From positions 1 through 64,000 of the forward strand of contig JAQBZH010000009.1 in the NCBI GenBank assembly GCA_027622005.1: 64,000 bases of DNA. Reading direction: 5' to 3'. Below the pieces are notes generated by a model, which worked only from the letters and a program-made list of their open reading frames with translations, did not search any database and was not told the origin of the DNA. Both the position numbers and the translations under genes were made by a program. This DNA comes from Bacteroidota bacterium. Lineage in GTDB: Bacteria > Bacteroidota > Rhodothermia > Rhodothermales > UBA10348. Below, in pieces: positions 1-64,000 of the stretch. The first letter of the stretch is position 1; every line of letters begins with the position of its first letter.

Positions 1-85
1 GTGCCAATTTGCTGATGATCCGTTGCGCTAGTTTGTCTGCAATTCTGGAAATATCATCTTCTGTAAACTCATATTGGAACGTCAT
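1..85 (-). CDS. 5' end of a small protein cut by the window edge
   Basis: An ATG at 85-83 on the minus strand opens a frame that stays open to the left edge (28 codons, starting MTFQYEFTEDDISRIADKL). The short acidic helix followed by an I-A-x-K/R-x-x-x-R-I pattern resembles the N-terminus of small helix-turn-helix/excisionase-type proteins common in Bacteroidota, but too little is visible to assign it. It reads away from the tRNA-Arg repeat at 336-446. That would suit an xis-like gene at the end of an integrated element, but this is inference. Confidence 0.4.
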   Translation of the reverse strand, partial: MTFQYEFTEDDISRIADKLAQRIISKLA

Positions 86-335
86 TAAATTACATTGAAA
101 TAACGTTTATTTGGCAATATATCGGCACTGCCGCCGTCCTCTGATCGAACTAGTCGCGACCTTATTAAGGAGAGGATCTCCCGCATTACGGTCTCCTGAT
201 CAAAAAAGTTACCGAGGTAACGTAAGTTGAACGAGAAGCAGAAGAAAGGTACGAGTTCAATACATTGTGTAAAACCTTGTGATTGAAGAAGTGATAATTT
301 TATAAGTCGTTGAGTAGTAACGAGTTATTCGAAAT
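86..335. other. Intergenic region with a short palindrome
   Basis: No convincing gene is visible. There is a perfect 6+6 bp inverted repeat (GTTACC-GA-GGTAAC, 208-221) and a 5+5 bp one (GGAGA-GGA-TCTCC) just upstream of it. Both could be protein-binding sites for the divergent gene at 1-85, or nothing. The stretch ends in the duplicated tRNA 3' end. Confidence 0.3.
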
Positions 336-358
336 AGTTCGAATCTTGCCGTGGGCAC
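336..358 (+). repeat. Copy 1 of 23-bp tRNA-Arg 3'-end repeat (possible att scar)
   Basis: These 23 bases are identical to 424-446, which are the T-arm 3' part, the acceptor strand and the first base after the tRNA-Arg gene. The flanks on both sides differ, so the identity stops sharply. No 5' tRNA half precedes this copy. It looks like the leftover of either a second tandem tRNA-Arg gene or an integration site (attachment core). Confidence 0.75.
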
Positions 359-372
359 AGAAACTAAGTCAA

Positions 373-445
373 GCCCTCGTAGCTCAGGGGATAGAGCACC
401 GGTTTCCTAAACCGGGTGTCGCAAGTTCGAATCTTGCCGTGGGCA
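373..445 (+). tRNA. tRNA-Arg (anticodon CCU)
   Basis: The cloverleaf can be read directly. Acceptor strand 373-379 pairs with 438-444, with one U-U mismatch at pair 5-68. The D-stem is GCUC/GAGC, the anticodon stem CCGGU/ACCGG with loop UUCCUAA (anticodon CCU, reading AGG), the variable loop has 5 nt, and the T-stem is GCAAG/CUUGC with loop UUCGAAU. A is the discriminator and CCA is not encoded. The next gene begins about 38 bp downstream. Confidence 0.95.
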
Positions 446-446
446 C
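424..446 (+). repeat. Copy 2 of 23-bp repeat (inside tRNA-Arg 3' end)
   Basis: This is the intact-tRNA copy of the 23-bp direct repeat; the other copy is at 336-358. The centre-to-centre distance is 88 bp. Such 3'-end cores are classical tyrosine-integrase targets. Confidence 0.75.
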
Positions 447-483
447 TAATAGTGTAAGGAGCTTGATTAATGTACGGAGCGCG

Positions 484-1623
484 ATGCAAGATTATAACTT
501 TTTGAAATCGGGACAAACGACCACCCATTTTCGACTTGGTAGGCTACTAGCTGCCTTACCTTTCCTTTTGACGTTCGTGGCTCTGGGTTGTGATTCAGCC
601 AGTTCTTCAGATCCAGATGAAACTGTTTTTGAACCCATTAGGCTTCATGAGGAATGGCAAACCGCAGAGCCTGCCGAAGTAGGAATTGACCCAGTGATGT
701 TAGCCACTGCTACACAAGCTGCAGCAGAAATTCGTCGACTAAAGTCTTTGGTTGTCATAAAGGATGGCAAACTGGTATACGAAAGTTACTATAAAGGGGC
801 TCAAAAGGACGAACTTTTTGACGTTCGCTCAGTGACCAAATCAGTCGTATCCGCCTTGGCAGGAATCGCACTGGCCGAAGGATCCATTCCAAGTCTTGAT
901 ATGCCGATTGGTTTGGTTTTTAGTCGTTTTTTTGAAGTGTTCCCAGCTGGTGTCGAGAACGTTACCGTTCGGCATTTACTAACAATGTCCGGTGGTTGGC
1001 AATACGATGAGTGGGGAGGCACTTCGTATTCAGACTGGATTCGATCTGGCGAACCTGAAGTATGGGCCCTGAGTCAACCCATGATTAACACGCCAGGGAC
1101 GACATTTACCTATAATTCGTCTGCTGTGCATTTATTGGGAGTTTTGATAGAAGAACAGGTTGGCCAATCGCTGGAAGAATATGCGGCTTCTAAATTGTTT
1201 GGCAAGCTTGGCATTTCACAAGCTTTATGGGAGCAACTTCCAAACGGTTACCCTAACGGTGGGGCTGGACTAGCGTTACGAGCCAGAGACCTTGCTAAAA
1301 TCGGTCAGTTATACCTGCAGCTAGGAAAATCAGGAACCATTCAGGTTCTTCCCGAAAGTTGGGTAACGGCGTCTACTTCGATCCAGACCCCATCCAGCTT
1401 ACCTTACGGATTCTTATGGTGGTTGGACAATTCCAATTCATCCCCTGTGTTTTATGCTAACGGATATGGCGGACAAATCATTTACGTCGTGCCTGAACAA
1501 AATCTAGTGGTAGTGACTACCACTAACTTTTCACAAGTCAATTTTGACAACGAAGGAGAGAGCGCACTTTTTGCGTCAGTATGGAATCTAATTACCCGAA
1601 AAATAGTGCCTTCTGTTCGGTAA
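484..1623 (+). CDS. Beta-lactamase-family serine hydrolase, lipoprotein
   Basis: The protein has about 379 residues from the ATG at 484; a longer reading from 310 would run through the tRNA and is rejected. The N-terminus is a lipoprotein signal ending in a lipobox (TFVALGC), so it is probably anchored in the envelope. The body is the class C beta-lactamase/penicillin-binding fold (Pfam Beta-lactamase). SxxK appears as SVTK, the YxN motif as YNS in FTYNSSAVHLLG, and a C-terminal WWLD...GYGGQ segment stands near the third motif position. Family members include esterases, D-aminopeptidases and 6-aminohexanoate-dimer hydrolase-like enzymes; the substrate cannot be told. It appears to be a single-gene unit. 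Confidence 0.88.
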   Translation: MQDYNFLKSGQTTTHFRLGRLLAALPFLLTFVALGCDSASSSDPDETVFEPIRLHEEWQTAEPAEVGIDPVMLATATQAAAEIRRLKSLVVIKDGKLVYESYYKGAQKDELFDVRSVTKSVVSALAGIALAEGSIPSLDMPIGLVFSRFFEVFPAGVENVTVRHLLTMSGGWQYDEWGGTSYSDWIRSGEPEVWALSQPMINTPGTTFTYNSSAVHLLGVLIEEQVGQSLEEYAASKLFGKLGISQALWEQLPNGYPNGGAGLALRARDLAKIGQLYLQLGKSGTIQVLPESWVTASTSIQTPSSLPYGFLWWLDNSNSSPVFYANGYGGQIIYVVPEQNLVVVTTTNFSQVNFDNEGESALFASVWNLITRKIVPSVR

Positions 1624-1748
1624 TGTTTCTGGTAGTTTACCCGTGCATAGTTTCATCGCCCGGGAGGGTGATATGGGAATTAATGGAGAGCAACTTTACT
1701 GCATTCACCTGGTCTTGTGAAAACAATTAACAAAATCGGAAACACTCA

Positions 1749-2189
1749 ATGAAAAACATCACGTCCTACCTTTTTCTTGTGATTCTGGCGGTTCAGCTTA
1801 GCTATGCCCAAACAGACCAAGAAGGAGTTCGTAGCGCCGTTGAAGATTATTTGGAAGGCCTCTATCAAGCTGCTCCTGAGCGAATTGAGCGAAGCGTAAG
1901 TAAGTCATTGGTCAAGTTTGGCTACTGGAGAGATTCCCCCGAGAAGGAATACGTAGGCTATCCGATGTCGTATGACCAATTGATGCGGTTAGCCGCATCC
2001 TGGAATGTTGGGAATAAAATGAAATTGGATGATTCGACTCCAAGAGAAATTGCTGTTCTGGACGTCTTGAATAAGACAGCGGTGGCCAAATTGACCGCAC
2101 ATTGGGGCATCGATTATTTTCAGCTCGAGAAAGTGGATGGAAAATGGATGATTCGCCATATCATTTGGCAAGCGCATCCGGGCAAATAA
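1749..2189 (+). CDS. Secreted NTF2-like (putative lumazine-binding) protein
   Basis: This 146-residue protein has a clear Sec signal peptide (MKNITSYLFLVILAVQLSYA). It is followed by one NTF2-like domain of the 'putative lumazine-binding' type: an alpha-helical start (VRSAVEDYLEGLYQA), a central region, and the family-typical end in which a strand with KVDGKWMIRHIIW closes the cone. Members are small periplasmic or secreted proteins of unknown ligand, often annotated as nuclear transport factor 2 family. It lies alone between the serine hydrolase and the convergent TonB-like gene. Confidence 0.8.
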   Translation: MKNITSYLFLVILAVQLSYAQTDQEGVRSAVEDYLEGLYQAAPERIERSVSKSLVKFGYWRDSPEKEYVGYPMSYDQLMRLAASWNVGNKMKLDDSTPREIAVLDVLNKTAVAKLTAHWGIDYFQLEKVDGKWMIRHIIWQAHPGK

Positions 2190-2224
2190 AGTCGCAACGG
2201 CGGGAATTGACCGTTTGGCAACTA

Positions 2225-2995
2225 TTAAACGCCAAATCTGAATGTCAAGGTCGTATAACTGGAAACCCTCTTATTGTTTTTCCAGGCCGGACTAAACAGA
2301 TATCGCTTGGCTGCTTCAACAGCTGAGTCTTCCAATCCATAGCCGACTACGTTAACCAGCTCTCGTTCGGTCATGTCTTTGTTCAGCAAATAGCGTTCGA
2401 TGACTCGGGCCTCACCGACCTTGCCGGCTTCGTTGACCATCACTTCTACGACGATTTCGGCCTTTATTTTTTTTCTTTCCGCTTCTTTGGTGTATTCCCC
2501 GACGGCAATTCGTACCGGGGAAGGACTTGAATCTGCCCGGGAAGCTACAGACGCTCCAGTCGTGGTCCCTTTTACTACCTGGGTGTCCCTTCCAGGAGCA
2601 TCAAGCGAAAGGGAAACATCAGCGATTTCAAGTTCGACTTCTTCTAGAACAAACTCGTTAGGAAGAATAACGGGAGGGGCAGGAATCGTAGGAGCAGGCC
2701 AGCTTTTTTCCTGTTTCGTTTGCTGAATCTCTTCGACTTGAATGACTTCCTGTCCTCTGGAATCGAAAACTAAGGCGTTTTCTTCAACCGGAAGAGACGG
2801 CCAAAATAATATAGCGGCATTCACGGCCAGCAAACTCAACACGCTAGTGGCGAGAATGTGAACGGAATACTGTTTTCTGCGCTCTGTATTTTTGTCGAAC
2901 TTATTCAATAATGTGATTGATGGGTCCGAATAGGTCGTGCGAGTCCCGTCTACCGCGCGGTTCCATGCAACGCGTAGTTTCAATGAGAAGGACAC
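2225..2995 (-). CDS. TonB-type energy transducer
   Basis: The 256-residue protein has a cytoplasmic N-terminal stretch of about 45 residues, one membrane helix (about 46-66, ATSVLSLLAVNAAILFW) and a long periplasmic linker containing several prolines (PAPTIPAPPVILP). It ends in a C-terminal TonB domain (about 165-256) with the VxExxKxGEARV and SPAWKNNKRVSSYTTLTFRF signatures. It should couple the ExbB/ExbD proton motor to outer-membrane TonB-dependent transporters. No exbBD or receptor gene is adjacent, so the partner is unknown. The cytoplasmic tail before the helix is longer than in classical TonB. Confidence 0.85.
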   Translation of the reverse strand: MSFSLKLRVAWNRAVDGTRTTYSDPSITLLNKFDKNTERRKQYSVHILATSVLSLLAVNAAILFWPSLPVEENALVFDSRGQEVIQVEEIQQTKQEKSWPAPTIPAPPVILPNEFVLEEVELEIADVSLSLDAPGRDTQVVKGTTTGASVASRADSSPSPVRIAVGEYTKEAERKKIKAEIVVEVMVNEAGKVGEARVIERYLLNKDMTERELVNVVGYGLEDSAVEAAKRYLFSPAWKNNKRVSSYTTLTFRFGV

Positions 2996-3469
2996 GTAAC
3001 ATTCTTAGGGTATTGTACGACACGAAGACTTTTCGGATTCTGTAGAGTTGCTGAATGGTTCAGGAATCGATCTCACTGGACAGCCCCAGCCGTTGGATGC
3101 GATTTTGATTAAGCTGACGTTAAAACTTTGCGTGTGGGCAGCCCTAGACGTATTTTCGTGTTCGCAGCAAATCGGGACATTTGTGGCACTCTGAGCATAC
3201 GTCGCATCCCATTCGGATCGGCCCCCGGTTAAATCGATTTTCACGAATCAAATTAACCAAACCAAAACAGAAGTTGGATAAAACCAACGTTTAATTAGGA
3301 TTTCCACGCCCGGATAACCAGTGCTTTACTGCTCTTCCGCCCTCGGCAAGACCAACTTTAGAAATTAGCCTTCCCTGAGGTTCCGGGAAGGCTTTTTTTT
3401 TGTGGTTTTTGCTCTGACAGATGAGAATGCTGATTAAAAGGAAGGATTCCACCTAGATTTAAGGAGATA
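2996..3469. other. Intergenic / carA leader region
   Basis: No gene with recognisable similarity is seen in this 470-bp stretch. An open frame of 79 codons on the minus strand (3244-3005) lacks any domain or biased composition and is not called. The right half is probably the promoter and leader of carAB: it holds a small hairpin (GTTGG-ATAAAA-CCAAC near 3273-3288) and the terminator at 3367-3401. The ATG of carA follows a short-spaced AAGGAG. Confidence 0.5.
3367..3401 (+). terminator. Intrinsic terminator in the carA leader
   Basis: Nine-base arms AGCCTTCCC (3367-3375) and GGGAAGGCT (3385-3393) are separated by 9 nt and followed by nine consecutive T (3393-3401). It ends 68 bp before the carA start. 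The nearest plus-strand gene upstream ends at 2189, so it most likely terminates a short leader or small RNA. Transcription attenuation of carAB is possible, but I found no obvious competing antiterminator. Confidence 0.8.
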
Positions 3470-4636
3470 ATGAGTCAGACCATCATAAATGAGTTGGAAA
3501 ACCCTCTTTGTAAGTTGGCTTTGGAGGATGGCACCGTTGTCACGGGAATAGCTGTAGGATATCGCGGAGAAACGGGAGGCGAACTGTGCTTCAACACGTC
3601 GATGACCGGCTACCAGGAGATATTTTCGGACCCTTCGTACCACGGCCAGATCATGATGATGACCTATCCTCATATAGGTAATTACGGTACTTCGGATGAG
3701 GATATGGAAGCCTCCAGACCCATGGTTTCCGGAGTCGTTGTCCGATCATTTTCGCACCGTTTTTCCAATCAACATCGATCGGTCTCCCTAGACGACTTTA
3801 TGAAGTCCCACAAGTTGGTCGGCATATCCGGAGTGGATACCAGGGCATTGGTCTTGCACATCCGGGAAAAAGGGGTGATGAATGCGGTCATTTCTTCAGT
3901 TGATTTGGATGATGATTCCCTGGTTGCCAAAGCAAAGAACTGGCCGTCGATGAATGGATTGGAGCTGGCCAGTAGGGTCTCCGTCAAAGAATCCTACGAT
4001 TTTGCCTCCGGGGACGGACCACGGGTGGCCGTATTTGATTTTGGAGTTAAGCAAAACATATTAAAATCGTTTAAATCCAAGGGTTGTTCAGTCCGCGTCT
4101 TTAATTCCGAGACCGATTTAGGGACCGTTTTGGATTGGAATCCAGACGGAATTTTCTTTTCCAATGGCCCCGGCGATCCGCGCGCCATGCCGGAAACTAT
4201 TGCAACCGTAAAAGCGGCCATGGAGACCGGCATCCCTCTGTTTGGGATTTGTTTGGGTCACCAATTGCTGGCTCTGGCTGCCGGACTTGAAGTGTACAAG
4301 ATGTTTGTCGGACACCGTGGCGCCAATCATCCGGTGCAAAACCTGGTTTCGGGCAAAGTAGAAGTCTCTACCCAAAATCACGGATTTGCGGTCGATAAAA
4401 AGTCACTAAGCCCTGAGATAGGGGATCTCACCCATATCAATTTGAACGACGATACGCTCGAAGGGATACGGTTTAAGACGTGCCCAGCTTTTTCGGTTCA
4501 ATATCACCCCGAAGCCTCCCCTGGTCCGCATGACAGCCACTATTTGTTTGAGGAATTTATGCGCGACATCAAAGCCCACAGCGGGGTTGCATCATCAAAT
4601 GATGTCTCCGAATACATGATTTACGCGGCACGATAG
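3470..4636 (+). CDS. carA: Carbamoyl-phosphate synthase small subunit
   Basis: This is the glutaminase subunit (388 residues). It releases ammonia from glutamine and passes it to CarB for carbamoyl phosphate, the precursor of pyrimidines and arginine. The N-terminal CPSase small-chain domain (about 10-145) is followed by a class I glutamine amidotransferase domain (about 190-370). The nucleophile is Cys261 in FGICLGHQLL, with the H/E pair in VQYHPEASPGPHDS. It starts at the ATG after AAGGAG, spaced only 3 nt, and is followed after 43 bp by carB, clearly one operon. A terminator in the leader suggests possible attenuation. Confidence 0.97.
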   Translation: MSQTIINELENPLCKLALEDGTVVTGIAVGYRGETGGELCFNTSMTGYQEIFSDPSYHGQIMMMTYPHIGNYGTSDEDMEASRPMVSGVVVRSFSHRFSNQHRSVSLDDFMKSHKLVGISGVDTRALVLHIREKGVMNAVISSVDLDDDSLVAKAKNWPSMNGLELASRVSVKESYDFASGDGPRVAVFDFGVKQNILKSFKSKGCSVRVFNSETDLGTVLDWNPDGIFFSNGPGDPRAMPETIATVKAAMETGIPLFGICLGHQLLALAAGLEVYKMFVGHRGANHPVQNLVSGKVEVSTQNHGFAVDKKSLSPEIGDLTHINLNDDTLEGIRFKTCPAFSVQYHPEASPGPHDSHYLFEEFMRDIKAHSGVASSNDVSEYMIYAAR

Positions 4637-4679
4637 CCGGACCCAAACCCATTTAAAACCCATTTTCACCGGAATAGGA

Positions 4680-7508
4680 ATGCCAAAGCGTACGGACATA
4701 AAGAAGATACTTTTGATTGGCAGCGGTCCAATTATCATTGGACAAGCATGTGAGTTTGACTATTCAGGTAGCCAGGCTGCTCGATCGCTTCGTGCGGAGG
4801 GTTACTATGTCATTTTGGTCAACTCCAATCCTGCAACCATTATGACGGATCCGGTTACAGCCGACAAGATCTTTTTGCAAGAGTTAACCCCGGCCTCCAT
4901 AAAGCAAATTGTGGAAGCGGAACGCCCAGATGCGGTATTGCCAACGATGGGCGGACAAACGGCCCTAAATCTGGCTAACATTCTGCATGAAGAGGGGTAT
5001 TGGGAGCAGATGGGCGTTGAGGTGATTGGGGTCGATATTGACGCGATTAATATCACCGAGGATCGGCAGAAGTTTAGAAATCTGATGGAAACCATTGGGA
5101 TCGATCAGGCCCGGTCCCGTGTGGCTAAATCGTTGTTAGAAGCGAAGGAAATCACCCAGGAATTAGGCGGACTACCTATCGTTATTCGACCCTCGTTCAC
5201 CATGGGTGGGAGCGGAGGCGGTATCGTTTGGGCTCCGGATCAGTTTGACAAGAAGGTCATGCGCGGTCTAGAACTGTCTCCGGTTCATGAGGTGTTGATC
5301 GAAGAATGTCTGGTCGGATGGAAGGAGTACGAACTAGAATTACTGCGAGACCAGGCGGACAACGTCATTATTATCTGTTCGATAGAGAATCTCGACCCCA
5401 TGGGTGTTCATACCGGGGATTCCGTGACCGTTGCACCCGTTCAGACGCTTACCGACAAGCAATATCAGAAAATGCGGGACGCAGCCATTTTGATGATGCG
5501 TTCTATTGGAACGTTTGCCGGAGGATGTAACGTGCAATTCGCAGTTGATCCCAAGTCCGGTCGAATGATTGCGATTGAGATTAACCCTCGCGTGTCTCGA
5601 TCTTCTGCTTTGGCATCGAAAGCTACCGGGTATCCTATCGCCAAAGTAGCCTCCAAATTGGCGGTTGGATATACGCTTGATGAGTTGAAAAACGACGTTA
5701 CGGGGTCTACATCTGCCTGCTTTGAACCGGCACTGGACTATGTCGTGACCAAAATTCCCCGGTTCAATTTTGAAAAGTTTGAAGGCGTAGACGAAGAGTT
5801 GACCACTCAGATGAAAGCGGTGGGGGAAGTAATGGCCATTGGAAGAACGTTTCCAGAAAGCCTTCAGAAAGCCTGGCAAAGTCTTGAAAATGGGTATGCT
5901 GGACTGGGTGGGGATCGGGACGAATCCCCGCGATACGAAATTCGCGATCGGCTGAAGAAATCGTATTGGGACCGCACCCTTCAAATTCGGAATGCTTTTA
6001 AGTTTGGCGCATCGGTTGAAGAGTTGGCCGACATAACCAAAGTCGATCCGTGGTTCCTCCATCAAATTCAAGACATCGTAGCCATCGAGGAAGCTATTCG
6101 TCCTAAAGCCTTGCAGCAGATCAACTTCGCGTTTATGCAACGAATTAAGCAGAATGGATTTTCAGACATTCAAATTGCTTATTTAGTTCAGGACGATGTA
6201 ACGGAGGATGAGGTCAGAGCCTACCGTAAGGGGCTGGGTCTGATTCCGTCATTCCAATTGGTTGACACGTGCGCGGGCGAATTTCCGGCGCGTACCCCGT
6301 ATTTCTATTCGACCTATGAGTCGCACACCGAAAGTCAGGTTTCAGACCGAAAGAAAGTGGTGATTTTGGGCTCGGGACCCAATCGTATTGGCCAGGGCAT
6401 CGAATTTGACTATTCATGCGTCCACGGAGTATTGGCGTCCAAGGAAATGGGATTTGAAGCCATTATGATCAACTGCAATCCCGAAACGGTATCTACTGAC
6501 TTCGACGTAGCCGATAAACTGTATTTTGAGCCGGTTTTTTGGGAGCGGGTCTACGATATTATTGAACACGAAAAGCCGGAAGGGGTGATTGTTCAACTTG
6601 GGGGCCAAACAGCGCTAAAGCTGGCCCGTGATTTCGAGCGCAACGGCATTAAAATCATTGGAACTCAGTTTGCCAACATGGACATGGCCGAAGATCGCAG
6701 CCAGTTTTCAGACATTTTGAAGGAATTGAAGATTCCGTATCCGCCTTACGGCGCCGCACGTTCGGTGCGAGAGGCCGTAGAAAGGGCCGAATCGATTGGG
6801 TATCCGCTTCTTGTCCGCCCGAGTTATGTGCTCGGAGGCCAGGGCATGCGCATCGCGATCAACAAAGAAGAGGTTGAAAAATATGTCAATCAAATCTGGA
6901 AGTTGATGCCAGACAATGTGATCCTGCTTGACCTTTTCTTGGAAGACGGGATTGAGCTCGATGTCGATGCCATTTGCGACGGAGACGAGGTTTGGATAGC
7001 TGGGATTATGCAGCATATTGAACCAGCGGGCGTTCATTCTGGCGACTCAACGGCAGTTCTTCCCCTTTATTCGCTATCGGAAGAAATTCAGCAGACCGTC
7101 CGAAAATATATGGAGATGATCGGAAAGAGATTGGATGTGCTCGGACTTGTAAACGTTCAGATGGTCATTAAAAATGACATTGTGTACGTGATTGAAGCCA
7201 ATCCACGAGCTTCCCGGACGGTACCTTTTGTGGCTAAGGCAACAGGCGTTCCGATTTCGAATATTGCGACGAAGGTGATGCTAGGGGCGAAACTAGAAGA
7301 ATTCCGGAAGCGGGGTCAATTGGAATCGACTCTCGTGGGATATGCCGTCAAAGAGCCGGTTTTTTCGTGGGATAAATTCCCGGAAGTGCGAAAGGAGCTG
7401 GGACCGGAGATGAAGTCGACGGGCGAGGCAATTGCGTTTATAGCCGACTTCAAGGACGAACACTTCCGCAAACCTTTTGAAATGAGAAACCTTTACTTAT
7501 CGCGATAA
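4680..7508 (+). CDS. carB: Carbamoyl-phosphate synthase large subunit lacking MGS domain
   Basis: The synthetase subunit has 942 residues. The first pre-ATP-grasp/ATP-grasp half (about 1-400, GSGPIIIGQACEFDYSG, GGSGGG loop) makes carboxyphosphate and carbamate. An oligomerisation region (about 400-540) follows, then the second ATP-grasp half (about 555-930, GSGPNRIGQGIEFDYS, GGQGMR). The protein ends at about 942, whereas the Escherichia coli enzyme has about 1070 residues with a C-terminal MGS-like allosteric domain (UMP, IMP and ornithine control). That domain is absent here and no fragment of it is seen downstream. A shortened large chain is, to my knowledge, recurrent in Bacteroidota. Confidence 0.96.
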   Translation: MPKRTDIKKILLIGSGPIIIGQACEFDYSGSQAARSLRAEGYYVILVNSNPATIMTDPVTADKIFLQELTPASIKQIVEAERPDAVLPTMGGQTALNLANILHEEGYWEQMGVEVIGVDIDAINITEDRQKFRNLMETIGIDQARSRVAKSLLEAKEITQELGGLPIVIRPSFTMGGSGGGIVWAPDQFDKKVMRGLELSPVHEVLIEECLVGWKEYELELLRDQADNVIIICSIENLDPMGVHTGDSVTVAPVQTLTDKQYQKMRDAAILMMRSIGTFAGGCNVQFAVDPKSGRMIAIEINPRVSRSSALASKATGYPIAKVASKLAVGYTLDELKNDVTGSTSACFEPALDYVVTKIPRFNFEKFEGVDEELTTQMKAVGEVMAIGRTFPESLQKAWQSLENGYAGLGGDRDESPRYEIRDRLKKSYWDRTLQIRNAFKFGASVEELADITKVDPWFLHQIQDIVAIEEAIRPKALQQINFAFMQRIKQNGFSDIQIAYLVQDDVTEDEVRAYRKGLGLIPSFQLVDTCAGEFPARTPYFYSTYESHTESQVSDRKKVVILGSGPNRIGQGIEFDYSCVHGVLASKEMGFEAIMINCNPETVSTDFDVADKLYFEPVFWERVYDIIEHEKPEGVIVQLGGQTALKLARDFERNGIKIIGTQFANMDMAEDRSQFSDILKELKIPYPPYGAARSVREAVERAESIGYPLLVRPSYVLGGQGMRIAINKEEVEKYVNQIWKLMPDNVILLDLFLEDGIELDVDAICDGDEVWIAGIMQHIEPAGVHSGDSTAVLPLYSLSEEIQQTVRKYMEMIGKRLDVLGLVNVQMVIKNDIVYVIEANPRASRTVPFVAKATGVPISNIATKVMLGAKLEEFRKRGQLESTLVGYAVKEPVFSWDKFPEVRKELGPEMKSTGEAIAFIADFKDEHFRKPFEMRNLYLSR

Positions 7509-7547
7509 CGCGAGGAATGATCCGACCCCGAAGAGGGAGGAAAATAC

Positions 7548-7711
7548 CTAAAACTTGTATTTGTCGCGATAGCGATGAGTAAAGGTCAGCCCAATGTGTT
7601 GGGCTGACGGGATTTGCGGAGCAAATACCCGTTTCGAATTCATGAGGCCGAAGGCCGAATAAATGCGCAGTAGGTCGTGGGGCCTTGTCGAAGATCGGGG
7701 ACCTGATCGAT
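7548..7711 (-). pseudogene. Possible 3' remnant of an outer-membrane protein gene
   Basis: The minus-strand frame from about 7680 to the stop at 7548 encodes about 40 residues ending LTFTHRYRDKYKF. The alternating pattern and terminal Phe are typical of the last strand of a beta-barrel. Upstream the frame runs into antisense of the next gene, so no complete protein is possible. It may be a decayed gene end or chance. A perfect 10-bp hairpin lies inside it (7585-7608). Confidence 0.25.
7585..7608. repeat. Perfect 10-bp inverted repeat
   Basis: GTCAGCCCAA (7585-7594) and TTGGGCTGAC (7599-7608) flank the 4-base loop TGTG. There is no T-run on either side, so this is not a standard intrinsic terminator. 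It lies between the convergent carB and the lipoprotein gene. Confidence 0.6.
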
Positions 7712-8164
7712 CTATCGCTTGCCTACATGAACGTCCGAAATTCGCAGCGTCATTTCGTCGTCTATCGCGAGCTCGATCCAATCAATCGAAACGAGGGTGG
7801 GGTATCCATCATCCGAATATTCGACTTCTAACGAATGGGCCTCTTTTTTCGCTTGATCAATCATCCCGAAGATGAATTCGATCGATTCTAGGTATTCCAG
7901 ATGCTCAGGTAATACGGGTTCATCGCGCCAGATATTATGGGCCGATGTCACGACTCCATCTTCGACCTGAACCCAATGCTCACCAGCATTGACGCAAAAA
8001 CAACCTCGGTCTAAACGGAAATAATAGGTCCCCGACTGAAATCTGGACCACAGTGATCTGTAATCAGCTTCATCAGAGGTCCGCGGATCGTCAGGACCAG
8101 CAATTTCGCATCCGCCGGCAAAGACCAGCACGAAAAAAAGGATAAAATAGCTACGCTTTATCAT
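7712..8164 (-). CDS. DUF6174-like lipoprotein
   Basis: This 150-residue protein has a lipoprotein signal (FFVLVFAGGC, lipidation at Cys19). The mature part has the layout I associate with DUF6174: a Y-F-R-x-x-R-x-C-F-C segment with two close cysteines, then V-x-V-x-D-G-V-V-x-S, a helix about IEFIFGMIDQAKKEA, and V-E-Y-S-D-D-G-Y-P-T-L-V-S-I-D. The function of that family is unknown. It may be co-transcribed with the upstream mtaB, whose stop lies about 115 bp away on the same strand. Confidence 0.7.
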   Translation of the reverse strand: MIKRSYFILFFVLVFAGGCEIAGPDDPRTSDEADYRSLWSRFQSGTYYFRLDRGCFCVNAGEHWVQVEDGVVTSAHNIWRDEPVLPEHLEYLESIEFIFGMIDQAKKEAHSLEVEYSDDGYPTLVSIDWIELAIDDEMTLRISDVHVGKR

Positions 8165-8278
8165 TCGAGGGTCAATAAACGAGGATTTGTTCGACGCGGT
8201 TTAGGAGCGCTGTACGGAAAAATTAACAATTGGCTGCATGTTAGAACCCATTTCCAAAAATAAGCTTGGCACCACTCC

Positions 8279-9601
8279 TTATAAAATGGGTAGGCCGATC
8301 ATTTGGGGGATTTCGACGTGCCCATTGGCGTTTATCTTGCCCAATTGAACCAGTTCAACCAAACCTGTACGACTTTGGTCAAAAGTGGATTCCACTCGAA
8401 TATGATTATCAGTAAATCCTGTCATGTGTTGCCCCGATTGCTCTCTTTCCCATAAAACAGGCCGTTCCTGGCCTTCAAATCGGGAATAGAATGCTCCCTT
8501 TTTCTTTTCCGACAACAATCGAAGACGGCGATTGCGCTCCGTACGGACGCGCTTTTCGACAAAAGTGCCGCCCATAGCATCCAATCGATCCACCGCCACT
8601 GTTTCTGGACGTTCGGAGTACGTAAAAACGTGCAGATAACTTACCGGAAGTGATTCAATAAACGAGTAGGTGTTGTCGAACTGACCGTCGCCTTCGGCGG
8701 GGAATCCGACAATAACGTCTGCGCCGATCGCGGCATCAGGCATGAGGGAAAGGATTCGCTCGACACGTGTGCGATAATCCGCAGTTAAATATCGACGGCG
8801 CATTTTTCCCAGGACAAAATCATCACCACTTTGGAGGGGAAGGTGAAAATGTGGCATAAACGATCGGGAAACCCCAACAAAGTCGATCATTTCATCGGTA
8901 AGCAAATTGGGTTCGCAGGAGGAGATGCGAAATCGATCTATCCCTGTTACCGCATCCAGACTCCTCAGTAATTGAAGCAGGTCTTCGCCGCGTTCCTGCC
9001 CGAAAAGGCCAATATTCACGCCGGAAAGGATAATCTCTTTGTAGCCACCTAGAGCAATTTTCTCCGCCTGTGCTACCAGATCCGACACGAAGGCAGACCG
9101 ACTCTTACCTCTAGCTTTGGGGATTGTGCAGAACGAGCACGCGTAATCGCAGCCATCCTGCACCTTTAAGAAAGCCCTGGTTCGCTCCGATGCCGAAATA
9201 GCGGGGCCAAACTCGGTCACATCATCAATACAAGAGACATCGACCTGGGTCTTTTCTTTTTTCGAAAAGGCATCTATGTACCTAAAAACATCAAATTTTT
9301 CATTGGCGCCCAGTACCACATCTACCCCTGGAATGCTTGCGATCTGCTCCGGGCGAAGCTGCGCAAAACAACCTGTCACGATAACGCAAGCCTCGTTGTT
9401 GGCCCGGAGTGCTTTTCGAATGGCCTGACGGCACTTCCGATCCGCTTCCTCGGTGACCGTACACGTATTGAGGACAACGACATCCGCCGAGTTTCCAAAC
9501 GGCACCACTTCGAAGTTATGTGCTTTGAATTGGCCAGCAATGGTTCCTGTTTCTGCAAAATTAAGCTTGCAGCCCAGGGTATGAAATGAAACACTTGGCA
9601 C
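8279..9601 (-). CDS. mtaB: tRNA t6A37 methylthiotransferase
   Basis: This is a 440-residue radical-SAM methylthiotransferase of the MiaB/MtaB/RimO family. The N-terminal domain carries the auxiliary-cluster cysteines Cys11 (TLGCKLN), Cys47 (LNTCTVT) and Cys78 (VTGCFAQ). The radical-SAM motif is Cys151-x3-Cys155-x2-Cys158 (CDYACSFC), and a TRAM-like domain ends the protein (about 375-440). The TLGCKLN start and overall length fit MtaB, which converts t6A37 to ms2t6A37 in tRNA, better than MiaB (usually longer) or RimO. It is divergent from psd, with about 195 bp between the two starts. Confidence 0.92.
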   Translation of the reverse strand: MPSVSFHTLGCKLNFAETGTIAGQFKAHNFEVVPFGNSADVVVLNTCTVTEEADRKCRQAIRKALRANNEACVIVTGCFAQLRPEQIASIPGVDVVLGANEKFDVFRYIDAFSKKEKTQVDVSCIDDVTEFGPAISASERTRAFLKVQDGCDYACSFCTIPKARGKSRSAFVSDLVAQAEKIALGGYKEIILSGVNIGLFGQERGEDLLQLLRSLDAVTGIDRFRISSCEPNLLTDEMIDFVGVSRSFMPHFHLPLQSGDDFVLGKMRRRYLTADYRTRVERILSLMPDAAIGADVIVGFPAEGDGQFDNTYSFIESLPVSYLHVFTYSERPETVAVDRLDAMGGTFVEKRVRTERNRRLRLLSEKKKGAFYSRFEGQERPVLWEREQSGQHMTGFTDNHIRVESTFDQSRTGLVELVQLGKINANGHVEIPQMIGLPIL

Positions 9602-9796
9602 GATAGATCAGAAAATATGCAATCGAAAAACGATGGCCACGCTTGCTTTGATCGCCAAAAAAGCCTTAGAAACCGAGGTCCTGATTAAAAATTGGACAGG
9701 AATGAGGAATCTTTTGCGTAGATAGGGCAGCAATCGAACGTAAATGGTATTTTCGTGTTTCCCCGATTCAATTATGCTGTAGGTCAGCCGGATTCT

Positions 9797-10459
9797 ATGT
9801 TTGCAAAAGAAGGTTACGCTTTAATCGCAGGTTCTGCATTTATTGCTTTAGTCCTTGGAGGTCTAGGGTGGCGGTACGGCGGCCCGATTGGCATTATAAT
9901 GATGATCTTCGGGGTTTTGGTTCTCGGCTTCACGTTGTATTTCTTCAGGGACCCAACCCGAATCATTCCCTCCGTCCCTTCAAACACGATTATGTCCCCG
10001 GCAGATGGTAAGGTGTTGCTCATTGACGAAATCGAAGAGCCGCTTTATTTCCATGGACCCGCGTTGAAAATCTCCATTTTTCTTTCGCCCTTAAACGTCC
10101 ACGTAAACCGAATTCCGACCGACGGCGTCATTGAATACGATGAGTATGTTTCGGGTGAATATTTAGTCGCGTGGCACGAAAAAGCGAGTGAACTGAACGA
10201 ACGCTCCCAATTGGGCCTCATGCATCCCTCGGGCCATAAAGTGTTGTTCAAGCAGATCGCGGGGGCGGTAGCCAGACGTATTGTTTATCACGTTTCGGTC
10301 GGGGATTCCGTTAAACTTGGGGAACGATTTGGGATCGTAAAGTTTGGATCTAGAATGGATGTGATTATTCCGAGAGGGTCACAGATTTCTGTGGCGATCG
10401 GGGATAAAGTGACGGGTGGACAAACGATTCTTGGATATCTTCCGGAGCCTGTTAATTAG
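9797..10459 (+). CDS. psd: Phosphatidylserine decarboxylase
   Basis: The protein (221 residues from the ATG at 9797; an in-frame GTG at 9755 would add 14) is of the short PSD-A type. The start MFAKEGY fits the family better than the GTG form. Two hydrophobic segments (about 8-45) anchor it to the inner membrane. The catalytic part contains SPADGKV, LSPLNVHVNRIP and the self-cleavage site KFGSRMDV, where Gly-Ser is cut to give the pyruvoyl group. It makes phosphatidylethanolamine from the product of pssA, which follows after 6 bp. Confidence 0.94.
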   Translation: MFAKEGYALIAGSAFIALVLGGLGWRYGGPIGIIMMIFGVLVLGFTLYFFRDPTRIIPSVPSNTIMSPADGKVLLIDEIEEPLYFHGPALKISIFLSPLNVHVNRIPTDGVIEYDEYVSGEYLVAWHEKASELNERSQLGLMHPSGHKVLFKQIAGAVARRIVYHVSVGDSVKLGERFGIVKFGSRMDVIIPRGSQISVAIGDKVTGGQTILGYLPEPVN

Positions 10460-10465
10460 AGTATT

Positions 10466-11341
10466 ATGCTGCGATCCAAGAAGAAAAAACCGCGCCCAGG
10501 GCTTAAACAACGTCGATTCCGCCAGCGTTTAATAACGTATCGTGAGTCGAAAGGGCCTCGCTTGCCTCGCAAAATACCAAGAGCAGCCGTCCCGTCGTTT
10601 TTCACATTAATGAATCTGTTTTGTGGATTCTTGTCTTTGATTCAGGTGTTGGAAGGCCGATTTGAGTACGCTGGGTGGTTGATTCTTTTAGCCAGTTTTT
10701 TCGATGTGCTCGACGGGATGATGGCCCGGCTTACCAACGGCACGAGTTTGTTCGGCATGGAGTTAGACAGTTTGTGCGATGTCGTTTCTTTTGGGGTGGC
10801 GCCATCGTTTTTAATTTATGCTTTCGGATTACACGAATATGGAACGCCTGGAATCATTGTTGCGTCGTTGCCAGCGGTGGCAGGTGCCATCCGTCTGGCC
10901 CGATTTAATGTAAATTATGAAGGGGAAAAAAAGGACTCGTTTGCTGGTCTGCCTATCCCGGTCTCGGCTGTAGCAATCGCGGCCATCATTCTTAACCCTG
11001 AGATCATAGCCAATCTGACAAATAACAGCGGGGATATGTCCGTAATTCTACTGGCGGTCGTGGTTCTGTCCGGTTTAATGGTTTCCAATGTGCCGTTCGA
11101 TTCTGTTCCAAAGCCTTCCATGGAATACATCAGAAAGCGCCCGCTCAAATTTATTATTTACTTTTCCGGGTTCTTGATAACCGTCATTTTCAGAGAAATA
11201 GGTCTTTTGACGGTCATTTCGATCTATCTCGTAGGAAGTTTGGTGCTCGCCTTTGCTGCCTTTTTAAAAGCCGTTCGAGACACAGAATTGACGGATGTCG
11301 ATCTTGAAGAAGAGGCAACAGCAAAGTCAGAGGAGCGTTAG
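10466..11341 (+). CDS. pssA: CDP-diacylglycerol-serine O-phosphatidyltransferase
   Basis: This integral membrane enzyme of about 291 residues makes phosphatidylserine from CDP-diacylglycerol and serine. The CDP-alcohol phosphatidyltransferase signature is complete: DVLDGMMAR...G-x3-D-x3-D (about residues 79-105, ending DSLCD). Several hydrophobic helices follow (up to about 265), and there is a basic N-terminal tail and an acidic C-terminal tail (DVDLEEEA). The 6-bp gap to psd puts both steps of phosphatidylethanolamine synthesis in one operon. Confidence 0.95.
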   Translation: MLRSKKKKPRPGLKQRRFRQRLITYRESKGPRLPRKIPRAAVPSFFTLMNLFCGFLSLIQVLEGRFEYAGWLILLASFFDVLDGMMARLTNGTSLFGMELDSLCDVVSFGVAPSFLIYAFGLHEYGTPGIIVASLPAVAGAIRLARFNVNYEGEKKDSFAGLPIPVSAVAIAAIILNPEIIANLTNNSGDMSVILLAVVVLSGLMVSNVPFDSVPKPSMEYIRKRPLKFIIYFSGFLITVIFREIGLLTVISIYLVGSLVLAFAAFLKAVRDTELTDVDLEEEATAKSEER

Positions 11342-11398
11342 GCCCAAACCCATCATCACCAGAATAAACGGAATCCAATCCTCAATAAGCCTTTAAGT

Positions 11399-11656
11399 AT
11401 GTTCAAAGCTAATATTACAATCACTCTCAGGACTTCCATTCTCGATCCGCAGGGAAAAGCGACCGGGCATGCCCTTGGTGAACTGGGTTATAAAGCTGTC
11501 CAGTCAGTTAGAATTGGTAAATATGTGGAGTTGGAAATTGATGCGCCTACTCATGCCGAGGCCGCTCTCGTAGCCAAAAGCGCCTGTCAAGACCTATTGG
11601 CCAATTCCGTAATGGAAGATTATCACGTCGAAATACAAGAGTTAGTTGCGAACTGA
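11399..11656 (+). CDS. purS: Phosphoribosylformylglycinamidine synthase subunit PurS
   Basis: An 85-residue protein of the PurS family, which bridges PurQ and the small form of PurL in FGAM synthase (fourth step of purine synthesis). Typical features are the beta-strand start FKANITITLRTSILDPQG, LGELGYKAVQSVRIGKYVELEI and the final strand YHVEIQEL. purQ and purL are not in the window. Its presence predicts that this organism uses a three-part FGAM synthase. The stop is separated from the clpS start by a single base, so translation is probably coupled. Confidence 0.93.
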   Translation: MFKANITITLRTSILDPQGKATGHALGELGYKAVQSVRIGKYVELEIDAPTHAEAALVAKSACQDLLANSVMEDYHVEIQELVAN

Positions 11657-11657
11657 A

Positions 11658-11978
11658 ATGGTATGGATTTTTGAGCCACTGACTGTGGCAGCAACTCAAA
11701 GCGATTTCGGTACAAAAGAAAGCACATCGCACGATGTGCTGGTTGAAGTCGACACATTGTGGGGAGTCGATCTTTACAACGACGAAATACATACCTTTGA
11801 AGAAGTCATTTCTCAGTTAATCAAGGCTATTTCCTGCTCTCATGGTCGGGCCGAAGACCTCGCATGGACGGTACACAGAGAGGGTATCGCGCACGTCTTC
11901 GACGGAGAATTTGAAGACTGCCTCCGGGTGTCAGGCGTTCTTGGCGAAATCGGGCTGATGACGCAGATCAGGGGATAG
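11658..11978 (+). CDS. clpS: ATP-dependent Clp protease adaptor ClpS
   Basis: About 106 residues from the ATG at 11658, one base after the purS stop; an upstream in-frame TTG at 11646 would overlap purS. The core matches ClpS: VDLYNDEIHTFEEVISQLIKA (NDE at the N-degron pocket), A-x-x-L-A-W-TVHREG with the conserved His that contacts ClpA/C, and the closing helix and strand LGEIGLMTQI. It delivers N-end-rule substrates to the Clp unfoldase. The N-terminal 25 residues are a flexible arm, as in the family. Confidence 0.9.
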   Translation: MVWIFEPLTVAATQSDFGTKESTSHDVLVEVDTLWGVDLYNDEIHTFEEVISQLIKAISCSHGRAEDLAWTVHREGIAHVFDGEFEDCLRVSGVLGEIGLMTQIRG

Positions 11979-12286
11979 GAGCCCCAGCTAGGGAAATCCC
12001 CCTTCCTGAAGCCCATCGTATACAGATGTGAGTCTTTTGAGCGGAAAATTGTGCACTCACGTGGCAAGTATTGCGTATTTATGGTCCATGGTGTGACGAT
12101 AATGGTCTACTATAACCTAAAATAACCGTAGATTTTACCGATTTTGGACCTGATTAGCGTTAAATGGGGCGAAAAGAACCCCACAGGGGTTAAAAAGGGA
12201 CAATACAACGATAAAAAGGGATAATCATGGCACAGATGTTGGATTCAAGGTGGTTAACCGACAACCAAGACACTGGGGAACACCAC
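11979..12286. other. Intergenic region before the rlpA-like gene
   Basis: No gene is seen in this stretch of about 300 bp. It contains a perfect small hairpin AACCCC-ACA-GGGGTT (12177-12191) followed by an A-rich stretch rather than a T-run, so it is not a plus-strand terminator. AT-rich blocks near 12105-12140 could be the promoter of the downstream gene. Confidence 0.4.
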
Positions 12287-13078
12287 ATGATTATCACGAC
12301 AAGACAGTTTTTATCCTCGATTTGGCTATTAATCGCCTTGATTGTAGCCACGTTGTTGGCGGTAGCGCTACCCGGCACAGCCAATGCTCAAAAAACGGCG
12401 GCTCCTGAGTTTATTGCCGAAGGAATTGCCAGCTACTATAATCTTAATTTGCATGGCGCTAAAACCACTTCTGGAGAACGATATGACCATACTGCGTTAA
12501 CGGCAGCCCATGCGACGCTTCCGCTTAACTCTATGGTTAAAGTGACCAGCATTGAGAACAACTTGTTCGTGATCGTCCGCATCAACGATCGGATGAAAAA
12601 TGACCCGAAACGAATCATTGACCTCTCGGGCGCGGCAGCGCAGACAATTGGCCTATTTGAAGCAGGCATTACGGCAGTAAAACTGACTCTCATGGAAGGT
12701 GAGCAATTATCACTCAAACCTAACGCCAATCCTGTCGACCGGGTATCCAAAGCTTCAACTTCCAAGACCCAACCCAAAGTCGAATCTACAAAACCTCCCG
12801 GCGAACCGGCCCGTAAAGTCTCTGCTTCTACAAACGAGGGTTCTGGATCCTTAAAGCCAGCCTACACTTTGCAAATAGGGTCTTTTAGTACTCATGGCGG
12901 CGCTGAAAATCTAGCGAAGAATTATCCTGAAGCCTGGATCGATCGGATACAGAGCCAGAGCGAATTGTCTTTTCGCGTGTATTACGGCCGTTTTTCGGAC
13001 GAAAAACAAGCCCGGGTGGCGCAAAACGCGCTTTGGACCAAGGGACAAGACAGTTTCCTTCGAAAAGTTGGTGCTTGA
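12287..13078 (+). CDS. rlpA: RlpA-like septal-ring protein with SPOR domain
   Basis: About 263 residues from the ATG at 12287, which has GGGGAA upstream and gives a good signal peptide ending TANAQ; an ATG at 12227 would add 20 residues in front of it. There is no lipobox, unlike E. coli RlpA. A double-psi beta-barrel domain (about 40-135: GIASYYNLNLHGAKTTSGERYD, VRINDR, IDLSGAAAQTIGL) is the RlpA lytic-transglycosylase/endoglucanase-like fold. A low-complexity linker then leads to a C-terminal SPOR domain (about 190-262, YTLQIGSFSTHGGAENLA) that binds denuded septal peptidoglycan. It probably acts in septal wall remodelling. Confidence 0.9.
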   Translation: MIITTRQFLSSIWLLIALIVATLLAVALPGTANAQKTAAPEFIAEGIASYYNLNLHGAKTTSGERYDHTALTAAHATLPLNSMVKVTSIENNLFVIVRINDRMKNDPKRIIDLSGAAAQTIGLFEAGITAVKLTLMEGEQLSLKPNANPVDRVSKASTSKTQPKVESTKPPGEPARKVSASTNEGSGSLKPAYTLQIGSFSTHGGAENLAKNYPEAWIDRIQSQSELSFRVYYGRFSDEKQARVAQNALWTKGQDSFLRKVGA

Positions 13079-13118
13079 TCGTTGATGCTGGTTTCGTGGG
13101 ATGGTTATATTGCCTTCC

Positions 13119-13736
13119 ATGGCAGATCCCAACGACGCATATTTGGTGTTAGGTTCGCGGTCAAACGCGGAGATCAAGGAAAAAGGATCTAGGTTCGTGG
13201 CATTTGCGATCCCCGTTTCTTCGGCTGAGGAAGCCGAAGCGGAATTGGCAGCGATCAAAAAACGCGATTACGACGCAACCCATCATTGCAGTGCTTTCCG
13301 AATTGGCGTTCAGGGTTCCGAGTTTCGGTATAGTGATGATGGTGAGCCAAGTTCATCGGCTGGATTGCCCATCTTTAGGCAAATTGAAGGTCGGTCACTC
13401 ACCAACGCTTTGGTAGTCGTAGTTCGATATTACGGCGGGACTAAACTGGGCACGGGCGGGCTGGTTCGAGCCTACGGGGAGGCGGCATCGATAGCCCTCG
13501 ATTTGGCTAAAATTGATGAAATTATCCCCCGAACAAAGGTCGAAATTGAATTTGCTTACGATGACACTTCGGGCGCGATGCACGTGGTTCAACAGTTTGA
13601 CACCGTCATTGATGAAACCAACTATTCTGAGATCACTCGTTTGAAGTTGGGGGTTCGCACAACCCAGGTAGAAGCGTTTGAATCAACCTATATCGAAGTG
13701 CTTTCAGGACGAGGGGTGGTTCGGATTATCTACTAG
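13119..13736 (+). CDS. YigZ/IMPACT family protein (UPF0029)
   Basis: About 205 residues from the ATG at 13119; an ATG at 13101 adds six residues and cannot be excluded. The N-terminal IMPACT domain shows the family signature: KEKGSRFVAFAIPVSS, ATHHCSAFRIG, YSDDGEPSSSAGLPI and VVVRYYGGTKLGTGGLVRAYG. The C-terminal part (about 135-205) fits the DUF1949 domain. Its biochemical role in bacteria is unsettled. It converges on rnhA, with about 55 bp between the stops. Confidence 0.93.
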   Translation: MADPNDAYLVLGSRSNAEIKEKGSRFVAFAIPVSSAEEAEAELAAIKKRDYDATHHCSAFRIGVQGSEFRYSDDGEPSSSAGLPIFRQIEGRSLTNALVVVVRYYGGTKLGTGGLVRAYGEAASIALDLAKIDEIIPRTKVEIEFAYDDTSGAMHVVQQFDTVIDETNYSEITRLKLGVRTTQVEAFESTYIEVLSGRGVVRIIY

Positions 13737-13791
13737 TAAAACCACCTTTTATTGGCCCTCCATGGTCAACAAAACGTCAAAGACCGGCGGT

Positions 13792-14232
13792 CTATCGCAG
13801 TTTGATCGCTTCAACCGCCAACCGATCAACCCGATTGTTAAACTCGTCGGTTGAGTGTCCTTTCACCTTAACAAAAGTTACTTGGTGTCGGTCCATCTGT
13901 TTGAGCAGCTCCTCCCACAAATCTTGGTTCTTGACGGGCTTTTTGTCTGCGGTTTTCCACCCTCGCTTGACCCACCCTTCAATCCAATTTTCGTTGAAAG
14001 CGTTGGCTACATACGAACTGTCAGTATGGACTGCCACAAGGCACTTTTCTTTTAGCACACGAAGTGATTCCACGACGGCAGCCAATTCCATTCGGTTGTT
14101 TGTGGTGTGCGCTTCATAGCCGGTTATGACGCGCTCCTTATCTCCATACATTAACAGTGCCGCCCAACCACCCGGTCCAGGGTTGCCGCTACAGGCGCCG
14201 TCGGTGTAAATAGTTACATTTTTCAAAGGCAT
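13792..14232 (-). CDS. rnhA: Ribonuclease HI
   Basis: A 146-residue single-domain enzyme that cuts the RNA strand of RNA-DNA hybrids. The DEDD residues are visible: Asp11 (YTDGACSGNPGPGGWA), Glu in NNRMELAAV, Asp in VHTDSSYV and Asp in NNRVDRLA. The usual handle region (GWVKRGWKTADKKPVKNQDLWEEL) is present. The length equals that of typical bacterial RNase HI. Confidence 0.96.
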   Translation of the reverse strand: MPLKNVTIYTDGACSGNPGPGGWAALLMYGDKERVITGYEAHTTNNRMELAAVVESLRVLKEKCLVAVHTDSSYVANAFNENWIEGWVKRGWKTADKKPVKNQDLWEELLKQMDRHQVTFVKVKGHSTDEFNNRVDRLAVEAIKLR

Positions 14233-14331
14233 GGGTCAGTAGGGAGCCGGATGGGTTGATGAAGCGTATACAGATGCTAAAATCCTTGTAAGATAGCTAG
14301 CACGAACGAGTGCATAGATGAAAAGATCAAT

Positions 14332-15351
14332 ATGAAGTTTGTCGATTACGTAACCATTAGTGTTAGAAGTGGAAAAGGAGGGGCTGGATCGGTTTCTTTT
14401 CGTCGAGCAAAATTTGAGCCTAAGGGTGGTCCAAACGGCGGAAATGGCGGCATAGGAGGCTCAGTATCGTTAGTAGCTGACCCACAACTATACACCCTGT
14501 TGGACCACCGATACAACCGACACCACTTTGCGGAAAACGGTTATAACGGTCAGGGAGCCAGTAAATCGGGAAAAGACGGTCTAAATATTATACTTCGAGT
14601 GCCGGTCGGTACCGTAGTGAAAGACACGGACACCGACGAGTTGATCGGTGAACTTATTTCGCCCGGTCAAACGCTCGATCTGGCGGTTGGTGGTCGAGGG
14701 GGGAAGGGAAACGAGTTTTTTAAATCGTCAACCCATCAGTCTCCCAGGCACGCCCAACCTGGAGAGCCTGGCGTCGAACGCAATATCACATTTGAATTGA
14801 AATTACTGGCTGATGTAGGGCTTGTTGGCTTTCCAAATGCCGGAAAAAGTACTTTGGTCGCCAGTATTTCGGCGGCACGACCAAAAATCGCTGATTATCC
14901 TTTTACGACCTTAGAACCCTCCTTGGGGGTCGTTTCGGTTGATAATTACCAGTCTTTTGTGATTGCAGACATCCCTGGAATTATTGAAGGTGCGCATGAA
15001 GGAAAAGGACTCGGCATTCAGTTTTTAAAGCATATCGAGCGCAATGCCGTTCTGCTGTTTTTAATTCCGGTCGATTCCCAAACCGTTGGGGCGGACTATG
15101 CCACACTACTGGGAGAATTGGAGGCTTTTGACGAGAGGATGCTTGAAAAGCCTCGCATGGTTGGATTTTCCAAACTCGACCTTCTAGCACCGGAAGACCG
15201 AGTTAAGTGGGAAAAAAAGGCCCGGAAGGCCATTCCAGCGGATATTCCGACGATGGCATTTTCCTCTGTAGCCCATCTGAATCTCGACGAGATGAAAAGG
15301 GAATTGTGGAATCACGTAATTGAGTCAAAATCGTTTGGAGAAGGCTTCTAA
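14332..15351 (+). CDS. obg: Obg-type GTPase
   Basis: The 339-residue protein starts with the glycine-rich Obg fold (about 1-158: GGAGSVSFRRAKFEPKGGPNGG). A GTPase domain follows, with G1 GFPNAGKST, G2 DYPFTT, G3 DIPGIIEGA and a G4 that reads SKLD in place of NKxD, a variant I believe also occurs elsewhere in Bacteroidota. It acts in late assembly of the 50S ribosomal subunit. There is no extra C-terminal domain. The dprA gene that follows overlaps its end by about 32 bp in another frame. Confidence 0.96.
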   Translation: MKFVDYVTISVRSGKGGAGSVSFRRAKFEPKGGPNGGNGGIGGSVSLVADPQLYTLLDHRYNRHHFAENGYNGQGASKSGKDGLNIILRVPVGTVVKDTDTDELIGELISPGQTLDLAVGGRGGKGNEFFKSSTHQSPRHAQPGEPGVERNITFELKLLADVGLVGFPNAGKSTLVASISAARPKIADYPFTTLEPSLGVVSVDNYQSFVIADIPGIIEGAHEGKGLGIQFLKHIERNAVLLFLIPVDSQTVGADYATLLGELEAFDERMLEKPRMVGFSKLDLLAPEDRVKWEKKARKAIPADIPTMAFSSVAHLNLDEMKRELWNHVIESKSFGEGF

Positions 15352-16492
15352 ACACGAGTGGGCAGCTCGGTTTGCGCTGGATTCGATACCGAGAATTGGG
15401 TGTCGGCTCCAAAAACGATTATTGGACGTTTATGGCTCGGCGGAGGCTGTTTTGGAAGCCAGTCGTGGGACGAATTTGACCGTGGCTGGTGTGGGAGAGC
15501 AGAAAATTGGCTTCCTTAGAAAGATAGAGGCAGACCGCCCTGTTCTGGTCAAACGTTTGTCCACCCATCTAAAAACGGATTCGGTTGATGACGCTTTGGG
15601 TTCTATGATCGGTTATTCAGATCGGGCCTATCCTACTGTACTAAAGGAAATTGACGACCCACCTCCGTTTTTGTGGTACCGAGGAGATTTGGATTGCCTG
15701 ACAGCGCCGTGCGTAGCGGTAGTCGGAACTCGAAGGGCCTCGGCATACGGTAAACGGACGGCACATCGATTGGGTTATGCATTGGCTTCGGCCGGCATCA
15801 CGATTGTAAGCGGATTGGCTTATGGAATCGACAAAGCCGCCCACGAAGGTGCGTTGGATGCCGGGGGACAAACAGTTGCGGTGCTAGGCAGCGGTTTAAA
15901 CCAGATTTATCCTAGAGGACACCGCGCGCTGGCCCTGAAAATCGAGGCATCGGGGTGCTTACTTTCAGAGTTTAGACCCGATACTCTGCCCGATCCGAAG
16001 AACTTTCCTCAACGGAATCGGATTATTAGCGGCCTTTCGAAGGCGACCATTGTAGTTGAAGCGTTTGAAAAAGCCGGTGCTTTGATAACGGCAAACCTGT
16101 GTATTGACCAGAAAAGGGACCTATATGCCGTTCCCGGCCGAATAGACGAGGAAACTTCTTCGGGTACGAACGCGCTTTTGGCGAGCAGTGCAGCGCAAGC
16201 ATTGTGCAGCGCAAACCAAGTTCTGATCGATTTAGGCCTTTATGGTAAACCGATACCCGGAATTTATACTGAAGGCGAGTCGCCTTCGTTTGTCCTACGT
16301 TCGAAAATGGAGCAAGATATATTAGACACGCTCCGCTCCCGCTCGCGCCACATCGATGATCTGGAAGAGGCGCTCGAGTTTCCAGGGCCGGACCTGTGGT
16401 CTACCATTTTAAAACTAGAATGTGATGGAGAAATTCGGGCGATTGAGGGAAATCGATATGAACGAGTAATTAGGACGCATTTTACGGAATGA
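15320..16492 (+). CDS. dprA: DNA-processing protein DprA
   Basis: About 390 residues if translation starts at the TTG at 15320, inside the obg end; a later unconventional start is possible. The N-terminal part is helix-hairpin-helix-like (SIPRIGCRLQKRLLDVYGSAEAVL). The Rossmann-like DNA-binding core shows CVAVVGTRRASAYGK, VSGLAYGIDKAAHEGAL, VAVLGSGLNQIYPRGH and FPQRNRIISGLSKATIVVEA. A C-terminal winged helix (about 325-385) follows. DprA loads RecA on incoming single-stranded DNA in natural transformation. A TfoX-C protein is encoded at 39960-40304, but no uptake genes are in this window. Confidence 0.95.
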   Translation: MSQNRLEKASKHEWAARFALDSIPRIGCRLQKRLLDVYGSAEAVLEASRGTNLTVAGVGEQKIGFLRKIEADRPVLVKRLSTHLKTDSVDDALGSMIGYSDRAYPTVLKEIDDPPPFLWYRGDLDCLTAPCVAVVGTRRASAYGKRTAHRLGYALASAGITIVSGLAYGIDKAAHEGALDAGGQTVAVLGSGLNQIYPRGHRALALKIEASGCLLSEFRPDTLPDPKNFPQRNRIISGLSKATIVVEAFEKAGALITANLCIDQKRDLYAVPGRIDEETSSGTNALLASSAAQALCSANQVLIDLGLYGKPIPGIYTEGESPSFVLRSKMEQDILDTLRSRSRHIDDLEEALEFPGPDLWSTILKLECDGEIRAIEGNRYERVIRTHFTE

Positions 16493-16716
16493 TTGGCGCC
16501 TGAGAGTTTCAAACCGACTCTCGAAGCCCCGCAAAGTGACCTTTACATTTGAGCCGTCAAAATCTCGTCGCGAATTCGCATCAACGAAGTCCTTATTTGT
16601 GTAGGTTTAGGGCTGGAGAATTCAAATAACGACTTCTGTCTTACCACGGCAGGAACCACGACTATCCTGCCCAAGAATGGGAGTACCAGGTGGCGGAATG
16701 AGATGACTAGGGAAAT
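16493..16716. other. Short intergenic region
   Basis: No recognised gene lies in this 224-bp stretch. A minus-strand frame of about 45 codons (16682-16543, TTG start) could encode a small protein ending RIRDEILTAQM. Without a convincing start or relatives it is not called. Confidence 0.3.
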
Positions 16717-17832
16717 ATGGACGAAATTAAAAAAGTAGAAACGCATCTCTTAATTGACGTTCCTCCAGGTTATAGAGAAGGAGAACGCCTTGATGTCTAT
16801 ATCACCTCTTTTATTCAGAATGCTACCAGAGCCAAAGTACAGGCTGGAATAAAGGCGGGTAAGGTCACAGTAAACGGTAACACGATCGTAAAACCTTCGA
16901 TGACCGTCTTGTCGAACGACAAAATTGTGTGTGCGATTTTAAAGGCACCACCTGTGGAAATAATTCCTGAGGATATTCCGCTCGACATTCACTTTGAAGA
17001 CGACGACCTCATTGTCATCAACAAGCCGGCCGGTATGGTGGTTCACCCCGCGTTTGGACATCGTACTGGGACGCTCGTACATGCTTTACTGCATCATGTT
17101 GGGGGCACAACCGTTACTTTTGATTCGGATGATGAGGACTCAGACGAGAATGAAGCGGATGACGATGATCCCGACGAAATCAACCTGTCGAGCCTCAATG
17201 CCAGCCCCCGATTCGATGGCGATGTAGTGCTCCGGCCTGGAATTGTCCACCGTTTGGATAAAGACACCAGTGGATTGCTGGTCGTCGCTAAAAACGACAG
17301 GGTTCACGCCGCGCTTGCTCGCCAATTCATGAATCGGACGACGCGACGAAGATACCAGGCCATTGTTTGGGGAGTTCCTACACCCAAATCGGGAACGATT
17401 GAAACCGAATTGGCGAGGGACCCGAGAGATCGACGAAAAGTGGCGGTAGTCAAAGAGCCGACTGCCAAAATCAAGACCAAACACGCCATCACCCATTACG
17501 AAATCGTAGAAGCATTCGGGTATAGTTCGCTCGTCGAATTTCGACTGGAAACCGGTCGTACACATCAAATTAGGGTCCACGCCGCCCACATTGGGAACCC
17601 CATTTTTGGGGATACCACTTATGGTGGAGATCGAGTTCGTTACGGAAAAGACGAAGGGCAGCGAAGAGCCTTTTACCGGAATCTTTTTTTGCAAATTCCC
17701 CGACAGGCTCTTCACGCCCGATCATTAGGATTCAAACACCCCACGACGGGGCAGGAAATGGATTTTGAAGTAGAAATGCCCGCAGATATGCTGCATGTAA
17801 CAGGTCGATTACGCAAATTTGATCTGCATTAA
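16717..17832 (+). CDS. RluD-type pseudouridine synthase with acidic insert
   Basis: The 371-residue protein has an N-terminal S4 RNA-binding domain (about 15-80, GERLDVYITSF, VTVNGN) and an RluA/RluD catalytic domain (HFEDDDLIVINKPAGMVVHP; GIVHRLDKDTSGLLVVAKN with the catalytic Asp; GRTHQIRVH). Between the two catalytic-domain parts, about residues 136-160, lies a very acidic run (DSDDEDSDENEADDDDPDE) that E. coli RluD lacks. The likely substrate is 23S rRNA (positions 1911/1915/1917 in E. coli numbering), but RluA/RluC-type targets cannot be excluded. Confidence 0.92.
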   Translation: MDEIKKVETHLLIDVPPGYREGERLDVYITSFIQNATRAKVQAGIKAGKVTVNGNTIVKPSMTVLSNDKIVCAILKAPPVEIIPEDIPLDIHFEDDDLIVINKPAGMVVHPAFGHRTGTLVHALLHHVGGTTVTFDSDDEDSDENEADDDDPDEINLSSLNASPRFDGDVVLRPGIVHRLDKDTSGLLVVAKNDRVHAALARQFMNRTTRRRYQAIVWGVPTPKSGTIETELARDPRDRRKVAVVKEPTAKIKTKHAITHYEIVEAFGYSSLVEFRLETGRTHQIRVHAAHIGNPIFGDTTYGGDRVRYGKDEGQRRAFYRNLFLQIPRQALHARSLGFKHPTTGQEMDFEVEMPADMLHVTGRLRKFDLH

Positions 17833-17955
17833 GTCTCGCAAAAATTTGAGCAAGATGGCTTCGGAACTACATTTCGAGGAGTTTTTATTACTAGATTACC
17901 GCCGAGTGATCCGCCCAAAATCACCCATTTTAATGCTTCTGCAGGCGTACTTCTT

Positions 17956-18426
17956 TTGAATCTGACCGCCCTACTTAATCCGAATCATGTTGCTGTCAAC
18001 GTCAGTGCTCCCAACAAGGAAGCGCTGATTGACATTCTCATTGATTTGGTGGCTGACTGCCCGCAGGTAAAAGATGTGGCGGCGGTAAAAAAAGCGGTGA
18101 TGGATAGAGAAAATATGATGTCTACGGGAGTGGGAAAGGGATTGGCCCTCCCTCACGCGAAGACAAATGCGGTGGGGGGTATGGTCGGTGCATTGGTTAC
18201 GACATCGACGCCAGTCGATTTTGGAGCGTTGGATAACGAACCTGTGCGTATTGTCTTTTTACTACTTGGTAAGTTGGACTCAAAATCGCTTCATGTCCGC
18301 ATTCTGAGCCGAGTATCTCGGGTTATGAATAGCGAGGAAGTTCGCAAACAAATTTTGTCGTCGACATCCGCCGCCGAATTGCTGGGCATTATCGCTCAGT
18401 ATGATGATCATTCGATCAACAGCTGA
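17956..18426 (+). CDS. PTS EIIA (PtsN-like) domain protein
   Basis: A 156-residue single EIIA type-2 domain. It starts at TTG 17956, and the first residues (NLTALLNPNHVAVNVSAPNKEALI) align with the usual PtsN start. The phosphorylated His lies in GLALPHAKT. Proteins of this kind serve in nitrogen/potassium regulation rather than sugar uptake when no EIIB/C partner is nearby, and none is seen. hisS follows after 11 bp, which suggests co-transcription. Confidence 0.88.
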   Translation: MNLTALLNPNHVAVNVSAPNKEALIDILIDLVADCPQVKDVAAVKKAVMDRENMMSTGVGKGLALPHAKTNAVGGMVGALVTTSTPVDFGALDNEPVRIVFLLLGKLDSKSLHVRILSRVSRVMNSEEVRKQILSSTSAAELLGIIAQYDDHSINS

Positions 18427-18437
18427 GATCCTAGGTT

Positions 18438-19724
18438 ATGAGTTCTTTTAAGTCCATTTCAGGTACGTTTGATATTCTTCCAGAAGGGCACACCACTGGA
18501 GGCGATTCCATAGCTCCTTCCAGAGTTTGGCAGTATGTCGAAGCCACCATCCGAAAAGTGATGGAAGCATATGGCGCTGAAGAGATCAGGACGCCAATCT
18601 TAGAGCCTACAGAATTGATTGCGCGGGGCATTGGACAGCTAACGGATATCGTTTCAAAAGAGATGTTTGCTTTCGAGCGCGGGGATACGAATTACGTCCT
18701 GAGACCCGAAGTCACTGCTCCAGTCATGCGCGCCTATCAACAACACCATTTGGATCAGAAAGGTGGGGTTCAACGGTTGTACTATATCGGACCCTGTTTT
18801 CGGGCTGAACGCCCACAAAAGGGGCGATACCGTCAATTTCATCAATTCGGTTTAGAAATAATCGGGGCCACGGATGCACGCGCCGATGCAGATACTATTG
18901 CATGCGCGGTGGATGTGTATCGCGCTTTAGGATTAACCGACTTCACTATTCGGCTGAATTCGTTGGGCGACTCCGAGAGCCGACCGCGATATAAAGATGC
19001 ATTAATTGCTTACATCACTCCGTTTGCAGACCAACTAAGCGAAATCAGTCGAAACCGACTTCAAACGAATCCAATGAGGATTCTGGATACCAAAATTGAA
19101 AAGGAACGCGAGCTTTTGAAGAACGCGCCGCTGTTGTCCGATTTTATCGATGAAGAGAGTCGGCAGCATCACGAGGAAGTGAAAGGGTATTTGACTTCGA
19201 TCGGATTGAAATATGTCGACGATCCATTTTTGGTTAGGGGCCTCGATTACTACTCCAGAACCGCTTTTGAGATAGAAAGTGATTCGTTGGGAGCCCAGGG
19301 ATCCCTAGCTGGTGGTGGTCGCTATGACCTTTTATCGCTCGAACTTGGTGCCAAGCAGGTCATTCCCGCCGTGGGTTTTGCCGCCGGAATGGAACGCCTG
19401 ATTATGGCTCTAGACGCAGCAAACTTGGCGGACATTCCTGCGCCCCGTCTGGATGCATTTATCGTGGCACTGGGAGATGCTGCCTTGACTTGGACTTTTC
19501 CGGTGGCTCAGTCACTTCGTGCGAAAGGCTTCAAGGTTGGATACGATCTAAAAGGGCGATCTTTGAAAGCCCAAATGAGGGAGGCGAGCCGACAAAATTC
19601 CCGGTATGTCATCATTGTTGGGGATGATGAATTGGCATCTGGTGTCGCCGAGGTCAAGGACATGGACCAAAGTTCTCAGACATCCGTACCCTTTGCTCAA
19701 TTAGCGTCGCATCTTACCAAATAG
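18438..19724 (+). CDS. hisS: Histidyl-tRNA synthetase
   Basis: A 428-residue class II synthetase. Motif 1 lies near PILEPTELIARG, motif 2 in CFRAERPQKGRYRQFHQFGLEIIG, and the histidine-specific segment is LVRGLDYYSRTAFEIES. The C-terminal anticodon-binding domain (about 330-425) contains AFIVALGDAAL. It lies between ptsN-like (11 bp) and lgt (8 bp), apparently one operon. Confidence 0.97.
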   Translation: MSSFKSISGTFDILPEGHTTGGDSIAPSRVWQYVEATIRKVMEAYGAEEIRTPILEPTELIARGIGQLTDIVSKEMFAFERGDTNYVLRPEVTAPVMRAYQQHHLDQKGGVQRLYYIGPCFRAERPQKGRYRQFHQFGLEIIGATDARADADTIACAVDVYRALGLTDFTIRLNSLGDSESRPRYKDALIAYITPFADQLSEISRNRLQTNPMRILDTKIEKERELLKNAPLLSDFIDEESRQHHEEVKGYLTSIGLKYVDDPFLVRGLDYYSRTAFEIESDSLGAQGSLAGGGRYDLLSLELGAKQVIPAVGFAAGMERLIMALDAANLADIPAPRLDAFIVALGDAALTWTFPVAQSLRAKGFKVGYDLKGRSLKAQMREASRQNSRYVIIVGDDELASGVAEVKDMDQSSQTSVPFAQLASHLTK

Positions 19725-19732
19725 GAATCAGC

Positions 19733-20677
19733 ATGTATCCACGTTTAAGCGATCTATTTACTGATCTGTTTGGATTCAACTTCCCAATTCCAATTTATTC
19801 ATTCGGTTTTATGGTCGCCGTGGGAGCCATGTTTGGCGCCTGGATACTTCAAAAGGACCTCGACCGCATGTACGGTTCTGGTCTCATTTCGGGCGTAAAA
19901 ATGCCAGAATCGGGTGGTGACAAAAAAAGCCGTAAGAAATTGGTGGACGTCAGTCCGTCCTTTATTGTGGGGACCATAACGCTGATCATTATCGGTGCCG
20001 GGTTTGCAGGCGCAAGAATATTCCACATTTTTGAGAATTTTGACGCCTTTATGCGAGCACCGGCGGGAATGATTTTTACGAAGGGTGGATTCACTTTTTA
20101 CGGTGGAATGATTGTCGGCGGCTTTTCAGTCGTGTACTATGTCCGAAAAAAAGGCCTCAGTGTGGGCAGAATAGCGGATGCCATGGCACCCGGCGTCATG
20201 ATTGCATATGGAATAGGACGCATTGGATGTCACCTTTCCGGCGATGGAGACTGGGGAATAGCTTCCGATATCGCATCCAAACCAGGATGGCTTCCGACTT
20301 GGTTGTGGGCTGAGACCTACCCAAATAACATTCTGGGGATCGATTTGAGCTCGACGCCGGTTTATCCGACGCCGCTATATGAGTTTTTCGCAGCCGCGTT
20401 GATTTTTGCTCTCTTGTGGTCGTTTCGTAAGCACAATCACGTCCCAGGATGGTTATTCTCGGTTTACCTGGTATTTAATGGCGCTGAGCGATTTTTCATC
20501 GAGAAAATCCGGGTCAATAATTCCTTTGACTTCCTGGGCCAGAGTATGACTCAGGCAGAACTTATCGCGATCATTATCATCCTGATTGGATTGGTTGGGA
20601 TCTGGAAAACGTGGAAAGTGCCGGTTCCATCCACGAAATCATCGCCCAAGGCAGCACCTGAATCATCACCCGAATAA
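19733..20677 (+). CDS. lgt: Prolipoprotein diacylglyceryl transferase
   Basis: A 314-residue polytopic inner-membrane enzyme that transfers diacylglycerol from phosphatidylglycerol to the lipobox cysteine of prolipoproteins. Seen are seven or so hydrophobic segments, FTFYGGMIVGG (with the essential-Tyr region), the signature GIGRIGCHLSGDGDWG, and YPTPLYEF. There is an insertion around SGVKMPESGGDKKSRKKLVDVSPSF, and the C-terminus is a short Pro/Ser/Lys tail. It is needed for the several lipoproteins encoded in this window. Confidence 0.95.
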   Translation: MYPRLSDLFTDLFGFNFPIPIYSFGFMVAVGAMFGAWILQKDLDRMYGSGLISGVKMPESGGDKKSRKKLVDVSPSFIVGTITLIIIGAGFAGARIFHIFENFDAFMRAPAGMIFTKGGFTFYGGMIVGGFSVVYYVRKKGLSVGRIADAMAPGVMIAYGIGRIGCHLSGDGDWGIASDIASKPGWLPTWLWAETYPNNILGIDLSSTPVYPTPLYEFFAAALIFALLWSFRKHNHVPGWLFSVYLVFNGAERFFIEKIRVNNSFDFLGQSMTQAELIAIIIILIGLVGIWKTWKVPVPSTKSSPKAAPESSPE

Positions 20678-20782
20678 ATCGGGCTAAAGAGGCCTTTTTA
20701 TCGGGCTCAGAGGCTTATTTATCGGGCTCAGGGGCTTATTTATCGGGCTCGGGGGCTTATTTATCGGGCTCAAGGGCGGATT
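20678..20782 (+). repeat. Five-copy 21-bp tandem repeat between convergent genes
   Basis: The repeat starts directly after the lgt stop. Units begin at 20678 (22 bp), 20700, 20721, 20742 and 20763, with consensus ATCGGGCTCAGGGGCTTATTT. The unit is a multiple of three. If lgt were read through, the repeat would encode a seven-residue repeat (YRAQGLI-like). The last unit overlaps the stop codon of the minus-strand gene at 20781. There is no dyad symmetry, so it is not a hairpin terminator. Confidence 0.9.
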
Positions 20783-21635
20783 ATCCCCTCAGAATTGGCC
20801 GTGTTAGGCACGTTGGGCCGCCTTCGCCAGGGTGGGATATGTTGGATCCATCATAGGTTATCGCCACGAATCCGTTTTTTTCGAGGGTCGCGGCGGTCAA
20901 TGTGTTTTGCTTTTCGATTAAGCACTTGCCATTTCCGAGCGATAACACGTTGCAGCCCATCGTATTATATTCTTGCTCAGGGACTTCAATTAGCGTAAAA
21001 CCTTCATCCAATAAGCGCTGCCTGGTTACGACGGGCATTATTCGACTGTAAACCAATAAGACGTCCGATGCCAAGGGAGAAATGAGAGACATAAGGTGGA
21101 GAACGTCTGATGGTCCATTCCAATGAGGCAAGAATACGGGGATGATTTCTAACGAGTTTGAATTGCACATCGCCCCAAGCTGTTGGATTCCTGATTCATT
21201 GGAACGATAGCCTATTCCGACAGCGGCGAGTGTTGGTTTTAACCATACTATGTCGCCACCCTCCAGCTTTCCAGGGTCCGAAATAGCCCCTTTTATCTCC
21301 AGTTGATTGGCCTGAAGCCACTTTCCAATCGCTAGGGGTTCGCCTGCGCGTAATTCCTTACCCATTCGGCACAATCCAAAACCCGAAGGTAACGTTACGA
21401 TGGGGTCGTGGACATAAAGGGAATCCATGCCGGCACAGTACTCCGCCGGAAGGACATCGACCTGGGCGCCGCTACGTTCCAAAAGCTCAATGAATTGGTC
21501 AGATTCTCGACAAGCTTGTTCAAAGTCCGGTTCAAACTTATATCCGTAAAGTTGCCAGTTGGCATTCAGGAAGTTTTGGGACTTAAAGGTGTTTTTGGCA
21601 TGAGAGACTAGTACTCTCTTAAGAGGATCGGTCAT
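20781..21635 (-). CDS. DDAH / amidinotransferase-family hydrolase
   Basis: This 284-residue protein has the guanidino-group-modifying fold (pentein; COG1834). Active-site landmarks are DSLYVHDP near residue 70, LEGGDIVW (GGD), the catalytic His in DVLHLMSLISPL and the nucleophilic Cys in GGPTCLTRPI close to the C-terminus. Relatives include N(G),N(G)-dimethylarginine dimethylaminohydrolase (DDAH) and arginine deiminase. The size and the single short domain favour the DDAH side, but the substrate is not proven. It stands alone, convergent with lgt across the 21-bp repeats. Confidence 0.85.
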   Translation of the reverse strand: MTDPLKRVLVSHAKNTFKSQNFLNANWQLYGYKFEPDFEQACRESDQFIELLERSGAQVDVLPAEYCAGMDSLYVHDPIVTLPSGFGLCRMGKELRAGEPLAIGKWLQANQLEIKGAISDPGKLEGGDIVWLKPTLAAVGIGYRSNESGIQQLGAMCNSNSLEIIPVFLPHWNGPSDVLHLMSLISPLASDVLLVYSRIMPVVTRQRLLDEGFTLIEVPEQEYNTMGCNVLSLGNGKCLIEKQNTLTAATLEKNGFVAITYDGSNISHPGEGGPTCLTRPILRG

Positions 21636-21723
21636 AGAAAAGCGAGTTACAGGAATCTTGATGGATTGATTAAACGTTAGGTCTCCCTCGCAATATATCA
21701 GAACACTTCCACATTAGGATAGA

Positions 21724-22500
21724 ATGAGCTTACCCGATTCTGAAAAACCAGTCTCCAGATTCATAGCCGGCCGAAATCCGGTGAGGGAACAGCTCGAAAA
21801 AGATGTTTCTAGAGCCGAAAAGTTATTCGTTCAAAAAGGTGCTACCGGGAAATTGATGGGGCTCCAAAAGTTGGCCCACGAACTAGGGATTCCGACTCAA
21901 TTTGTCCCAACCGGCAAGTTGAATGAGTTGGTACCAGGCGTTAACCATCAAGGGGTGCTGCTGGCGCTATCCACCATTGAATACGCGGATCTCGATGAGA
22001 TGCTGTCGGCTATCGCCCCAACCATGGATGAGGTCATTGCGAAGAAGCCCATTGTGGTCGTTCTGGATCACATTCAAGACCCGTACAACCTGGGAGCAAT
22101 TATTCGGAGCTGCGTCGCGGCGGGTGCGGAAGGAGTTATTATTCCGGATCGAGGGGCCGCGCCTGTTACGGCAGCCACGATCAAAACCAGTGCTGGCACT
22201 GCTACGCAAATTCCCATTGCTCGCGTTGTAAATCTCGCTCAAGTGATTGATCAACTCAAAGAGCGGGGGTATTGGATCGTGGGCGCAGAAGGGTCAGGAA
22301 ATACGTCGATGTTGAACATGGACTGGGATCGACCACTAGGAATAGTAATCGGGAGCGAAGAGAAAGGCATGGGCAGGCTCGTAAGGGAAATGTGCGACTA
22401 CTTGGTTCACATCCCGATGCGAGGTAAAGCAGAATCACTTAACGCGTCGGTAGCGGCTGGAATACTGCTTTTTCAAGCCTCGCTTGGCAGGCCTGAGTAA
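21724..22500 (+). CDS. rlmB: 23S rRNA (guanosine-2'-O-)-methyltransferase RlmB
   Basis: A 258-residue SPOUT (TrmH) enzyme. The N-terminal substrate-binding domain (about 8-80: SRFIAGRNPVREQLEKDVSRAEKLFVQ) is followed by the knotted catalytic domain with motif 1 DHIQDPYNLGAIIRSC, motif 2 VIGSEEKGMGRLVREMCD and motif 3 IPMRGKAESLNASVAAGI. It methylates the 2'-O of G2251 in 23S rRNA (E. coli numbering). It is divergent from the gene at 20781-21635. Confidence 0.94.
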   Translation: MSLPDSEKPVSRFIAGRNPVREQLEKDVSRAEKLFVQKGATGKLMGLQKLAHELGIPTQFVPTGKLNELVPGVNHQGVLLALSTIEYADLDEMLSAIAPTMDEVIAKKPIVVVLDHIQDPYNLGAIIRSCVAAGAEGVIIPDRGAAPVTAATIKTSAGTATQIPIARVVNLAQVIDQLKERGYWIVGAEGSGNTSMLNMDWDRPLGIVIGSEEKGMGRLVREMCDYLVHIPMRGKAESLNASVAAGILLFQASLGRPE

Positions 22501-22532
22501 AGGTGAGGCGCGCGGAAAGGATTAAGAAACGA

Positions 22533-22574
22533 CCCCGACCAACCTAAGCGTTACGACGCTAGAGTCAGTCGGGG
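22533..22574. repeat. Nested inverted repeat after rlmB
   Basis: Outer arms CCCCGAC (22533-22539) and GTCGGGG (22568-22574) enclose an inner hairpin AGCGT-TACG-ACGCT (22547-22560). It lies between convergent genes without a T-run. It could stop transcription by Rho-assisted means or be a processed structure; this is only a structural observation. Confidence 0.55.
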
Positions 22575-22643
22575 CGCCCACCTTTCAAGCTCAACTCGAT
22601 CAATCAGACCAAGTTGGGACCTGAAATTCATGTTTAAGTTGAA

Positions 22644-22904
22644 TCAGCGCCGAATGGTATTGAGTTTATAAACGATCTTGCGAATCGTGTCAAACTGCAA
22701 ATACGGGTATTCGTCCCGCAATAACTCGATCGCGTCGTACGCGGCTACGTTGTTTAAACGCATGGTTCGAAAAGACTTTCGGATCTGATAATCGCGAACT
22801 CCCTTTTCGCTCAGGAGGTTATTGTCGTCCAATAGGCTGAAAACTTCCTCGGTTATCAAGCCGTCCAAGGGGTTTTCGTTGAAGTGATTGTTCGTTACCT
22901 GCAT
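22644..22904 (-). CDS. Small hypothetical protein (86 aa)
   Basis: The 86-residue soluble protein has no signal peptide or membrane helix and appears all-helical: LITEEVFSLLDDNNLLSEKG, a VRDYQIRKSFRTMRLN segment, and YLQFDTIRKIVYKLNTIR. The charged, balanced composition and a fair start support a real gene. I do not recognise a family; a helical nucleic-acid-binding or adaptor role is only a guess. Its neighbours give no clue. Confidence 0.6.
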   Translation of the reverse strand: MQVTNNHFNENPLDGLITEEVFSLLDDNNLLSEKGVRDYQIRKSFRTMRLNNVAAYDAIELLRDEYPYLQFDTIRKIVYKLNTIRR

Positions 22905-23182
22905 GATTTCACTCGTCAGATTCCTAGTTAACTCGTCTTTCTATTTTCTCTTGGCGTTTTCCGAAAAAAAGGAAGCGGATAGTCCTTCTCTTAACTAAAG
23001 GTTATGGAAGGGAAAGAGCCGAACAAAATGAAATGAGTTGAACGGTAATGGCTTAGGTGCGAGCAGTCCCAAGAGTGATTCGAATTGATTTTGGGATTAT
23101 CAAGATCTGGTTATACACGAGATCAGGCTCGTTTTCGACCATTCATTTCAATCGATTGGGCCGAAAAAGGAGCAGGCATGGC
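22905..23182. other. Intergenic region without visible features
   Basis: About 280 bp upstream of the small gene and downstream of the minus-strand gene that ends at 23183. I see no gene, terminator or repeat. It probably holds the promoter of the 86-residue protein. Confidence 0.3.
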
Positions 23183-25600
23183 CTACTTAATCAAGCGAGA
23201 CAGTTCACGTCGGATCTGTGGTGACGTTTCCACGAGTAATTGGGCTTGAAACGCAGATTTATCGATTTTTATGCCGGGGTAAGTCACGATCGCGTTCAAC
23301 GCGGCCTTTCGGAGTCGAATTTCATCTGCCTTGAGCCACTCAAGCACCTTGTTTTTAACGGTTTGGCCTTCTGGGTCGATTCGGGCAAACGCGGAAAATG
23401 CTTCAATTCTTACAGAAATGGCATTATTCGCATCCAACAAAGGTCGAATGACCCCGAACAGATCGCGATCTTCGGCGATTCCTGATTTAATCAACTTCAG
23501 AGCCGTTCGAGCTACAATATCTCCTTCAGAGGGAGTGACCAAAGCAGATTGAAGCAACGACCAAGTCATGTTTGGCCGAAGCTTGATGATTGTAGCGACC
23601 GCTTCGCTTAGCACGCGAGTATCAGTATCTGAGTTGGCGGCCGAAAGAGCTGTTTCGAACGCCGTTCCTGCCTGGGAATACCTAGCTAAGGCCCGAATGG
23701 CCGCGAGGCGAATTCGTGCATCCGCATGACGGCTAAACTCGATCAGCAAAGAAAGTGCAGACGTCGAGGGAGCCATTTCACCCAGCATTTCGCAAGCACT
23801 TACGAGTACGGCCGGCTCCGATTCACTTTGTAAAAATAGACGAAGCCCAAGCAATACGGCAGGGTCTGGGTTGGTGCGTGACAAATGCCTAAGAGAACGA
23901 ATCTTCGAAACGGGTCCCACGGCATCTCGAAGCTGAGCCACCAAATCGTCTTGCTTCAATGGGGTTGCATAATCAAGCAATACGGATGCAAACGCATCTG
24001 GAAAAACATAGCGGGGAATTAGGGAGGTCTGAATTTTCGATGTCTGTTTTCTTTCGGTTACTCGCGACATCGAGGTGTTTACCCCATCGAGCGATGAATA
24101 TTGAAACGCTAAGTCGAACTCAAACGCACTCGGAACTAGTAGGCCGACTTGCTTCTGCTCGATGGTCACATCCGCTGATTCGGTAGACGGGACGTAGGTG
24201 TAACTAAGAGTTAGCTCTGGATGTCCCGCTGAATACACCCACACATCAAAAAATTGACTCAGGTCTTCCCCCGAGATGAGCTCCAGGGTGGTGCGGAAAG
24301 TTTCCGTGTCTGCCACGCCTTCAGCGGCCTTGTCTAAGAAGCGAACGATAGATTCCGTAAGGGATTCCTCGCCGATTCGTTCTTCAAGCATACGAAGTAT
24401 CCAAAGTCCTTTTCCGCTGGAATGCTCATCCAACATATCAGACGGATAGTCCCATCGATCCCAAACCAACGGCCTTCGATAGGTCTTGGCTTCAAGTAAA
24501 TAAGCATCCCGGAGCTTCTCATAAATCAGTCCCGCGGCGTCATTTCCGTGTGTACGGGCCATCACATGTAATCCAATCCAATTCGACACGGCCGAAGACA
24601 GCCAAGCATCTGTTGGTGGAACGGAATCAAAACGGGAAAGAATTTGACCCCCAACGATAGACCGAATAGACCTAAACTGATCCATCCAGGGATCGTCAGA
24701 AACCCAATATTCGGGAGTAGTCAGCAATCTATTACCGATCGTAACCGGCTCTTCGATGCCATCGACCAGCGCTGCCACAAAAACAGGCTCTTTGACGACA
24801 TACCGAATCGAATTGAGATAGGTCTGGACCGATTCGTCCTTGGACTTAAGATCTTTTAGAAATGGGGGAATGCTATTCGTTTCAGACGTCAGGACGGGGA
24901 CCTCAAAATCGTTACCGTGAGATTGACGCGTGTCAAAAGCGAGAAAAGACACGGCTCCGGCAAAAATGGGGCGTTTGCTGAATCCATCTACCATTTGTAC
25001 CGGGTGATTTTTGGCATTATCGTCTCCAACCCAGACCTCCCAAGACTTCGGAACGGCTACACGAAGCTGCGTCATGTAACTGTCAAGCTGATCCATTGGC
25101 GTTGGATACCAATCGTCGGAGCCTGGCTCTGCACCATTCCAAACCGCAAAACGGCCCCTGGTGGACGTGCGAAAAGAAAGCCCGCTCTTTATTCGGTATT
25201 CAACTTTAAACAGCCACTCGGACCGGTCGCTCCCCGGTTGGGTCCTTTCGGGTAAATCAACGGATAAAACAGCTCCTTTTTGACTCCAATTAAGTACATA
25301 CCCGTGCATCGATACTCGGGACACCGTGTAGCCTTCGGCTCCCATGGTAAAGCTGCCTCCGGCGCTTGATGACGAACTCACGTGAACGAAGGACATGGCA
25401 GGGACTGCGCCTACTGTTGGACTCAGCGAAATCGCAGTCCGGATCATTTCAACATCAAATGGTGACGTGTCTTGCGATCGAATCGGACCGTCCATTACCG
25501 GATGATTTTGGGCTACCGCAACGGTCGCACCCCACAACATAACCAACGAGACGAAAACGCCCTGAAAGAGCATCCAATTTGAGACCCGGCGTCTAGTCAT
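23183..25600 (-). CDS. M1-aminopeptidase-like protein with HEAT repeats, no HExxH
   Basis: About 805 residues from the ATG at 25600, which overlaps the upstream gene by 8 bp; an ATG at 25630 would overlap it by 38 bp. A signal sequence (MLFQGVFVSLVMLWGATVAVAQ) points to the periplasm. Residues about 90-480 follow the M1 aminopeptidase layout: beta-rich N-domain, then a helical region with DAWLSSAVSNWIGLHVMAR in the place of the D-x-W-L-x-E-G...Y helix, and SGEDLSQFFDVWVYSAGHPEL. The zinc motif HExxH(x18)E is absent (RSIVGGQILSRFD at that place). From about 570 on, HEAT-like repeats (RIRLAAIRALARYS, RVLSEAVATIIKL, RLRKAALNAIVTY) follow. It is probably a non-catalytic scaffold, or chemistry different from M1. 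Confidence 0.75.
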   Translation of the reverse strand: MTRRRVSNWMLFQGVFVSLVMLWGATVAVAQNHPVMDGPIRSQDTSPFDVEMIRTAISLSPTVGAVPAMSFVHVSSSSSAGGSFTMGAEGYTVSRVSMHGYVLNWSQKGAVLSVDLPERTQPGSDRSEWLFKVEYRIKSGLSFRTSTRGRFAVWNGAEPGSDDWYPTPMDQLDSYMTQLRVAVPKSWEVWVGDDNAKNHPVQMVDGFSKRPIFAGAVSFLAFDTRQSHGNDFEVPVLTSETNSIPPFLKDLKSKDESVQTYLNSIRYVVKEPVFVAALVDGIEEPVTIGNRLLTTPEYWVSDDPWMDQFRSIRSIVGGQILSRFDSVPPTDAWLSSAVSNWIGLHVMARTHGNDAAGLIYEKLRDAYLLEAKTYRRPLVWDRWDYPSDMLDEHSSGKGLWILRMLEERIGEESLTESIVRFLDKAAEGVADTETFRTTLELISGEDLSQFFDVWVYSAGHPELTLSYTYVPSTESADVTIEQKQVGLLVPSAFEFDLAFQYSSLDGVNTSMSRVTERKQTSKIQTSLIPRYVFPDAFASVLLDYATPLKQDDLVAQLRDAVGPVSKIRSLRHLSRTNPDPAVLLGLRLFLQSESEPAVLVSACEMLGEMAPSTSALSLLIEFSRHADARIRLAAIRALARYSQAGTAFETALSAANSDTDTRVLSEAVATIIKLRPNMTWSLLQSALVTPSEGDIVARTALKLIKSGIAEDRDLFGVIRPLLDANNAISVRIEAFSAFARIDPEGQTVKNKVLEWLKADEIRLRKAALNAIVTYPGIKIDKSAFQAQLLVETSPQIRRELSRLIK

Positions 25601-26642
25601 TTGAAGCGGCTTCTTTTTGCTTTGGGGCAACCAATTGGTTGGGGAGTGAACCCAGATATAAAATGCCTAGCGTCCCAAGTAACAAATACAACAGCATTTG
25701 GCCGGTGTGAACCAACAAGGCATAGGTTGCGGCGTCCGTACTCGGCATGGCAAACAATATGGCTAGTGACTGGATGGTTACAAAGTGAAACGTACCAATT
25801 CCACCCGGAGACGGAATGATGACACCTAGAGACCCGATTAACATGATCCCCCAAGCGTCGATCGGTCCGATTTGATAGGTCGAATCCAGACCCAATAATA
25901 CAAACGGAAGATAGGCCATAAGCCCATAACACATCCACATAGTAACCGTCAAAAAGGTCATTTTGAGCGGCTTTCCGGTGCGTAAAAGGCTTACAATACC
26001 GTTTCTGAATTGCCCAACGATTTGAAAGACCTTCGAGTTGGGATTTCTGGAAATCCGAGGAGCTAAAATGACAACAATCAAAACGGCTACTACCAACATA
26101 ATGCCCGCAATCAGGATCCAAATAGGGCTCGTTTCCGCGTAGAGAGCCGACAGCGGTGCGGTCAATAAGTGCCAAAGTTCGGCTGTTTTACGACTAAATA
26201 CGAGCGGAATTGTTAAGAGGAATAAGCCGAACGCAACCATATCCAGTACGCGTTCTACGAATACGGTCCCAAGCACGCTGGTAAACGGAATTTTTTCTCT
26301 TTGGGCTACGTTTCCGGTTCGAATAAATTCACCAATACGAGGACCGGCATAATTGGACATGTAACCAATCATGATCGATATAAACGTATTCCAGGTTGAT
26401 ATGGGGCGACTGGAAGCCGAGCGTTCGGGGAGGCTTTCTAGCAGAATGCGCCATCGGATGGCTCTAAGCCAGTGGCTCAGGACCGTAATTCCGGCCAGTG
26501 GAATGGCCCACCAATAGTTTCCAGCCTTAAGAGCCAACCAGACCTCCCCCAGATCAACACCACGAAGGGCCAAAAACAGAAGTAGCGCTGCAGCGGCGAA
26601 ACTGACCAGACGCACGACCCATTTAGTGGTTTGTTCACGCAT
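25593..26642 (-). CDS. Lysylphosphatidylglycerol-synthase-TM/flippase-like membrane protein
   Basis: The 349-residue protein belongs to the LPG_synthase_TM (UPF0104/AglD-like) family. About eight membrane helices are seen, with family segments FLALRGVDLGEVWLALK, SHWLRAIRWRILL, ISIMIGYMSNYAGPRIGEFIR, VLGTVFVERVLDM and SPGGIGTFHFVTIQS. Members are thought to flip or export lipids, or to be the membrane part of MprF-like proteins; there is no catalytic MprF domain here. It lies between lolA and the M1-like gene on the same strand, an envelope-related group. Confidence 0.86.
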   Translation of the reverse strand: MREQTTKWVVRLVSFAAAALLLFLALRGVDLGEVWLALKAGNYWWAIPLAGITVLSHWLRAIRWRILLESLPERSASSRPISTWNTFISIMIGYMSNYAGPRIGEFIRTGNVAQREKIPFTSVLGTVFVERVLDMVAFGLFLLTIPLVFSRKTAELWHLLTAPLSALYAETSPIWILIAGIMLVVAVLIVVILAPRISRNPNSKVFQIVGQFRNGIVSLLRTGKPLKMTFLTVTMWMCYGLMAYLPFVLLGLDSTYQIGPIDAWGIMLIGSLGVIIPSPGGIGTFHFVTIQSLAILFAMPSTDAATYALLVHTGQMLLYLLLGTLGILYLGSLPNQLVAPKQKEAASND

Positions 26643-26695
26643 TCAAGAGATCCATATTTTGACGGCCGCAGGGAATTGTCGTGGGAATGATACTA

Positions 26696-27352
26696 TTAAT
26701 TTCTAAGATCGATCTGCTCCACACCCGATGGGGCGACAAAAACGAAGGATTCCGGAGCCAGTTTTGGATTAACCTTAATATCAGAAAGGTCGATGGTCAT
26801 GTGAACATCGTTGAGATCAATAATGTCTAGATGCGTGATAGTCGTATCCGAAAGTCTGACACTCATTTGGACACTTCGAAATTGCGATAATCCGCGTTTG
26901 GGTTCTAAGTTTAAGATCCGGTGTTTGACGCCTTGACGTACTTCTTCAGGTCCAAGGGTCGTGTTGTATTCGGCGCCAAACTGGCGAAGAAAGGAAGTCA
27001 ATGAAAATGAGGTTTCATCGCTGTTCAAATCATTGATAATTACCTGCTTTTCCCCGCGATTATAAACCCACAGGGTCTTTCCGTCCGTTACAATGGTTTG
27101 AGAAGACGTTTCGATTCGGTACTTCGGACCAGAAAACAACAGCGAACCGGAAAAACGCTCGGGTCCTTCCATAAATTCGGAATTAGCCACTTGGACGAAG
27201 TTAGCTGCCATTCCTTCGAGGCGTTCGTATTTCTGGGCGACAGTCGATCGTAAGTCGCTTGCTGACTGAGCCTGTGAAGGTGCGACCTTTCCCCAAGTGG
27301 CGAAGGCAAAAAAGCCGAAAATGACCCATGAAAAGGACCGGTTCTGAATCAT
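26696..27352 (-). CDS. lolA: LolA-like outer-membrane lipoprotein carrier
   Basis: About 218 residues from the ATG at 27352; the reading that begins at 27445 puts 31 non-signal residues in front of the signal peptide (FSWVIFGFFAFATWGKVAPSQAQ). The mature part is the LolA half-barrel: LRSTVAQKYERLEGMAANFVQV, GSLLFSGPKYRIET, DGKTLWVYNRGEKQVIIND and the closing LAPESFVFVAPSGVEQIDLR. It carries lipoproteins across the periplasm. Its partner in this window may be the DUF4292 (LolB-like) lipoprotein at 35713, which is inference. Confidence 0.88.
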   Translation of the reverse strand: MIQNRSFSWVIFGFFAFATWGKVAPSQAQSASDLRSTVAQKYERLEGMAANFVQVANSEFMEGPERFSGSLLFSGPKYRIETSSQTIVTDGKTLWVYNRGEKQVIINDLNSDETSFSLTSFLRQFGAEYNTTLGPEEVRQGVKHRILNLEPKRGLSQFRSVQMSVRLSDTTITHLDIIDLNDVHMTIDLSDIKVNPKLAPESFVFVAPSGVEQIDLRN

Positions 27353-27473
27353 GTAGTTGCAGATTTCTATTGTTGAACTGGACGATATCCCGTCTTTTGA
27401 AGGATCACCCTTCAATTCTTGTGCCACCAGCCTTTTTACTCTCAAAAGTCCCTATTGATGGCTTTAGGGCGAA

Positions 27474-28634
27474 TTAAGCCGTCATACTGAGTTTTAAAGC
27501 GTCCACCAATGCCTTCATATCGTCCTCAGAATTATATACATGAGGTGCGATGCGAATGGCTTTACCCCGAACCGAAACGGATACCGACTTAGATAGAAGA
27601 GCACTTTTTACCTTTTCCACTTCCAAGTGGAGAGGTAAATGGAGTCCAAATAAATGGGCGCCGCGCGACGAAGGGGGAGCGAGTTGAAATCCCATATTTC
27701 GAATCGAATTCTCCCATGGATCCAAGAGGGCCGTTAGGTACGACTGAATATTTTGAGGTTTCCACTCCAAAATCATTCGGATCGCTTCCTCCAACATGGG
27801 TAACAAAACAAAATTGCTTTTTTCACCCACGTCGAACCGGGTTGCGCCGGTTTCATAGCGCTCTTCATAGTCGACGAGACCGGCAAAGTTCTCACTCCCG
27901 AGTCTATTGATCCAGTTTTCTTCAAGCGGTGTCCCATTTAGGAAGCGCTCGCCCCAAAAAGCCAATCCACAGGAATAGGGTCCGAACATCCATTTATAGC
28001 CGGCAACGATCAGCGCGTCTGGTTGAATTTCTTGTACGTCAAAGGGAAGGGCGCCAACCGATTGGGTTCCGTCAATGATAAATGCTGCTCCGTGCCGACG
28101 AGCCTGCTGACCAATTCTGGTCAAATCGAACAGGGTACCGTCGGTCCAGTGCACGACCGGCATCGCAACGAGCGCCGTATTTGCGTCGATGGCTTCAATT
28201 ACAGCATCAGACCAAGCGGCGCTCTTGTTAGGCCATTCATCGGCTAACTTAACGGTCCGAACCTCGATCCCAGCCTCTTTGGCCGCGCGATGCCACGTGT
28301 AGACATTACTGGGGAACTGTTCGTCCAAAAGCACCAGGTTTTGGCCCTTGCGAACGGTCAAATTCTTGGCTGCCGTTGCGATTCCGTATGAAACGGAGGG
28401 CAAAATCGATATTGAAGAAGGGTCAGGAGCGTTTATGAGCTCTGCAAAGAGACGCTTGACTGACAGAGGACCACTGAAAAAGTCCTTCTGGGTAACGAAT
28501 GACGGATTTCGTTTGGTGCGCATCGCGCGGATCCCGGCCTCTTCCACCCGACGTGGAAGAGGCGACATATAGGCGCAGTTCAAATAATGAACCGAAGGAT
28601 CTAACGAAAAAAGCTCTGATTGACAGGTCAGCAT
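27474..28634 (-). CDS. Class V aminotransferase family enzyme
   Basis: A 386-residue PLP enzyme of the aminotransferase class V / cysteine desulfurase / isopenicillin-N-epimerase group. The PLP region shows VVHWTDGTLFDL, FIIDGTQSVGALPFDVQ (Asp for the pyridine N) and the Schiff-base Lys in VAGYKWMFGPYSCG. The C-terminal small domain (about 290-380) ends with HVYNSEDDMKALVDAL. There is no Cys-containing desulfurase loop, and no sufE/iscU neighbour, so sulfur transfer is unlikely. The substrate is not known. Confidence 0.87.
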   Translation of the reverse strand: MLTCQSELFSLDPSVHYLNCAYMSPLPRRVEEAGIRAMRTKRNPSFVTQKDFFSGPLSVKRLFAELINAPDPSSISILPSVSYGIATAAKNLTVRKGQNLVLLDEQFPSNVYTWHRAAKEAGIEVRTVKLADEWPNKSAAWSDAVIEAIDANTALVAMPVVHWTDGTLFDLTRIGQQARRHGAAFIIDGTQSVGALPFDVQEIQPDALIVAGYKWMFGPYSCGLAFWGERFLNGTPLEENWINRLGSENFAGLVDYEERYETGATRFDVGEKSNFVLLPMLEEAIRMILEWKPQNIQSYLTALLDPWENSIRNMGFQLAPPSSRGAHLFGLHLPLHLEVEKVKSALLSKSVSVSVRGKAIRIAPHVYNSEDDMKALVDALKLSMTA

Positions 28635-28691
28635 ATTTTAGGCGAATGGTGGCCTTAAATATACGGACTCCCGCAAAGACTCTGCAGGGAT

Positions 28692-29087
28692 CTATTTTAA
28701 CCGCTCAACTCGGTCTGGACGGGCCCGTCCAATGGCAATTTCGCTCGTTAAGCGATTCACTTCCATACGGATTGTGCGCTCGAGTTCGGCTACTTCGCGT
28801 TCAATATCCTCATCTGAAAAAACCTCAACATTGACCTCAGGAGCATAAATCCGATGCCGGATAACCATTCGGTGTTTGTAATGAGGAGCCTCCACAAAAT
28901 GCAATTCGAGGATTCCTTCCTCATCTTCTGCGAAATCGATGTCTTGACGCTCGGTCCAGGGGAGGCTGTAATTGGGCCAGAAATAGTTGGCCACAGCGGT
29001 CATGAGATTTGCGGAGAACAATATGATGGTGATAATGCCTAATCCCATCACCATTTTTTCGCGGCGGTCGGTCGTGTCGGAAGCCAT
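28692..29087 (-). CDS. Single-pass membrane protein of unknown function
   Basis: About 131 residues from the ATG at 29087, with AGAGGG upstream; a start at 29153 would add 22. One membrane helix is seen (about 12-33, MVMGLGIITIILFSANLMTAVAN), followed by a soluble part of about 95 residues with a beta segment (HRMVIRHRIYAPEVNVEVF) and a charged helix (DIEREVAELERTIRMEVNRLTSEIAIGRA) that could form a coiled coil. I do not recognise a family. It lies on the same strand as hisA and the class V aminotransferase gene. Confidence 0.62.
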   Translation of the reverse strand: MASDTTDRREKMVMGLGIITIILFSANLMTAVANYFWPNYSLPWTERQDIDFAEDEEGILELHFVEAPHYKHRMVIRHRIYAPEVNVEVFSDEDIEREVAELERTIRMEVNRLTSEIAIGRARPDRVERLK

Positions 29088-29208
29088 GGAACGTCCCTCT
29101 CTAAAGCTTGAAAATTGAGTAAAAAACGCCTTCCGAGATCGTTTTGAAATCAATCACTATAGAAGAAACGCAAGCGTCCCTCAATTATTGTCCTCTAACG
29201 GGACTTTT

Positions 29209-30000
29209 TTACAAAGTACCATCGGTTTTTAAGGGAGCCGAGGAATAACAGGTTAGATCGAGTTCCTCTTTCATATGCCAACACCAAAACTGCTGGCAAG
29301 GAAACACATTTTCGTAAAGAGCGCGCCCAACGATGACAGAATCGACTCGAAAGGATTCGAGCGTATTGAGTTCGATCAGGTGCTTGTGATTTCCAATGCC
29401 ACCTGAAGCAGTAATCTTGGCTCTTTTTAATCGGGATCCCATGGTCTTATATGCGTCCACATTGGGTCCTTGCATGGTTCCGTCACGAGAAATGTCGGTA
29501 TACACGATGCGCCGACATCCCCGGTTTTCCATATCGATCGCAAATTGCACAGCATCGAGACCACTTCCTTCTGTCCAGCCCTGGATCCGGGCCTCACCGT
29601 CTCTTGCGTCAATTCCAACTACTACCCGACTGGATCCGTGTTTTGAGATCGCCTCAGAGACCAAATCCGGATTTAAAACAGCCGACGTACCAATAATTAC
29701 ACGATATGCTCCGGCTGCCAGCGCCGCATCTACGTCCTCTATAGTCCGAATACCTCCTCCCACTTGGACGGGAATATCCAACTCACGGCAGATTTGACCG
29801 ATGACATCTCGATTGTTTTCAGGTCCTCCTTTGGCCGCGTCTAAATCAACCAAGTGAAGCACTTTGGCGTTCTGGATGCGCCAAAGCTTAGCCATTTTGA
29901 CCGGATCGTCAAAGTATACCTTTTCCTTTTCGTACTCACCTTGCAGGAGACGAACACAGCTACCGCCCCGCAGGTCAATGGCAGGAATTACCAGGATCAT
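29209..30000 (-). CDS. hisA: ProFAR isomerase HisA
   Basis: A (beta/alpha)8 enzyme of about 263 residues from the ATG at 30000; an upstream reading to 30171 is low-quality sequence. HisA isomerises ProFAR to PRFAR in histidine synthesis. Landmarks are VIPAIDLRGGSCVRL with catalytic Asp, VQVGGGIRT (phosphate loop 1), VVGIDARDG, VYTDISRDGTMQGPN with the second catalytic Asp and TASGGIG (phosphate loop 2). No other his gene is present, unlike many genomes where hisA sits in a his operon. It is divergent from metG with about 190 bp between starts. Confidence 0.93.
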   Translation of the reverse strand: MILVIPAIDLRGGSCVRLLQGEYEKEKVYFDDPVKMAKLWRIQNAKVLHLVDLDAAKGGPENNRDVIGQICRELDIPVQVGGGIRTIEDVDAALAAGAYRVIIGTSAVLNPDLVSEAISKHGSSRVVVGIDARDGEARIQGWTEGSGLDAVQFAIDMENRGCRRIVYTDISRDGTMQGPNVDAYKTMGSRLKRAKITASGGIGNHKHLIELNTLESFRVDSVIVGRALYENVFPCQQFWCWHMKEELDLTCYSSAPLKTDGTL

Positions 30001-30188
30001 AGAAAAGCCGTTAGTTTTGCAGTTGGAACGGTAGCGTTTCGTGGTGGTTTCTTTCCCCGCGATGCCAAACGTGACCGTTTTCGTGAGGTTTCCATATGTT
30101 CGCGGACTTTTTGGGCTTAAAGTGATGCGATTTTGTTGTTTATTGTAGGCCCTTCTTTTGTTTTCAACCATTCGACCGTTTGTCCACT

Positions 30189-32291
30189 ATGGACTTTGAT
30201 AGAATCCTGGTAACAGCTGCATTGCCCTACGCCAATGGACCCATTCACCTTGGCCATCTAGCCGGAGCATACTTGCCGGCAGACCTTTTTTGTCGATATG
30301 GACGCATGAAAGGGAAAGACGTTGTATTTGTTTGCGGCTCGGACGAAATGGGCGTTGCCATCATGGTGCGAGCCCGAAAAGAGGGAGTGGAGCCTCAGGA
30401 TATTGTGGATCGGTACCATCCCCAAATCAAAGAGGCGTTTAAGGGTTTCGGGATGAGTTTTGATATTTATTCCCGCACAACGACGGCTGTGCATGCAGAA
30501 ACGAGCCAGGAGTTTTTTAGGACACTAGCGGGCAAAGGCATTTTCACCACTAAGAAAGAAAGACAGCTCTTCGACCCCAAAGCGGGTATTTTTCTGGCGG
30601 ATCGATTTGTTGTTGGGACGTGTCCTACGTGTGGAAACGAAAACGCGTACGGGGATCAGTGCGAAAAATGTGGTTCTACCTTGAGTCCGATGGAGCTTTT
30701 GCATCCGAGAAGTACCCTTTCGGATGCCACTCCCGAGTTGAGGGAGACGACTCACTGGTATTTACCGCTCGGCGACTTTCAAACCCGTCTCGAGAACTGG
30801 ATTGGTCAGCATCCCGAATGGAAGCCCAATGTGTTGGGGCAGGTGAATAGTTGGTTGAAGGACGGGCTCCGAGAGCGAGCCATAACCAGAGATGTCCCAT
30901 GGGGCGTTCCCGTTCCCGAAGATGTGGCAAAATCTCAAGGGATTGACGCGTCTGGGAAAGTGATCTATGTCTGGTTTGATGCCCCTATCGGGTATATCTC
31001 CGCCACTAAAGAATGGGCTTTGGAGCAAGGCAAGCCCGACGAATGGAAAAAGTACTGGAAAGATGAAAAAACCCGATTAGTCCATTTTATTGGAAAGGAC
31101 AATATCGTTTTTCATTGTTTGATGTTTCCGGCTATGCTCATGGCCCATGAAGGGTATGTATTACCTGAAAATGTGCCTGCGAATGAGTTTTTGAATATCG
31201 AAGGGGATAAACTTTCTACCAGCCGTAATTGGGCAGTTTGGTTGCACGAGTATCTCGAAGAGTTCGACGCCGATTTGCTTCGTTATGCGTTGGCTACCAT
31301 GCTCCCAGAGACCAAAGATGCCGACTTTAACTGGACGGAATTTCAGACTCGGATTAACTCCGAGTTAGCAGATGTACTGGGCAATTTTGTTAACCGGACT
31401 ATGACGTTTGCGGCTCGATTTGCCGACGGAAAAGTGCCCAGATTGGTCAATCCAAACGATATTGACAAGTATACGTTAAAGGAATTGGCCACATTTCCGA
31501 ACCGGATTGGAACAGCCTACGATCGTTATAAAAACCGAGAAGCCGTTTTTGAAACGATGGCTCTTGCCCGGTTGGGGAATAAGTATTTCAACGATAGCGA
31601 GCCGTGGCACACGCGGAAGTCGAATCCGCAATCGTGTGCGAATGCAATCCACATTTCGCTTCAGATCTGTGCTTCCCTGGCGGTGTTATTGGAGCCGCTG
31701 CTCCCGGATTCAGCGCAGAAAATTAGAAATATGCTGAACTTGGCGGGCGTTCGGTCCAGTATGCCTAAGGATATTTTGGATCCGACGTCTGGTGGATCAA
31801 CGATCGGATGGGACGATGCGGTCAAGCCGCTCTTGAAAGAAGGACACGTGCTTGGCGAATCCAGCATTCTGTTCACCAAGATTGAAGACGAAGTCATTGA
31901 GGCCCAAAAGGCCAAATTAGGTGCTAAACCAACCCAAATGGAAACAGAATTAGCGTTCGCGCCCCTGAAAGACGTCATTACTTATGACGATTTTGCCAAA
32001 TTGGATTTCAGAATGGGCACGGTGCTTTCAGCTGAAGCCATTCCTAAGTCTAAGAAGTTGCTCAAGCTAACTATTGACCTGGGCTTTGAAAAACGCCAGA
32101 TCCTTGCCGGAGCGGCTGAACATTTTGAGCCCGAGGCCATGATCGGTCGGCGTGTGGCGATCGTGGCTAACCTAGCCCCCAGATTAATGATGGGCATGGA
32201 AAGTCAGGGCATGGTCCTTATGGCCGAAGGCCGTGATGGCCAACTCGCAATCATGGAATCGATTGGTGAGGACGGGGCAATCATTAAGTAG
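30189..32291 (+). CDS. metG: Methionyl-tRNA synthetase with C-terminal tRNA-binding domain
   Basis: About 700 residues from the ATG at 30189 (a TTG three codons earlier is less likely). This is a class I synthetase: HIGH as HLGH in GPIHLGHLAG, a zinc knuckle with CPTC...CEKC, and KMSKS as KLSTS in GDKLSTSRNW. The anticodon-binding helical domain (about 400-560) is followed by a C-terminal Trbp111/EMAP-like domain (about 600-700, LDFRMGTVLSAEAIPKSKKLLKL, NLAPRLMMGMESQGM) that binds tRNA and makes dimers. Confidence 0.96.
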   Translation: MDFDRILVTAALPYANGPIHLGHLAGAYLPADLFCRYGRMKGKDVVFVCGSDEMGVAIMVRARKEGVEPQDIVDRYHPQIKEAFKGFGMSFDIYSRTTTAVHAETSQEFFRTLAGKGIFTTKKERQLFDPKAGIFLADRFVVGTCPTCGNENAYGDQCEKCGSTLSPMELLHPRSTLSDATPELRETTHWYLPLGDFQTRLENWIGQHPEWKPNVLGQVNSWLKDGLRERAITRDVPWGVPVPEDVAKSQGIDASGKVIYVWFDAPIGYISATKEWALEQGKPDEWKKYWKDEKTRLVHFIGKDNIVFHCLMFPAMLMAHEGYVLPENVPANEFLNIEGDKLSTSRNWAVWLHEYLEEFDADLLRYALATMLPETKDADFNWTEFQTRINSELADVLGNFVNRTMTFAARFADGKVPRLVNPNDIDKYTLKELATFPNRIGTAYDRYKNREAVFETMALARLGNKYFNDSEPWHTRKSNPQSCANAIHISLQICASLAVLLEPLLPDSAQKIRNMLNLAGVRSSMPKDILDPTSGGSTIGWDDAVKPLLKEGHVLGESSILFTKIEDEVIEAQKAKLGAKPTQMETELAFAPLKDVITYDDFAKLDFRMGTVLSAEAIPKSKKLLKLTIDLGFEKRQILAGAAEHFEPEAMIGRRVAIVANLAPRLMMGMESQGMVLMAEGRDGQLAIMESIGEDGAIIK

Positions 32292-32304
32292 CGCGCCTGC
32301 CTAC

Positions 32305-33726
32305 TTAAACGTTGATTGCGACTCCGTACGCAGCACGCGTAGCTTCCATTACCGCTTCCGATAGGGTCGGGTGCGGATGGATAGAGGCCATGATTTCGTG
32401 AGCTGTCGTTTCGAGCGTACGTGCAGTCACGATTTCGGCAATCAATTCCGTTGCGTCATATCCGATGATGTGACAGCCCAGGAATTCTCCGTATTTGGCG
32501 TCAAAAATAACCTTTACGAAGCCTTCGTTGTGACCCATGGCCGAGGCCTTTCCGCTGGCTGAGAACGGGAATTTGCCCACTTTCAGCTCGTAACCAGCTT
32601 CTTTGGCGGCAGCTTCGGTATATCCAACCGATGCAATCTGTGGCTGGCAGTACGTACATCCGGGGATATTCATTTTGTCCATGGCATGAACGGGCTCGCC
32701 TGCAATCTTTTCGACGCACATAACGCCTTCGTGGCTTGCCTTGTGGGCCAACCAGGGTGGTCCGGCCACGTCGCCAATGGCGTAAACGCCTTGCACATTC
32801 GTCCGGCAGAATTCGTCGATGACGATGGCGCCGCGATCCGTTTTAACACCCGCTTTTTCGAGGCCGATGTCCTCAATATTGCCTACCACCCCTACAGCTG
32901 ATAGCACTTGATCGGCTTCAACAACTTCGATGCCTTTTTTAGTCTCTATGGAGATGCTAAGACCCTTTCCAGAAGACTTCACTTCTTTGACCATCGAGCC
33001 GGTCATAAGCTTAATTCCTGCCTTTTTGAATACGCGGCCGAGTTCGCGGCCGACGTCTGCGTCTTCAATCGGGACCAAACTGTCTTTCAGTTCCACCAAG
33101 GTCACTTCAGTCCCCATGTGGTGATAGAAGTACGCGAATTCAACTCCGATTGCACCTGCACCACAAATAACTAAGCGCTTGGGCTGGGTTGTTTGGAGGA
33201 GCGCTTCTTTCGACGAAATAATCGTTTTACCGTCAAACTTCAATGCGGGAAGTTCGCGAGGCCGTGCTCCGGTAGCAACAATAATGTGTTTGGCGCTAAC
33301 CGTCTGTTTCTCGCCCACTTTGGCGCCGTCCATGTCAACAGAAGGCTCGATTTCAACCTTTCCACCACCGGCGAGACGGGCATGTCCAAACAGAACATCA
33401 ATTTTGTTCTTGTTCATCAGGTATTGGACGCCTTTGTTCATTTTGTCCGCGACTCCGCGGCTCCGTCCAATCACTTTGTCGAATTCCGCGACGATGCTGC
33501 CCGTCGATGAAAGTCCGTAATCTGAGAGATGTTTGGTGTATTCCATAAGCTCGGCGCTTTTTAGAAGCGCTTTGGTTGGAATACATCCGATGTTAAGGCA
33601 AACGCCACCGAGTTTATTCTTTTCAACTACTGCGGTCTTCAGGCCCAATTGCGTGGCGCGAATGGCTGTTTCGTACCCTCCAGGGCCGGTTCCGATGATC
33701 AATACGTCGTAGGATGTAGATGCCAT
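32305..33726 (-). CDS. lpdA: Dihydrolipoyl dehydrogenase
   Basis: A 473-residue FAD flavoprotein, E3 of 2-oxoacid dehydrogenase and glycine-cleavage complexes. Seen are the FAD site GTGPGGYETAIRA, the redox disulfide GGVCLNIGCIPTKALL, the NAD site ICGAGAIGVEFAYF, the second FAD motif VYAIGDVAG, and the C-terminal dimer-interface HPHPTLSEAVME with the catalytic His-Glu. No E1 or E2 gene is adjacent. It ends 13 bp from the end of metG (convergent). Confidence 0.96.
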   Translation of the reverse strand: MASTSYDVLIIGTGPGGYETAIRATQLGLKTAVVEKNKLGGVCLNIGCIPTKALLKSAELMEYTKHLSDYGLSSTGSIVAEFDKVIGRSRGVADKMNKGVQYLMNKNKIDVLFGHARLAGGGKVEIEPSVDMDGAKVGEKQTVSAKHIIVATGARPRELPALKFDGKTIISSKEALLQTTQPKRLVICGAGAIGVEFAYFYHHMGTEVTLVELKDSLVPIEDADVGRELGRVFKKAGIKLMTGSMVKEVKSSGKGLSISIETKKGIEVVEADQVLSAVGVVGNIEDIGLEKAGVKTDRGAIVIDEFCRTNVQGVYAIGDVAGPPWLAHKASHEGVMCVEKIAGEPVHAMDKMNIPGCTYCQPQIASVGYTEAAAKEAGYELKVGKFPFSASGKASAMGHNEGFVKVIFDAKYGEFLGCHIIGYDATELIAEIVTARTLETTAHEIMASIHPHPTLSEAVMEATRAAYGVAINV

Positions 33727-33841
33727 AGTTGTTCAGGCGTAGTTATGCTTCAACAGAATTCAGGAATACCAAAAATACGTTTATTCTCGGACCTGGCAAT
33801 TGAGAGGAAGTGAATATCGCGACAGAAGGGGCTAGTAAATA

Positions 33842-34495
33842 TCACCTTCTGGAAAATCGTTCTTCTAAGTCGGTCATCTTTTGAACGCGGCGTTCATGAC
33901 GACCACCCTCAAATTCGGTCGATAAGAAAACATCAACAATGCGTTTGACCACTTCGATCCCCATCGATCGACTACCGAGCGTCAAAACATTCGAATTGTT
34001 ATGTGCTCGGGCGTTCCAGGCGGCAAATTCGTTGTACGCACAGGCGGCTCGAATCCCCGGGACTTTGTTGCACACGATGCTTGAACCAACTCCAACCCCA
34101 TCGATCATGATGCCCGTTCCGGCTTTTCCGTCAGTAACGGTGCGCGCTACGGCATAGGCAAAGTCGGGATAATCACAGCTTTTAGTTGAATCAGTGCCCA
34201 AATCGATGACTTCTCTGCCGTTTGACTGCAAATGGGCAATTAATTCGGTTTTAAGATCAAATCCACCATGGTCAGATCCTATGCAAACCACGTGGGCATT
34301 TTGGGGTGAGGGGCTTTTCACCGAGGTTGTCGTTTCCGAAGACCCCTGGCCGAAGGAAATAGTAATTCCTGCTGCCCGAGCAGCATCCTTTGCGAGCGGG
34401 GTTACAAGCGCATTGGGTGGCGCGAGAATGGTATTCTTGCCCTCCTTGACCGCGTCTTGAATGTGTCTTTCCGTTATGACTTTTCGACTGCCCAT
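33842..34495 (-). CDS. RpiB/LacA/LacB-family isomerase with N-terminal extension
   Basis: The 217-residue protein. Residues about 68-210 are RpiB-like (VVCIGSDHGGFDLKTELIAHLQ, VIDLGTDSTKSCDYPDFA, NKVPGIRAACAYNEFAAWNARAHNNSNVLTLG). The N-terminal 60 residues (VITERHIQDAV...NALVTPLAKDAARAAGITI) resemble the short EutQ-associated 'VTPLA..A...GI' module. The loop holding the E. coli catalytic Cys (C-G-T-G) reads IDGVGVGSS, Asp replacing Cys. It is probably a sugar-phosphate isomerase, but not a safe RpiB; ribose-5-phosphate isomerase activity is unproven. Confidence 0.8.
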   Translation of the reverse strand: MGSRKVITERHIQDAVKEGKNTILAPPNALVTPLAKDAARAAGITISFGQGSSETTTSVKSPSPQNAHVVCIGSDHGGFDLKTELIAHLQSNGREVIDLGTDSTKSCDYPDFAYAVARTVTDGKAGTGIMIDGVGVGSSIVCNKVPGIRAACAYNEFAAWNARAHNNSNVLTLGSRSMGIEVVKRIVDVFLSTEFEGGRHERRVQKMTDLEERFSRR

Positions 34496-34537
34496 ACCCT
34501 CAAACTACGTTAGGGAATGTTCACCTTGCAACCCACG

Positions 34538-35716
34538 CTAGTTAAGCCAGCGCGCCGGGTCTTGAGGGACCCCACCTTTGAACACGGCGAAAAATACGCT
34601 CGCCCCTCGAGGCTCCGATTCCGTTCCAGAACGACCAATAAGCTGTCCTGTCTCAATCATATCTCCTTGGGAGACATAGATTAACGAGAAGTTGCCGTAA
34701 ACCGTATGATAATCGCCATGTTCAATAATTATGAACCGGCCCATATCAGGAATAAAGTCGATCGTGGTGACTTTTCCGGCAAAGACTGAGTTTACCTCCG
34801 TACTGGCTGGGGCTTTTATTAGAATCCCGGGATTTGGAGTTTTGGTGCCGTATTTCGGGTGAACAATTTCTCCAAATGGCTCCAAAACGGGCCCTGAGAC
34901 CGGCCATTCCAGACTTCCCACGGCGGAAGCAAAAGCCTCCGACAAGTTGAGCGGAAGCATCGTCGATGGAATGGAGGGAACTGCCCGTCGGGAGTTAGTG
35001 GCAAGATAAGTCTGGATCAAATCAACCAACTGGTGCTCCATGGTGCGTTTTTCAGCGATACTTTCGACCCGAGAATCTTTTTCTGCCTTGATCTTCTTGA
35101 GTTCGCTGGCCACTTCTTTTCGTAACAAATCTAGTTTGTTTTGCTCGCGGTCCACATTGGTCAAAATCATCTCCGTCTCAACCAATTTTTGCTGCATCGC
35201 TGTGCGTTGCTCCGTCAAAAGGGTTGTGGAAGTTTTTATGTCGCTGAGTTGACCTATTCGCTTCAACGTAAAACGCCTTAAATAGCCGACCCGGACTAAC
35301 ATTTGATTGATGGACGAGGCCGACAAAATGAGCGCTGCGTCGTGTTGTCTTCCATATTTGTATGCGTGGGTAGCGCGCGCTTGATATTCGTTCGTGATTT
35401 CGACCAAGCTACCATTCATGTTGCCGATCGAAGCTTGCAAGGAATCTCGCTCCAATTTCAACTGGTCGATTCGATGGGCATAATTGCGGACCAGCTCTTC
35501 CCTTAAGGAAAGCTGCCGATTTAGGTCAGAAAGTCGCGTTTTTGAGGCCTTTTCCTTGTTTTCGGTCGAAGCCAGTGCCAATTCTTCCGCCGCGATCTCA
35601 TTTCGCAATTGCTGCAGCTTCATTTCCGTTGTCGGCTTATTGGCCGCCAATTGCGCTGAGGCCACATAGGACGTCGCGTATGCCAGGAAAAAGAATATGA
35701 GAGAGATGCGCATCAT
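34538..35716 (-). CDS. EnvC-like M23-family murein hydrolase activator
   Basis: About 392 residues from the ATG at 35716, which forms an ATGA overlap with the stop of the DUF4292 gene. A signal peptide precedes a long coiled coil (about 25-240: KLQQLRNEIAAEELALASTENKEK..., two blocks) and a C-terminal LytM/M23 domain (about 275-390: EPFGEIVHPKYGTKTPNPGILIKAP, IIEHGDYHTVYGNFS, IGRSGTESEPRGASVFFAV). The zinc ligand His/Asp of active M23 enzymes (HxxxD, HxH) are replaced, with NPGILI in place of H-x-G-I-D, so it is an activator rather than an enzyme. Similar order with DUF4292 and TPR genes recurs in Bacteroidota. Confidence 0.87.
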   Translation of the reverse strand: MMRISLIFFFLAYATSYVASAQLAANKPTTEMKLQQLRNEIAAEELALASTENKEKASKTRLSDLNRQLSLREELVRNYAHRIDQLKLERDSLQASIGNMNGSLVEITNEYQARATHAYKYGRQHDAALILSASSINQMLVRVGYLRRFTLKRIGQLSDIKTSTTLLTEQRTAMQQKLVETEMILTNVDREQNKLDLLRKEVASELKKIKAEKDSRVESIAEKRTMEHQLVDLIQTYLATNSRRAVPSIPSTMLPLNLSEAFASAVGSLEWPVSGPVLEPFGEIVHPKYGTKTPNPGILIKAPASTEVNSVFAGKVTTIDFIPDMGRFIIIEHGDYHTVYGNFSLIYVSQGDMIETGQLIGRSGTESEPRGASVFFAVFKGGVPQDPARWLN

Positions 35717-36525
35717 GGAAGTAGGTCTTTCCACTTAGTATCGGCACGAACATCCAAATCAAAATGGAAGGCGCCGGGATTTTTCGATACGGATCGTAGG
35801 GCTACGGATAGACGGGTGTCTAACGCGGATTGAGCCAAAACCATTCGGGAAGGGAGCAGAACTCCATCCATCTCGCGGAAATCCAAAAACCATCGCTGTT
35901 CAAAGACCGTTCCAGCATCGTCTTTCAACTGGATTTGTTCAATTCGCCACAGATTCGGGTCAATCGTGTATCGGATGGACTCATCCGGAGATTGCAGATA
36001 ATACTTGGTCTGATCTGATTTTAAAATCCAAGGTTGTTCGCGATTCGGCTGATAAAATCCGAATGCTTGATCGACCATGTCTAGTCCAATGAGCGACCCA
36101 GGAAGAATTTCCTTCATTTGGTCACTGCGACCGCGGTAAACCACATTGGCTATACGATCAAAGGTAAACGCGGAATCCTGCGTAACCAGGACCCTCGCAC
36201 CTTCTATTCCAAGCGGGAATTTGATACGGGCAAACAGGGTGTCGCGTCGCTGGACTTCCACCAAAGCCGTAAATTGGCCTTCCATTTCAGGGGACGAAAC
36301 GGCTACCATAGCCTCCAACTTGACGCGGTTCAGCGATTCGGGGTAAGCTGGCAGTTGGTCCAAAATGAAGGTCAGCGAGTGATTGGGGAAGTCTCCCGAG
36401 GACGATTCGCTTCCGATTTTTTCGGTAGAAACACAACTTGTCAGACTCAAACTGATACCAATGACCACAACCCATGGCACTGACCATGAGCGCCAGCCAT
36501 CACCCGCACTTCGAGTCTCTATCAT
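35713..36525 (-). CDS. DUF4292 (LolB-like) lipoprotein
   Basis: A 270-residue lipoprotein: an N-terminal hydrophobic stretch ends in the lipobox SLTSC. The mature part is the LolA/LolB-like half-barrel of the DUF4292 family (LNRVKLEAMVAVSSPEMEGQFTALVEVQRRDTLFARIKFPLGIEGARVLVTQDSAFTFDR is followed by the typical NVVYRG segment). It may help to place lipoproteins in the outer membrane. It lies between the TPR gene and the EnvC-like gene and overlaps the latter by 4 bp. Confidence 0.85.
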   Translation of the reverse strand: MIETRSAGDGWRSWSVPWVVVIGISLSLTSCVSTEKIGSESSSGDFPNHSLTFILDQLPAYPESLNRVKLEAMVAVSSPEMEGQFTALVEVQRRDTLFARIKFPLGIEGARVLVTQDSAFTFDRIANVVYRGRSDQMKEILPGSLIGLDMVDQAFGFYQPNREQPWILKSDQTKYYLQSPDESIRYTIDPNLWRIEQIQLKDDAGTVFEQRWFLDFREMDGVLLPSRMVLAQSALDTRLSVALRSVSKNPGAFHFDLDVRADTKWKDLLP

Positions 36526-36595
36526 CTAATTTCGACCAGATATGGAGTAGTGTCCGAGCAAGAATCAGTAAACATCACGGGAAAAACGGTTTTGG

Positions 36596-37873
36596 CTATT
36601 GGTGAAGATTGATTTCGCGTAATAATAACTCGATGGATTTTTTTAAGTCGGCATCAGAATCAGCGCCGGAAAGAGCTTCAGACGCTGCCTTCTGAGCATC
36701 GGAAGCGCGCCCTAACTTGTCGAGAACCCGTGCATACTGGTAAAGAAGGGGCGAATACCCAGGGAAAAGCTGAAGCCCATCTTCTGCTAAACGCAAAGCT
36801 TCATCCAACTGACTGGTTTCCCAGAATCCTTGAAGGGCATAAATCCAGAGCTTTAAGAGACGCGGGTTGAATTCAATTCGCTCGGTCGAAAATGCGATCA
36901 GTTCTCGAAAACGACCATTTTGGAGTAATAAATCCGCAATTTGGACGCCGTCTTCTTCATTGTTTGGATCGAGCCCGGCAAGTTTCTGGTCAAGGGCAGT
37001 CGAATCAGATGTAGAAGCGTCAATAGATTCGGCGAGAGGATGGTCGTCCTTTGGCGGAGTCTGAAAAAAGTCAGCTTCTTTTGATCTATTTCCATTTAGA
37101 GAACGCCATGTTTCGGTGGCTTCTTTATGCTCTGGGTCCAGTTCAAGCGCATTTTCGAGTTGTACCGTTGCCTCGTCCAGTTCACCTAGTTGAATTAAAA
37201 TAACAGCTAGTTTAAGGATATCGTCGGGGTCCTGGGTGATGGAAACGATCTGCCCCGCAGCCATCTTCGCAAGTGAAAGCGAACCGGCATTCTCGAAAAT
37301 GCGCAAAGCCGTTCGCTGCACCATTTCATCCGAATAAAAAGAGAACAAAGAAGCTTCCGCGTATTTTGTGGCCTCCGTTTTGAGTTGCAATCGTTCAAGC
37401 AGTTCGAGATGGGCTAATTGAGAAGCCACATCCTGCGGTTGGAGTTCTAAAAGCCGGGAGGAATGACGTATAGCCCCTTGAGCATCTGCTGCCTCAAGTG
37501 CAATAAAAAGGGCCTGGCGGGTCCAATTGACATTCTGAGGCTCGGCCTTCAGTGCTCCGTCGATGTAAAAATTGGCTAATCCATAATCGCGCATGGCAAC
37601 TTGGGCATCGGCCATCGCGGAAAGAATAGTGGGGTCATTTGGGCTTAACTGCAGTCCTTCGGCAAAAGCCGCAGCTGCTTTATCGGGAAATCCAGTTCGG
37701 AGGAACGTTAAGCCTCGGATCATGACCTGTTTTACCTGAGCTTCTTTAATCCCCTCACTTTGGAAAGAAAAGGCGGGTACGACGATAAAGAGGAATGAAA
37801 GCTGGACCACTAACCCTATATAAAGGCACAAAGCCTTGTTTAAATTCGGTATATAACGGATAGAGCGTTCCAT
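36596..37873 (-). CDS. Secreted TPR-repeat protein
   Basis: A 425-residue protein with an N-terminal hydrophobic signal (CLYIGLVVQLSFLFIVVPAFSF) and tetratricopeptide repeats throughout (FLRTGFPDKAAAAFAEGLQLSPNDPTIL, ...ALELDPEHKEATETWRSL, ...DEALRLAEDGLQLFPGYSPLLYQYARVLDKLG). It is the first gene of the cluster with DUF4292 and EnvC-like proteins. An envelope assembly or cell-wall coordination role is inferred from these neighbours only. Confidence 0.85.
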   Translation of the reverse strand: MERSIRYIPNLNKALCLYIGLVVQLSFLFIVVPAFSFQSEGIKEAQVKQVMIRGLTFLRTGFPDKAAAAFAEGLQLSPNDPTILSAMADAQVAMRDYGLANFYIDGALKAEPQNVNWTRQALFIALEAADAQGAIRHSSRLLELQPQDVASQLAHLELLERLQLKTEATKYAEASLFSFYSDEMVQRTALRIFENAGSLSLAKMAAGQIVSITQDPDDILKLAVILIQLGELDEATVQLENALELDPEHKEATETWRSLNGNRSKEADFFQTPPKDDHPLAESIDASTSDSTALDQKLAGLDPNNEEDGVQIADLLLQNGRFRELIAFSTERIEFNPRLLKLWIYALQGFWETSQLDEALRLAEDGLQLFPGYSPLLYQYARVLDKLGRASDAQKAASEALSGADSDADLKKSIELLLREINLHQ

Positions 37874-38013
37874 GCTTCAAAAACGGCGTTTCATCGTTCA
37901 AGTTTCGTCGGCTAAAACCCAACATAAGTTGATTTATAGTTGCCATCGGTTTACCCTCTATGAGGAAACTCGGGCATCATCACCCGAATTAGAATCAAGC
38001 GACCTTTAGGATC

Positions 38014-39937
38014 ATGGGCCAACAGAACATTAAGACAACGAAAGACGCTGGCGCGATACGTCGATTTACGCGGCACATCATAGAGGACATGCGTGCGCTG
38101 GATTTCATGTTGGCAGAAAAGATGTTTGAGACCGACGTTCAGCGAATCGGAGCGGAACAGGAATTGTTTTTAGTTAACAAGCAGTTTCAGCCATGTCCAT
38201 TATCTGAAGAGGTATTGGCGCTCAGCGACAACGGGCGATTGGTCAATGAACTGACCCGCTTCAACCTGGAAATAAACTTAGATCCGCTTGAATTGACGGG
38301 TAACTGTTTTTCTGCAATGCAGAAAAGTCTGGACGATTTGATTGGGTACGTTCGCGGATTGGGTGACCAAGTGGGGGCTCAGATCGTCCTCGCAGGGATT
38401 CTTCCAACCGTTCATGCATGGGATTTGCGACTAGAAAACATGTCCCCCCAAGCACGCTATTTTACCCTGAATGACACCATTATGGGTCTCAAGGGAGGAA
38501 AAGCGCAGTATCATATCAGGGGGGTGGACGAGCTGTTTTTTCAACATGATAATATCATGGTTGAGGGCTGCAATACCAGTTTTCAAGTCCATTTTCAGGT
38601 AACCCCTGACACTTTTGCACACTACTATAACATTGCCCAGCTCGTATCAGGGCCGGTTTTGGCGGTCGCGGCCAACTCACCCGTTCTGTTTGGAAAGCGA
38701 TTGTGGCGAGAGACCCGCATTGCTCTTTTTCAGCAAGCCCTCGATACCCGGAGCAGTAATTTGTATTTGCGGGAGATGAGTCCGCGCGTTCACTTTGGAA
38801 CGGATTGGGTAAATGAATCGGTCACCGAAATATTTCAGGAAGACATTGCTCGTTTTCGGGTGATTATGACCTCTGATTACGAAGATCCTTTTGAAGTGTT
38901 GGAAAGGGGGGGGTGTACCACGGCTTCGGGCCTTGCAGTTGCATAACGGAACGGTTTATCGGTGGAATCGGGCTTGCTACGGAATCAGCGGCGATAAGCC
39001 ACATCTGCGCATTGAAAACCGGATTTTACCTTCGGGACCCTCCACCGTCGACGAAATGGCAAATGCAGCGTTTTGGATTGGATTAATGCAAGGGATGGCT
39101 CTGAAGTACCGGGATATTCGGCCGCTGATGGATTTTGACGATGCCAAAAGCAACTTCATTGGTGCAGCTCGTCGCGGTTTGGCCTCTGAAATGGACTGGA
39201 TTGATGGCAAACGATGGAGTTCGGGGGAATTGATTGCCGACCAACTTGTTGAAATAGCGAAACACGGCTTGAAGGAGCGCCGGGTAAACGAAGAGGACGT
39301 CGAACGCTACTTAGGGATCATCGACTCAAGGGTAAAAAATCAGCTTACCGGAGCCCAGTGGCAATTAGGTTCTCTGGCTTCCATGAAGCGACAGGAAAGT
39401 AGCACGCGTGCCGAGCGTCTCGATGCGCTCGTAGAATCAATGATCACGCAGCAGAAAACGGGAGCTCCGGGGCATGAATGGCCGCTGGCTACGGTTCAAG
39501 TTAAAGCGCTCAATACCATTCATGGCACCCGAGTTGAGCATTTTATGTCGACGGATTTGTTCACTGTTCAGGAGGACGAATTGGTGGATTTTGTGGCTGT
39601 TTTGATGAACTGGAGGCACATTAGGCACGTTTTGGTCGAAAATGACGATCACGGCCTGGTTGGCTTGGTTACCCAACGTTCCATATTGAAGGCTCTAACC
39701 GATATTTCTCATTCCGGAAACGACCAGGATTTATCAGTGGGCGAAATCATGGTCAAAAATCCTATTTCGGTCTCCCCCGAAACAGCTACGATTGATGCCA
39801 TCAGGCTGATGCGGGAGAATAATATTGGGGCCCTTCCGGTTGTCCTCAATAATCAGTTGGTGGGTATTATCACCGAAACCGATTTCAATTTGCTGGCGGC
39901 CCGGCTTTTTGACGGCACGGAAGATTCAGCGCTGTAG
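38014..39937 (+). pseudogene. Glutamate-cysteine-ligase-like / CBS protein with G8 frameshift
   Basis: Two overlapping frames, 38014-38946 and the frame running to 39937, make one protein of about 640 residues if one G is removed from the G8 run at 38906-38913 (reading ERGGVPR instead of ERGGCTT). Residues 1-460 look like a carboxylate-amine ligase of the glutamate-cysteine-ligase 2 type (RIGAEQELFLV, NLEINLDPLELTG, HFQVTPDTFAHYYNIAQLV). Two CBS domains follow (about 505-640: VEHFMSTDLFTVQEDELVDFV, VGEIMVKNPISVSPETATIDAIRLM) that may sense adenine nucleotides. The run may be a sequencing error, a slippery on/off switch, or a true pseudogene. Confidence 0.85.
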
Positions 39938-39959
39938 AAGGAGGTCCCTCGCGATCAAC

Positions 39960-40304
39960 CTATATCTTTGAGTCACCTTTGCAAGCCAAAGTCAGTCTTT
40001 GTTTTTCTTCAGGAGGTAATTTGGTCCAATGAATGCCTTCTAATGCGGCTGCGAGGGCATATATCAGGTTCATGGAGACCATGGTCCCTTTTCCTTTCAG
40101 GATATGATAGATCAAGTCTGGGCCTAACTTCCGAATGTCGCCGGCGGTGTACACATCGATTTCCGCTAACATCTTTTTAGATACCGGACCCAAATTGCTG
40201 AGGTGTTCGATTAGTACGTGATCGCTAGGCATCGACTCCGGCGTTTTGAGGTCGATGGGAGAGGAAGAAGCAGCCGGTTTAGATTTCATTGGGGTTAAAC
40301 CCAC
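39960..40304 (-). CDS. TfoX C-terminal domain protein
   Basis: A 114-residue protein carrying the TfoX/Sxy C-terminal domain (about 30-105: IEHLSNLGPVSKKMLAEIDVYTAGDIRKLGPDLIYHILKG..., then the LIYALAAALEGIHWTKLP end). The short N-terminal tail is Ser/Pro rich. The full-length Sxy N-terminal domain is missing. Stand-alone TfoX-C proteins are helix-hairpin-helix-like, and their role in competence is not certain; dprA is encoded 23 kb away. Confidence 0.8.
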   Translation of the reverse strand: MGLTPMKSKPAASSSPIDLKTPESMPSDHVLIEHLSNLGPVSKKMLAEIDVYTAGDIRKLGPDLIYHILKGKGTMVSMNLIYALAAALEGIHWTKLPPEEKQRLTLACKGDSKI

Positions 40305-40373
40305 TCTCTGCTCGTTTGAGAATCGTGGAACTCGTAGATTGCCTTTCCAAACTTAACAAAGCCGCTCCTATTC

Positions 40374-41747
40374 ATGAAACGAATCCTATTACTAGTCCTC
40401 TTTTTTGTAATCGCATCTGACTTTTCATTCGCTCGACAGGCCGAATCCAGTCAGGATGTTTCCGCCTATCAGGTGACAGCCGATCGAATTATAGATGCCG
40501 CCTTGGCCGACAGCGCCGCCTGGGATCGACTGGCTCACCTCACGGACACGTTTGGTCCAAGATTTTCAGGTTCTCCTAATTTGGAGCTCGCCATCGATTG
40601 GATACTGGAAGAAATGAAAGCCGACGGATTGGAAAATGTACGGGGAGAATCCGTTATGGTCCCTCGTTGGGTGCGAGGGGAAGAGTCGCTACAAATCCTA
40701 ACTCCGCACAACAGAAAATTGCAGATTTTAGGCCTGGGGGGCACGGTAGGAACAGGACCTAAAGGAATTACAGCCGAGGTTTTTGTTGTCAACTCCTACG
40801 ATGATTTAGAGGCCAACAAAGCCAAAGCGGTTGGAAAAATTGTTTTGTGGAATGTGGCATTTACGAACTACGGTGCGACAGGCGCTTACCGGCGCAATGG
40901 CGCTGTAAAGGCTGCGCAGGCCGGGGCTATTGCCAGCTTGGTGCGATCAATCACGCCAACGTCTCTTTATACGCCTCACACAGGCAGTTCAACTTATGAG
41001 GAAGGCACTGTTAAAATTCCTCACGCAGCCGTTACCATCGAAGATGCCATGATGATGCAGCGCATGCAAGATCGGGGGCAAAAAATTACGGTTCGGTTGA
41101 TGCTAGATGACGTCACGCTGCCCGATGTTCCATCCCGAAATGTGGTGGCCGAACTGGTCGGGAGCGAATTTCCGGATGAAGTGATCGTTTTTGGTGGCCA
41201 TATTGATTCCTGGGATGTTGGAACGGGCGCCATGGACGATGCCGGCGGTTGTGTAGCGGCATGGGAAGCTCTTCGTATTATGAAAAAGCTTGGCCTACGT
41301 CCTAAACGAACGATTCGAGTCGTTATGTGGACGAACGAAGAAAACGGGACCAGAGGCGGCAACGGGTATCGCGACGCCCATCTTTCAGAACTTGATAATC
41401 ATATTTTGGCGATGGAATCAGATGGGGGCGTTTTTGCCCCAATCGGTTTCGGATTTACCGGTAGTGAAGCAGCATTTACGACCATTACCGAAGTTGGAAA
41501 GCTTTTGAACCGTATAAATGCTGGTACCATTACAAAAGGGGGCGGCGGAGCCGATATTGGCCCCATTATGGCACTCGGAGTTCCAGGGATGGGTCTCAAT
41601 GTGGATGGTTCGAAGTATTTCGATTACCACCACACGAATGCGGACTACGTCGATAAATTAAATCCCGTCGAAGTGGCTAAGTCGGTTGCCACAATGGGTG
41701 TGATGGCCTTCGTCGTGGCTGATATGCCGCAGCGGTTGCCGCGGTAG
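40374..41747 (+). CDS. M28-family metallopeptidase (carboxypeptidase Q-like)
   Basis: A 457-residue secreted zinc peptidase. A signal peptide (ILLLVLFFVIASDFSFA) is followed by a protease-associated insertion (about 110-230) and the M28 catalytic domain. Zinc ligands are visible in FGGHIDSWDVGTGAMDDAGG (His, Asp), NEENGTRGG (catalytic Glu pair), MESDGG and the late HHTNADYVDK. It most resembles the carboxypeptidase Q/PGCP group, which releases amino acids from peptides. Confidence 0.9.
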   Translation: MKRILLLVLFFVIASDFSFARQAESSQDVSAYQVTADRIIDAALADSAAWDRLAHLTDTFGPRFSGSPNLELAIDWILEEMKADGLENVRGESVMVPRWVRGEESLQILTPHNRKLQILGLGGTVGTGPKGITAEVFVVNSYDDLEANKAKAVGKIVLWNVAFTNYGATGAYRRNGAVKAAQAGAIASLVRSITPTSLYTPHTGSSTYEEGTVKIPHAAVTIEDAMMMQRMQDRGQKITVRLMLDDVTLPDVPSRNVVAELVGSEFPDEVIVFGGHIDSWDVGTGAMDDAGGCVAAWEALRIMKKLGLRPKRTIRVVMWTNEENGTRGGNGYRDAHLSELDNHILAMESDGGVFAPIGFGFTGSEAAFTTITEVGKLLNRINAGTITKGGGGADIGPIMALGVPGMGLNVDGSKYFDYHHTNADYVDKLNPVEVAKSVATMGVMAFVVADMPQRLPR

Positions 41748-41896
41748 TCCTCGGTGTAGAACTCTTGATTCGATTGTCAAAAAAAGGGTGGCGGGCCTTC
41801 GGCCCACCCAGGTTTAGAAGACTACGGAACTCGGATCTCACTAGATTCAAATGCGTTTCTCCCTTTTACTCTTTCTATACGTAGGTATTCCGCCGG
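41748..41896. other. Intergenic region with imperfect GC hairpin
   Basis: An imperfect hairpin GGGTGGCGGGCC-TTC-GGCCCACCC (about 41786-41809, one bulge) lies downstream of the M28 gene. The A-run lies before it and no T-run after, so it is oriented as a minus-strand terminator; whether it also ends the M28 transcript is unclear. Confidence 0.45.
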
Positions 41897-43693
41897 ATGC
41901 GGTCTCTCGGACGGCTCAATCATTATTATTGGCGCTACAAACATTTGTTCATTCCCGGACTTTTGTGTGCCGTTGCATCCTCGGCTTTTGCGATTATCGT
42001 TCCGATTGTAGTTCGCCAGGCTGTGGACAGCATTCCTCGCTTCGTGGCTACTTATCGCGCATTTCAAGGGACTTCGCTCGAAAGTTATCTGTACGCCGAC
42101 TTTTTTGCGTCGTTGGCCACCTACGGTGGCATTATCATTTTACTTAGTGTTGGGAGCGGCATTTTTTCGTTTCTCACGCGGCAAACCGTCGTGGTTGCTT
42201 CGCGCCACATTGAATACGACCTCAGGAATAAGCTTTACACTCAGCTCCAGGCGCTCAGTCAGGACTTTTACCTGCAACATCCCACAGGAGATATCATCAC
42301 TCGAAGCACCAGCGACATCGAACAAGTCCGTCGCTACATCGGCCCGGCCATCATGTATTCAACCCGGGCACTGGTTACCATCATCATAGCGATTTCGGTG
42401 ATGTTTGTAATTTCGCCCAAGCTCACGTGGTACACGCTGATTCCGATGCCCTTCTTGGCCTTTTCCGTTTTTTTGGTGGCAGGGATGGTTCACTCGAGGA
42501 GTGATGCGTTGCAAAATCAATATTCCATCTTAACGTCAAGGGTTCAAGAAGCGCTGTCTGGAATTCGGGTGTTGAAAGCCTACGTGCGTGAAGAAGCGGA
42601 GGCAGAGGCTTTTGACACGGAAAGCGCTGTGTACCGCATGAAAAGTTTGGACTTGGCAATAGTAGACGCCGCGTGGCGTCCGGTTTTCCTCATCCTGGTG
42701 GGGATTTCTACCTTGATAGTCGTGTGGGTAGGGGGTTCGCTCGCTATCGCAGGGGAAATTACGATCGGGAATGTGGCCGAATACATCATTTACGTGTCCA
42801 TGATGACTTGGCCGGTAGCCTCAATGGGCTTTGTGATCACGATGGTGCAAAGGGCATCAGCTTCCATGATCCGGTTGAATGATATTTTTGATGCAACTCC
42901 TTCGATCGTGTCATCCCCGGAGGCTATAGAAGTCGACATAGAAGGGAATATCTCCTTTAAAGACGTTTCTTTTACCCACACTTCGGGCAACGTCAAGGCT
43001 TTAGATTCCATTTCATTCGACCTCGAAGCCGGTAAAACGCTAGCTATTGTCGGTCGAACAGGCTCCGGAAAAACGACTTTGGTGGAACTCATCCCGCGCT
43101 TGTTGGATGTTCAAGCGGGCGCGGTTCACATCGATGGGCAAGACGTTCGAAACTTGTCTATCAAAAAACTCCGGGAATGCATCGGTTACGTCCCCCAAGA
43201 CGTGTTTTTGTTTTCGGAAACGCTGGCTGAAAACATTTCCTTCGGTCGTCTGGGGGCTGATCAGTCCGAAATCGAACGGGCCGCCATGGAAGCCGACATA
43301 TTGGAGAATATTGGCTCGTTTCAGGACGGATTTCAGACGATGGTTGGGGAGCGGGGCATTACCCTTTCGGGGGGGCAAAAACAGCGAACCTCGATTGCGC
43401 GTGCCCTTATCCGGAAACCCAACATATTGATACTGGATGATGCTTTGTCGGCTGTGGACGTTAATACCGAGCGCAATATCCTTTCTCATCTAAAAAAGCA
43501 GTTCGGCAAAAGAACCATCGTCATTGTGAGCCATCGAATATCGGCGGTTCAAGACGCCGATCAGATTATCGTGCTCGACGAAGGCAAAATTATTGAGCGA
43601 GGAAATCACGACTCGTTGATCCTTGAAAAAGGATTTTACGCCTCGTTGTTTGCTAAACAGCAACTGGAGCAAGAGTTGGAGGACCTGGCGTGA
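41897..43693 (+). CDS. ABC exporter half-transporter, degenerate-site subunit
   Basis: A 598-residue type IV ABC exporter half with an N-terminal six-helix membrane domain (about 15-310) and a C-terminal nucleotide-binding domain: Walker A GRTGSGKTTLVEL, signature LSGGQKQR, Walker B LILDDALSAVD. The Walker B acid is followed by Asp instead of the catalytic Glu, which marks one ATP site as degenerate. It overlaps the next gene by 4 bp. The pair should form a heterodimeric exporter of the TM287/288 or BmrCD type; the substrate (drug, lipid or peptide) is unknown. Confidence 0.93.
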   Translation: MRSLGRLNHYYWRYKHLFIPGLLCAVASSAFAIIVPIVVRQAVDSIPRFVATYRAFQGTSLESYLYADFFASLATYGGIIILLSVGSGIFSFLTRQTVVVASRHIEYDLRNKLYTQLQALSQDFYLQHPTGDIITRSTSDIEQVRRYIGPAIMYSTRALVTIIIAISVMFVISPKLTWYTLIPMPFLAFSVFLVAGMVHSRSDALQNQYSILTSRVQEALSGIRVLKAYVREEAEAEAFDTESAVYRMKSLDLAIVDAAWRPVFLILVGISTLIVVWVGGSLAIAGEITIGNVAEYIIYVSMMTWPVASMGFVITMVQRASASMIRLNDIFDATPSIVSSPEAIEVDIEGNISFKDVSFTHTSGNVKALDSISFDLEAGKTLAIVGRTGSGKTTLVELIPRLLDVQAGAVHIDGQDVRNLSIKKLRECIGYVPQDVFLFSETLAENISFGRLGADQSEIERAAMEADILENIGSFQDGFQTMVGERGITLSGGQKQRTSIARALIRKPNILILDDALSAVDVNTERNILSHLKKQFGKRTIVIVSHRISAVQDADQIIVLDEGKIIERGNHDSLILEKGFYASLFAKQQLEQELEDLA

Positions 43694-45480
43694 GCGAAGA
43701 AAAGAATTCCGGAATTGACGCCAAACTATTGCGCCGGATGGTCAAATTCCTGGTGCCTTACACCAAATGGGTGGTCTTGGCATCTGTTTCGGTCATTGTT
43801 GCAGCCTTTTTAGGTCCTCTGATCCCCAAATTGGTCCAAGTAACTATTGACCGGGATGTGGTTTCCGGCGATTTGATCGGCCTCAGAAACATGATCGGAT
43901 TGCTTTTTGTGATCCTATTGGCCGAAGGGGTGCTTTCATTCGTGAATACCTATCTCACCCAGTGGATTGGACAACAGGCCATCTATGACCTCCGAATTCG
44001 TCTTTATCGCCACATCCAGTCCCAATCGCTTCGGTTTTTTGACGGCACACCCATTGGGCGATTAATTACCCGTGTTACCAGCGATGTCGAGTCGCTCAGC
44101 GATGTGCTATCGGCCGGTCTCGTCACCATTCTGGGCGACCTTTTCAAGATCATTTTCATCTCGTGGTTCATGTTTACGCTCGACTGGCGGTTGGCGCTCG
44201 TCGCCTTGAGTGTGCTTCCCTTCATGATGTGGGCCACTCTCTGGTTTAAAAACCACGTCCGTTTAGCCTACCGGGATACTAGGAAGCAAGTTGCCCGTCT
44301 CAATTCGTTCCTGCAAGAGCATATTTCAGGAATGAAAATTGTCCAGATCTACGGAAGGGAGCCGGAAGAGAAGAATCGATTCGAAGCCATTAATGATGAG
44401 CACAGACAGGCGCAAATTAAAACCGTTTTTTTCTACGCGCTTTTTTTTCCGCTTGCCGACCTGGTTGCATCTATCGCGCTCGGTCTTGTGATTTGGGTTG
44501 GGGGAATCAACGCGATTGGAGGAACTCTTACACTTGGAGTATTGATTGCTTTCATTCAATATGTGCGTCAATTTTTTGAGCCCATTCGGAATTTATCCGA
44601 CCAATTCAATACGCTTCAAAGTGCGATGGCAGGGGCTGAACGCATTTTTGGACTATTAGATAGCGATGAATCCATTCCGCAAGATCCCAATCCGACTTCG
44701 CTCGGCACCGTGAAGGGACGAATCGAGTTCAAGAACGTGTGGTTTTCGTACGATCCGTCCATCGACGTGCAAAGCGATGACGCCAAGTGGGTGTTGAAAG
44801 ATGTCAGTTTTGTGGTAGAACCCGGCCAATCACTGGCCATTGTGGGAGCCACGGGAGCCGGCAAAACGACTATCATCAGTCTATTGCTTCGTTTTTATGA
44901 TATTCAGCGCGGAGAAATTCTGGTGGACGACATTCCCATCATCCGGTTGGCGCTCAAGGACTTGCGCTCGAACATTGGTCTGGTTCTGCAGGATGTATTT
45001 CTTTTTTCTGGATCCGTCAAAGAAAATATCACCCTGAGAAACCCGGAAATATCGGATGATAAGATGCATTCCGCCGCCGTGGCCATTGGGGCGTCCTCGT
45101 TTATCGAAAAACTTTCCCATGGCTACGACTATCAGGTAAAAGAGAGGGGAATGTCCCTATCTCACGGTCAGCGACAACTACTTTCCTTTGTACGGACGCT
45201 TGTTTATGACCCGAAAATTCTGGTTTTGGACGAAGCGACGTCAAGCGTCGATACCGAAACAGAGGAAGTCATCCAGCAGGCCATGGAAACCTTGATGGCC
45301 GGAAGGACAACCGTTGCAATTGCGCACCGGCTTTCCACCGTTCAACATGCGAATCAAATATTGGTAATGCATAAGGGTCAGGTTCGGGAAAGCGGCAATC
45401 ATCAACAACTCATAGCCAAAGATGGATTGTATCGCAAATTGTATGAGTTGCAGTATCGGGATCAGGAATCCCCGGCATAA
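43690..45480 (+). CDS. ABC exporter half-transporter, catalytic-site subunit
   Basis: The 596-residue partner of the preceding gene (start GTG at 43690 overlaps its stop by 4 bp). Membrane domain (about 15-320) and NBD with Walker A GATGAGKTTIIS, Walker B LVLDEATSSVD (catalytic Glu present) and a signature that reads LSHGQRQ instead of LSGGQ. In a heterodimer the degenerate site is built from one subunit's altered Walker B and the other's altered signature, which is what these two sequences show. arsR starts about 130 bp downstream. Confidence 0.93.
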   Translation: MSEEKNSGIDAKLLRRMVKFLVPYTKWVVLASVSVIVAAFLGPLIPKLVQVTIDRDVVSGDLIGLRNMIGLLFVILLAEGVLSFVNTYLTQWIGQQAIYDLRIRLYRHIQSQSLRFFDGTPIGRLITRVTSDVESLSDVLSAGLVTILGDLFKIIFISWFMFTLDWRLALVALSVLPFMMWATLWFKNHVRLAYRDTRKQVARLNSFLQEHISGMKIVQIYGREPEEKNRFEAINDEHRQAQIKTVFFYALFFPLADLVASIALGLVIWVGGINAIGGTLTLGVLIAFIQYVRQFFEPIRNLSDQFNTLQSAMAGAERIFGLLDSDESIPQDPNPTSLGTVKGRIEFKNVWFSYDPSIDVQSDDAKWVLKDVSFVVEPGQSLAIVGATGAGKTTIISLLLRFYDIQRGEILVDDIPIIRLALKDLRSNIGLVLQDVFLFSGSVKENITLRNPEISDDKMHSAAVAIGASSFIEKLSHGYDYQVKERGMSLSHGQRQLLSFVRTLVYDPKILVLDEATSSVDTETEEVIQQAMETLMAGRTTVAIAHRLSTVQHANQILVMHKGQVRESGNHQQLIAKDGLYRKLYELQYRDQESPA

Positions 45481-45551
45481 AACGACCGGAAAAATCGACG
45501 GCAAAAAATCGACCGAAAAAAAAATCAGAAAGCAGCGAAACTTAATTATGC

Positions 45552-45573
45552 TTTATCGTATATAGACGATAAA
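45552..45573. promoter_or_regulatory. ArsR-type operator candidate
   Basis: A perfect inverted repeat TTTATCGT (45552-45559) and ACGATAAA (45566-45573) with a 6-bp spacer (ATATAG) lies 40 bp before the arsR start. Length and symmetry fit the operators of ArsR/SmtB repressors, which regulate themselves. The TATA-rich centre may also be the -10 region. Confidence 0.55.
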
Positions 45574-45612
45574 CAATGAAGATGCTTTTTAACCTAACAG
45601 AAAAACGGACTC

Positions 45613-45945
45613 ATGGCTAAATCACAGACGGATCGATTTTCAGAAGATCATCAAAAACTGGCAGATATAGCCAAGGCTTTGTCTCATCCAGCACGGGTCG
45701 CCATTCTTGAAGTCTTGGCTTCTAGAAATGTCTGCGTGTGCGGAGAGGTGGTAGCTGAAATTCCACTTTCTCAGGCGACGGTTTCCCAACATTTGAAAGT
45801 GCTGCTCGAAGCAGGCTTGATAGTTGGAGAAATCGACGGTCCAAAATCCTGCTACTGTGTCAATTGGAAGCGCCTCGGCGAGGTCCAATCCATAATGACC
45901 TCTTGGTTTAGCGACACCGCTCGGTTGAAGGCAGACTGCTGTTAA
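45613..45945 (+). CDS. arsR: ArsR-family metalloregulator
   Basis: A 110-residue winged-helix repressor. After [20 protein letters not shown] comes a CVC pair ([10 protein letters not shown]), a cysteine pattern like that of E. coli-type ArsR, which binds As(III) with cysteines of helix 3 (ELCVCDL). The recognition helix follows ([20 protein letters not shown]). A CC pair ends the protein (KADCC), possibly another ligand. It lies 40 bp after the palindrome and is followed by arsM, so it should derepress arsM on arsenite. Confidence 0.9.
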
Positions 45946-46033
45946 CTATCAAAAAAAAAGTACTGGAAGAGCCGGGAAGGCTAGTTCATTGTGCGGACCC
46001 GACGACTTCCAGAACGTAAAACCAATAAATACC

Positions 46034-46891
46034 ATGGAACTAACTATTCAAACCAAATCATCCGGTTGCTGCTCAGAACCATCGAGCGGCGTTTCTCGCG
46101 TCCGTTCGACGAGTGAAGAAATAAAAGCGGATGTAAGAGCGAAATACGCGGACGTTGCCCAAACGGAGACGGTAGGCGGATGTGGATGCGGATGTAGCAC
46201 TGAAAATCCATTCAACCTTGAATCGTACGAAAGCCTTGACGGCTACGAGATTTCGGCTGATTTAGGCCTAGGGTGCGGCATCCCAACTGAAGTCGCCGAT
46301 ATTCGAGTCGGGCAAGATGTTCTTGATCTCGGATCAGGAGCAGGGATAGATGCCTTTGTGGCCCGCCTAATTGTCGGTAGCGGCGGAAGTGTAACCGGGG
46401 TTGACTTCACACCGGAAATGGTTGCACTTGCCAAAGCTAACGCGGCCAAACTGGGGTATGACAACGTCCAGTTTGTTCTGGGCGATATTGAACAACTTCC
46501 GTTTGAGGATGCTTCATTTGATCGCATTATCAGCAATTGCGTGCTCAATTTGGTGCCCAATAAAAAAGGTGCCTTTACCGAGATGTATCGCGTTTTGCGC
46601 CCCGAAGGGCAGTTTACCGTATCGGATATCGTACTAGATGGTGAATTACCGCTTTCTATTCGCCAATCGGCCGAAGCCTATGCCGGTTGCGTTTCCGGAG
46701 CGATTCACCTCGACGAATACACCGATCTGCTCACCAAGGTAGGCTTTTCTGATGTTCAGCCGCCGAAAATCAACGAAATCAATTTTTCGGATGATTTTCT
46801 GGCTAGCTATGCAGGGGCTTCTGATATCGCTGAATTTAGAAGCTCTGGAGCCCGTGTGTTGAGCATTACCGTAACCGGTAAAAAGAGCTAG
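46034..46891 (+). CDS. arsM: Arsenite methyltransferase
   Basis: About 285 residues from the ATG at 46034 (an upstream TTG would add 15). It has the SAM-dependent methyltransferase fold with motif I DVLDLGSGAGIDAFVA and Asp motif VTGVDFTPEMV. Arsenic-binding cysteines are seen in ...GLGCGIP (about 77-79), CVLNLVP (about 164) and YAGCVSGA (about 220), plus an N-terminal CGCGC cluster (GGCGCGCST). ArsM methylates As(III) and uses thioredoxin-type reductants, and a thioredoxin gene converges on it. The two stops share the palindrome CTAG (46888-46891). Confidence 0.92.
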   Translation: MELTIQTKSSGCCSEPSSGVSRVRSTSEEIKADVRAKYADVAQTETVGGCGCGCSTENPFNLESYESLDGYEISADLGLGCGIPTEVADIRVGQDVLDLGSGAGIDAFVARLIVGSGGSVTGVDFTPEMVALAKANAAKLGYDNVQFVLGDIEQLPFEDASFDRIISNCVLNLVPNKKGAFTEMYRVLRPEGQFTVSDIVLDGELPLSIRQSAEAYAGCVSGAIHLDEYTDLLTKVGFSDVQPPKINEINFSDDFLASYAGASDIAEFRSSGARVLSITVTGKKS

Positions 46892-47310
46892 TAGAGCCAC
46901 ATATCGAACGTTCTTCGATGGGCTAGGGTAACGGGATGAGATGCGCCCAGAACGGTAAACAAGGCTACTCCGAGTTTACGGGCGCCGTCATCATCCAACA
47001 TTCGATTGGTTTTTAGGACATCAACGAGTAGTGGAATGGCTTCGTCCGGCCTCCCAGCCTGGACTGCCTGGATGGCATACTCTGGTAAAACGCCTGTAAA
47101 CTCATCGATGACTACCCCCCGGTAAAACAACTTCACAGCCGGAATCCCTTTTACTTCATACTGAGAGGATAATTCGGGGTGTACATCGGAATTAATTTTA
47201 ACAAGCGTCCATTTTTCGGCCGATTCCGCCGCCAACTTTTCGATGATTGGGCCAAGTGTCCGACAAGGTCCGCACCACGGAGCCCAAAAATCGACCAAAA
47301 CGGGCTTCAA
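46888..47310 (-). CDS. Thioredoxin / CnoX-like protein with unusual start
   Basis: From the TTG at 47310 the protein has 140 residues, but the frame stays protein-like upstream (LDLLNFEEDVLAASRL, a normal thioredoxin N-terminus) without ATG, GTG or TTG; a CTG at 47382 would give 164 residues. The thioredoxin domain shows VDFWAPWCGPCRTLGP and the cis-Pro in GIPAVKLF. The C-terminal part (about 90-140: AGRPDEAIPLLVDVL, ARKLGVALFTVLGASHPVTLAHRR) resembles the end of the YbbN/CnoX co-chaperone. It may reduce ArsM (inference from the convergent overlap). Confidence 0.8.
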   Translation of the reverse strand: MKPVLVDFWAPWCGPCRTLGPIIEKLAAESAEKWTLVKINSDVHPELSSQYEVKGIPAVKLFYRGVVIDEFTGVLPEYAIQAVQAGRPDEAIPLLVDVLKTNRMLDDDGARKLGVALFTVLGASHPVTLAHRRTFDMWLY

Positions 47311-47465
47311 ACGACTCGCCGCTAATACATCTTCTTCAAAGTTTAAAAGGTCTAATCCTATATCGTGCGTAGATTTGTACAGATTCTAATTATCAATTCT
47401 ATACTTCGGCGTCAGTCAAGGGAGAAAATATCTCCTGAGCGACCCGGAATCGAAAAAATATCTTC

Positions 47466-48575
47466 ATGAGACTTCTTTCTCACCTAATCAGATTCTCTTT
47501 TGCCATCCTGGTTCCCGTTTTGGTTCTGGGCGGCTGCGCCCCTACCGAGACTCCCGTCGCCGAATATGACGCATCTACTGACTCGTTACGCTTTGAGGGC
47601 GAAGTGCACTTTCGCAACGTTAAGCAGCTCACTTTTGGGGGTAACAACGCCGAAGCATACTGGAGTTTTGATGACGAAAAAATAATCTTCCAAAGCGATT
47701 GGTCCGAAATCAACGATAAAGGATGCGATCAGATTTACGTCATGGACCCGGACGGAGAAGAGGGGTACAAACTGGTATCAACAGGCATGGGACGGACCAC
47801 TTGCAGCTATTTTTTGGCGGATGGACGCATCATGTTTGGATCAACCCACGCGGACGACAAAGAATGTCCGGCGCCCGTCGCGTTTGGTCAGGGACGCTAC
47901 GTTTGGCCAATTTATGCCTCGTATGATATTTACGTGGCAAATGCGGATGGCTCAAACATTGAGCTTTTGATCGGCGGAGAAGGGTATGACGCTGAAGCAA
48001 CGGCTTCGCCCGATGGAAAGTGGATTATCTTCACATCCACTCGTTCCGGCGATCTCGAACTGTGGCGCTACGAATTGGCTACGGGTGCTTTATTGCAGTT
48101 GACATCCGGCCTTGGTTACGATGGTGGTGCGTTTTTCTCACCCGATTCGAAGAAGATCGTTTGGAGAGCAAGCCGACCTGAAGGCGAAGCGGCAACGCTC
48201 TATCAAGAATTACTGGCTCAAGACGTTGTCGAGCCATCTGCCTTGAACTTGTTTGTAGCCGACATCGACGGGAGCAACGTGATCCAAGTCACCAACCTTC
48301 CCGGAGCAAACTGGGCACCGTTTTTCCATCCTTCAGGCGAAAAAATTATCTTCACCACCAATCATCACATGGACGAGGGAAAAGGTCGCATTTTTGATTT
48401 GTTCATGGTGAATTTAGACGGGACAGCTCTCGAACAAATCACCCACAGTGGGACATTTGATGGGTTTCCCATGTTTTCCCATGACGGAAAGCGCATTGCA
48501 TTTGCGAGCAATCGAAACGCGGCCCGTACGGAATCGAGAGACACGAATGTGTTCGTTGCAGAATGGGTTGAATAA
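47466..48575 (+). CDS. TolB/PD40 beta-propeller lipoprotein
   Basis: A 369-residue protein with a lipobox (VLVLGGC) and several TolB-like PD40 repeats: WSFDDEKIIFQSDW, ADGRIMFGSTHAD, ASPDGKWIIFTSTRSGDLELW, FSPDSKKIVWRAS, FHPSGEKIIFTTN, FSHDGKRIAFASNR. It is likely a six-bladed propeller in the periplasm or outer surface. There is no Pal/Tol neighbour, so it is not TolB itself. The next operon begins right after it, with a palindrome two bases after its stop. Confidence 0.87.
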   Translation: MRLLSHLIRFSFAILVPVLVLGGCAPTETPVAEYDASTDSLRFEGEVHFRNVKQLTFGGNNAEAYWSFDDEKIIFQSDWSEINDKGCDQIYVMDPDGEEGYKLVSTGMGRTTCSYFLADGRIMFGSTHADDKECPAPVAFGQGRYVWPIYASYDIYVANADGSNIELLIGGEGYDAEATASPDGKWIIFTSTRSGDLELWRYELATGALLQLTSGLGYDGGAFFSPDSKKIVWRASRPEGEAATLYQELLAQDVVEPSALNLFVADIDGSNVIQVTNLPGANWAPFFHPSGEKIIFTTNHHMDEGKGRIFDLFMVNLDGTALEQITHSGTFDGFPMFSHDGKRIAFASNRNAARTESRDTNVFVAEWVE

Positions 48576-48576
48576 T

Positions 48577-48600
48577 ATTATTTAGCCAAGGCTAAATAAT
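48577..48600. promoter_or_regulatory. DtxR/MntR-type operator candidate
   Basis: A perfect 11-bp inverted repeat, ATTATTTAGCC (48577-48587) and GGCTAAATAAT (48590-48600) around AA. The core TTTAGCC-x2-GGCTAAA resembles binding sites of the DtxR/MntR metalloregulators (TTTAG...CTAAA). It lies two bases after the propeller gene stop and 51 bp before the importer substrate-binding gene, where a repressor could block the promoter. Confidence 0.6.
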
Positions 48601-48614
48601 GAAGATTATTGTAT

Positions 48615-48650
48615 ATTGGGGGTTCAGTGTCACTGAACCCCCAATTTTTT
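48615..48650 (+). terminator. Perfect 15-bp hairpin plus T-run abutting the importer start
   Basis: ATTGGGGGTTCAGTG (48615-48629) pairs with CACTGAACCCCCAAT (48631-48645). Counting the last base of the stem there are six T in a row (48645-48650), and the importer ATG follows immediately at 48651. The hairpin has the form of a strong intrinsic terminator for the propeller gene. Its position also means it would hide the translation start of the importer mRNA, so it may be an attenuator or a translational switch. Confidence 0.75.
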
Positions 48651-49598
48651 ATGTGTAGACTTTTTTGCGTTTTTTCCGCGGCCTCCTTGTTTTTGACGTC
48701 CTGTCAGTCATCAACCAGAAATGACGCGCCAAAAACGGTCGATGAAGCCAATCCGATCCAAATCGTCGTCACGACGAGTATGATTGCGGATTTAGCCGCT
48801 GTAATAGGAGCACCTTTTGTAGATGTAAAGGGGTTGATGGGCCCGAATGTAGACCCCCATCTATACAAAGCATCTGAGGGTGATGTACGGCTCATGACCG
48901 GGGCCGACCTCGTTCTTTATAGTGGGCTGCATTTAGAAGGCAAAATGGTCGACATTTTTGAGCAAATGGAGCAAAGGGGGCAAAAAGTCTACGCACTTAC
49001 AAACGCACTAGCTCCTGAAGATCTGCGCGAGTCCGCCTTGTTTGTCGGCAATCACGATCCGCACGTATGGTTTGATGTCACCCTTTGGGCAAAGGTGGCA
49101 AAAAGGGTAGGGGAGTTACTAATTGAATATGATCCTAGCCATGCTGAACAATACACTGCTAATCTTGAAGCTTACCTTTTGCAGTTGGAAGAATTAAATT
49201 CTTGGATCTACACTGAAATTGAGAGGATTCCCGAAAACAGGAGGGTGCTAGTAACCTCGCACGATGCTTTTGGTTACTTCGGGAGGAGGTACGGAATGGA
49301 GGTGCGAGGACTTCAAGGATTGTCAACTGCGTCCGAAGCTGGAACAGCAGACGTCCAAAATTTGGCAACTTTCGTAGCTGATCGAAAAATTCCTTCGATG
49401 TTTGTCGAAGCGAGTATTTCGCCCAGAGGAATTGAAGCCGTTCTGGCTGCCGTGCGAGATCGTGGATTCGAAGTTCAGATTGGCGGCACCTTGTACGGCG
49501 ACGCGTTGGGGTCGCCGGGGACTAATGCAGATTCCTACTTAGGGATGGTAAGAGAAAATGTGCGATTAATAGCAGACGGCCTGATCGGGGAGCAATAA
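48651..49598 (+). CDS. Mn-type metal ABC transporter, substrate-binding lipoprotein
   Basis: About 315 residues from the ATG at 48651; a longer reading from 48609 would pass through the hairpin. The lipobox is FLTSC. The cluster A-I (ZnuA/PsaA/TroA/MntC) fold shows the four metal ligands: His in NVDPHLY, His in HDPHVWFD, Glu in SMFVEASIS and Asp in TLYGDALGS. The His-His-Glu-Asp set is the manganese/iron type (PsaA/MntC); there is no His-rich loop, unlike ZnuA. It is the first gene of a four-gene operon. Confidence 0.9.
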
Positions 49599-49603
49599 AT
49601 ATC

Positions 49604-50353
49604 ATGGATTACGCAATCGACATACGGGATTTGACGGTCGCGTACCGCGAAAAGCCTGTTTTGTGGGACGTTGACCTTCAAGTGCCCTCTGGCGTCTTGG
49701 TCGCCATTGTTGGTCCAAACGGGGCTGGCAAAACGACGATGATAAAAGCCTCGTTGGGCCTCATAAAACCAGCAGCGGGCTCCGTGTTGATTCACGGGCG
49801 GCCGTATTCCGAACAAAGAACCACGGTCGCATACGTTCCCCAACGAGGTAGTGTAGACTGGGACTTCCCAACAAATGTTTTAGATGTCGTATCCATGGGA
49901 CTTTACGGACGTCTAGGGTGGTTTAAGAGGCCCGGCAAGGCCGAGCGCATTGAAGCCATGAAGTCGCTGGCACAAGTTGGAATGGAAGAATATGCCACAA
50001 GGCAAATATCGCAGCTCTCCGGAGGGCAACAACAGCGAGTATTTTTGGCGCGGGCGCTCGTTCAAGATGCACGAGTGTATTTTATGGACGAACCGTTTCA
50101 AGGCGTGGACGCGACCACCGAAAGAGCAATTGTCGAATTGCTTCAAAACTTGAGAAAACAAGGAAAAACGGTGGCGGTTGTGCATCACGATCTTCAAACC
50201 GTTCCCGAGTACTTCGATCATGTCATGCTGCTGAATGTCCGGCGAATTGCGAGTGGACCCGTGGAAGATGTTTTCACGGAAGACAATTTGAGAATGACAT
50301 ACGGTGGGAGGGTGGCGTTTGTATCAGCCCTTTCGGCGGCACCAAAGCCATGA
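49604..50353 (+). CDS. Mn-type metal ABC transporter, ATP-binding protein
   Basis: A 249-residue ABC ATPase. Walker [19 protein letters not shown]-loop [20 protein letters not shown] with the Q-R-x-x-x-D-W-x-F-P pattern seen in Mn/Zn importers, signature [15 protein letters not shown], Walker [13 protein letters not shown] and H-loop VVHHDL. It lies 5 bp after the binding protein and overlaps the first permease by 4 bp. Confidence 0.94.
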
Positions 50354-51483
50354 TCGATCTTTTAGTAGACCTATTCTCGGATTATACGCTGCGTACGGTA
50401 GCCCTTGGATCAGCGCTTCTTGGAATTACAGCGGGGTCGTTAGGTGGATTTGCCCTTTTGAGGCAGCAAAGCCTACTTGGGGATGCCATTTCACATGCTG
50501 CTTTACCTGGCATTGCAATAGCCTTTCTTATTACTGGAAGTAAAGCTCCGTTGGTGTTAATACTTGGCGCAGGAATAGCCGGTTGGATTGGAGCCGCCCT
50601 TATTTCAGTGGTAACCACTCGAACTCGAATAAAATACGATTCTGCCCTGGGGATCATGTTGTCTGTTTTTTTTGGGTTTGGGCTTGTGCTGTTGACCTAT
50701 ATCCAGCGGCAGCCAAACGCGAATCAAGCAGGTCTTGATTCGTTTCTATTTGGCCAAGCAGCTGCACTGGTTGAACAAGATGTTCTATTGATATTTGTGA
50801 TCGGTTCCGCGGTTATGGTCTTGATAACCTTGTTCTGGAAGGAATTCAAATTATTATCCTTTGACCCAGATTTTTTGGGCACATTGGCTTACCCGGTTAG
50901 GCTCCTCGACTACTTGTTGACGACATTGTTTGTAGTCGCCATTGTGATTGGATTGCAGACGGTCGGCGTTGTATTGATGAGTGCGATGATTATTGCCCCA
51001 GCCGCCGCGGCAAGGCAGTGGACTGATCGATTGGGACGAATGATTGCGCTTGCTGGTTTATTTGGGGCGGTGTCTGGAGTTGGAGGGGCAGTGACCAGTA
51101 GCCTGATTCCATCCTTACCAACCGGCCCGACGATTGTGTTAATCGTAAGTGGAATTGTCCTCGTTTCGCTCCTTTTCGCGCCCAATCGAGGCTTAGTTTT
51201 TAGACGGATACGAGATTGGCAGGCAGGAAAGCGTTTGCGTGTTGATGCCGTACTGGTCGATTTGTATACGCTCGCATCACAGCATAGCTCCGCAGAATAC
51301 CCTCATTCCGAGCGTGTTTTGGACGTTATGTCGACCATTTCAGGGCCGGCACATCGAACGCTCAAAGTGTTGAAGGATCTCGATTTAGCCAAACCCATAG
51401 ATTCTACCAAATGGAGTTTGACCCCAGAAGGCGTGCGCCGAGCCGAACGAGTCCTTAAACGGCAATTCGGAGGTACCCCATGA
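50350..51483 (+). CDS. Metal ABC transporter permease with C-terminal winged-helix-like tail (1)
   Basis: A 377-residue protein. The ABC-3 membrane domain (about 10-280) has eight or so helices and the loop [25 protein letters not shown]. After the last helix (about 285) a soluble tail of about 85 residues follows ([18 protein letters not shown]... [43 protein letters not shown]), which looks like a winged helix-turn-helix with a T-P-E-G wing. Standard MntB/ZnuB proteins lack it. It overlaps neighbours by 4 bp on both sides. Confidence 0.9.
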
Positions 51484-52589
51484 GTCCCTCTTTCGAAATT
51501 CAATTAATCGCGGTGGTAGTAGCCATCTCCTGCGCGCTCCCGGGTGTGTTTTTGGTTTTACAGCGCATGTCTATGATGAGCGACGCCATTAGCCATGCCA
51601 TCTTGCCGGGTATTGTTGTCGCATTTTTCCTAACTGGAAATTTGAGTTCGCCTTTGATCATTTTGGGGGCTGCCGCAGCAGGACTATTGACGGTAGCGCT
51701 CGTGGAACTGTTGAGAAAAACAGGGCTGTTAAAAGAGGACGCCGCCATAGGCATCGTATTTCCGGCTCTTTTTAGTGTTGGCGTGATATTAATTGCTCAA
51801 TACGCTGGCGATGTTCACCTCGATATCGACGCGGTACTGCTCGGCGAATTGGCGTTCGCACCTTTTGATCGCATTACGTTGGGTGGCACAGACATAGGGC
51901 CGAGAGCACTTATCGTGATGGGGGTGATCCTTGTCGTAAACATTGTTTTTATTTCGGTCTTTTTTAAAGAATTGAAGCTTATTTCCTTTGACCGAGCATT
52001 GGCCGGAGCGTTGGGGTTTGCACCGGCACTTTTACACTATTTCTTAATGGGGTTGGTATCGATCACAGCTGTAGGTGCTTTTGATGCGGTCGGTTCTATT
52101 CTTGTGGTAGCATTGATGGTGGCGCCTCCAGCATCCGCCTATTTGTTGACCGACGGACTCAAACCTATGATCGTGGTATCCGTCGCCATAGGAGCAGTTT
52201 CAGCGATTACGGGATATTGGGTTGCGCACTGGTTGGACGCATCCATTGCAGGGGCGATGGCAAGCATGTCGGGGGTTTTGTTTCTTTCGATTTTAATTGC
52301 AGCTCCACAACGTGGCCTTTGGTCGGTTTGGAGACGCAAATCTAACCAAACGCTACTTTTCGGACGAAAGATGTTGGTTATTCACTTATATAATCACGAA
52401 GGCCTCCCTGAGGCGCAGCTAGAATGCAGAATGGATCATTTAGAAGATCATCTCAGATGGGACCATTCGTTTGCCAGCCGAGCCATTCGGTCTTCACTAC
52501 AAAACCACTATATTGTTCAACAGGGACCTCTGTTAATTTTGACGGAATCAGGCCGGGATTTTGCGCGATCATCTCTAGTGGACCTGTAA
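51480..52589 (+). CDS. Metal ABC transporter permease with C-terminal winged-helix-like tail (2)
   Basis: A 369-residue second permease (ABC-3 fold; LQRMSMMSDAISHAILPGIVVAFFL loop). After the membrane part (about 285) there is again a soluble tail (KMLVIHLYNHEGLPEAQLECRMDHLEDHLRWDHSFASRAIRSSLQNHYIVQQGPLLILTESG is its overall plan) of winged-helix character, shorter than a full DtxR protein. Two different permeases suggest a heterodimeric channel. It is the last gene of the operon; no dedicated MntR gene is seen nearby. Confidence 0.9.
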   Translation: MSPSFEIQLIAVVVAISCALPGVFLVLQRMSMMSDAISHAILPGIVVAFFLTGNLSSPLIILGAAAAGLLTVALVELLRKTGLLKEDAAIGIVFPALFSVGVILIAQYAGDVHLDIDAVLLGELAFAPFDRITLGGTDIGPRALIVMGVILVVNIVFISVFFKELKLISFDRALAGALGFAPALLHYFLMGLVSITAVGAFDAVGSILVVALMVAPPASAYLLTDGLKPMIVVSVAIGAVSAITGYWVAHWLDASIAGAMASMSGVLFLSILIAAPQRGLWSVWRRKSNQTLLFGRKMLVIHLYNHEGLPEAQLECRMDHLEDHLRWDHSFASRAIRSSLQNHYIVQQGPLLILTESGRDFARSSLVDL

Positions 52590-52855
52590 CCTTTTGTGTT
52601 TGTAATTGTTGGGTTTAAATAAGGGTTGCAGAAGTGATAAAAAGTCCGTTTACTGTGTTCTCAGGGCCGAAAAAAGAGTGAGAAAATATTTTTACGACAC
52701 AACGCAAAAAAACAATTCTTTCTCGTTTACAGTAGTGACCGGGAGTAGTACCAACAAGTTAAAATGCTAAAATTAGCGTTATTAAGCATTTTGGGGCTAT
52801 TTCCAAACAATCATACTGCCCAGCCTATTACGTTTTCCGCAAGGAAGCGCTATCT
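52590..52855. other. Intergenic region after the importer operon
   Basis: No gene is seen in about 265 bp. An inverted repeat AAAATGCT (52761-52768) / AGCATTTT (52785-52792) is separated by 16 nt. It may be an operator or a weak terminator for the importer operon. AT-rich sequence upstream of 52856 could be a promoter. Confidence 0.35.
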
Positions 52856-53602
52856 ATGATGAAAATTAAAGCTACCGTTTGTGCATTTTTGCTGACTGTT
52901 TTTGCAGCCATGAGTGCGTCTGCCTCTATTCGATACGTCGCTCCGGCCGGCGTCGATGCTGGTACCTGTCTTTTGATTGGTTCTCCATGCGCGACCATTT
53001 CATTTGCACACAGTGTAGCTGATCAAGGTGATACCATTCTCCTCGCGATCGGATTGTATCCTGGTGTTGCAGCCACCGACATCACCAAGGATTTTATTAC
53101 GATAAGCGGACCTGTGGCGTTGGCTGCTGTTCCTCCGAATACAGGCGTTCGAATTGCAGCGTTGGGTACATGTAATCCGGCAATTGAAGCTTGTATCACG
53201 GGTACAGGCCTGTATGTATTAGGTATCTCGGCAAATAATGTAATTATTGAAAATCTAAGCGTTTCGGGCACTCTTGCTACGACTTGGGCGGTGATATACA
53301 TTAAGCCACACATCTTGGACACCGACAAGCGTGACCGGTGGACCATCCGCAACAACTACTTATACAACGCAGGTCAAAAAAATCCGGGTTCAGTTCGGAA
53401 TCACTCTTTCGGAGTTTATGGTGATTCTAGGTTTACAACGGGTACGGCTACGTTTACCGGAAACGAGATTGTTAACAATATTATTTTCCGTCTGGGTGGT
53501 CAGGTTTTAATAGGCGCAAACAAAACGGCTGGGTGGATCTGTTTTCCGGTGGCGATTTTCCGTCAACCGGGCCGAACAGTACCAATCGAGGTAGCATATT
53601 AA
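52856..53602 (+). pseudogene. 5' part of a secreted beta-helix protein gene (truncated by junction)
   Basis: The frame encodes about 248 residues with a good signal peptide (FLLTVFAAMSASA) and right-handed parallel beta-helix repeats (NNVIIENLSVSG, WTIRNNYLYNAG, FTGNEIVNNIIF), as in pectate-lyase-like secreted proteins. The last 25 residues (from about 53526, WICFPVAIFRQPGRTV...) do not fit: they are the wrong-frame reading of the next gene. The real gene was probably longer and lost its 3' part at about 53520. Confidence 0.75.
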
Positions 53603-54495
53603 TGCTCAACGACGGCGGGACAAATGGCTTTTTGACCGTAAACCTAATACAACCCGCCCCTAATAAACGTGGGATTGGAGCTAGAATTGAAGTTTGGCAG
53701 AATGGGAAGGTTCAACTGCGAGATATCACTGCCGGAGATGGATTTACGAGCCAAAACATGGATTTCTCTGCCCATTTCGGGTTAGGAACAGCATCTTCTG
53801 TGGATTCCTTGATTATCAAATGGCCAGACCGAAAGCGCGATAAACTAACCAACGTTCAAGCCAATCAACATTTGAGTATTCAAAAGGGGGGGACCATTAA
53901 CCAGCCGCCTTCGAAGTTTGAGATCATTCAGATACCTATGATCGCGAATGCAGGTAAGGCAGAAGCGAACTTCTTTTGGGAGCCCTCAATCGACCCTGAA
54001 GGAAACGTCGTCAAATACATAGTAACCGTCAAAAACTCTGAGGGTGAAATCGTTTATGAAAGTCCTTCCATTGAAACGCCATTTTTTAAAGCTGAATTTG
54101 ATATTGATCGAGCAAATTTTGAATACAGCTGGGTGGTGACCGCTACCGACGGTTTGCATGTCAGACGATCATTGAATGTTAGCTCACTTTTGCAGGTCAC
54201 GGGTGATGCGATTGAGGATGGACAACTCCCTGAAAGGCTTCACATCAGTTCACTGTTTCCCAATCCGGTTTCCGGCTCGGCCAATCTAGTGCTACACAAA
54301 CCATCACCCGGAAATCTTACGATTGAAGTTTTGGATATGCTGGGACGCGTTGTCATCCAAAACAGATGGGCGTATGAGGCTTCAGGAAGCGACGTTTATC
54401 GTTTAGACCTTACGGTTCTGGCGCCTGGCGCCTATGCCATTCGAGTTCAAATGGGAAGCCAAGTCCACTCGAAAACGATGGTTAAGGTTCAATAG
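53521..54495 (+). pseudogene. 3' part of FG-GAP / ASPIC-UnbV protein with T9SS sorting domain
   Basis: The frame from about 53521 starts inside a typical FG-GAP repeat (NGWVDLFSGGDF, normally D-N-D-G-W-V-D-L-F). An ASPIC/UnbV domain follows (about 53600-53900: NRGSILMLNDGG, GIGARIEVWQNGKVQLRDIT, HFGLGTASSVDSLIIKWPD), then a fibronectin-like stretch and a C-terminal type IX sorting domain (SSLFPNPVSGSANLVLHK, LDMLGRVV, APGAYAIRVQ...KTMVKVQ). The N-terminal signal and earlier FG-GAP repeats are missing, replaced out of frame by a beta-helix gene. The 3' end overlaps the convergent REC-HPt gene by 14 bp. Confidence 0.75.
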
Positions 54496-55291
54496 GATTG
54501 GAATGGGGGGCTTTAAGCAAGCCAAGGCTAGAACTTGTCAGATTGAGCAGATACGCTTCCAGTGCCGCTTTAATTTCGTTTAGCGCCCCTTCGAAAGGAG
54601 AAAGTCGCATTTCTATGTCCGACCAAGCCGCTCGTTTAGCCATTGCTTCAAACTCCTGGCACATCGCAACCACCTTTTTAGCACCGAAAACGGAGGCACT
54701 TCCTTTTAGCGAATGAGCCGCTTGCAAAACTACCTGTCCTTGTCTCGATTGATGACCGAAGTGGATTTCCGATCTCACCCGATTGGCCTGAGTCATAAAA
54801 TCGGAAAAGAGCTCCTCAATAAATCCCAAATCATCTTCACCCATTGTTTTTACGAACGTGTTCAAAACGGTAAAATCGATGTGGCTGTTGTCCGAAAAAA
54901 TCGGTTGGGGATTTACGGTTGAAGAAATGACATGTCTTAACTGGTTGATGGAAAACGGCTTTGAGATAAACGCATCCATTCCCGCTTCAAAACAACGGCG
55001 CTCCTGAGTGGAATCCGCGTTGGCGGTGACAGCGATAATGGGAGTTCGACGCTGAAGCGAGGACTCATTTTGGCGAATGGTTTTGGTAGCCGTTATGCCG
55101 TCCATATGCGGCATCATCATATCCATCAGAACGCAAACAAATGCTTTGGAAGAACACCGTGAAACCGCTTCTAAACCGTCTGAGGCCAATTCGACGTGAT
55201 ATCCGATTTTCGTCAGCATATGTTGGATAACACGCTGATTTACTACGTTGTCCTCTACGACCAGAATATGTCCACTTTGCACCGAATCCAA
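54482..55291 (-). CDS. REC-HPt phosphorelay protein
   Basis: A 269-residue protein from TTG 55291 (GTG 55282 is a reasonable alternative). The receiver domain (about 8-125) has acidic pocket Glu13/Asp14, phospho-acceptor Asp57 (VLMDMMMPHMDG) and the later conserved Lys in FISKPFS. A C-terminal HPt domain (about 145-250) carries its His in AAHSLKGSASVFGA. Such fusions work downstream of hybrid histidine kinases or are ends of split ones. No kinase is nearby; an in-frame stop about 21 bp upstream of the TTG shows it is not simply a continued frame. The 3' end overlaps the sorting-domain gene. Confidence 0.88.
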   Translation of the reverse strand: MDSVQSGHILVVEDNVVNQRVIQHMLTKIGYHVELASDGLEAVSRCSSKAFVCVLMDMMMPHMDGITATKTIRQNESSLQRRTPIIAVTANADSTQERRCFEAGMDAFISKPFSINQLRHVISSTVNPQPIFSDNSHIDFTVLNTFVKTMGEDDLGFIEELFSDFMTQANRVRSEIHFGHQSRQGQVVLQAAHSLKGSASVFGAKKVVAMCQEFEAMAKRAAWSDIEMRLSPFEGALNEIKAALEAYLLNLTSSSLGLLKAPHSNPIEP

Positions 55292-55425
55292 GGTCTGATA
55301 CTTTTGTCTGAGTTAAAACAAGACTAACTCAGAACGGTATCGACTAAAAGAAGCGGTTTTTAAGCTATTTCGGATTTGCTTCAAGTATTTCCGATTCTGC
55401 TGACGTTTAGAACTCGAAATGAGAC

Positions 55426-57882
55426 CTAGACGATGCTTGCTCGGTCGTAGGCACTCTTTTGGTCCGCTGCCCGGCGGTAAATAGACAGGAAGAAACCGAG
55501 CGTCAATATGATGAAGCCGATCCAGACAAGACTGATAAATGGTTTTTCATACGCCTGGACCACAATCCAATCCTCAGGCGTCACTGAAATACCCTGAATT
55601 CCGAGTACAATGGAGCCGGAATCTACGTTCATTCCGGTAAACGCTATAGTTATCCCCCAATCCTCTATGGTGTTTTGAACGTATTCAACCGAGCGATCTT
55701 TTTGAATCAAATAGACGGGACGGACTTCTTTAGCTTCACCCGTACTTTTCTTGGTGATACGGAGAATGGCGCCAACGGCTACTTCCGTTGAATCCGTCAA
55801 ATACTGCTCCCCGATGGTCATATCGTAGTCCAGGAATTCAATCAAGTAGTCACTGTTTCCGATGAGGCTGGAATCCCCACGGGCAATCGTAATCTGCCCC
55901 CCGTCTTCGCCCGAGTCGAACATAATGTTTGGCGAGACCGCCACGAATATGTCCTTTTCAATAAACTTCTGAATGTCAGGATTCTGAATCCACTGCCCTT
56001 TGTTCGATTCGTAAACGACCGGAGCCAGATCAAACGAACGACCTTTGGGGTCGGTGAACGAAAGCAGATAGGTGGGAAGTCCCTCTTCGCTCGTGCCGTG
56101 CCCGGTATACGACACCGTATAGCCCTGCACGTTTAGTGTTTGATTGAGCGCCAAAACAAAATTGTCTCGGGTCTCGCCCAGCTGAACGCCGCCTTTTCCG
56201 ATGGGATTGTTTAAACCGCTCGAAGTCACTATGCCGAGTACCAGAATGGCAAAACCAACATGCGCTGCAGCTCCACCGGCCAATCTGAGATTACCCTTTG
56301 CGATTTTCCAAAGGACCTCACCATTTCCATAGAGGGCGAAAAAGGCAACAAAGACCAGCAACAATAGGAGTAGATAGGGACCCTGATTCGACAAGGCGGC
56401 TCCTAATGAGCTGAATATACCTGCTGTGGTTCCAATAGCGTCTGTCGAGGCGCCGTCAACGGCCATGGCCGCTTCTCCAGCGCGAACCCGAAACGAGCTG
56501 AGTAGAAATAGGGCGATGGTAGAGACAGCGGCCAAAATGATCGGTTTAAACAGGACTTTATTGACCGTCTCTACCGTCATTTTATTCCACCAGAACAGTT
56601 GTCCCAGTCCGGCCAAAAACATGAATACGATGGTAAGCGGGAGGGTCCACTTGTTGTAAAACGCGAGGGGAACGGTCGATGGATTGTCCTTGAAAATGCG
56701 TCCAAGAATTGGAGCACTTGTACCAACCAGAACCACCATGGCCACTGCGACCACCAACATGGCTCCCGTAAATATCATAAACTCCCGCGAGAGCATCTCA
56801 GGCTCTTTACCAGGCTTCGGAAGATCTTTCAAGCGATAAAAAAACAGCCCAAATCCAAGAGCCGACATCGACAAGATCCAGATTAGAAGCTGATTATAAA
56901 GTCCTAAATCAACGAAGGAATGGACCGAAATGTCTCCCAAAATGCCGCTTCGGGTCAAAAATGTCGAATAGACAACCAAGATGTAGGCTAAAATGGTCAG
57001 GAAAAAAGACGCCCGATGACTATGCCCCGACCGCTTTTGAACGATCATGGTATGGATGGCCGCGATGCCTAAAAGCCACGGAACGAGGGACGAATTTTCA
57101 ACCGGATCCCACGCCCAATATCCACCGAAACTGAGGGTGATGTACGCCCAATATCCGCCAAGCGTAATCCCAACGCCCAGAGTAGCGACACCAAAAAGCG
57201 ACCATGGAAGCGCGGGGCGAACCCAATCCTGATAGTTTTTTTTCCACAAAGCCGTGATCGCAAACGCAAACGGAACGATCATAGAAGCAAATCCCGAGAA
57301 CAAAATGGGTGGATGAATAACCATCCAGTAGTTCTGAAGGAGATCGTTTAGTCCTTGGCCGTCCGTGGGAATGATTCCGGCCTGCATCATGGGGGCCGTA
57401 GGAAACTTTTCAACAAGCGTAGCAAACGGCGATGCTCCAATTTCGAGCGGGCCAATCTGAACTCCCACCACCATTGAAATCAAAAATACCTGACAAAGGG
57501 CAATAATGGCCATTACGGGCGCCTCGTACTCTCTAGCCCACTTCATTACGGAAATGCCGACCAGTCCGTTTAGCAGGATCCAGAGCAAAAACGACCCTTC
57601 CTGACCCGCCCACGTGGATGCGACCAGGTAATCGAGCGGTAAGTCGAGCGATGTATTTTCGTACGTGTAGGCGTACTGAAACTGGTGGGTGATATTCAGA
57701 TAAACCAGTATGCCAAACGCTGAGGCGATCGACACGACCAAAGCCAACCATGAATATCGTCCAATCCGTTTCCAGTCAGAAGCGCCGCTTTCGATTCTTG
57801 CGGCCCGCAAAAACGTGAATCCGGACAATATTCCGGACACTATAGCGATAAGGATAAGAAGCTTTCCGATCGTTCCCAGCAT
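55426..57882 (-). CDS. ccmF: CcmF/CcsA-type cytochrome c haem lyase
   Basis: An 818-residue polytopic protein that attaches haem to apocytochrome c (system I CcmF). About 14 membrane helices are seen. The WWD motif region reads GGYWAWDPVENSSLVPWL, and family segments are STWAGQEGSFLLWILL, YWMVIHPPILFSGFA and FLTRSGILGDISVHSF. A periplasmic domain of about 220 residues near the end (about 565-780) is followed by a last helix. No other ccm gene is in view. It ends 135 bp from the REC-HPt start on the same strand. Confidence 0.94.
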   Translation of the reverse strand: MLGTIGKLLILIAIVSGILSGFTFLRAARIESGASDWKRIGRYSWLALVVSIASAFGILVYLNITHQFQYAYTYENTSLDLPLDYLVASTWAGQEGSFLLWILLNGLVGISVMKWAREYEAPVMAIIALCQVFLISMVVGVQIGPLEIGASPFATLVEKFPTAPMMQAGIIPTDGQGLNDLLQNYWMVIHPPILFSGFASMIVPFAFAITALWKKNYQDWVRPALPWSLFGVATLGVGITLGGYWAYITLSFGGYWAWDPVENSSLVPWLLGIAAIHTMIVQKRSGHSHRASFFLTILAYILVVYSTFLTRSGILGDISVHSFVDLGLYNQLLIWILSMSALGFGLFFYRLKDLPKPGKEPEMLSREFMIFTGAMLVVAVAMVVLVGTSAPILGRIFKDNPSTVPLAFYNKWTLPLTIVFMFLAGLGQLFWWNKMTVETVNKVLFKPIILAAVSTIALFLLSSFRVRAGEAAMAVDGASTDAIGTTAGIFSSLGAALSNQGPYLLLLLLVFVAFFALYGNGEVLWKIAKGNLRLAGGAAAHVGFAILVLGIVTSSGLNNPIGKGGVQLGETRDNFVLALNQTLNVQGYTVSYTGHGTSEEGLPTYLLSFTDPKGRSFDLAPVVYESNKGQWIQNPDIQKFIEKDIFVAVSPNIMFDSGEDGGQITIARGDSSLIGNSDYLIEFLDYDMTIGEQYLTDSTEVAVGAILRITKKSTGEAKEVRPVYLIQKDRSVEYVQNTIEDWGITIAFTGMNVDSGSIVLGIQGISVTPEDWIVVQAYEKPFISLVWIGFIILTLGFFLSIYRRAADQKSAYDRASIV

Positions 57883-57960
57883 AACCTAACAAAAGGATTT
57901 GTGGACATTCTAACGACGAGATTCATGCCCCAGGCCGGGGAGAACGATCTCAACCTTGGC

Positions 57961-58142
57961 AAAAAAATAGCACTCACCCGCCCCGAGGTGTCGAAGAACC
58001 TTTTCAGTCGACACGGTGGGAGCCGCTCAATCTCTTTCGAGATCCTCCGTCGCACTTCAAAGAAGGGCGAACCCCGAAGGGTTGAGGCCTGTCGGCCGAG
58101 TCTGAAGGGTGGCTCCCGCAAAGCAAGTATTAAGGTTCTTAC
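57961..58142 (-). ncRNA. Structured RNA candidate, possibly 6S RNA
   Basis: Read on the minus strand, a closing stem AAGAACCTT (58140-58132) pairs perfectly with AAGGTTCTT (58002-57994), and an inner stem GGGAGCC (58117-58111) with GGCTCCC (58024-58018). Inside are three small hairpins: AACCC-UUCG-GGGTT (58083-58070), CTTC-TTT-GAAG (58065-58055) and ATCTC-GAAA-GAGAT (58043-58030). After the closing stem comes a short GC hairpin and seven T (57967-57961). A TTGACG box (58173-58168) lies about 30 bp before the 5' end. 6S RNA lies downstream of zapA in many bacteria, as here, but the multi-hairpin interior is not the plain 6S rod. Confidence 0.55.
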
Positions 58143-58237
58143 TATGTCAGGACGGGCAGTGCACCGGCGTCAATTAAGGCGCATCTCCAATATAAGGCCT
58201 GTCCATTGTGGAGTCACATGAAAAGAGGGGCAAAAAA

Positions 58238-58277
58238 CGGTATTCACCAATTCCGATGCATCGGTATTCACCAATTC
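58238..58277. repeat. 16-bp direct repeat downstream of zapA
   Basis: CGGTATTCACCAATTC occurs at 58238-58253 and again at 58262-58277 (24-bp period). It lies between the zapA stop and the promoter of the RNA candidate. Confidence 0.75.
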
Positions 58278-58309
58278 ACGATGGCGAGGACCCCTCAAAA
58301 AGCCCTAAC

Positions 58310-58606
58310 CTATTTCGCCAAAAGCGCCCTTGAAAGCTTTCGTTCCATTTTGTTGAGTTCGGCGTTTATATGCTCTCCTGGGTCCAATGTGGAAGAGCGC
58401 TCAACAAACAATTCTTCGGTGATAGCGAGGCCTGTAATGACAGCCGCCGTCAAATCGGACTGTTCAGGGTGTGCCTGTTTGAAAGCGCGCATCTTAGAGT
58501 CGAGATACTCGGCCATTTCGAGCGTGGCCAACTCGTCTTCTTGCTTAACTCGGAGCGTATAGTCCTTACCTAGGAAGCGAACTTTCAACGGTTTGTTTTC
58601 GGACAT
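58310..58606 (-). CDS. zapA: Cell division protein ZapA
   Basis: The 98-residue protein has the ZapA layout: an N-terminal strand with KVRFLGKDYTLRV, the helix EMAEYLDSKMRAFKQAHPEQSDLTAAVITGLAITEELF and a C-terminal amphipathic helix (INAELNKMERKLSRAL) for dimer coiled coils. It promotes FtsZ bundling at midcell. The preceding gene on the same strand encodes a coiled-coil protein, a ZapB-like arrangement. Confidence 0.9.
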   Translation of the reverse strand: MSENKPLKVRFLGKDYTLRVKQEDELATLEMAEYLDSKMRAFKQAHPEQSDLTAAVITGLAITEELFVERSSTLDPGEHINAELNKMERKLSRALLAK

Positions 58607-58662
58607 TTGATTATGAGAAATAGTTCGAATAAAGCTTACGTGTTGATGTAGTACGCAGGGGA

Positions 58663-59052
58663 TTATTCCTCGAGATCAGAATTATCATTCTCAGCCGCCA
58701 ATTCCAGTTCTATGTATCGGTCCACGACGCGAATATAGGATTCAAGTTTGGCCTGTAAAACGGCCGGACTTTCGGAGAAAATGAAAGAAGTACCTTCCGA
58801 AGGCGCTTGGCCTCGGTGCCGGACTGCGTCCAACTCGCGCTGTAACAGATGGTTTTCCTCTCGCAAACGATAGAGTTCCCTCGACGCAAGATCGATTCGG
58901 ATACGCAAACTCTCCAGGGAGCGCGTTCCTTTCAAATGCAATGAACCGCGTGATCTAGCCGCCGACCCGTTTGGATCTTCAGCCGGAGGTTCGAACATTG
59001 CCTGCTGGCCGGGAAGCTCGCCCTGCAGTCGGTCGGAGTTGGTTGGAGCCAT
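58663..59052 (-). CDS. Coiled-coil protein upstream of zapA
   Basis: About 129 residues from the ATG at 59052; a longer start at 59121 would add 23 residues with no visible role. A Ser/Pro/Gly-rich N-terminal part (about 1-45) is followed by a helical region (LESLRIRIDLASRELYRLREENHLLQRELDAV) that reads as a coiled coil and a second helix near the end (AVLQAKLESYIRVVDRYIELEL). Its position next to zapA suggests a division-related partner, but no family is recognised. Confidence 0.7.
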   Translation of the reverse strand: MAPTNSDRLQGELPGQQAMFEPPAEDPNGSAARSRGSLHLKGTRSLESLRIRIDLASRELYRLREENHLLQRELDAVRHRGQAPSEGTSFIFSESPAVLQAKLESYIRVVDRYIELELAAENDNSDLEE

Positions 59053-59159
59053 TTTAGATGATGAATTTGCCGTCGTCGTTTTCCAACTTCTAATAACCGG
59101 AAAATCGATGACGAATGCCAATACGTCGGGTCACTAATTTAGCGCCAATCTAACAAAAT

Positions 59160-61640
59160 CTAACGAAGTTGTGCGTCAAATTCACCCTCTAGTGCTTTTA
59201 GCACTTTAGAAACAGCTTGGTCTACATCGTTGTCTCGCAACGTCCGATCAGATCCGAATCGAAGTCCAAAGGCAACACTCTTCTTAGAGGGATCAACGCC
59301 CTTTCCAGAATACAGATCGAATACGAAAGCTTCCTTCATTAAGGGCTGCCCAGCTCGTTCGATGGACTCCAACATGGGGCCAACGGCCTGGTCTTTTCCC
59401 ACCAACACGGCGATATCCCGTTCAACTGTTGGGAATCGGCTTACAGCCTCGTACCGAACATTTGATTGGCCAGAAACCAACTCCAGAATGGTTGTCCAGT
59501 CTAATTCGGCCGCAAAAGTGGAGGTGCGGATGGAATAGGGTTCCGTTGTTTGATTTGATAAACGTCCAAGCATACCGATCCATCGCTTGCCGATCATCAC
59601 ATCAACCCCAAAAGAGAAAAGCGGATCAGGTTTTGACGGTGAATAGCGGACGCTTGACAGGCCAATACTCCCTAAAACTAGGTCCACGGTTCCTTTTAGG
59701 TCGAACAAATCGGCTTCTCTCGCCGCGCCAGCCCATTCTTGATTCGCCCAATTTCCTGCGCAAATCACAATCAACGATTCCAGCTCGGTGTAATCGGCGA
59801 CCAACGAAAGGTTGGTTTTCTTTTTCGAATGAACGCGGCCAAATTCAAACAGACGAAGGGCTGTTTGCCCGTGGTTCTGATTATGTCCAACCACTTTTAG
59901 GAGTCCTGGCAGCATAGAAGGCCGAAGGGCCGACATTTCTGTCGTGATCGGATTAAGCGTGTGCACGACTTCGCCTTTGAAGCGACCGGCGGGCAAAGAC
60001 GTCGAGTTAAACGTCGTGGAGGTTTCCGCCGGCAACATGGAGTTGGTGTACGTTTCTCTAAAACCAGCGCCGACTAAGACATTTCGTAGGTGTTCGCGTT
60101 TCAACCGATTGTCCGAAACCAAAGGGACAAAGTTTGGAATACGAGAATGCGAAGGCTCTGGGATATTGTCAAAGCCGTATAACCGGGCAATTTCCTCGAT
60201 TACGTCAATTTCGCGTTCCACATCCGGACGAAAAGACGGCACGGTCACGTCCCATTCCGTCGGACTTTTTACGACCTCCTGTACGCCAAATCCGATGGCT
60301 TTAATGAGTCGCACCATTTCATTGGGGTCGATTTCAACTCCAACTATTTTCCCAACCCGCGTCGCGCGAACCCGAACCGTTCGGGGCACAAATGGAGCGG
60401 GATAAACGTCAACGATGCCGTCCACCAACGTGCCGCCGGCCAGTTCGACCATGAGTTCTGCGGCCCTGAGAGCCGCCCACGCCTGACCTTCCGAGTCAAT
60501 TCCGCGTTCAAATCGGTACGATGCGTCTGTCTGAAGCCCTAGCGCCTTTGACGTTCTTCGAATCGAGGACGGATCAAAGTAGGCGCTCTCAATCAGGACA
60601 TTTCTTGTTTTACCAGAAACCTCTGAGTTCTCGCCGCCCATAATGCCCGCAATGGCTACCTCTCGCTCTCCATCGCAAATCATGAGCGTCCCAGACGGTA
60701 GTTCTCGTTCTTTGGAGTCCAGGGTCGTGAACTTCGAAACTCCCGTCGTCGCCTTAACCACAATCTGGCCACCCGCTACCTGGTCAAAATCAAAAGCGTG
60801 TAGCGGCTGTCCGCATTCGTACATCACATAATTGGTGATGTCCACAATATTATTCCGGGGACGTAAGCCAATGGCAATAAGCCGCTGCTTCATCCATTCC
60901 GGCGATTCCTTTATGGTAATGTTTTCAACCAAAACACCGGTATAGCGCGAACACAGCTCGGGATTATCAATCCGGATCTGCACCTTTTTAGCCGCTGCAC
61001 CGCCGCCTTTTGGGATTGAGACTGTAGGCCGTACTACTTCGGCTCCAGTAAGCGCCGCCACGTCTCGCGCAATGCCCAGATGACTGATGGCATCGGGACG
61101 GTTCGGGGTGATCGAAATATCAATAGCCGAATCCGATAATGATTGTCCATGTGCACTCAAATAGGCTCCGAAAGCGTCCCCAATCACGGCAGAATCATCC
61201 AAAACCATGATTCCAGTGTGATCGTTACTGAGTCCCAATTCACTGGCCGAACAAATCATCCCATTCGATTCTTCTCCGCGCAGTTTGACATGTTTCATGG
61301 TGACGGGCGCTTTGACTTCAGGGTTGTCTCGGCTCGGAAGATCCAATGTGGTCCCAACCGTGGCAACTACCACTTTTTGACCTTTCGCCACGTTGGGCGC
61401 TCCGCACACAATTTGAACAGGGGAATCGGCTCCAATGTTGACCATACAAACGGACAGGCGATCGGCATTTGGGTGGGGTCTCGCTGATTCTACGAACCCT
61501 ACAATAATCCCTTCGAAGCTACTTCCAATCTGTTCAACCGACTCCACTTCCAATCCGCTCATTGTCAGGCGGTCAGCCAATTCGTTCGGCGACAGGCCAT
61601 GTTTGATGTAATCCGAGAGCCAATTAGTGCTAATTATCAT
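59160..61640 (-). CDS. pheT: Phenylalanyl-tRNA synthetase beta subunit
   Basis: An 826-residue beta chain. Domains in order: N-terminal tRNA-binding OB domain (about 40-150: VGFVESARPHPNADRLSVCMVNIG, SNGMICSASELGLSNDHTGIMVL), B3/B4 editing domain (about 210-390), B5 (about 410-480, RTVRVRATRVGKIVGVEI), the catalytic-like core (about 490-700), and FDX-ACB at the end (about 730-826: AVSRFPTVERDIAVLVGKDQ). It follows pheS after about 73 bp on the minus strand. Confidence 0.97.
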   Translation of the reverse strand: MIISTNWLSDYIKHGLSPNELADRLTMSGLEVESVEQIGSSFEGIIVGFVESARPHPNADRLSVCMVNIGADSPVQIVCGAPNVAKGQKVVVATVGTTLDLPSRDNPEVKAPVTMKHVKLRGEESNGMICSASELGLSNDHTGIMVLDDSAVIGDAFGAYLSAHGQSLSDSAIDISITPNRPDAISHLGIARDVAALTGAEVVRPTVSIPKGGGAAAKKVQIRIDNPELCSRYTGVLVENITIKESPEWMKQRLIAIGLRPRNNIVDITNYVMYECGQPLHAFDFDQVAGGQIVVKATTGVSKFTTLDSKERELPSGTLMICDGEREVAIAGIMGGENSEVSGKTRNVLIESAYFDPSSIRRTSKALGLQTDASYRFERGIDSEGQAWAALRAAELMVELAGGTLVDGIVDVYPAPFVPRTVRVRATRVGKIVGVEIDPNEMVRLIKAIGFGVQEVVKSPTEWDVTVPSFRPDVEREIDVIEEIARLYGFDNIPEPSHSRIPNFVPLVSDNRLKREHLRNVLVGAGFRETYTNSMLPAETSTTFNSTSLPAGRFKGEVVHTLNPITTEMSALRPSMLPGLLKVVGHNQNHGQTALRLFEFGRVHSKKKTNLSLVADYTELESLIVICAGNWANQEWAGAAREADLFDLKGTVDLVLGSIGLSSVRYSPSKPDPLFSFGVDVMIGKRWIGMLGRLSNQTTEPYSIRTSTFAAELDWTTILELVSGQSNVRYEAVSRFPTVERDIAVLVGKDQAVGPMLESIERAGQPLMKEAFVFDLYSGKGVDPSKKSVAFGLRFGSDRTLRDNDVDQAVSKVLKALEGEFDAQLR

Positions 61641-61713
61641 AACCTTGTGTCAATTATCAAATTCGAGCTGTGCTTACCCGTAGAATCGGGGTCATGAATA
61701 GGAAAGGGTGCGT

Positions 61714-62760
61714 TTAGCTAAATTGCTCCAGGAACCGAACGTCGTTTTCGTACAATATGCGAATATCCTCGATTCCAAATCGAAGCATAGCAATGCGTTC
61801 CATTCCCATCCCAAACGCATAGCCCGTGTATTTTTCGGAATCGATGCCGAGTCCCTCCAACACGTTGGGATCGACCATTCCGCATCCCATGATTTCCATC
61901 CACCGACCTCCATCCGGAAGCGCAAGGTCTTCCCACCAGATATCGACTTCGGCGCTCGGCTCGGTGAAGGGAAAGAAGCTAGGGCGGAACCGCATTTTGA
62001 CATCCTCTCCAAACAATGTCCGGGCAAAAGCATGGATAATCTGCTTGAGATCGGCCATGGTGACGCCTTCGTCAACGTAGAGTCCTTCTACCTGGTGAAA
62101 GAGGCAATAGGATTTGTAGGAAATCGCTTCGTTGCGGTACACGCGTCCTGGCACAATTACGCGGATTGGAGGCTTTTTATTCTCCATCACCCGAATTTGA
62201 ACTGGGGAGGTATGCGTACGAAGTAAAATACCGCTGTGCACGGCGGAAGGCGCCTCGATGAAAAACGTGTCCTGCATATCCCGCGCCGGGTGGTCGGGCG
62301 GAAAGTTCAGCGCTGAAAAATTGTGCCAGTCGTCTTCAATTTCGGGGCCTTCGGCTACTTCAAATCCGTAGCTCTCAAAACATCGGGTGATAAGGCGGAG
62401 TGCCTGCGAAATAGGGTGGAGGCTGCCTTTTGCGAGACTTCGGCCTGGCAATGTCAGATCGGCCACCGGCCCAGAAGTGTCGGTATCATCCGAAAAAAGC
62501 GCCATTGCCTCTTCAATTCGGCCCTCAACGAGCGCCTTGGCGGCATTGATCTCCTGGCCGAACGTTTTTTTATGTTCGTCAGCCACTTCCGGAATACGTT
62601 TTAGCAAATCCGTGATCTGGCCTTGTTTTCGGCTCAAAAACCGGATGCGGTACTCGTCCACAGCCTGAACGGAATCCAGAACCGATTCATTAATTTCGTG
62701 CTGTAGCGCTTTAAGGGCGGTAAGCGCGGCTTCTGCGGTATCTTTTTTCGGGTCGCTCAT
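61714..62760 (-). CDS. pheS: Phenylalanyl-tRNA synthetase alpha subunit
   Basis: A 348-residue class II alpha chain. An N-terminal helical coiled-coil arm (about 1-90) is followed by the catalytic domain: motif 1 area [47 protein letters not shown], motif 2 [27 protein letters not shown], motif 3 [18 protein letters not shown]. The upstream leader contains a terminator with a possible competing structure (62788-62872), hinting at attenuation. Confidence 0.97.
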
Positions 62761-62787
62761 GGATTCGAGACTGGTTCACCTAATTAT

Positions 62788-62823
62788 AAAAAAATCCCGC
62801 CTGACCTGTTGAAGGAGGCGGGA
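62788..62823 (-). terminator. Terminator / possible attenuator between rplT and pheS
   Basis: Read on the minus strand, TCCCGCCT (62823-62816) pairs with AGGCGGGA (62802-62795) around a 13-nt loop, followed by seven T (62794-62788). It begins about 110 bp after the rplT stop and ends about 28 bp before the pheS ATG. The loop contains CCTTCAAC (62815-62808), complementary to GTTGAAGG further upstream (62872-62865), so the leader could fold in two exclusive ways. This is a hallmark of attenuation, though a plain terminator is also possible. Confidence 0.75.
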
Positions 62824-62933
62824 CTTTCAATTTCGTGCGCAGCGGACGTTTCCGAGCAGCACCACCTTCAACGTATTATCGGGTAGAGCAGCTGCTAAAT
62901 CGTCTGGTTGTACGCATAACTGTATGCACAGTC

Positions 62934-63278
62934 CTAATTGGTTTTTTGAACTACAGCGGCAAAAGCTTTTGGATCGTGCATGGCGAGATCGGCTAATACC
63001 TTACGGTTTAATTCGATATCCGCTTTTCTGAGCGAACCCATTAGCTGGGAATACGTGGTGCCGTTGATGCGAGCGCCCGCATTGATACGGGTAATCCAGA
63101 GGCGACGAAACATCCGTTTACGTGCACGACGGTCCCGGTACTGGTACGTGAGGGCTTTTTCAACTGCGTTCTTGGCTACTGTATAGACGTTCTTACGACG
63201 TCCCCAGAAACCTTTTGCCATGTCCATTATCCGCTTGCGGCGGTGACGGGCGGCTACTCTATTTTTTGCGCGAGGCAT
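62934..63278 (-). CDS. rplT: 50S ribosomal protein L20
   Basis: A 114-residue highly basic protein with the L20 pattern [30 protein letters not shown] and the C-terminal globular part ([44 protein letters not shown]). It lies after rpmI (65 bp) in the conserved infC-rpmI-rplT order. In other bacteria L20 represses its own operon by binding the leader; the leader is not fully in the window. Confidence 0.98.
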
Positions 63279-63343
63279 AGTATACTAACTGTCTTGTTTG
63301 CTCTTGAAACCCTGTTCAGTTCTTTGAGAGGGTGGCGAATTTT

Positions 63344-63538
63344 TTAGCCGTTGATGAGTTTTCTCATGCGTGGCTCGTCAACCTCGGATACCAATGTGGC
63401 ACCTCGAAGATTACGTTTCCTTTTCGGGGATTTTTTTGTCAGAATGTGACTAGCAAACGCTTTTTTGCGCTTCAGACGACCCGTTCCGGTCAATGTGAAG
63501 CGTTTCTTAGCACCGCTATTCGTTTTCATCTTAGGCAT
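63344..63538 (-). CDS. rpmI: 50S ribosomal protein L35
   Basis: A 64-residue very basic protein ([31 protein letters not shown]..., RKLING end) of the usual L35 length. The gap to infC upstream is about 200 bp, larger than typical, and holds no gene that I can support. Confidence 0.97.
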
Positions 63539-63740
63539 AATAGGAGCCTTTTTGGGCCTTATGGGACCAATTACACTGATTCTGATGCTTCCGTCCGCAA
63601 ACGATGTTCATCGCCTATGGAAATGGCTGAGCCTCAAAAAATACGAAATATGCAAACGTCCTGCAAAATATTTGAATCGCTAAACCACGTTTTTCTGTTG
63701 GAAATTCCGTGAATCAGGCAAGAACGCTATAAGAAGTCGG

Positions 63741-64000
63741 TTAACTCGGCTTCTTTTTAGATGGACTGAGGATGGTGGTCATTCTACGACCTTCCATTTT
63801 TGGAGCCTGGTCGATCTTGCAAACATCTTCCAGTTCGGTGATAAACCGTGCCAATACATCCATTCCGTGGTCTTTGTAAATAATATCTCTACCACGAAAC
63901 TGAACGTATGCTCTAACCTTGTGTCCTGCGGTTAGGAAGCCATGCGCGTGTTTGGTTTTGAAATCGAAATCGTGGGTATCCGTATGAGGACGGAACCGGA
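63741..64000 (-). CDS. infC: Translation initiation factor IF-3, 3' part (5' end off the window)
   Basis: The minus-strand frame ending at 63741 (stop TAA) encodes the C-terminal domain of IF-3: the visible residues include HDFDFKTKHAHGFLTAGHKVRAYVQFRGRD, then VLARFITELEDVCKIDQAPKMEGR and the charged tail SPSKKKPS. The start lies beyond position 64000. It is followed by rpmI and rplT, the conserved order. Confidence 0.93.
   Translation of the reverse strand, partial: RFRPHTDTHDFDFKTKHAHGFLTAGHKVRAYVQFRGRDIIYKDHGMDVLARFITELEDVCKIDQAPKMEGRRMTTILSPSKKKPS

Follow-up and report, generated by a model that had tools for sequence, protein, structure and literature searches.

How many controls act on a metal importer operon whose first start codon is preceded by both a perfect palindrome and a strong hairpin? 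This question is raised by a TroABCD-like operon in a window of 64,000 nucleotides (the whole stretch of DNA analysed) from a bacterium of the Rhodothermales. A first-pass annotation of the window read the palindrome as a DtxR/MntR-style operator and the hairpin as a possible second regulatory layer, acting as an attenuator or as a translational switch. Here, both elements are considered in the light of related loci, of ordinary terminators in the same genus and of known metal-responsive systems.

Organisation of the importer locus

The features of the locus are collected in Table 1. The stop codon of the PD40 gene, the direct upstream neighbour in every genome of the genus (six of six) and in several sister genera, ends 2 nt upstream of the palindrome. 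The palindrome itself is composed of ATTATTTAGCC and GGCTAAATAAT, separated by a 2-nt centre (AA), and its two 11-bp arms are 100% complementary. The hairpin has the sequence ATTGGGGGTTCAGTG-T-CACTGAACCCCCAAT and its T-run is followed immediately by the importer ATG. Both elements were located where the first-pass annotation had placed them. The same annotation described the operon as a Mn-type importer; manganese is a plausible substrate, although not an established one, the closest solved relative of the binding protein in a PDB comparison being TroA (1toa, 1.7e-77). Elsewhere in the window (45613–46891), a gene for an ArsR-type regulator is followed by one for a methyltransferase resembling arsenite methyltransferase (ArsM), which likely form an arsenic-resistance pair.

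Table 1. Positions of the importer operon, its upstream gene and the elements between them in the window.
Feature	Position	Strand	Basis
Upstream gene, PD40 / TolB-like beta-propeller lipoprotein	47466–48575	+	Annotated by sequence
Putative MntR-type operator, 11+11 bp palindrome, core TTTAGCCAAGGCTAAA at 48581–48596	48577–48600	.	Sequence conservation
Putative promoter: -10 TAAATA in right half-site and start region TGAAGA	48594–48606	+	Comparison only
Predicted intrinsic terminator: 14–15 bp hairpin (48615–48645) and T-run (48646–48650)	48615–48650	+	Kept in 6/6 genus genomes
Importer substrate-binding lipoprotein, ZnuA/TroA family, 315 aa	48651–49598	+	PF01297, 4.9e-74
ABC transporter ATPase	49604–50353	+	PF00005
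ABC-3 permease 1, C-terminal tail weakly resembling a DtxR winged helix (~last 88 residues)	50350–51483	+	PF00950
ABC-3 permease 2, C-terminal tail of ~76 residues, winged-helix-like by eye only	51480–52589	+	PF00950; tail basis weak

A conserved, very probable operator tracks the first gene of the operon

Perfect inverted repeats with arms of at least 11 bp occur at ~43 per Mb, and those with arms of at least 15 bp at ~18 per Mb, in ~0.8 Mb of this genome. The core palindrome is present as one exact copy in the 2.79-Mb genome, throughout which matches with two to three mismatches were not commoner than those to a reversed control pattern.

Of 60 relatives, 55 have a match to the binding-protein gene, a strong one in 49 cases; the upstream DNA was read for 48 of these loci after orientation. 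TTTAG-N6-CTAAA, or a close form of it, precedes the binding-protein gene in 35 of these 48 orthologous Rhodothermales loci (28/30 and 7/18). In 10 further loci mntR lies directly 5' of the importer and the palindrome stands before mntR instead (10/10), in each case 45–94 nt ahead of the conserved EDYLK motif of mntR. The remaining three loci comprise one at a contig end (L083), one that has no motif (L044) and one with the weaker form GTTAGCCTTATCTAAC (L077). The motif also stands before homologues in several loci outside the Rhodothermales. The palindrome therefore moves with whichever gene is first in the operon, importer gene or mntR. This behaviour, together with the operonic linkage of mntR to the importer in relatives, strongly supports the operator proposed in the first-pass annotation. 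The inverted repeat falls within the promoter region of the importer operon, as placed by comparison with other loci, and very probably serves as a MntR-type operator; this is the strongest part of the finding.

A likely cognate DtxR/MntR regulator is encoded in the genome. Each genome of the genus carries one MntR scoring above the Pfam cut-off for PF01325 (5.8e-21 in G000), and its best PDB match and nearest solved relative is DR2539 (3.7e-43). Relative to B. subtilis MntR, residues D8, H77, E99, E102 and H103 are kept and E11 is not, which we take to be a Mn-type set and treat as a lead only.

In some relatives the palindrome occurs in tandem, as if two regulator dimers bind: before mntR in L085 and L089, where the copies overlap at an offset of 15 bp, and before the importer in L161 and L163, at an offset of 22 bp.

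The importer permeases themselves offer another candidate for binding the palindrome, as both carry C-terminal tails of ~76–88 residues. The tail of the first permease gives a weak profile match to MntR and is predicted to fold as a winged helix (mean pLDDT 72); PDB matches to this predicted structure include IdeR, MntR and DR2539, at weak E-values of 0.004–0.05. The tail of the second permease is less clearly DtxR-like. As modelled, the first tail weakly resembles a DtxR winged helix, in the manner of a YtgCR-like permease–repressor fusion. Fusions of the YtgCR type have been reported from 11 phyla, and their binding to their own operator is known (PMC5599777). It is highly improbable, however, that the tails bind the palindrome in place of MntR, or that the palindrome is a promoter-proximal DNA element with no regulator at all. 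A free MntR is encoded in every genome of the genus, and in ten related genomes the first gene after this palindrome is mntR. Furthermore, the tails are short, leave no room for a metal-binding dimerisation domain and give weak matches.

Importer transcription is likely to start upstream of the hairpin

Only 10–18 nt separate the palindrome from the first start codon downstream of it in several other genera. In addition, -35/-10 pairs overlap the palindrome in a number of loci: TTGACT-N17-TAAATT in L030, TTGACA-N17-TAGATT in L092–L094, TTGAAA-N18-TATATT in L033 and L036, and a further good pair in L088. These short distances and overlapping pairs place the starts inside the palindrome or at most ~15 nt after it, which in the window corresponds to a position upstream of the hairpin. 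A TGAAG(A) block just 3' of the palindrome is common to the window's genus, genus g9 and G027. We infer an importer start at about 48592–48611. Transcripts that begin upstream of the hairpin, a condition on which the first-pass annotation had made its second layer depend, are likely the actual architecture, as judged from comparative promoter positions only.

No convincing -35 element was found in the window's genus; TTGAAT or TTGACT is present in four of the six genomes, at long spacing and inside coding sequence. A promoter consensus sought in tRNA-upstream and intergenic k-mers was mostly uninformative, TTG-N20-TAnnTT being only mildly enriched. A leader peptide, or an N-terminal extension through the hairpin from the TTG at 48609, was rejected, as the frame is not kept in G003 and G004.

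A different placement would put the promoter inside the terminator, with TATATT (48612–48617) as the -10 element and a start in the 5' arm at about 48622–48625. An importer mRNA that started within the 5' arm would escape the terminator, which would then act on PD40 transcripts only, and the importer would be spared costly read-through of a strong terminator. This placement is consistent with the invariance of TATATTGGGGGTTCAG in all six genomes, including G005, in which ATT no longer pairs, and with its constant spacing from the palindrome. It is nonetheless rather unlikely, since none of the six genomes has a -35 or an extended -10 at the right distance and the starts of other genera coincide with the palindrome or are no more than ~15 nt away from it. 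The TGAAG block, which genus g9 and G027 also have, suggests that the ancestral start was there, and other terminators of the genus also have conserved 5' flanks.

The hairpin is conserved within the genus

By RNA folding, the hairpin forms 14 bp around a 3-nt loop, and the region as a whole folds far better than its dinucleotide shuffles (z = -4.4; 0/200). With a G+C-containing stem, a short loop and a U-run directly after it, the element has the features of an intrinsic terminator. None of the six genomes of the genus has lost the hairpin or the T-run. In the adjacent ATPase gene, four-fold degenerate sites have reached saturation among these genomes (identity 0.23–0.38), so the persistence of the hairpin indicates selection to keep it.

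Neither TATATT nor GGGGGTTCAG varies among the six genomes. In the 3' arm, where base pairs were read by hand from the six-genome alignment, G003 has one U-G wobble, G004 has one wobble and one mismatch, and G005 has a U-A to C-G change with an added G-C pair. The alignment thus contains one compensatory pair and one inserted pair, both in G005. The T-run abuts the ATG in five of the six genomes; in G005 the ATG lies ~90 nt further downstream and the hairpin is still kept. The hairpin is not a dispersed repeat, as each genus genome contains at most one exact copy. Outside the genus, no terminator hairpin follows the palindrome in any of 42 loci. Conservation before orthologous importers, which the first-pass annotation had expected of a regulatory hairpin, therefore holds within the genus and fails beyond it. 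In genus g3 (L025, L026 and L028), a block GTCGTTCGGGGGTCGTAGT..AACCAAAC that is nearly identical in three species follows the palindrome roughly at the position of the hairpin in the window's genus, yet forms no terminator.

Ordinary terminators of the genus show the same signs

A survey of ~0.8 Mb of the genome yielded 32 strong intergenic terminators, the importer hairpin among them. Only two of the 32 run directly into a plausible same-strand ATG, namely the importer hairpin and one that follows a PorV-like gene. Sequence-conserved terminators of the genus occur after PorV-like (six genomes), ExbD-like (five readable genomes) and STAS (four readable genomes) genes. The PorV-like terminator (G000:C83:51317-51355, reverse strand; L247–L252) abuts the ATG of the following gene, which encodes a lipoprotein, in all six genomes, and it has no palindrome or operator. 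Its stem is preceded by an invariant TTGAAACGAA, again in six of six. Ordinary gene-end terminators are conserved about as well as the importer hairpin. After these controls, the invariance of the 5' arm was set aside as a sign of a special RNA element.

A separate candidate leader terminator was noted in L212 (reverse strand, ~2216–2246), where a strong hairpin with T7 lies in a gene leader; the predicted upstream neighbour is divergent, so that the hairpin would not end that neighbour.

The controls bear on the proposal of two stacked layers, in which MntR represses initiation and the leader hairpin acts as a metal- or factor-responsive attenuator or as a start-hiding element. Several features fit this proposal: the hairpin falls within the probable leader of the importer, six species have kept it despite saturation at neutral sites, its T-run touches the ATG in five of them, pairing between the ATG and the 5' flank of the stem occurs in some predicted folds, and E. 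coli mntP provides a precedent for MntR combined with a leader element (PMC11647493). The leader before the stem is only ~10 nt long, however, so an antiterminator cannot form, and folding of the region revealed no alternative antiterminator fold upstream of the stem. An Rfam search for riboswitches and other elements returned two matches, both far below gathering scores. As for a hairpin that hides the translation start, the contact of the T-run with the ATG stands, but the ATG itself is left uncovered, as the stem stops 5 nt short of it, and G005 keeps the hairpin despite its distant ATG. Ordinary terminators of the genus are similarly conserved, one with the same ATG contact, and the hairpin is missing from 42 of 42 loci of other genera. 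Two stacked controls are accordingly considered unlikely, and the second layer suggested in the first-pass annotation, for which nothing positive was found, gives way to a hairpin that behaves like other gene-end terminators of the genus.

A probable PD40 terminator inside the likely importer leader

The sister genera indicate where such a terminator may have its function. In L035, L039, L079 and L045 a PD40-end hairpin stands before the palindrome, and in L044 the PD40-end hairpin is present and the palindrome absent. Compared with these sister genera with PD40 upstream, only the window's genus has the hairpin after the palindrome. Together with the terminator controls, this arrangement makes the end of the upstream gene, which the first-pass annotation had mentioned in passing, the best reading of the hairpin. 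As the terminator follows the operator in the window's genus, it would sit in the importer 5' leader.

It is proposed that metal-loaded MntR sits on the importer promoter at the palindrome and switches off the TroABCD-like operon once manganese, or a similar divalent metal, is abundant. The hairpin and T-run would form the intrinsic terminator of the PD40 gene and keep PD40 transcription out of the importer. Importer transcripts, most likely starting just after the palindrome, would have to read through this terminator, and some fraction of them would presumably end there, lowering importer expression in a fixed rather than a metal-controlled way. Passive attenuation is likely if transcription starts at the position given above. 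Taken as a whole, a MntR operator followed by a PD40 terminator with passive read-through in the importer leader is the probable explanation of the locus.

Having to pass a strong terminator would burden the importer in six species, unless enough transcripts read through or read-through is controlled. A MntR-repressed promoter could fire into a leader terminator whose read-through is set by metal, by MntR road-blocking or by an unknown factor; such control appears distinctly unlikely. On the 5' side, at the edge of the stem, TATATT is invariant in all six genomes though half unpaired, and it may have an additional function, for example as a promoter -10.

Comparison with known systems

The proposed operator resembles those of B. 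subtilis mntABCD/mntH, Treponema TroR–tro and Deinococcus DR2539–dr1709 in its metal-dependent DtxR-family repressor (here predicted), in the placement of a short AT-flanked palindrome across a Mn/Fe importer promoter, and in the linkage of mntR to the importer operon (here in relatives). Compared with known MntR/DtxR operators, the half-site TTTAG(C/G)C is, to our knowledge, the Rhodothermales clade's own version.

The YtgR operators of Chlamydia (ytgABCD and trpRBA intergenic; PMC6504234, PMC7755916) likewise combine an internal promoter, located behind another gene, with an operator of the DtxR family, and transcripts from the upstream side terminate nearby (here predicted); the YtgABCD-type operon includes a permease–repressor fusion that the first permease weakly resembles. 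In Chlamydia, read-through is proposed to be blocked by the bound repressor, whereas here the operator is followed by a predicted intrinsic terminator and a free MntR is encoded. E. coli mntP also combines a regulator site with a leader element at a Mn transport gene (PMC11647493), but it encodes an exporter and uses a Mn riboswitch with Rho-dependent termination, whereas the present gene belongs to an importer and has no such riboswitch match. The PorV-like, ExbD-like and STAS terminators of the genus share the long conserved stem and T-run and differ in having no operator in front.

Implications

Conservation of a terminator and its contact with a start codon resemble evidence for regulation, yet both are also seen in this genus at genes with no relation to the importer, and neither should therefore be taken for attenuation without a control. 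Were read-through at the importer nevertheless controlled, the metal importer would carry two independent brakes without a riboswitch. Judged by its distribution across orthologous loci, TTTAG-N6-CTAAA would represent a clade-wide MntR operator motif for the Rhodothermales.
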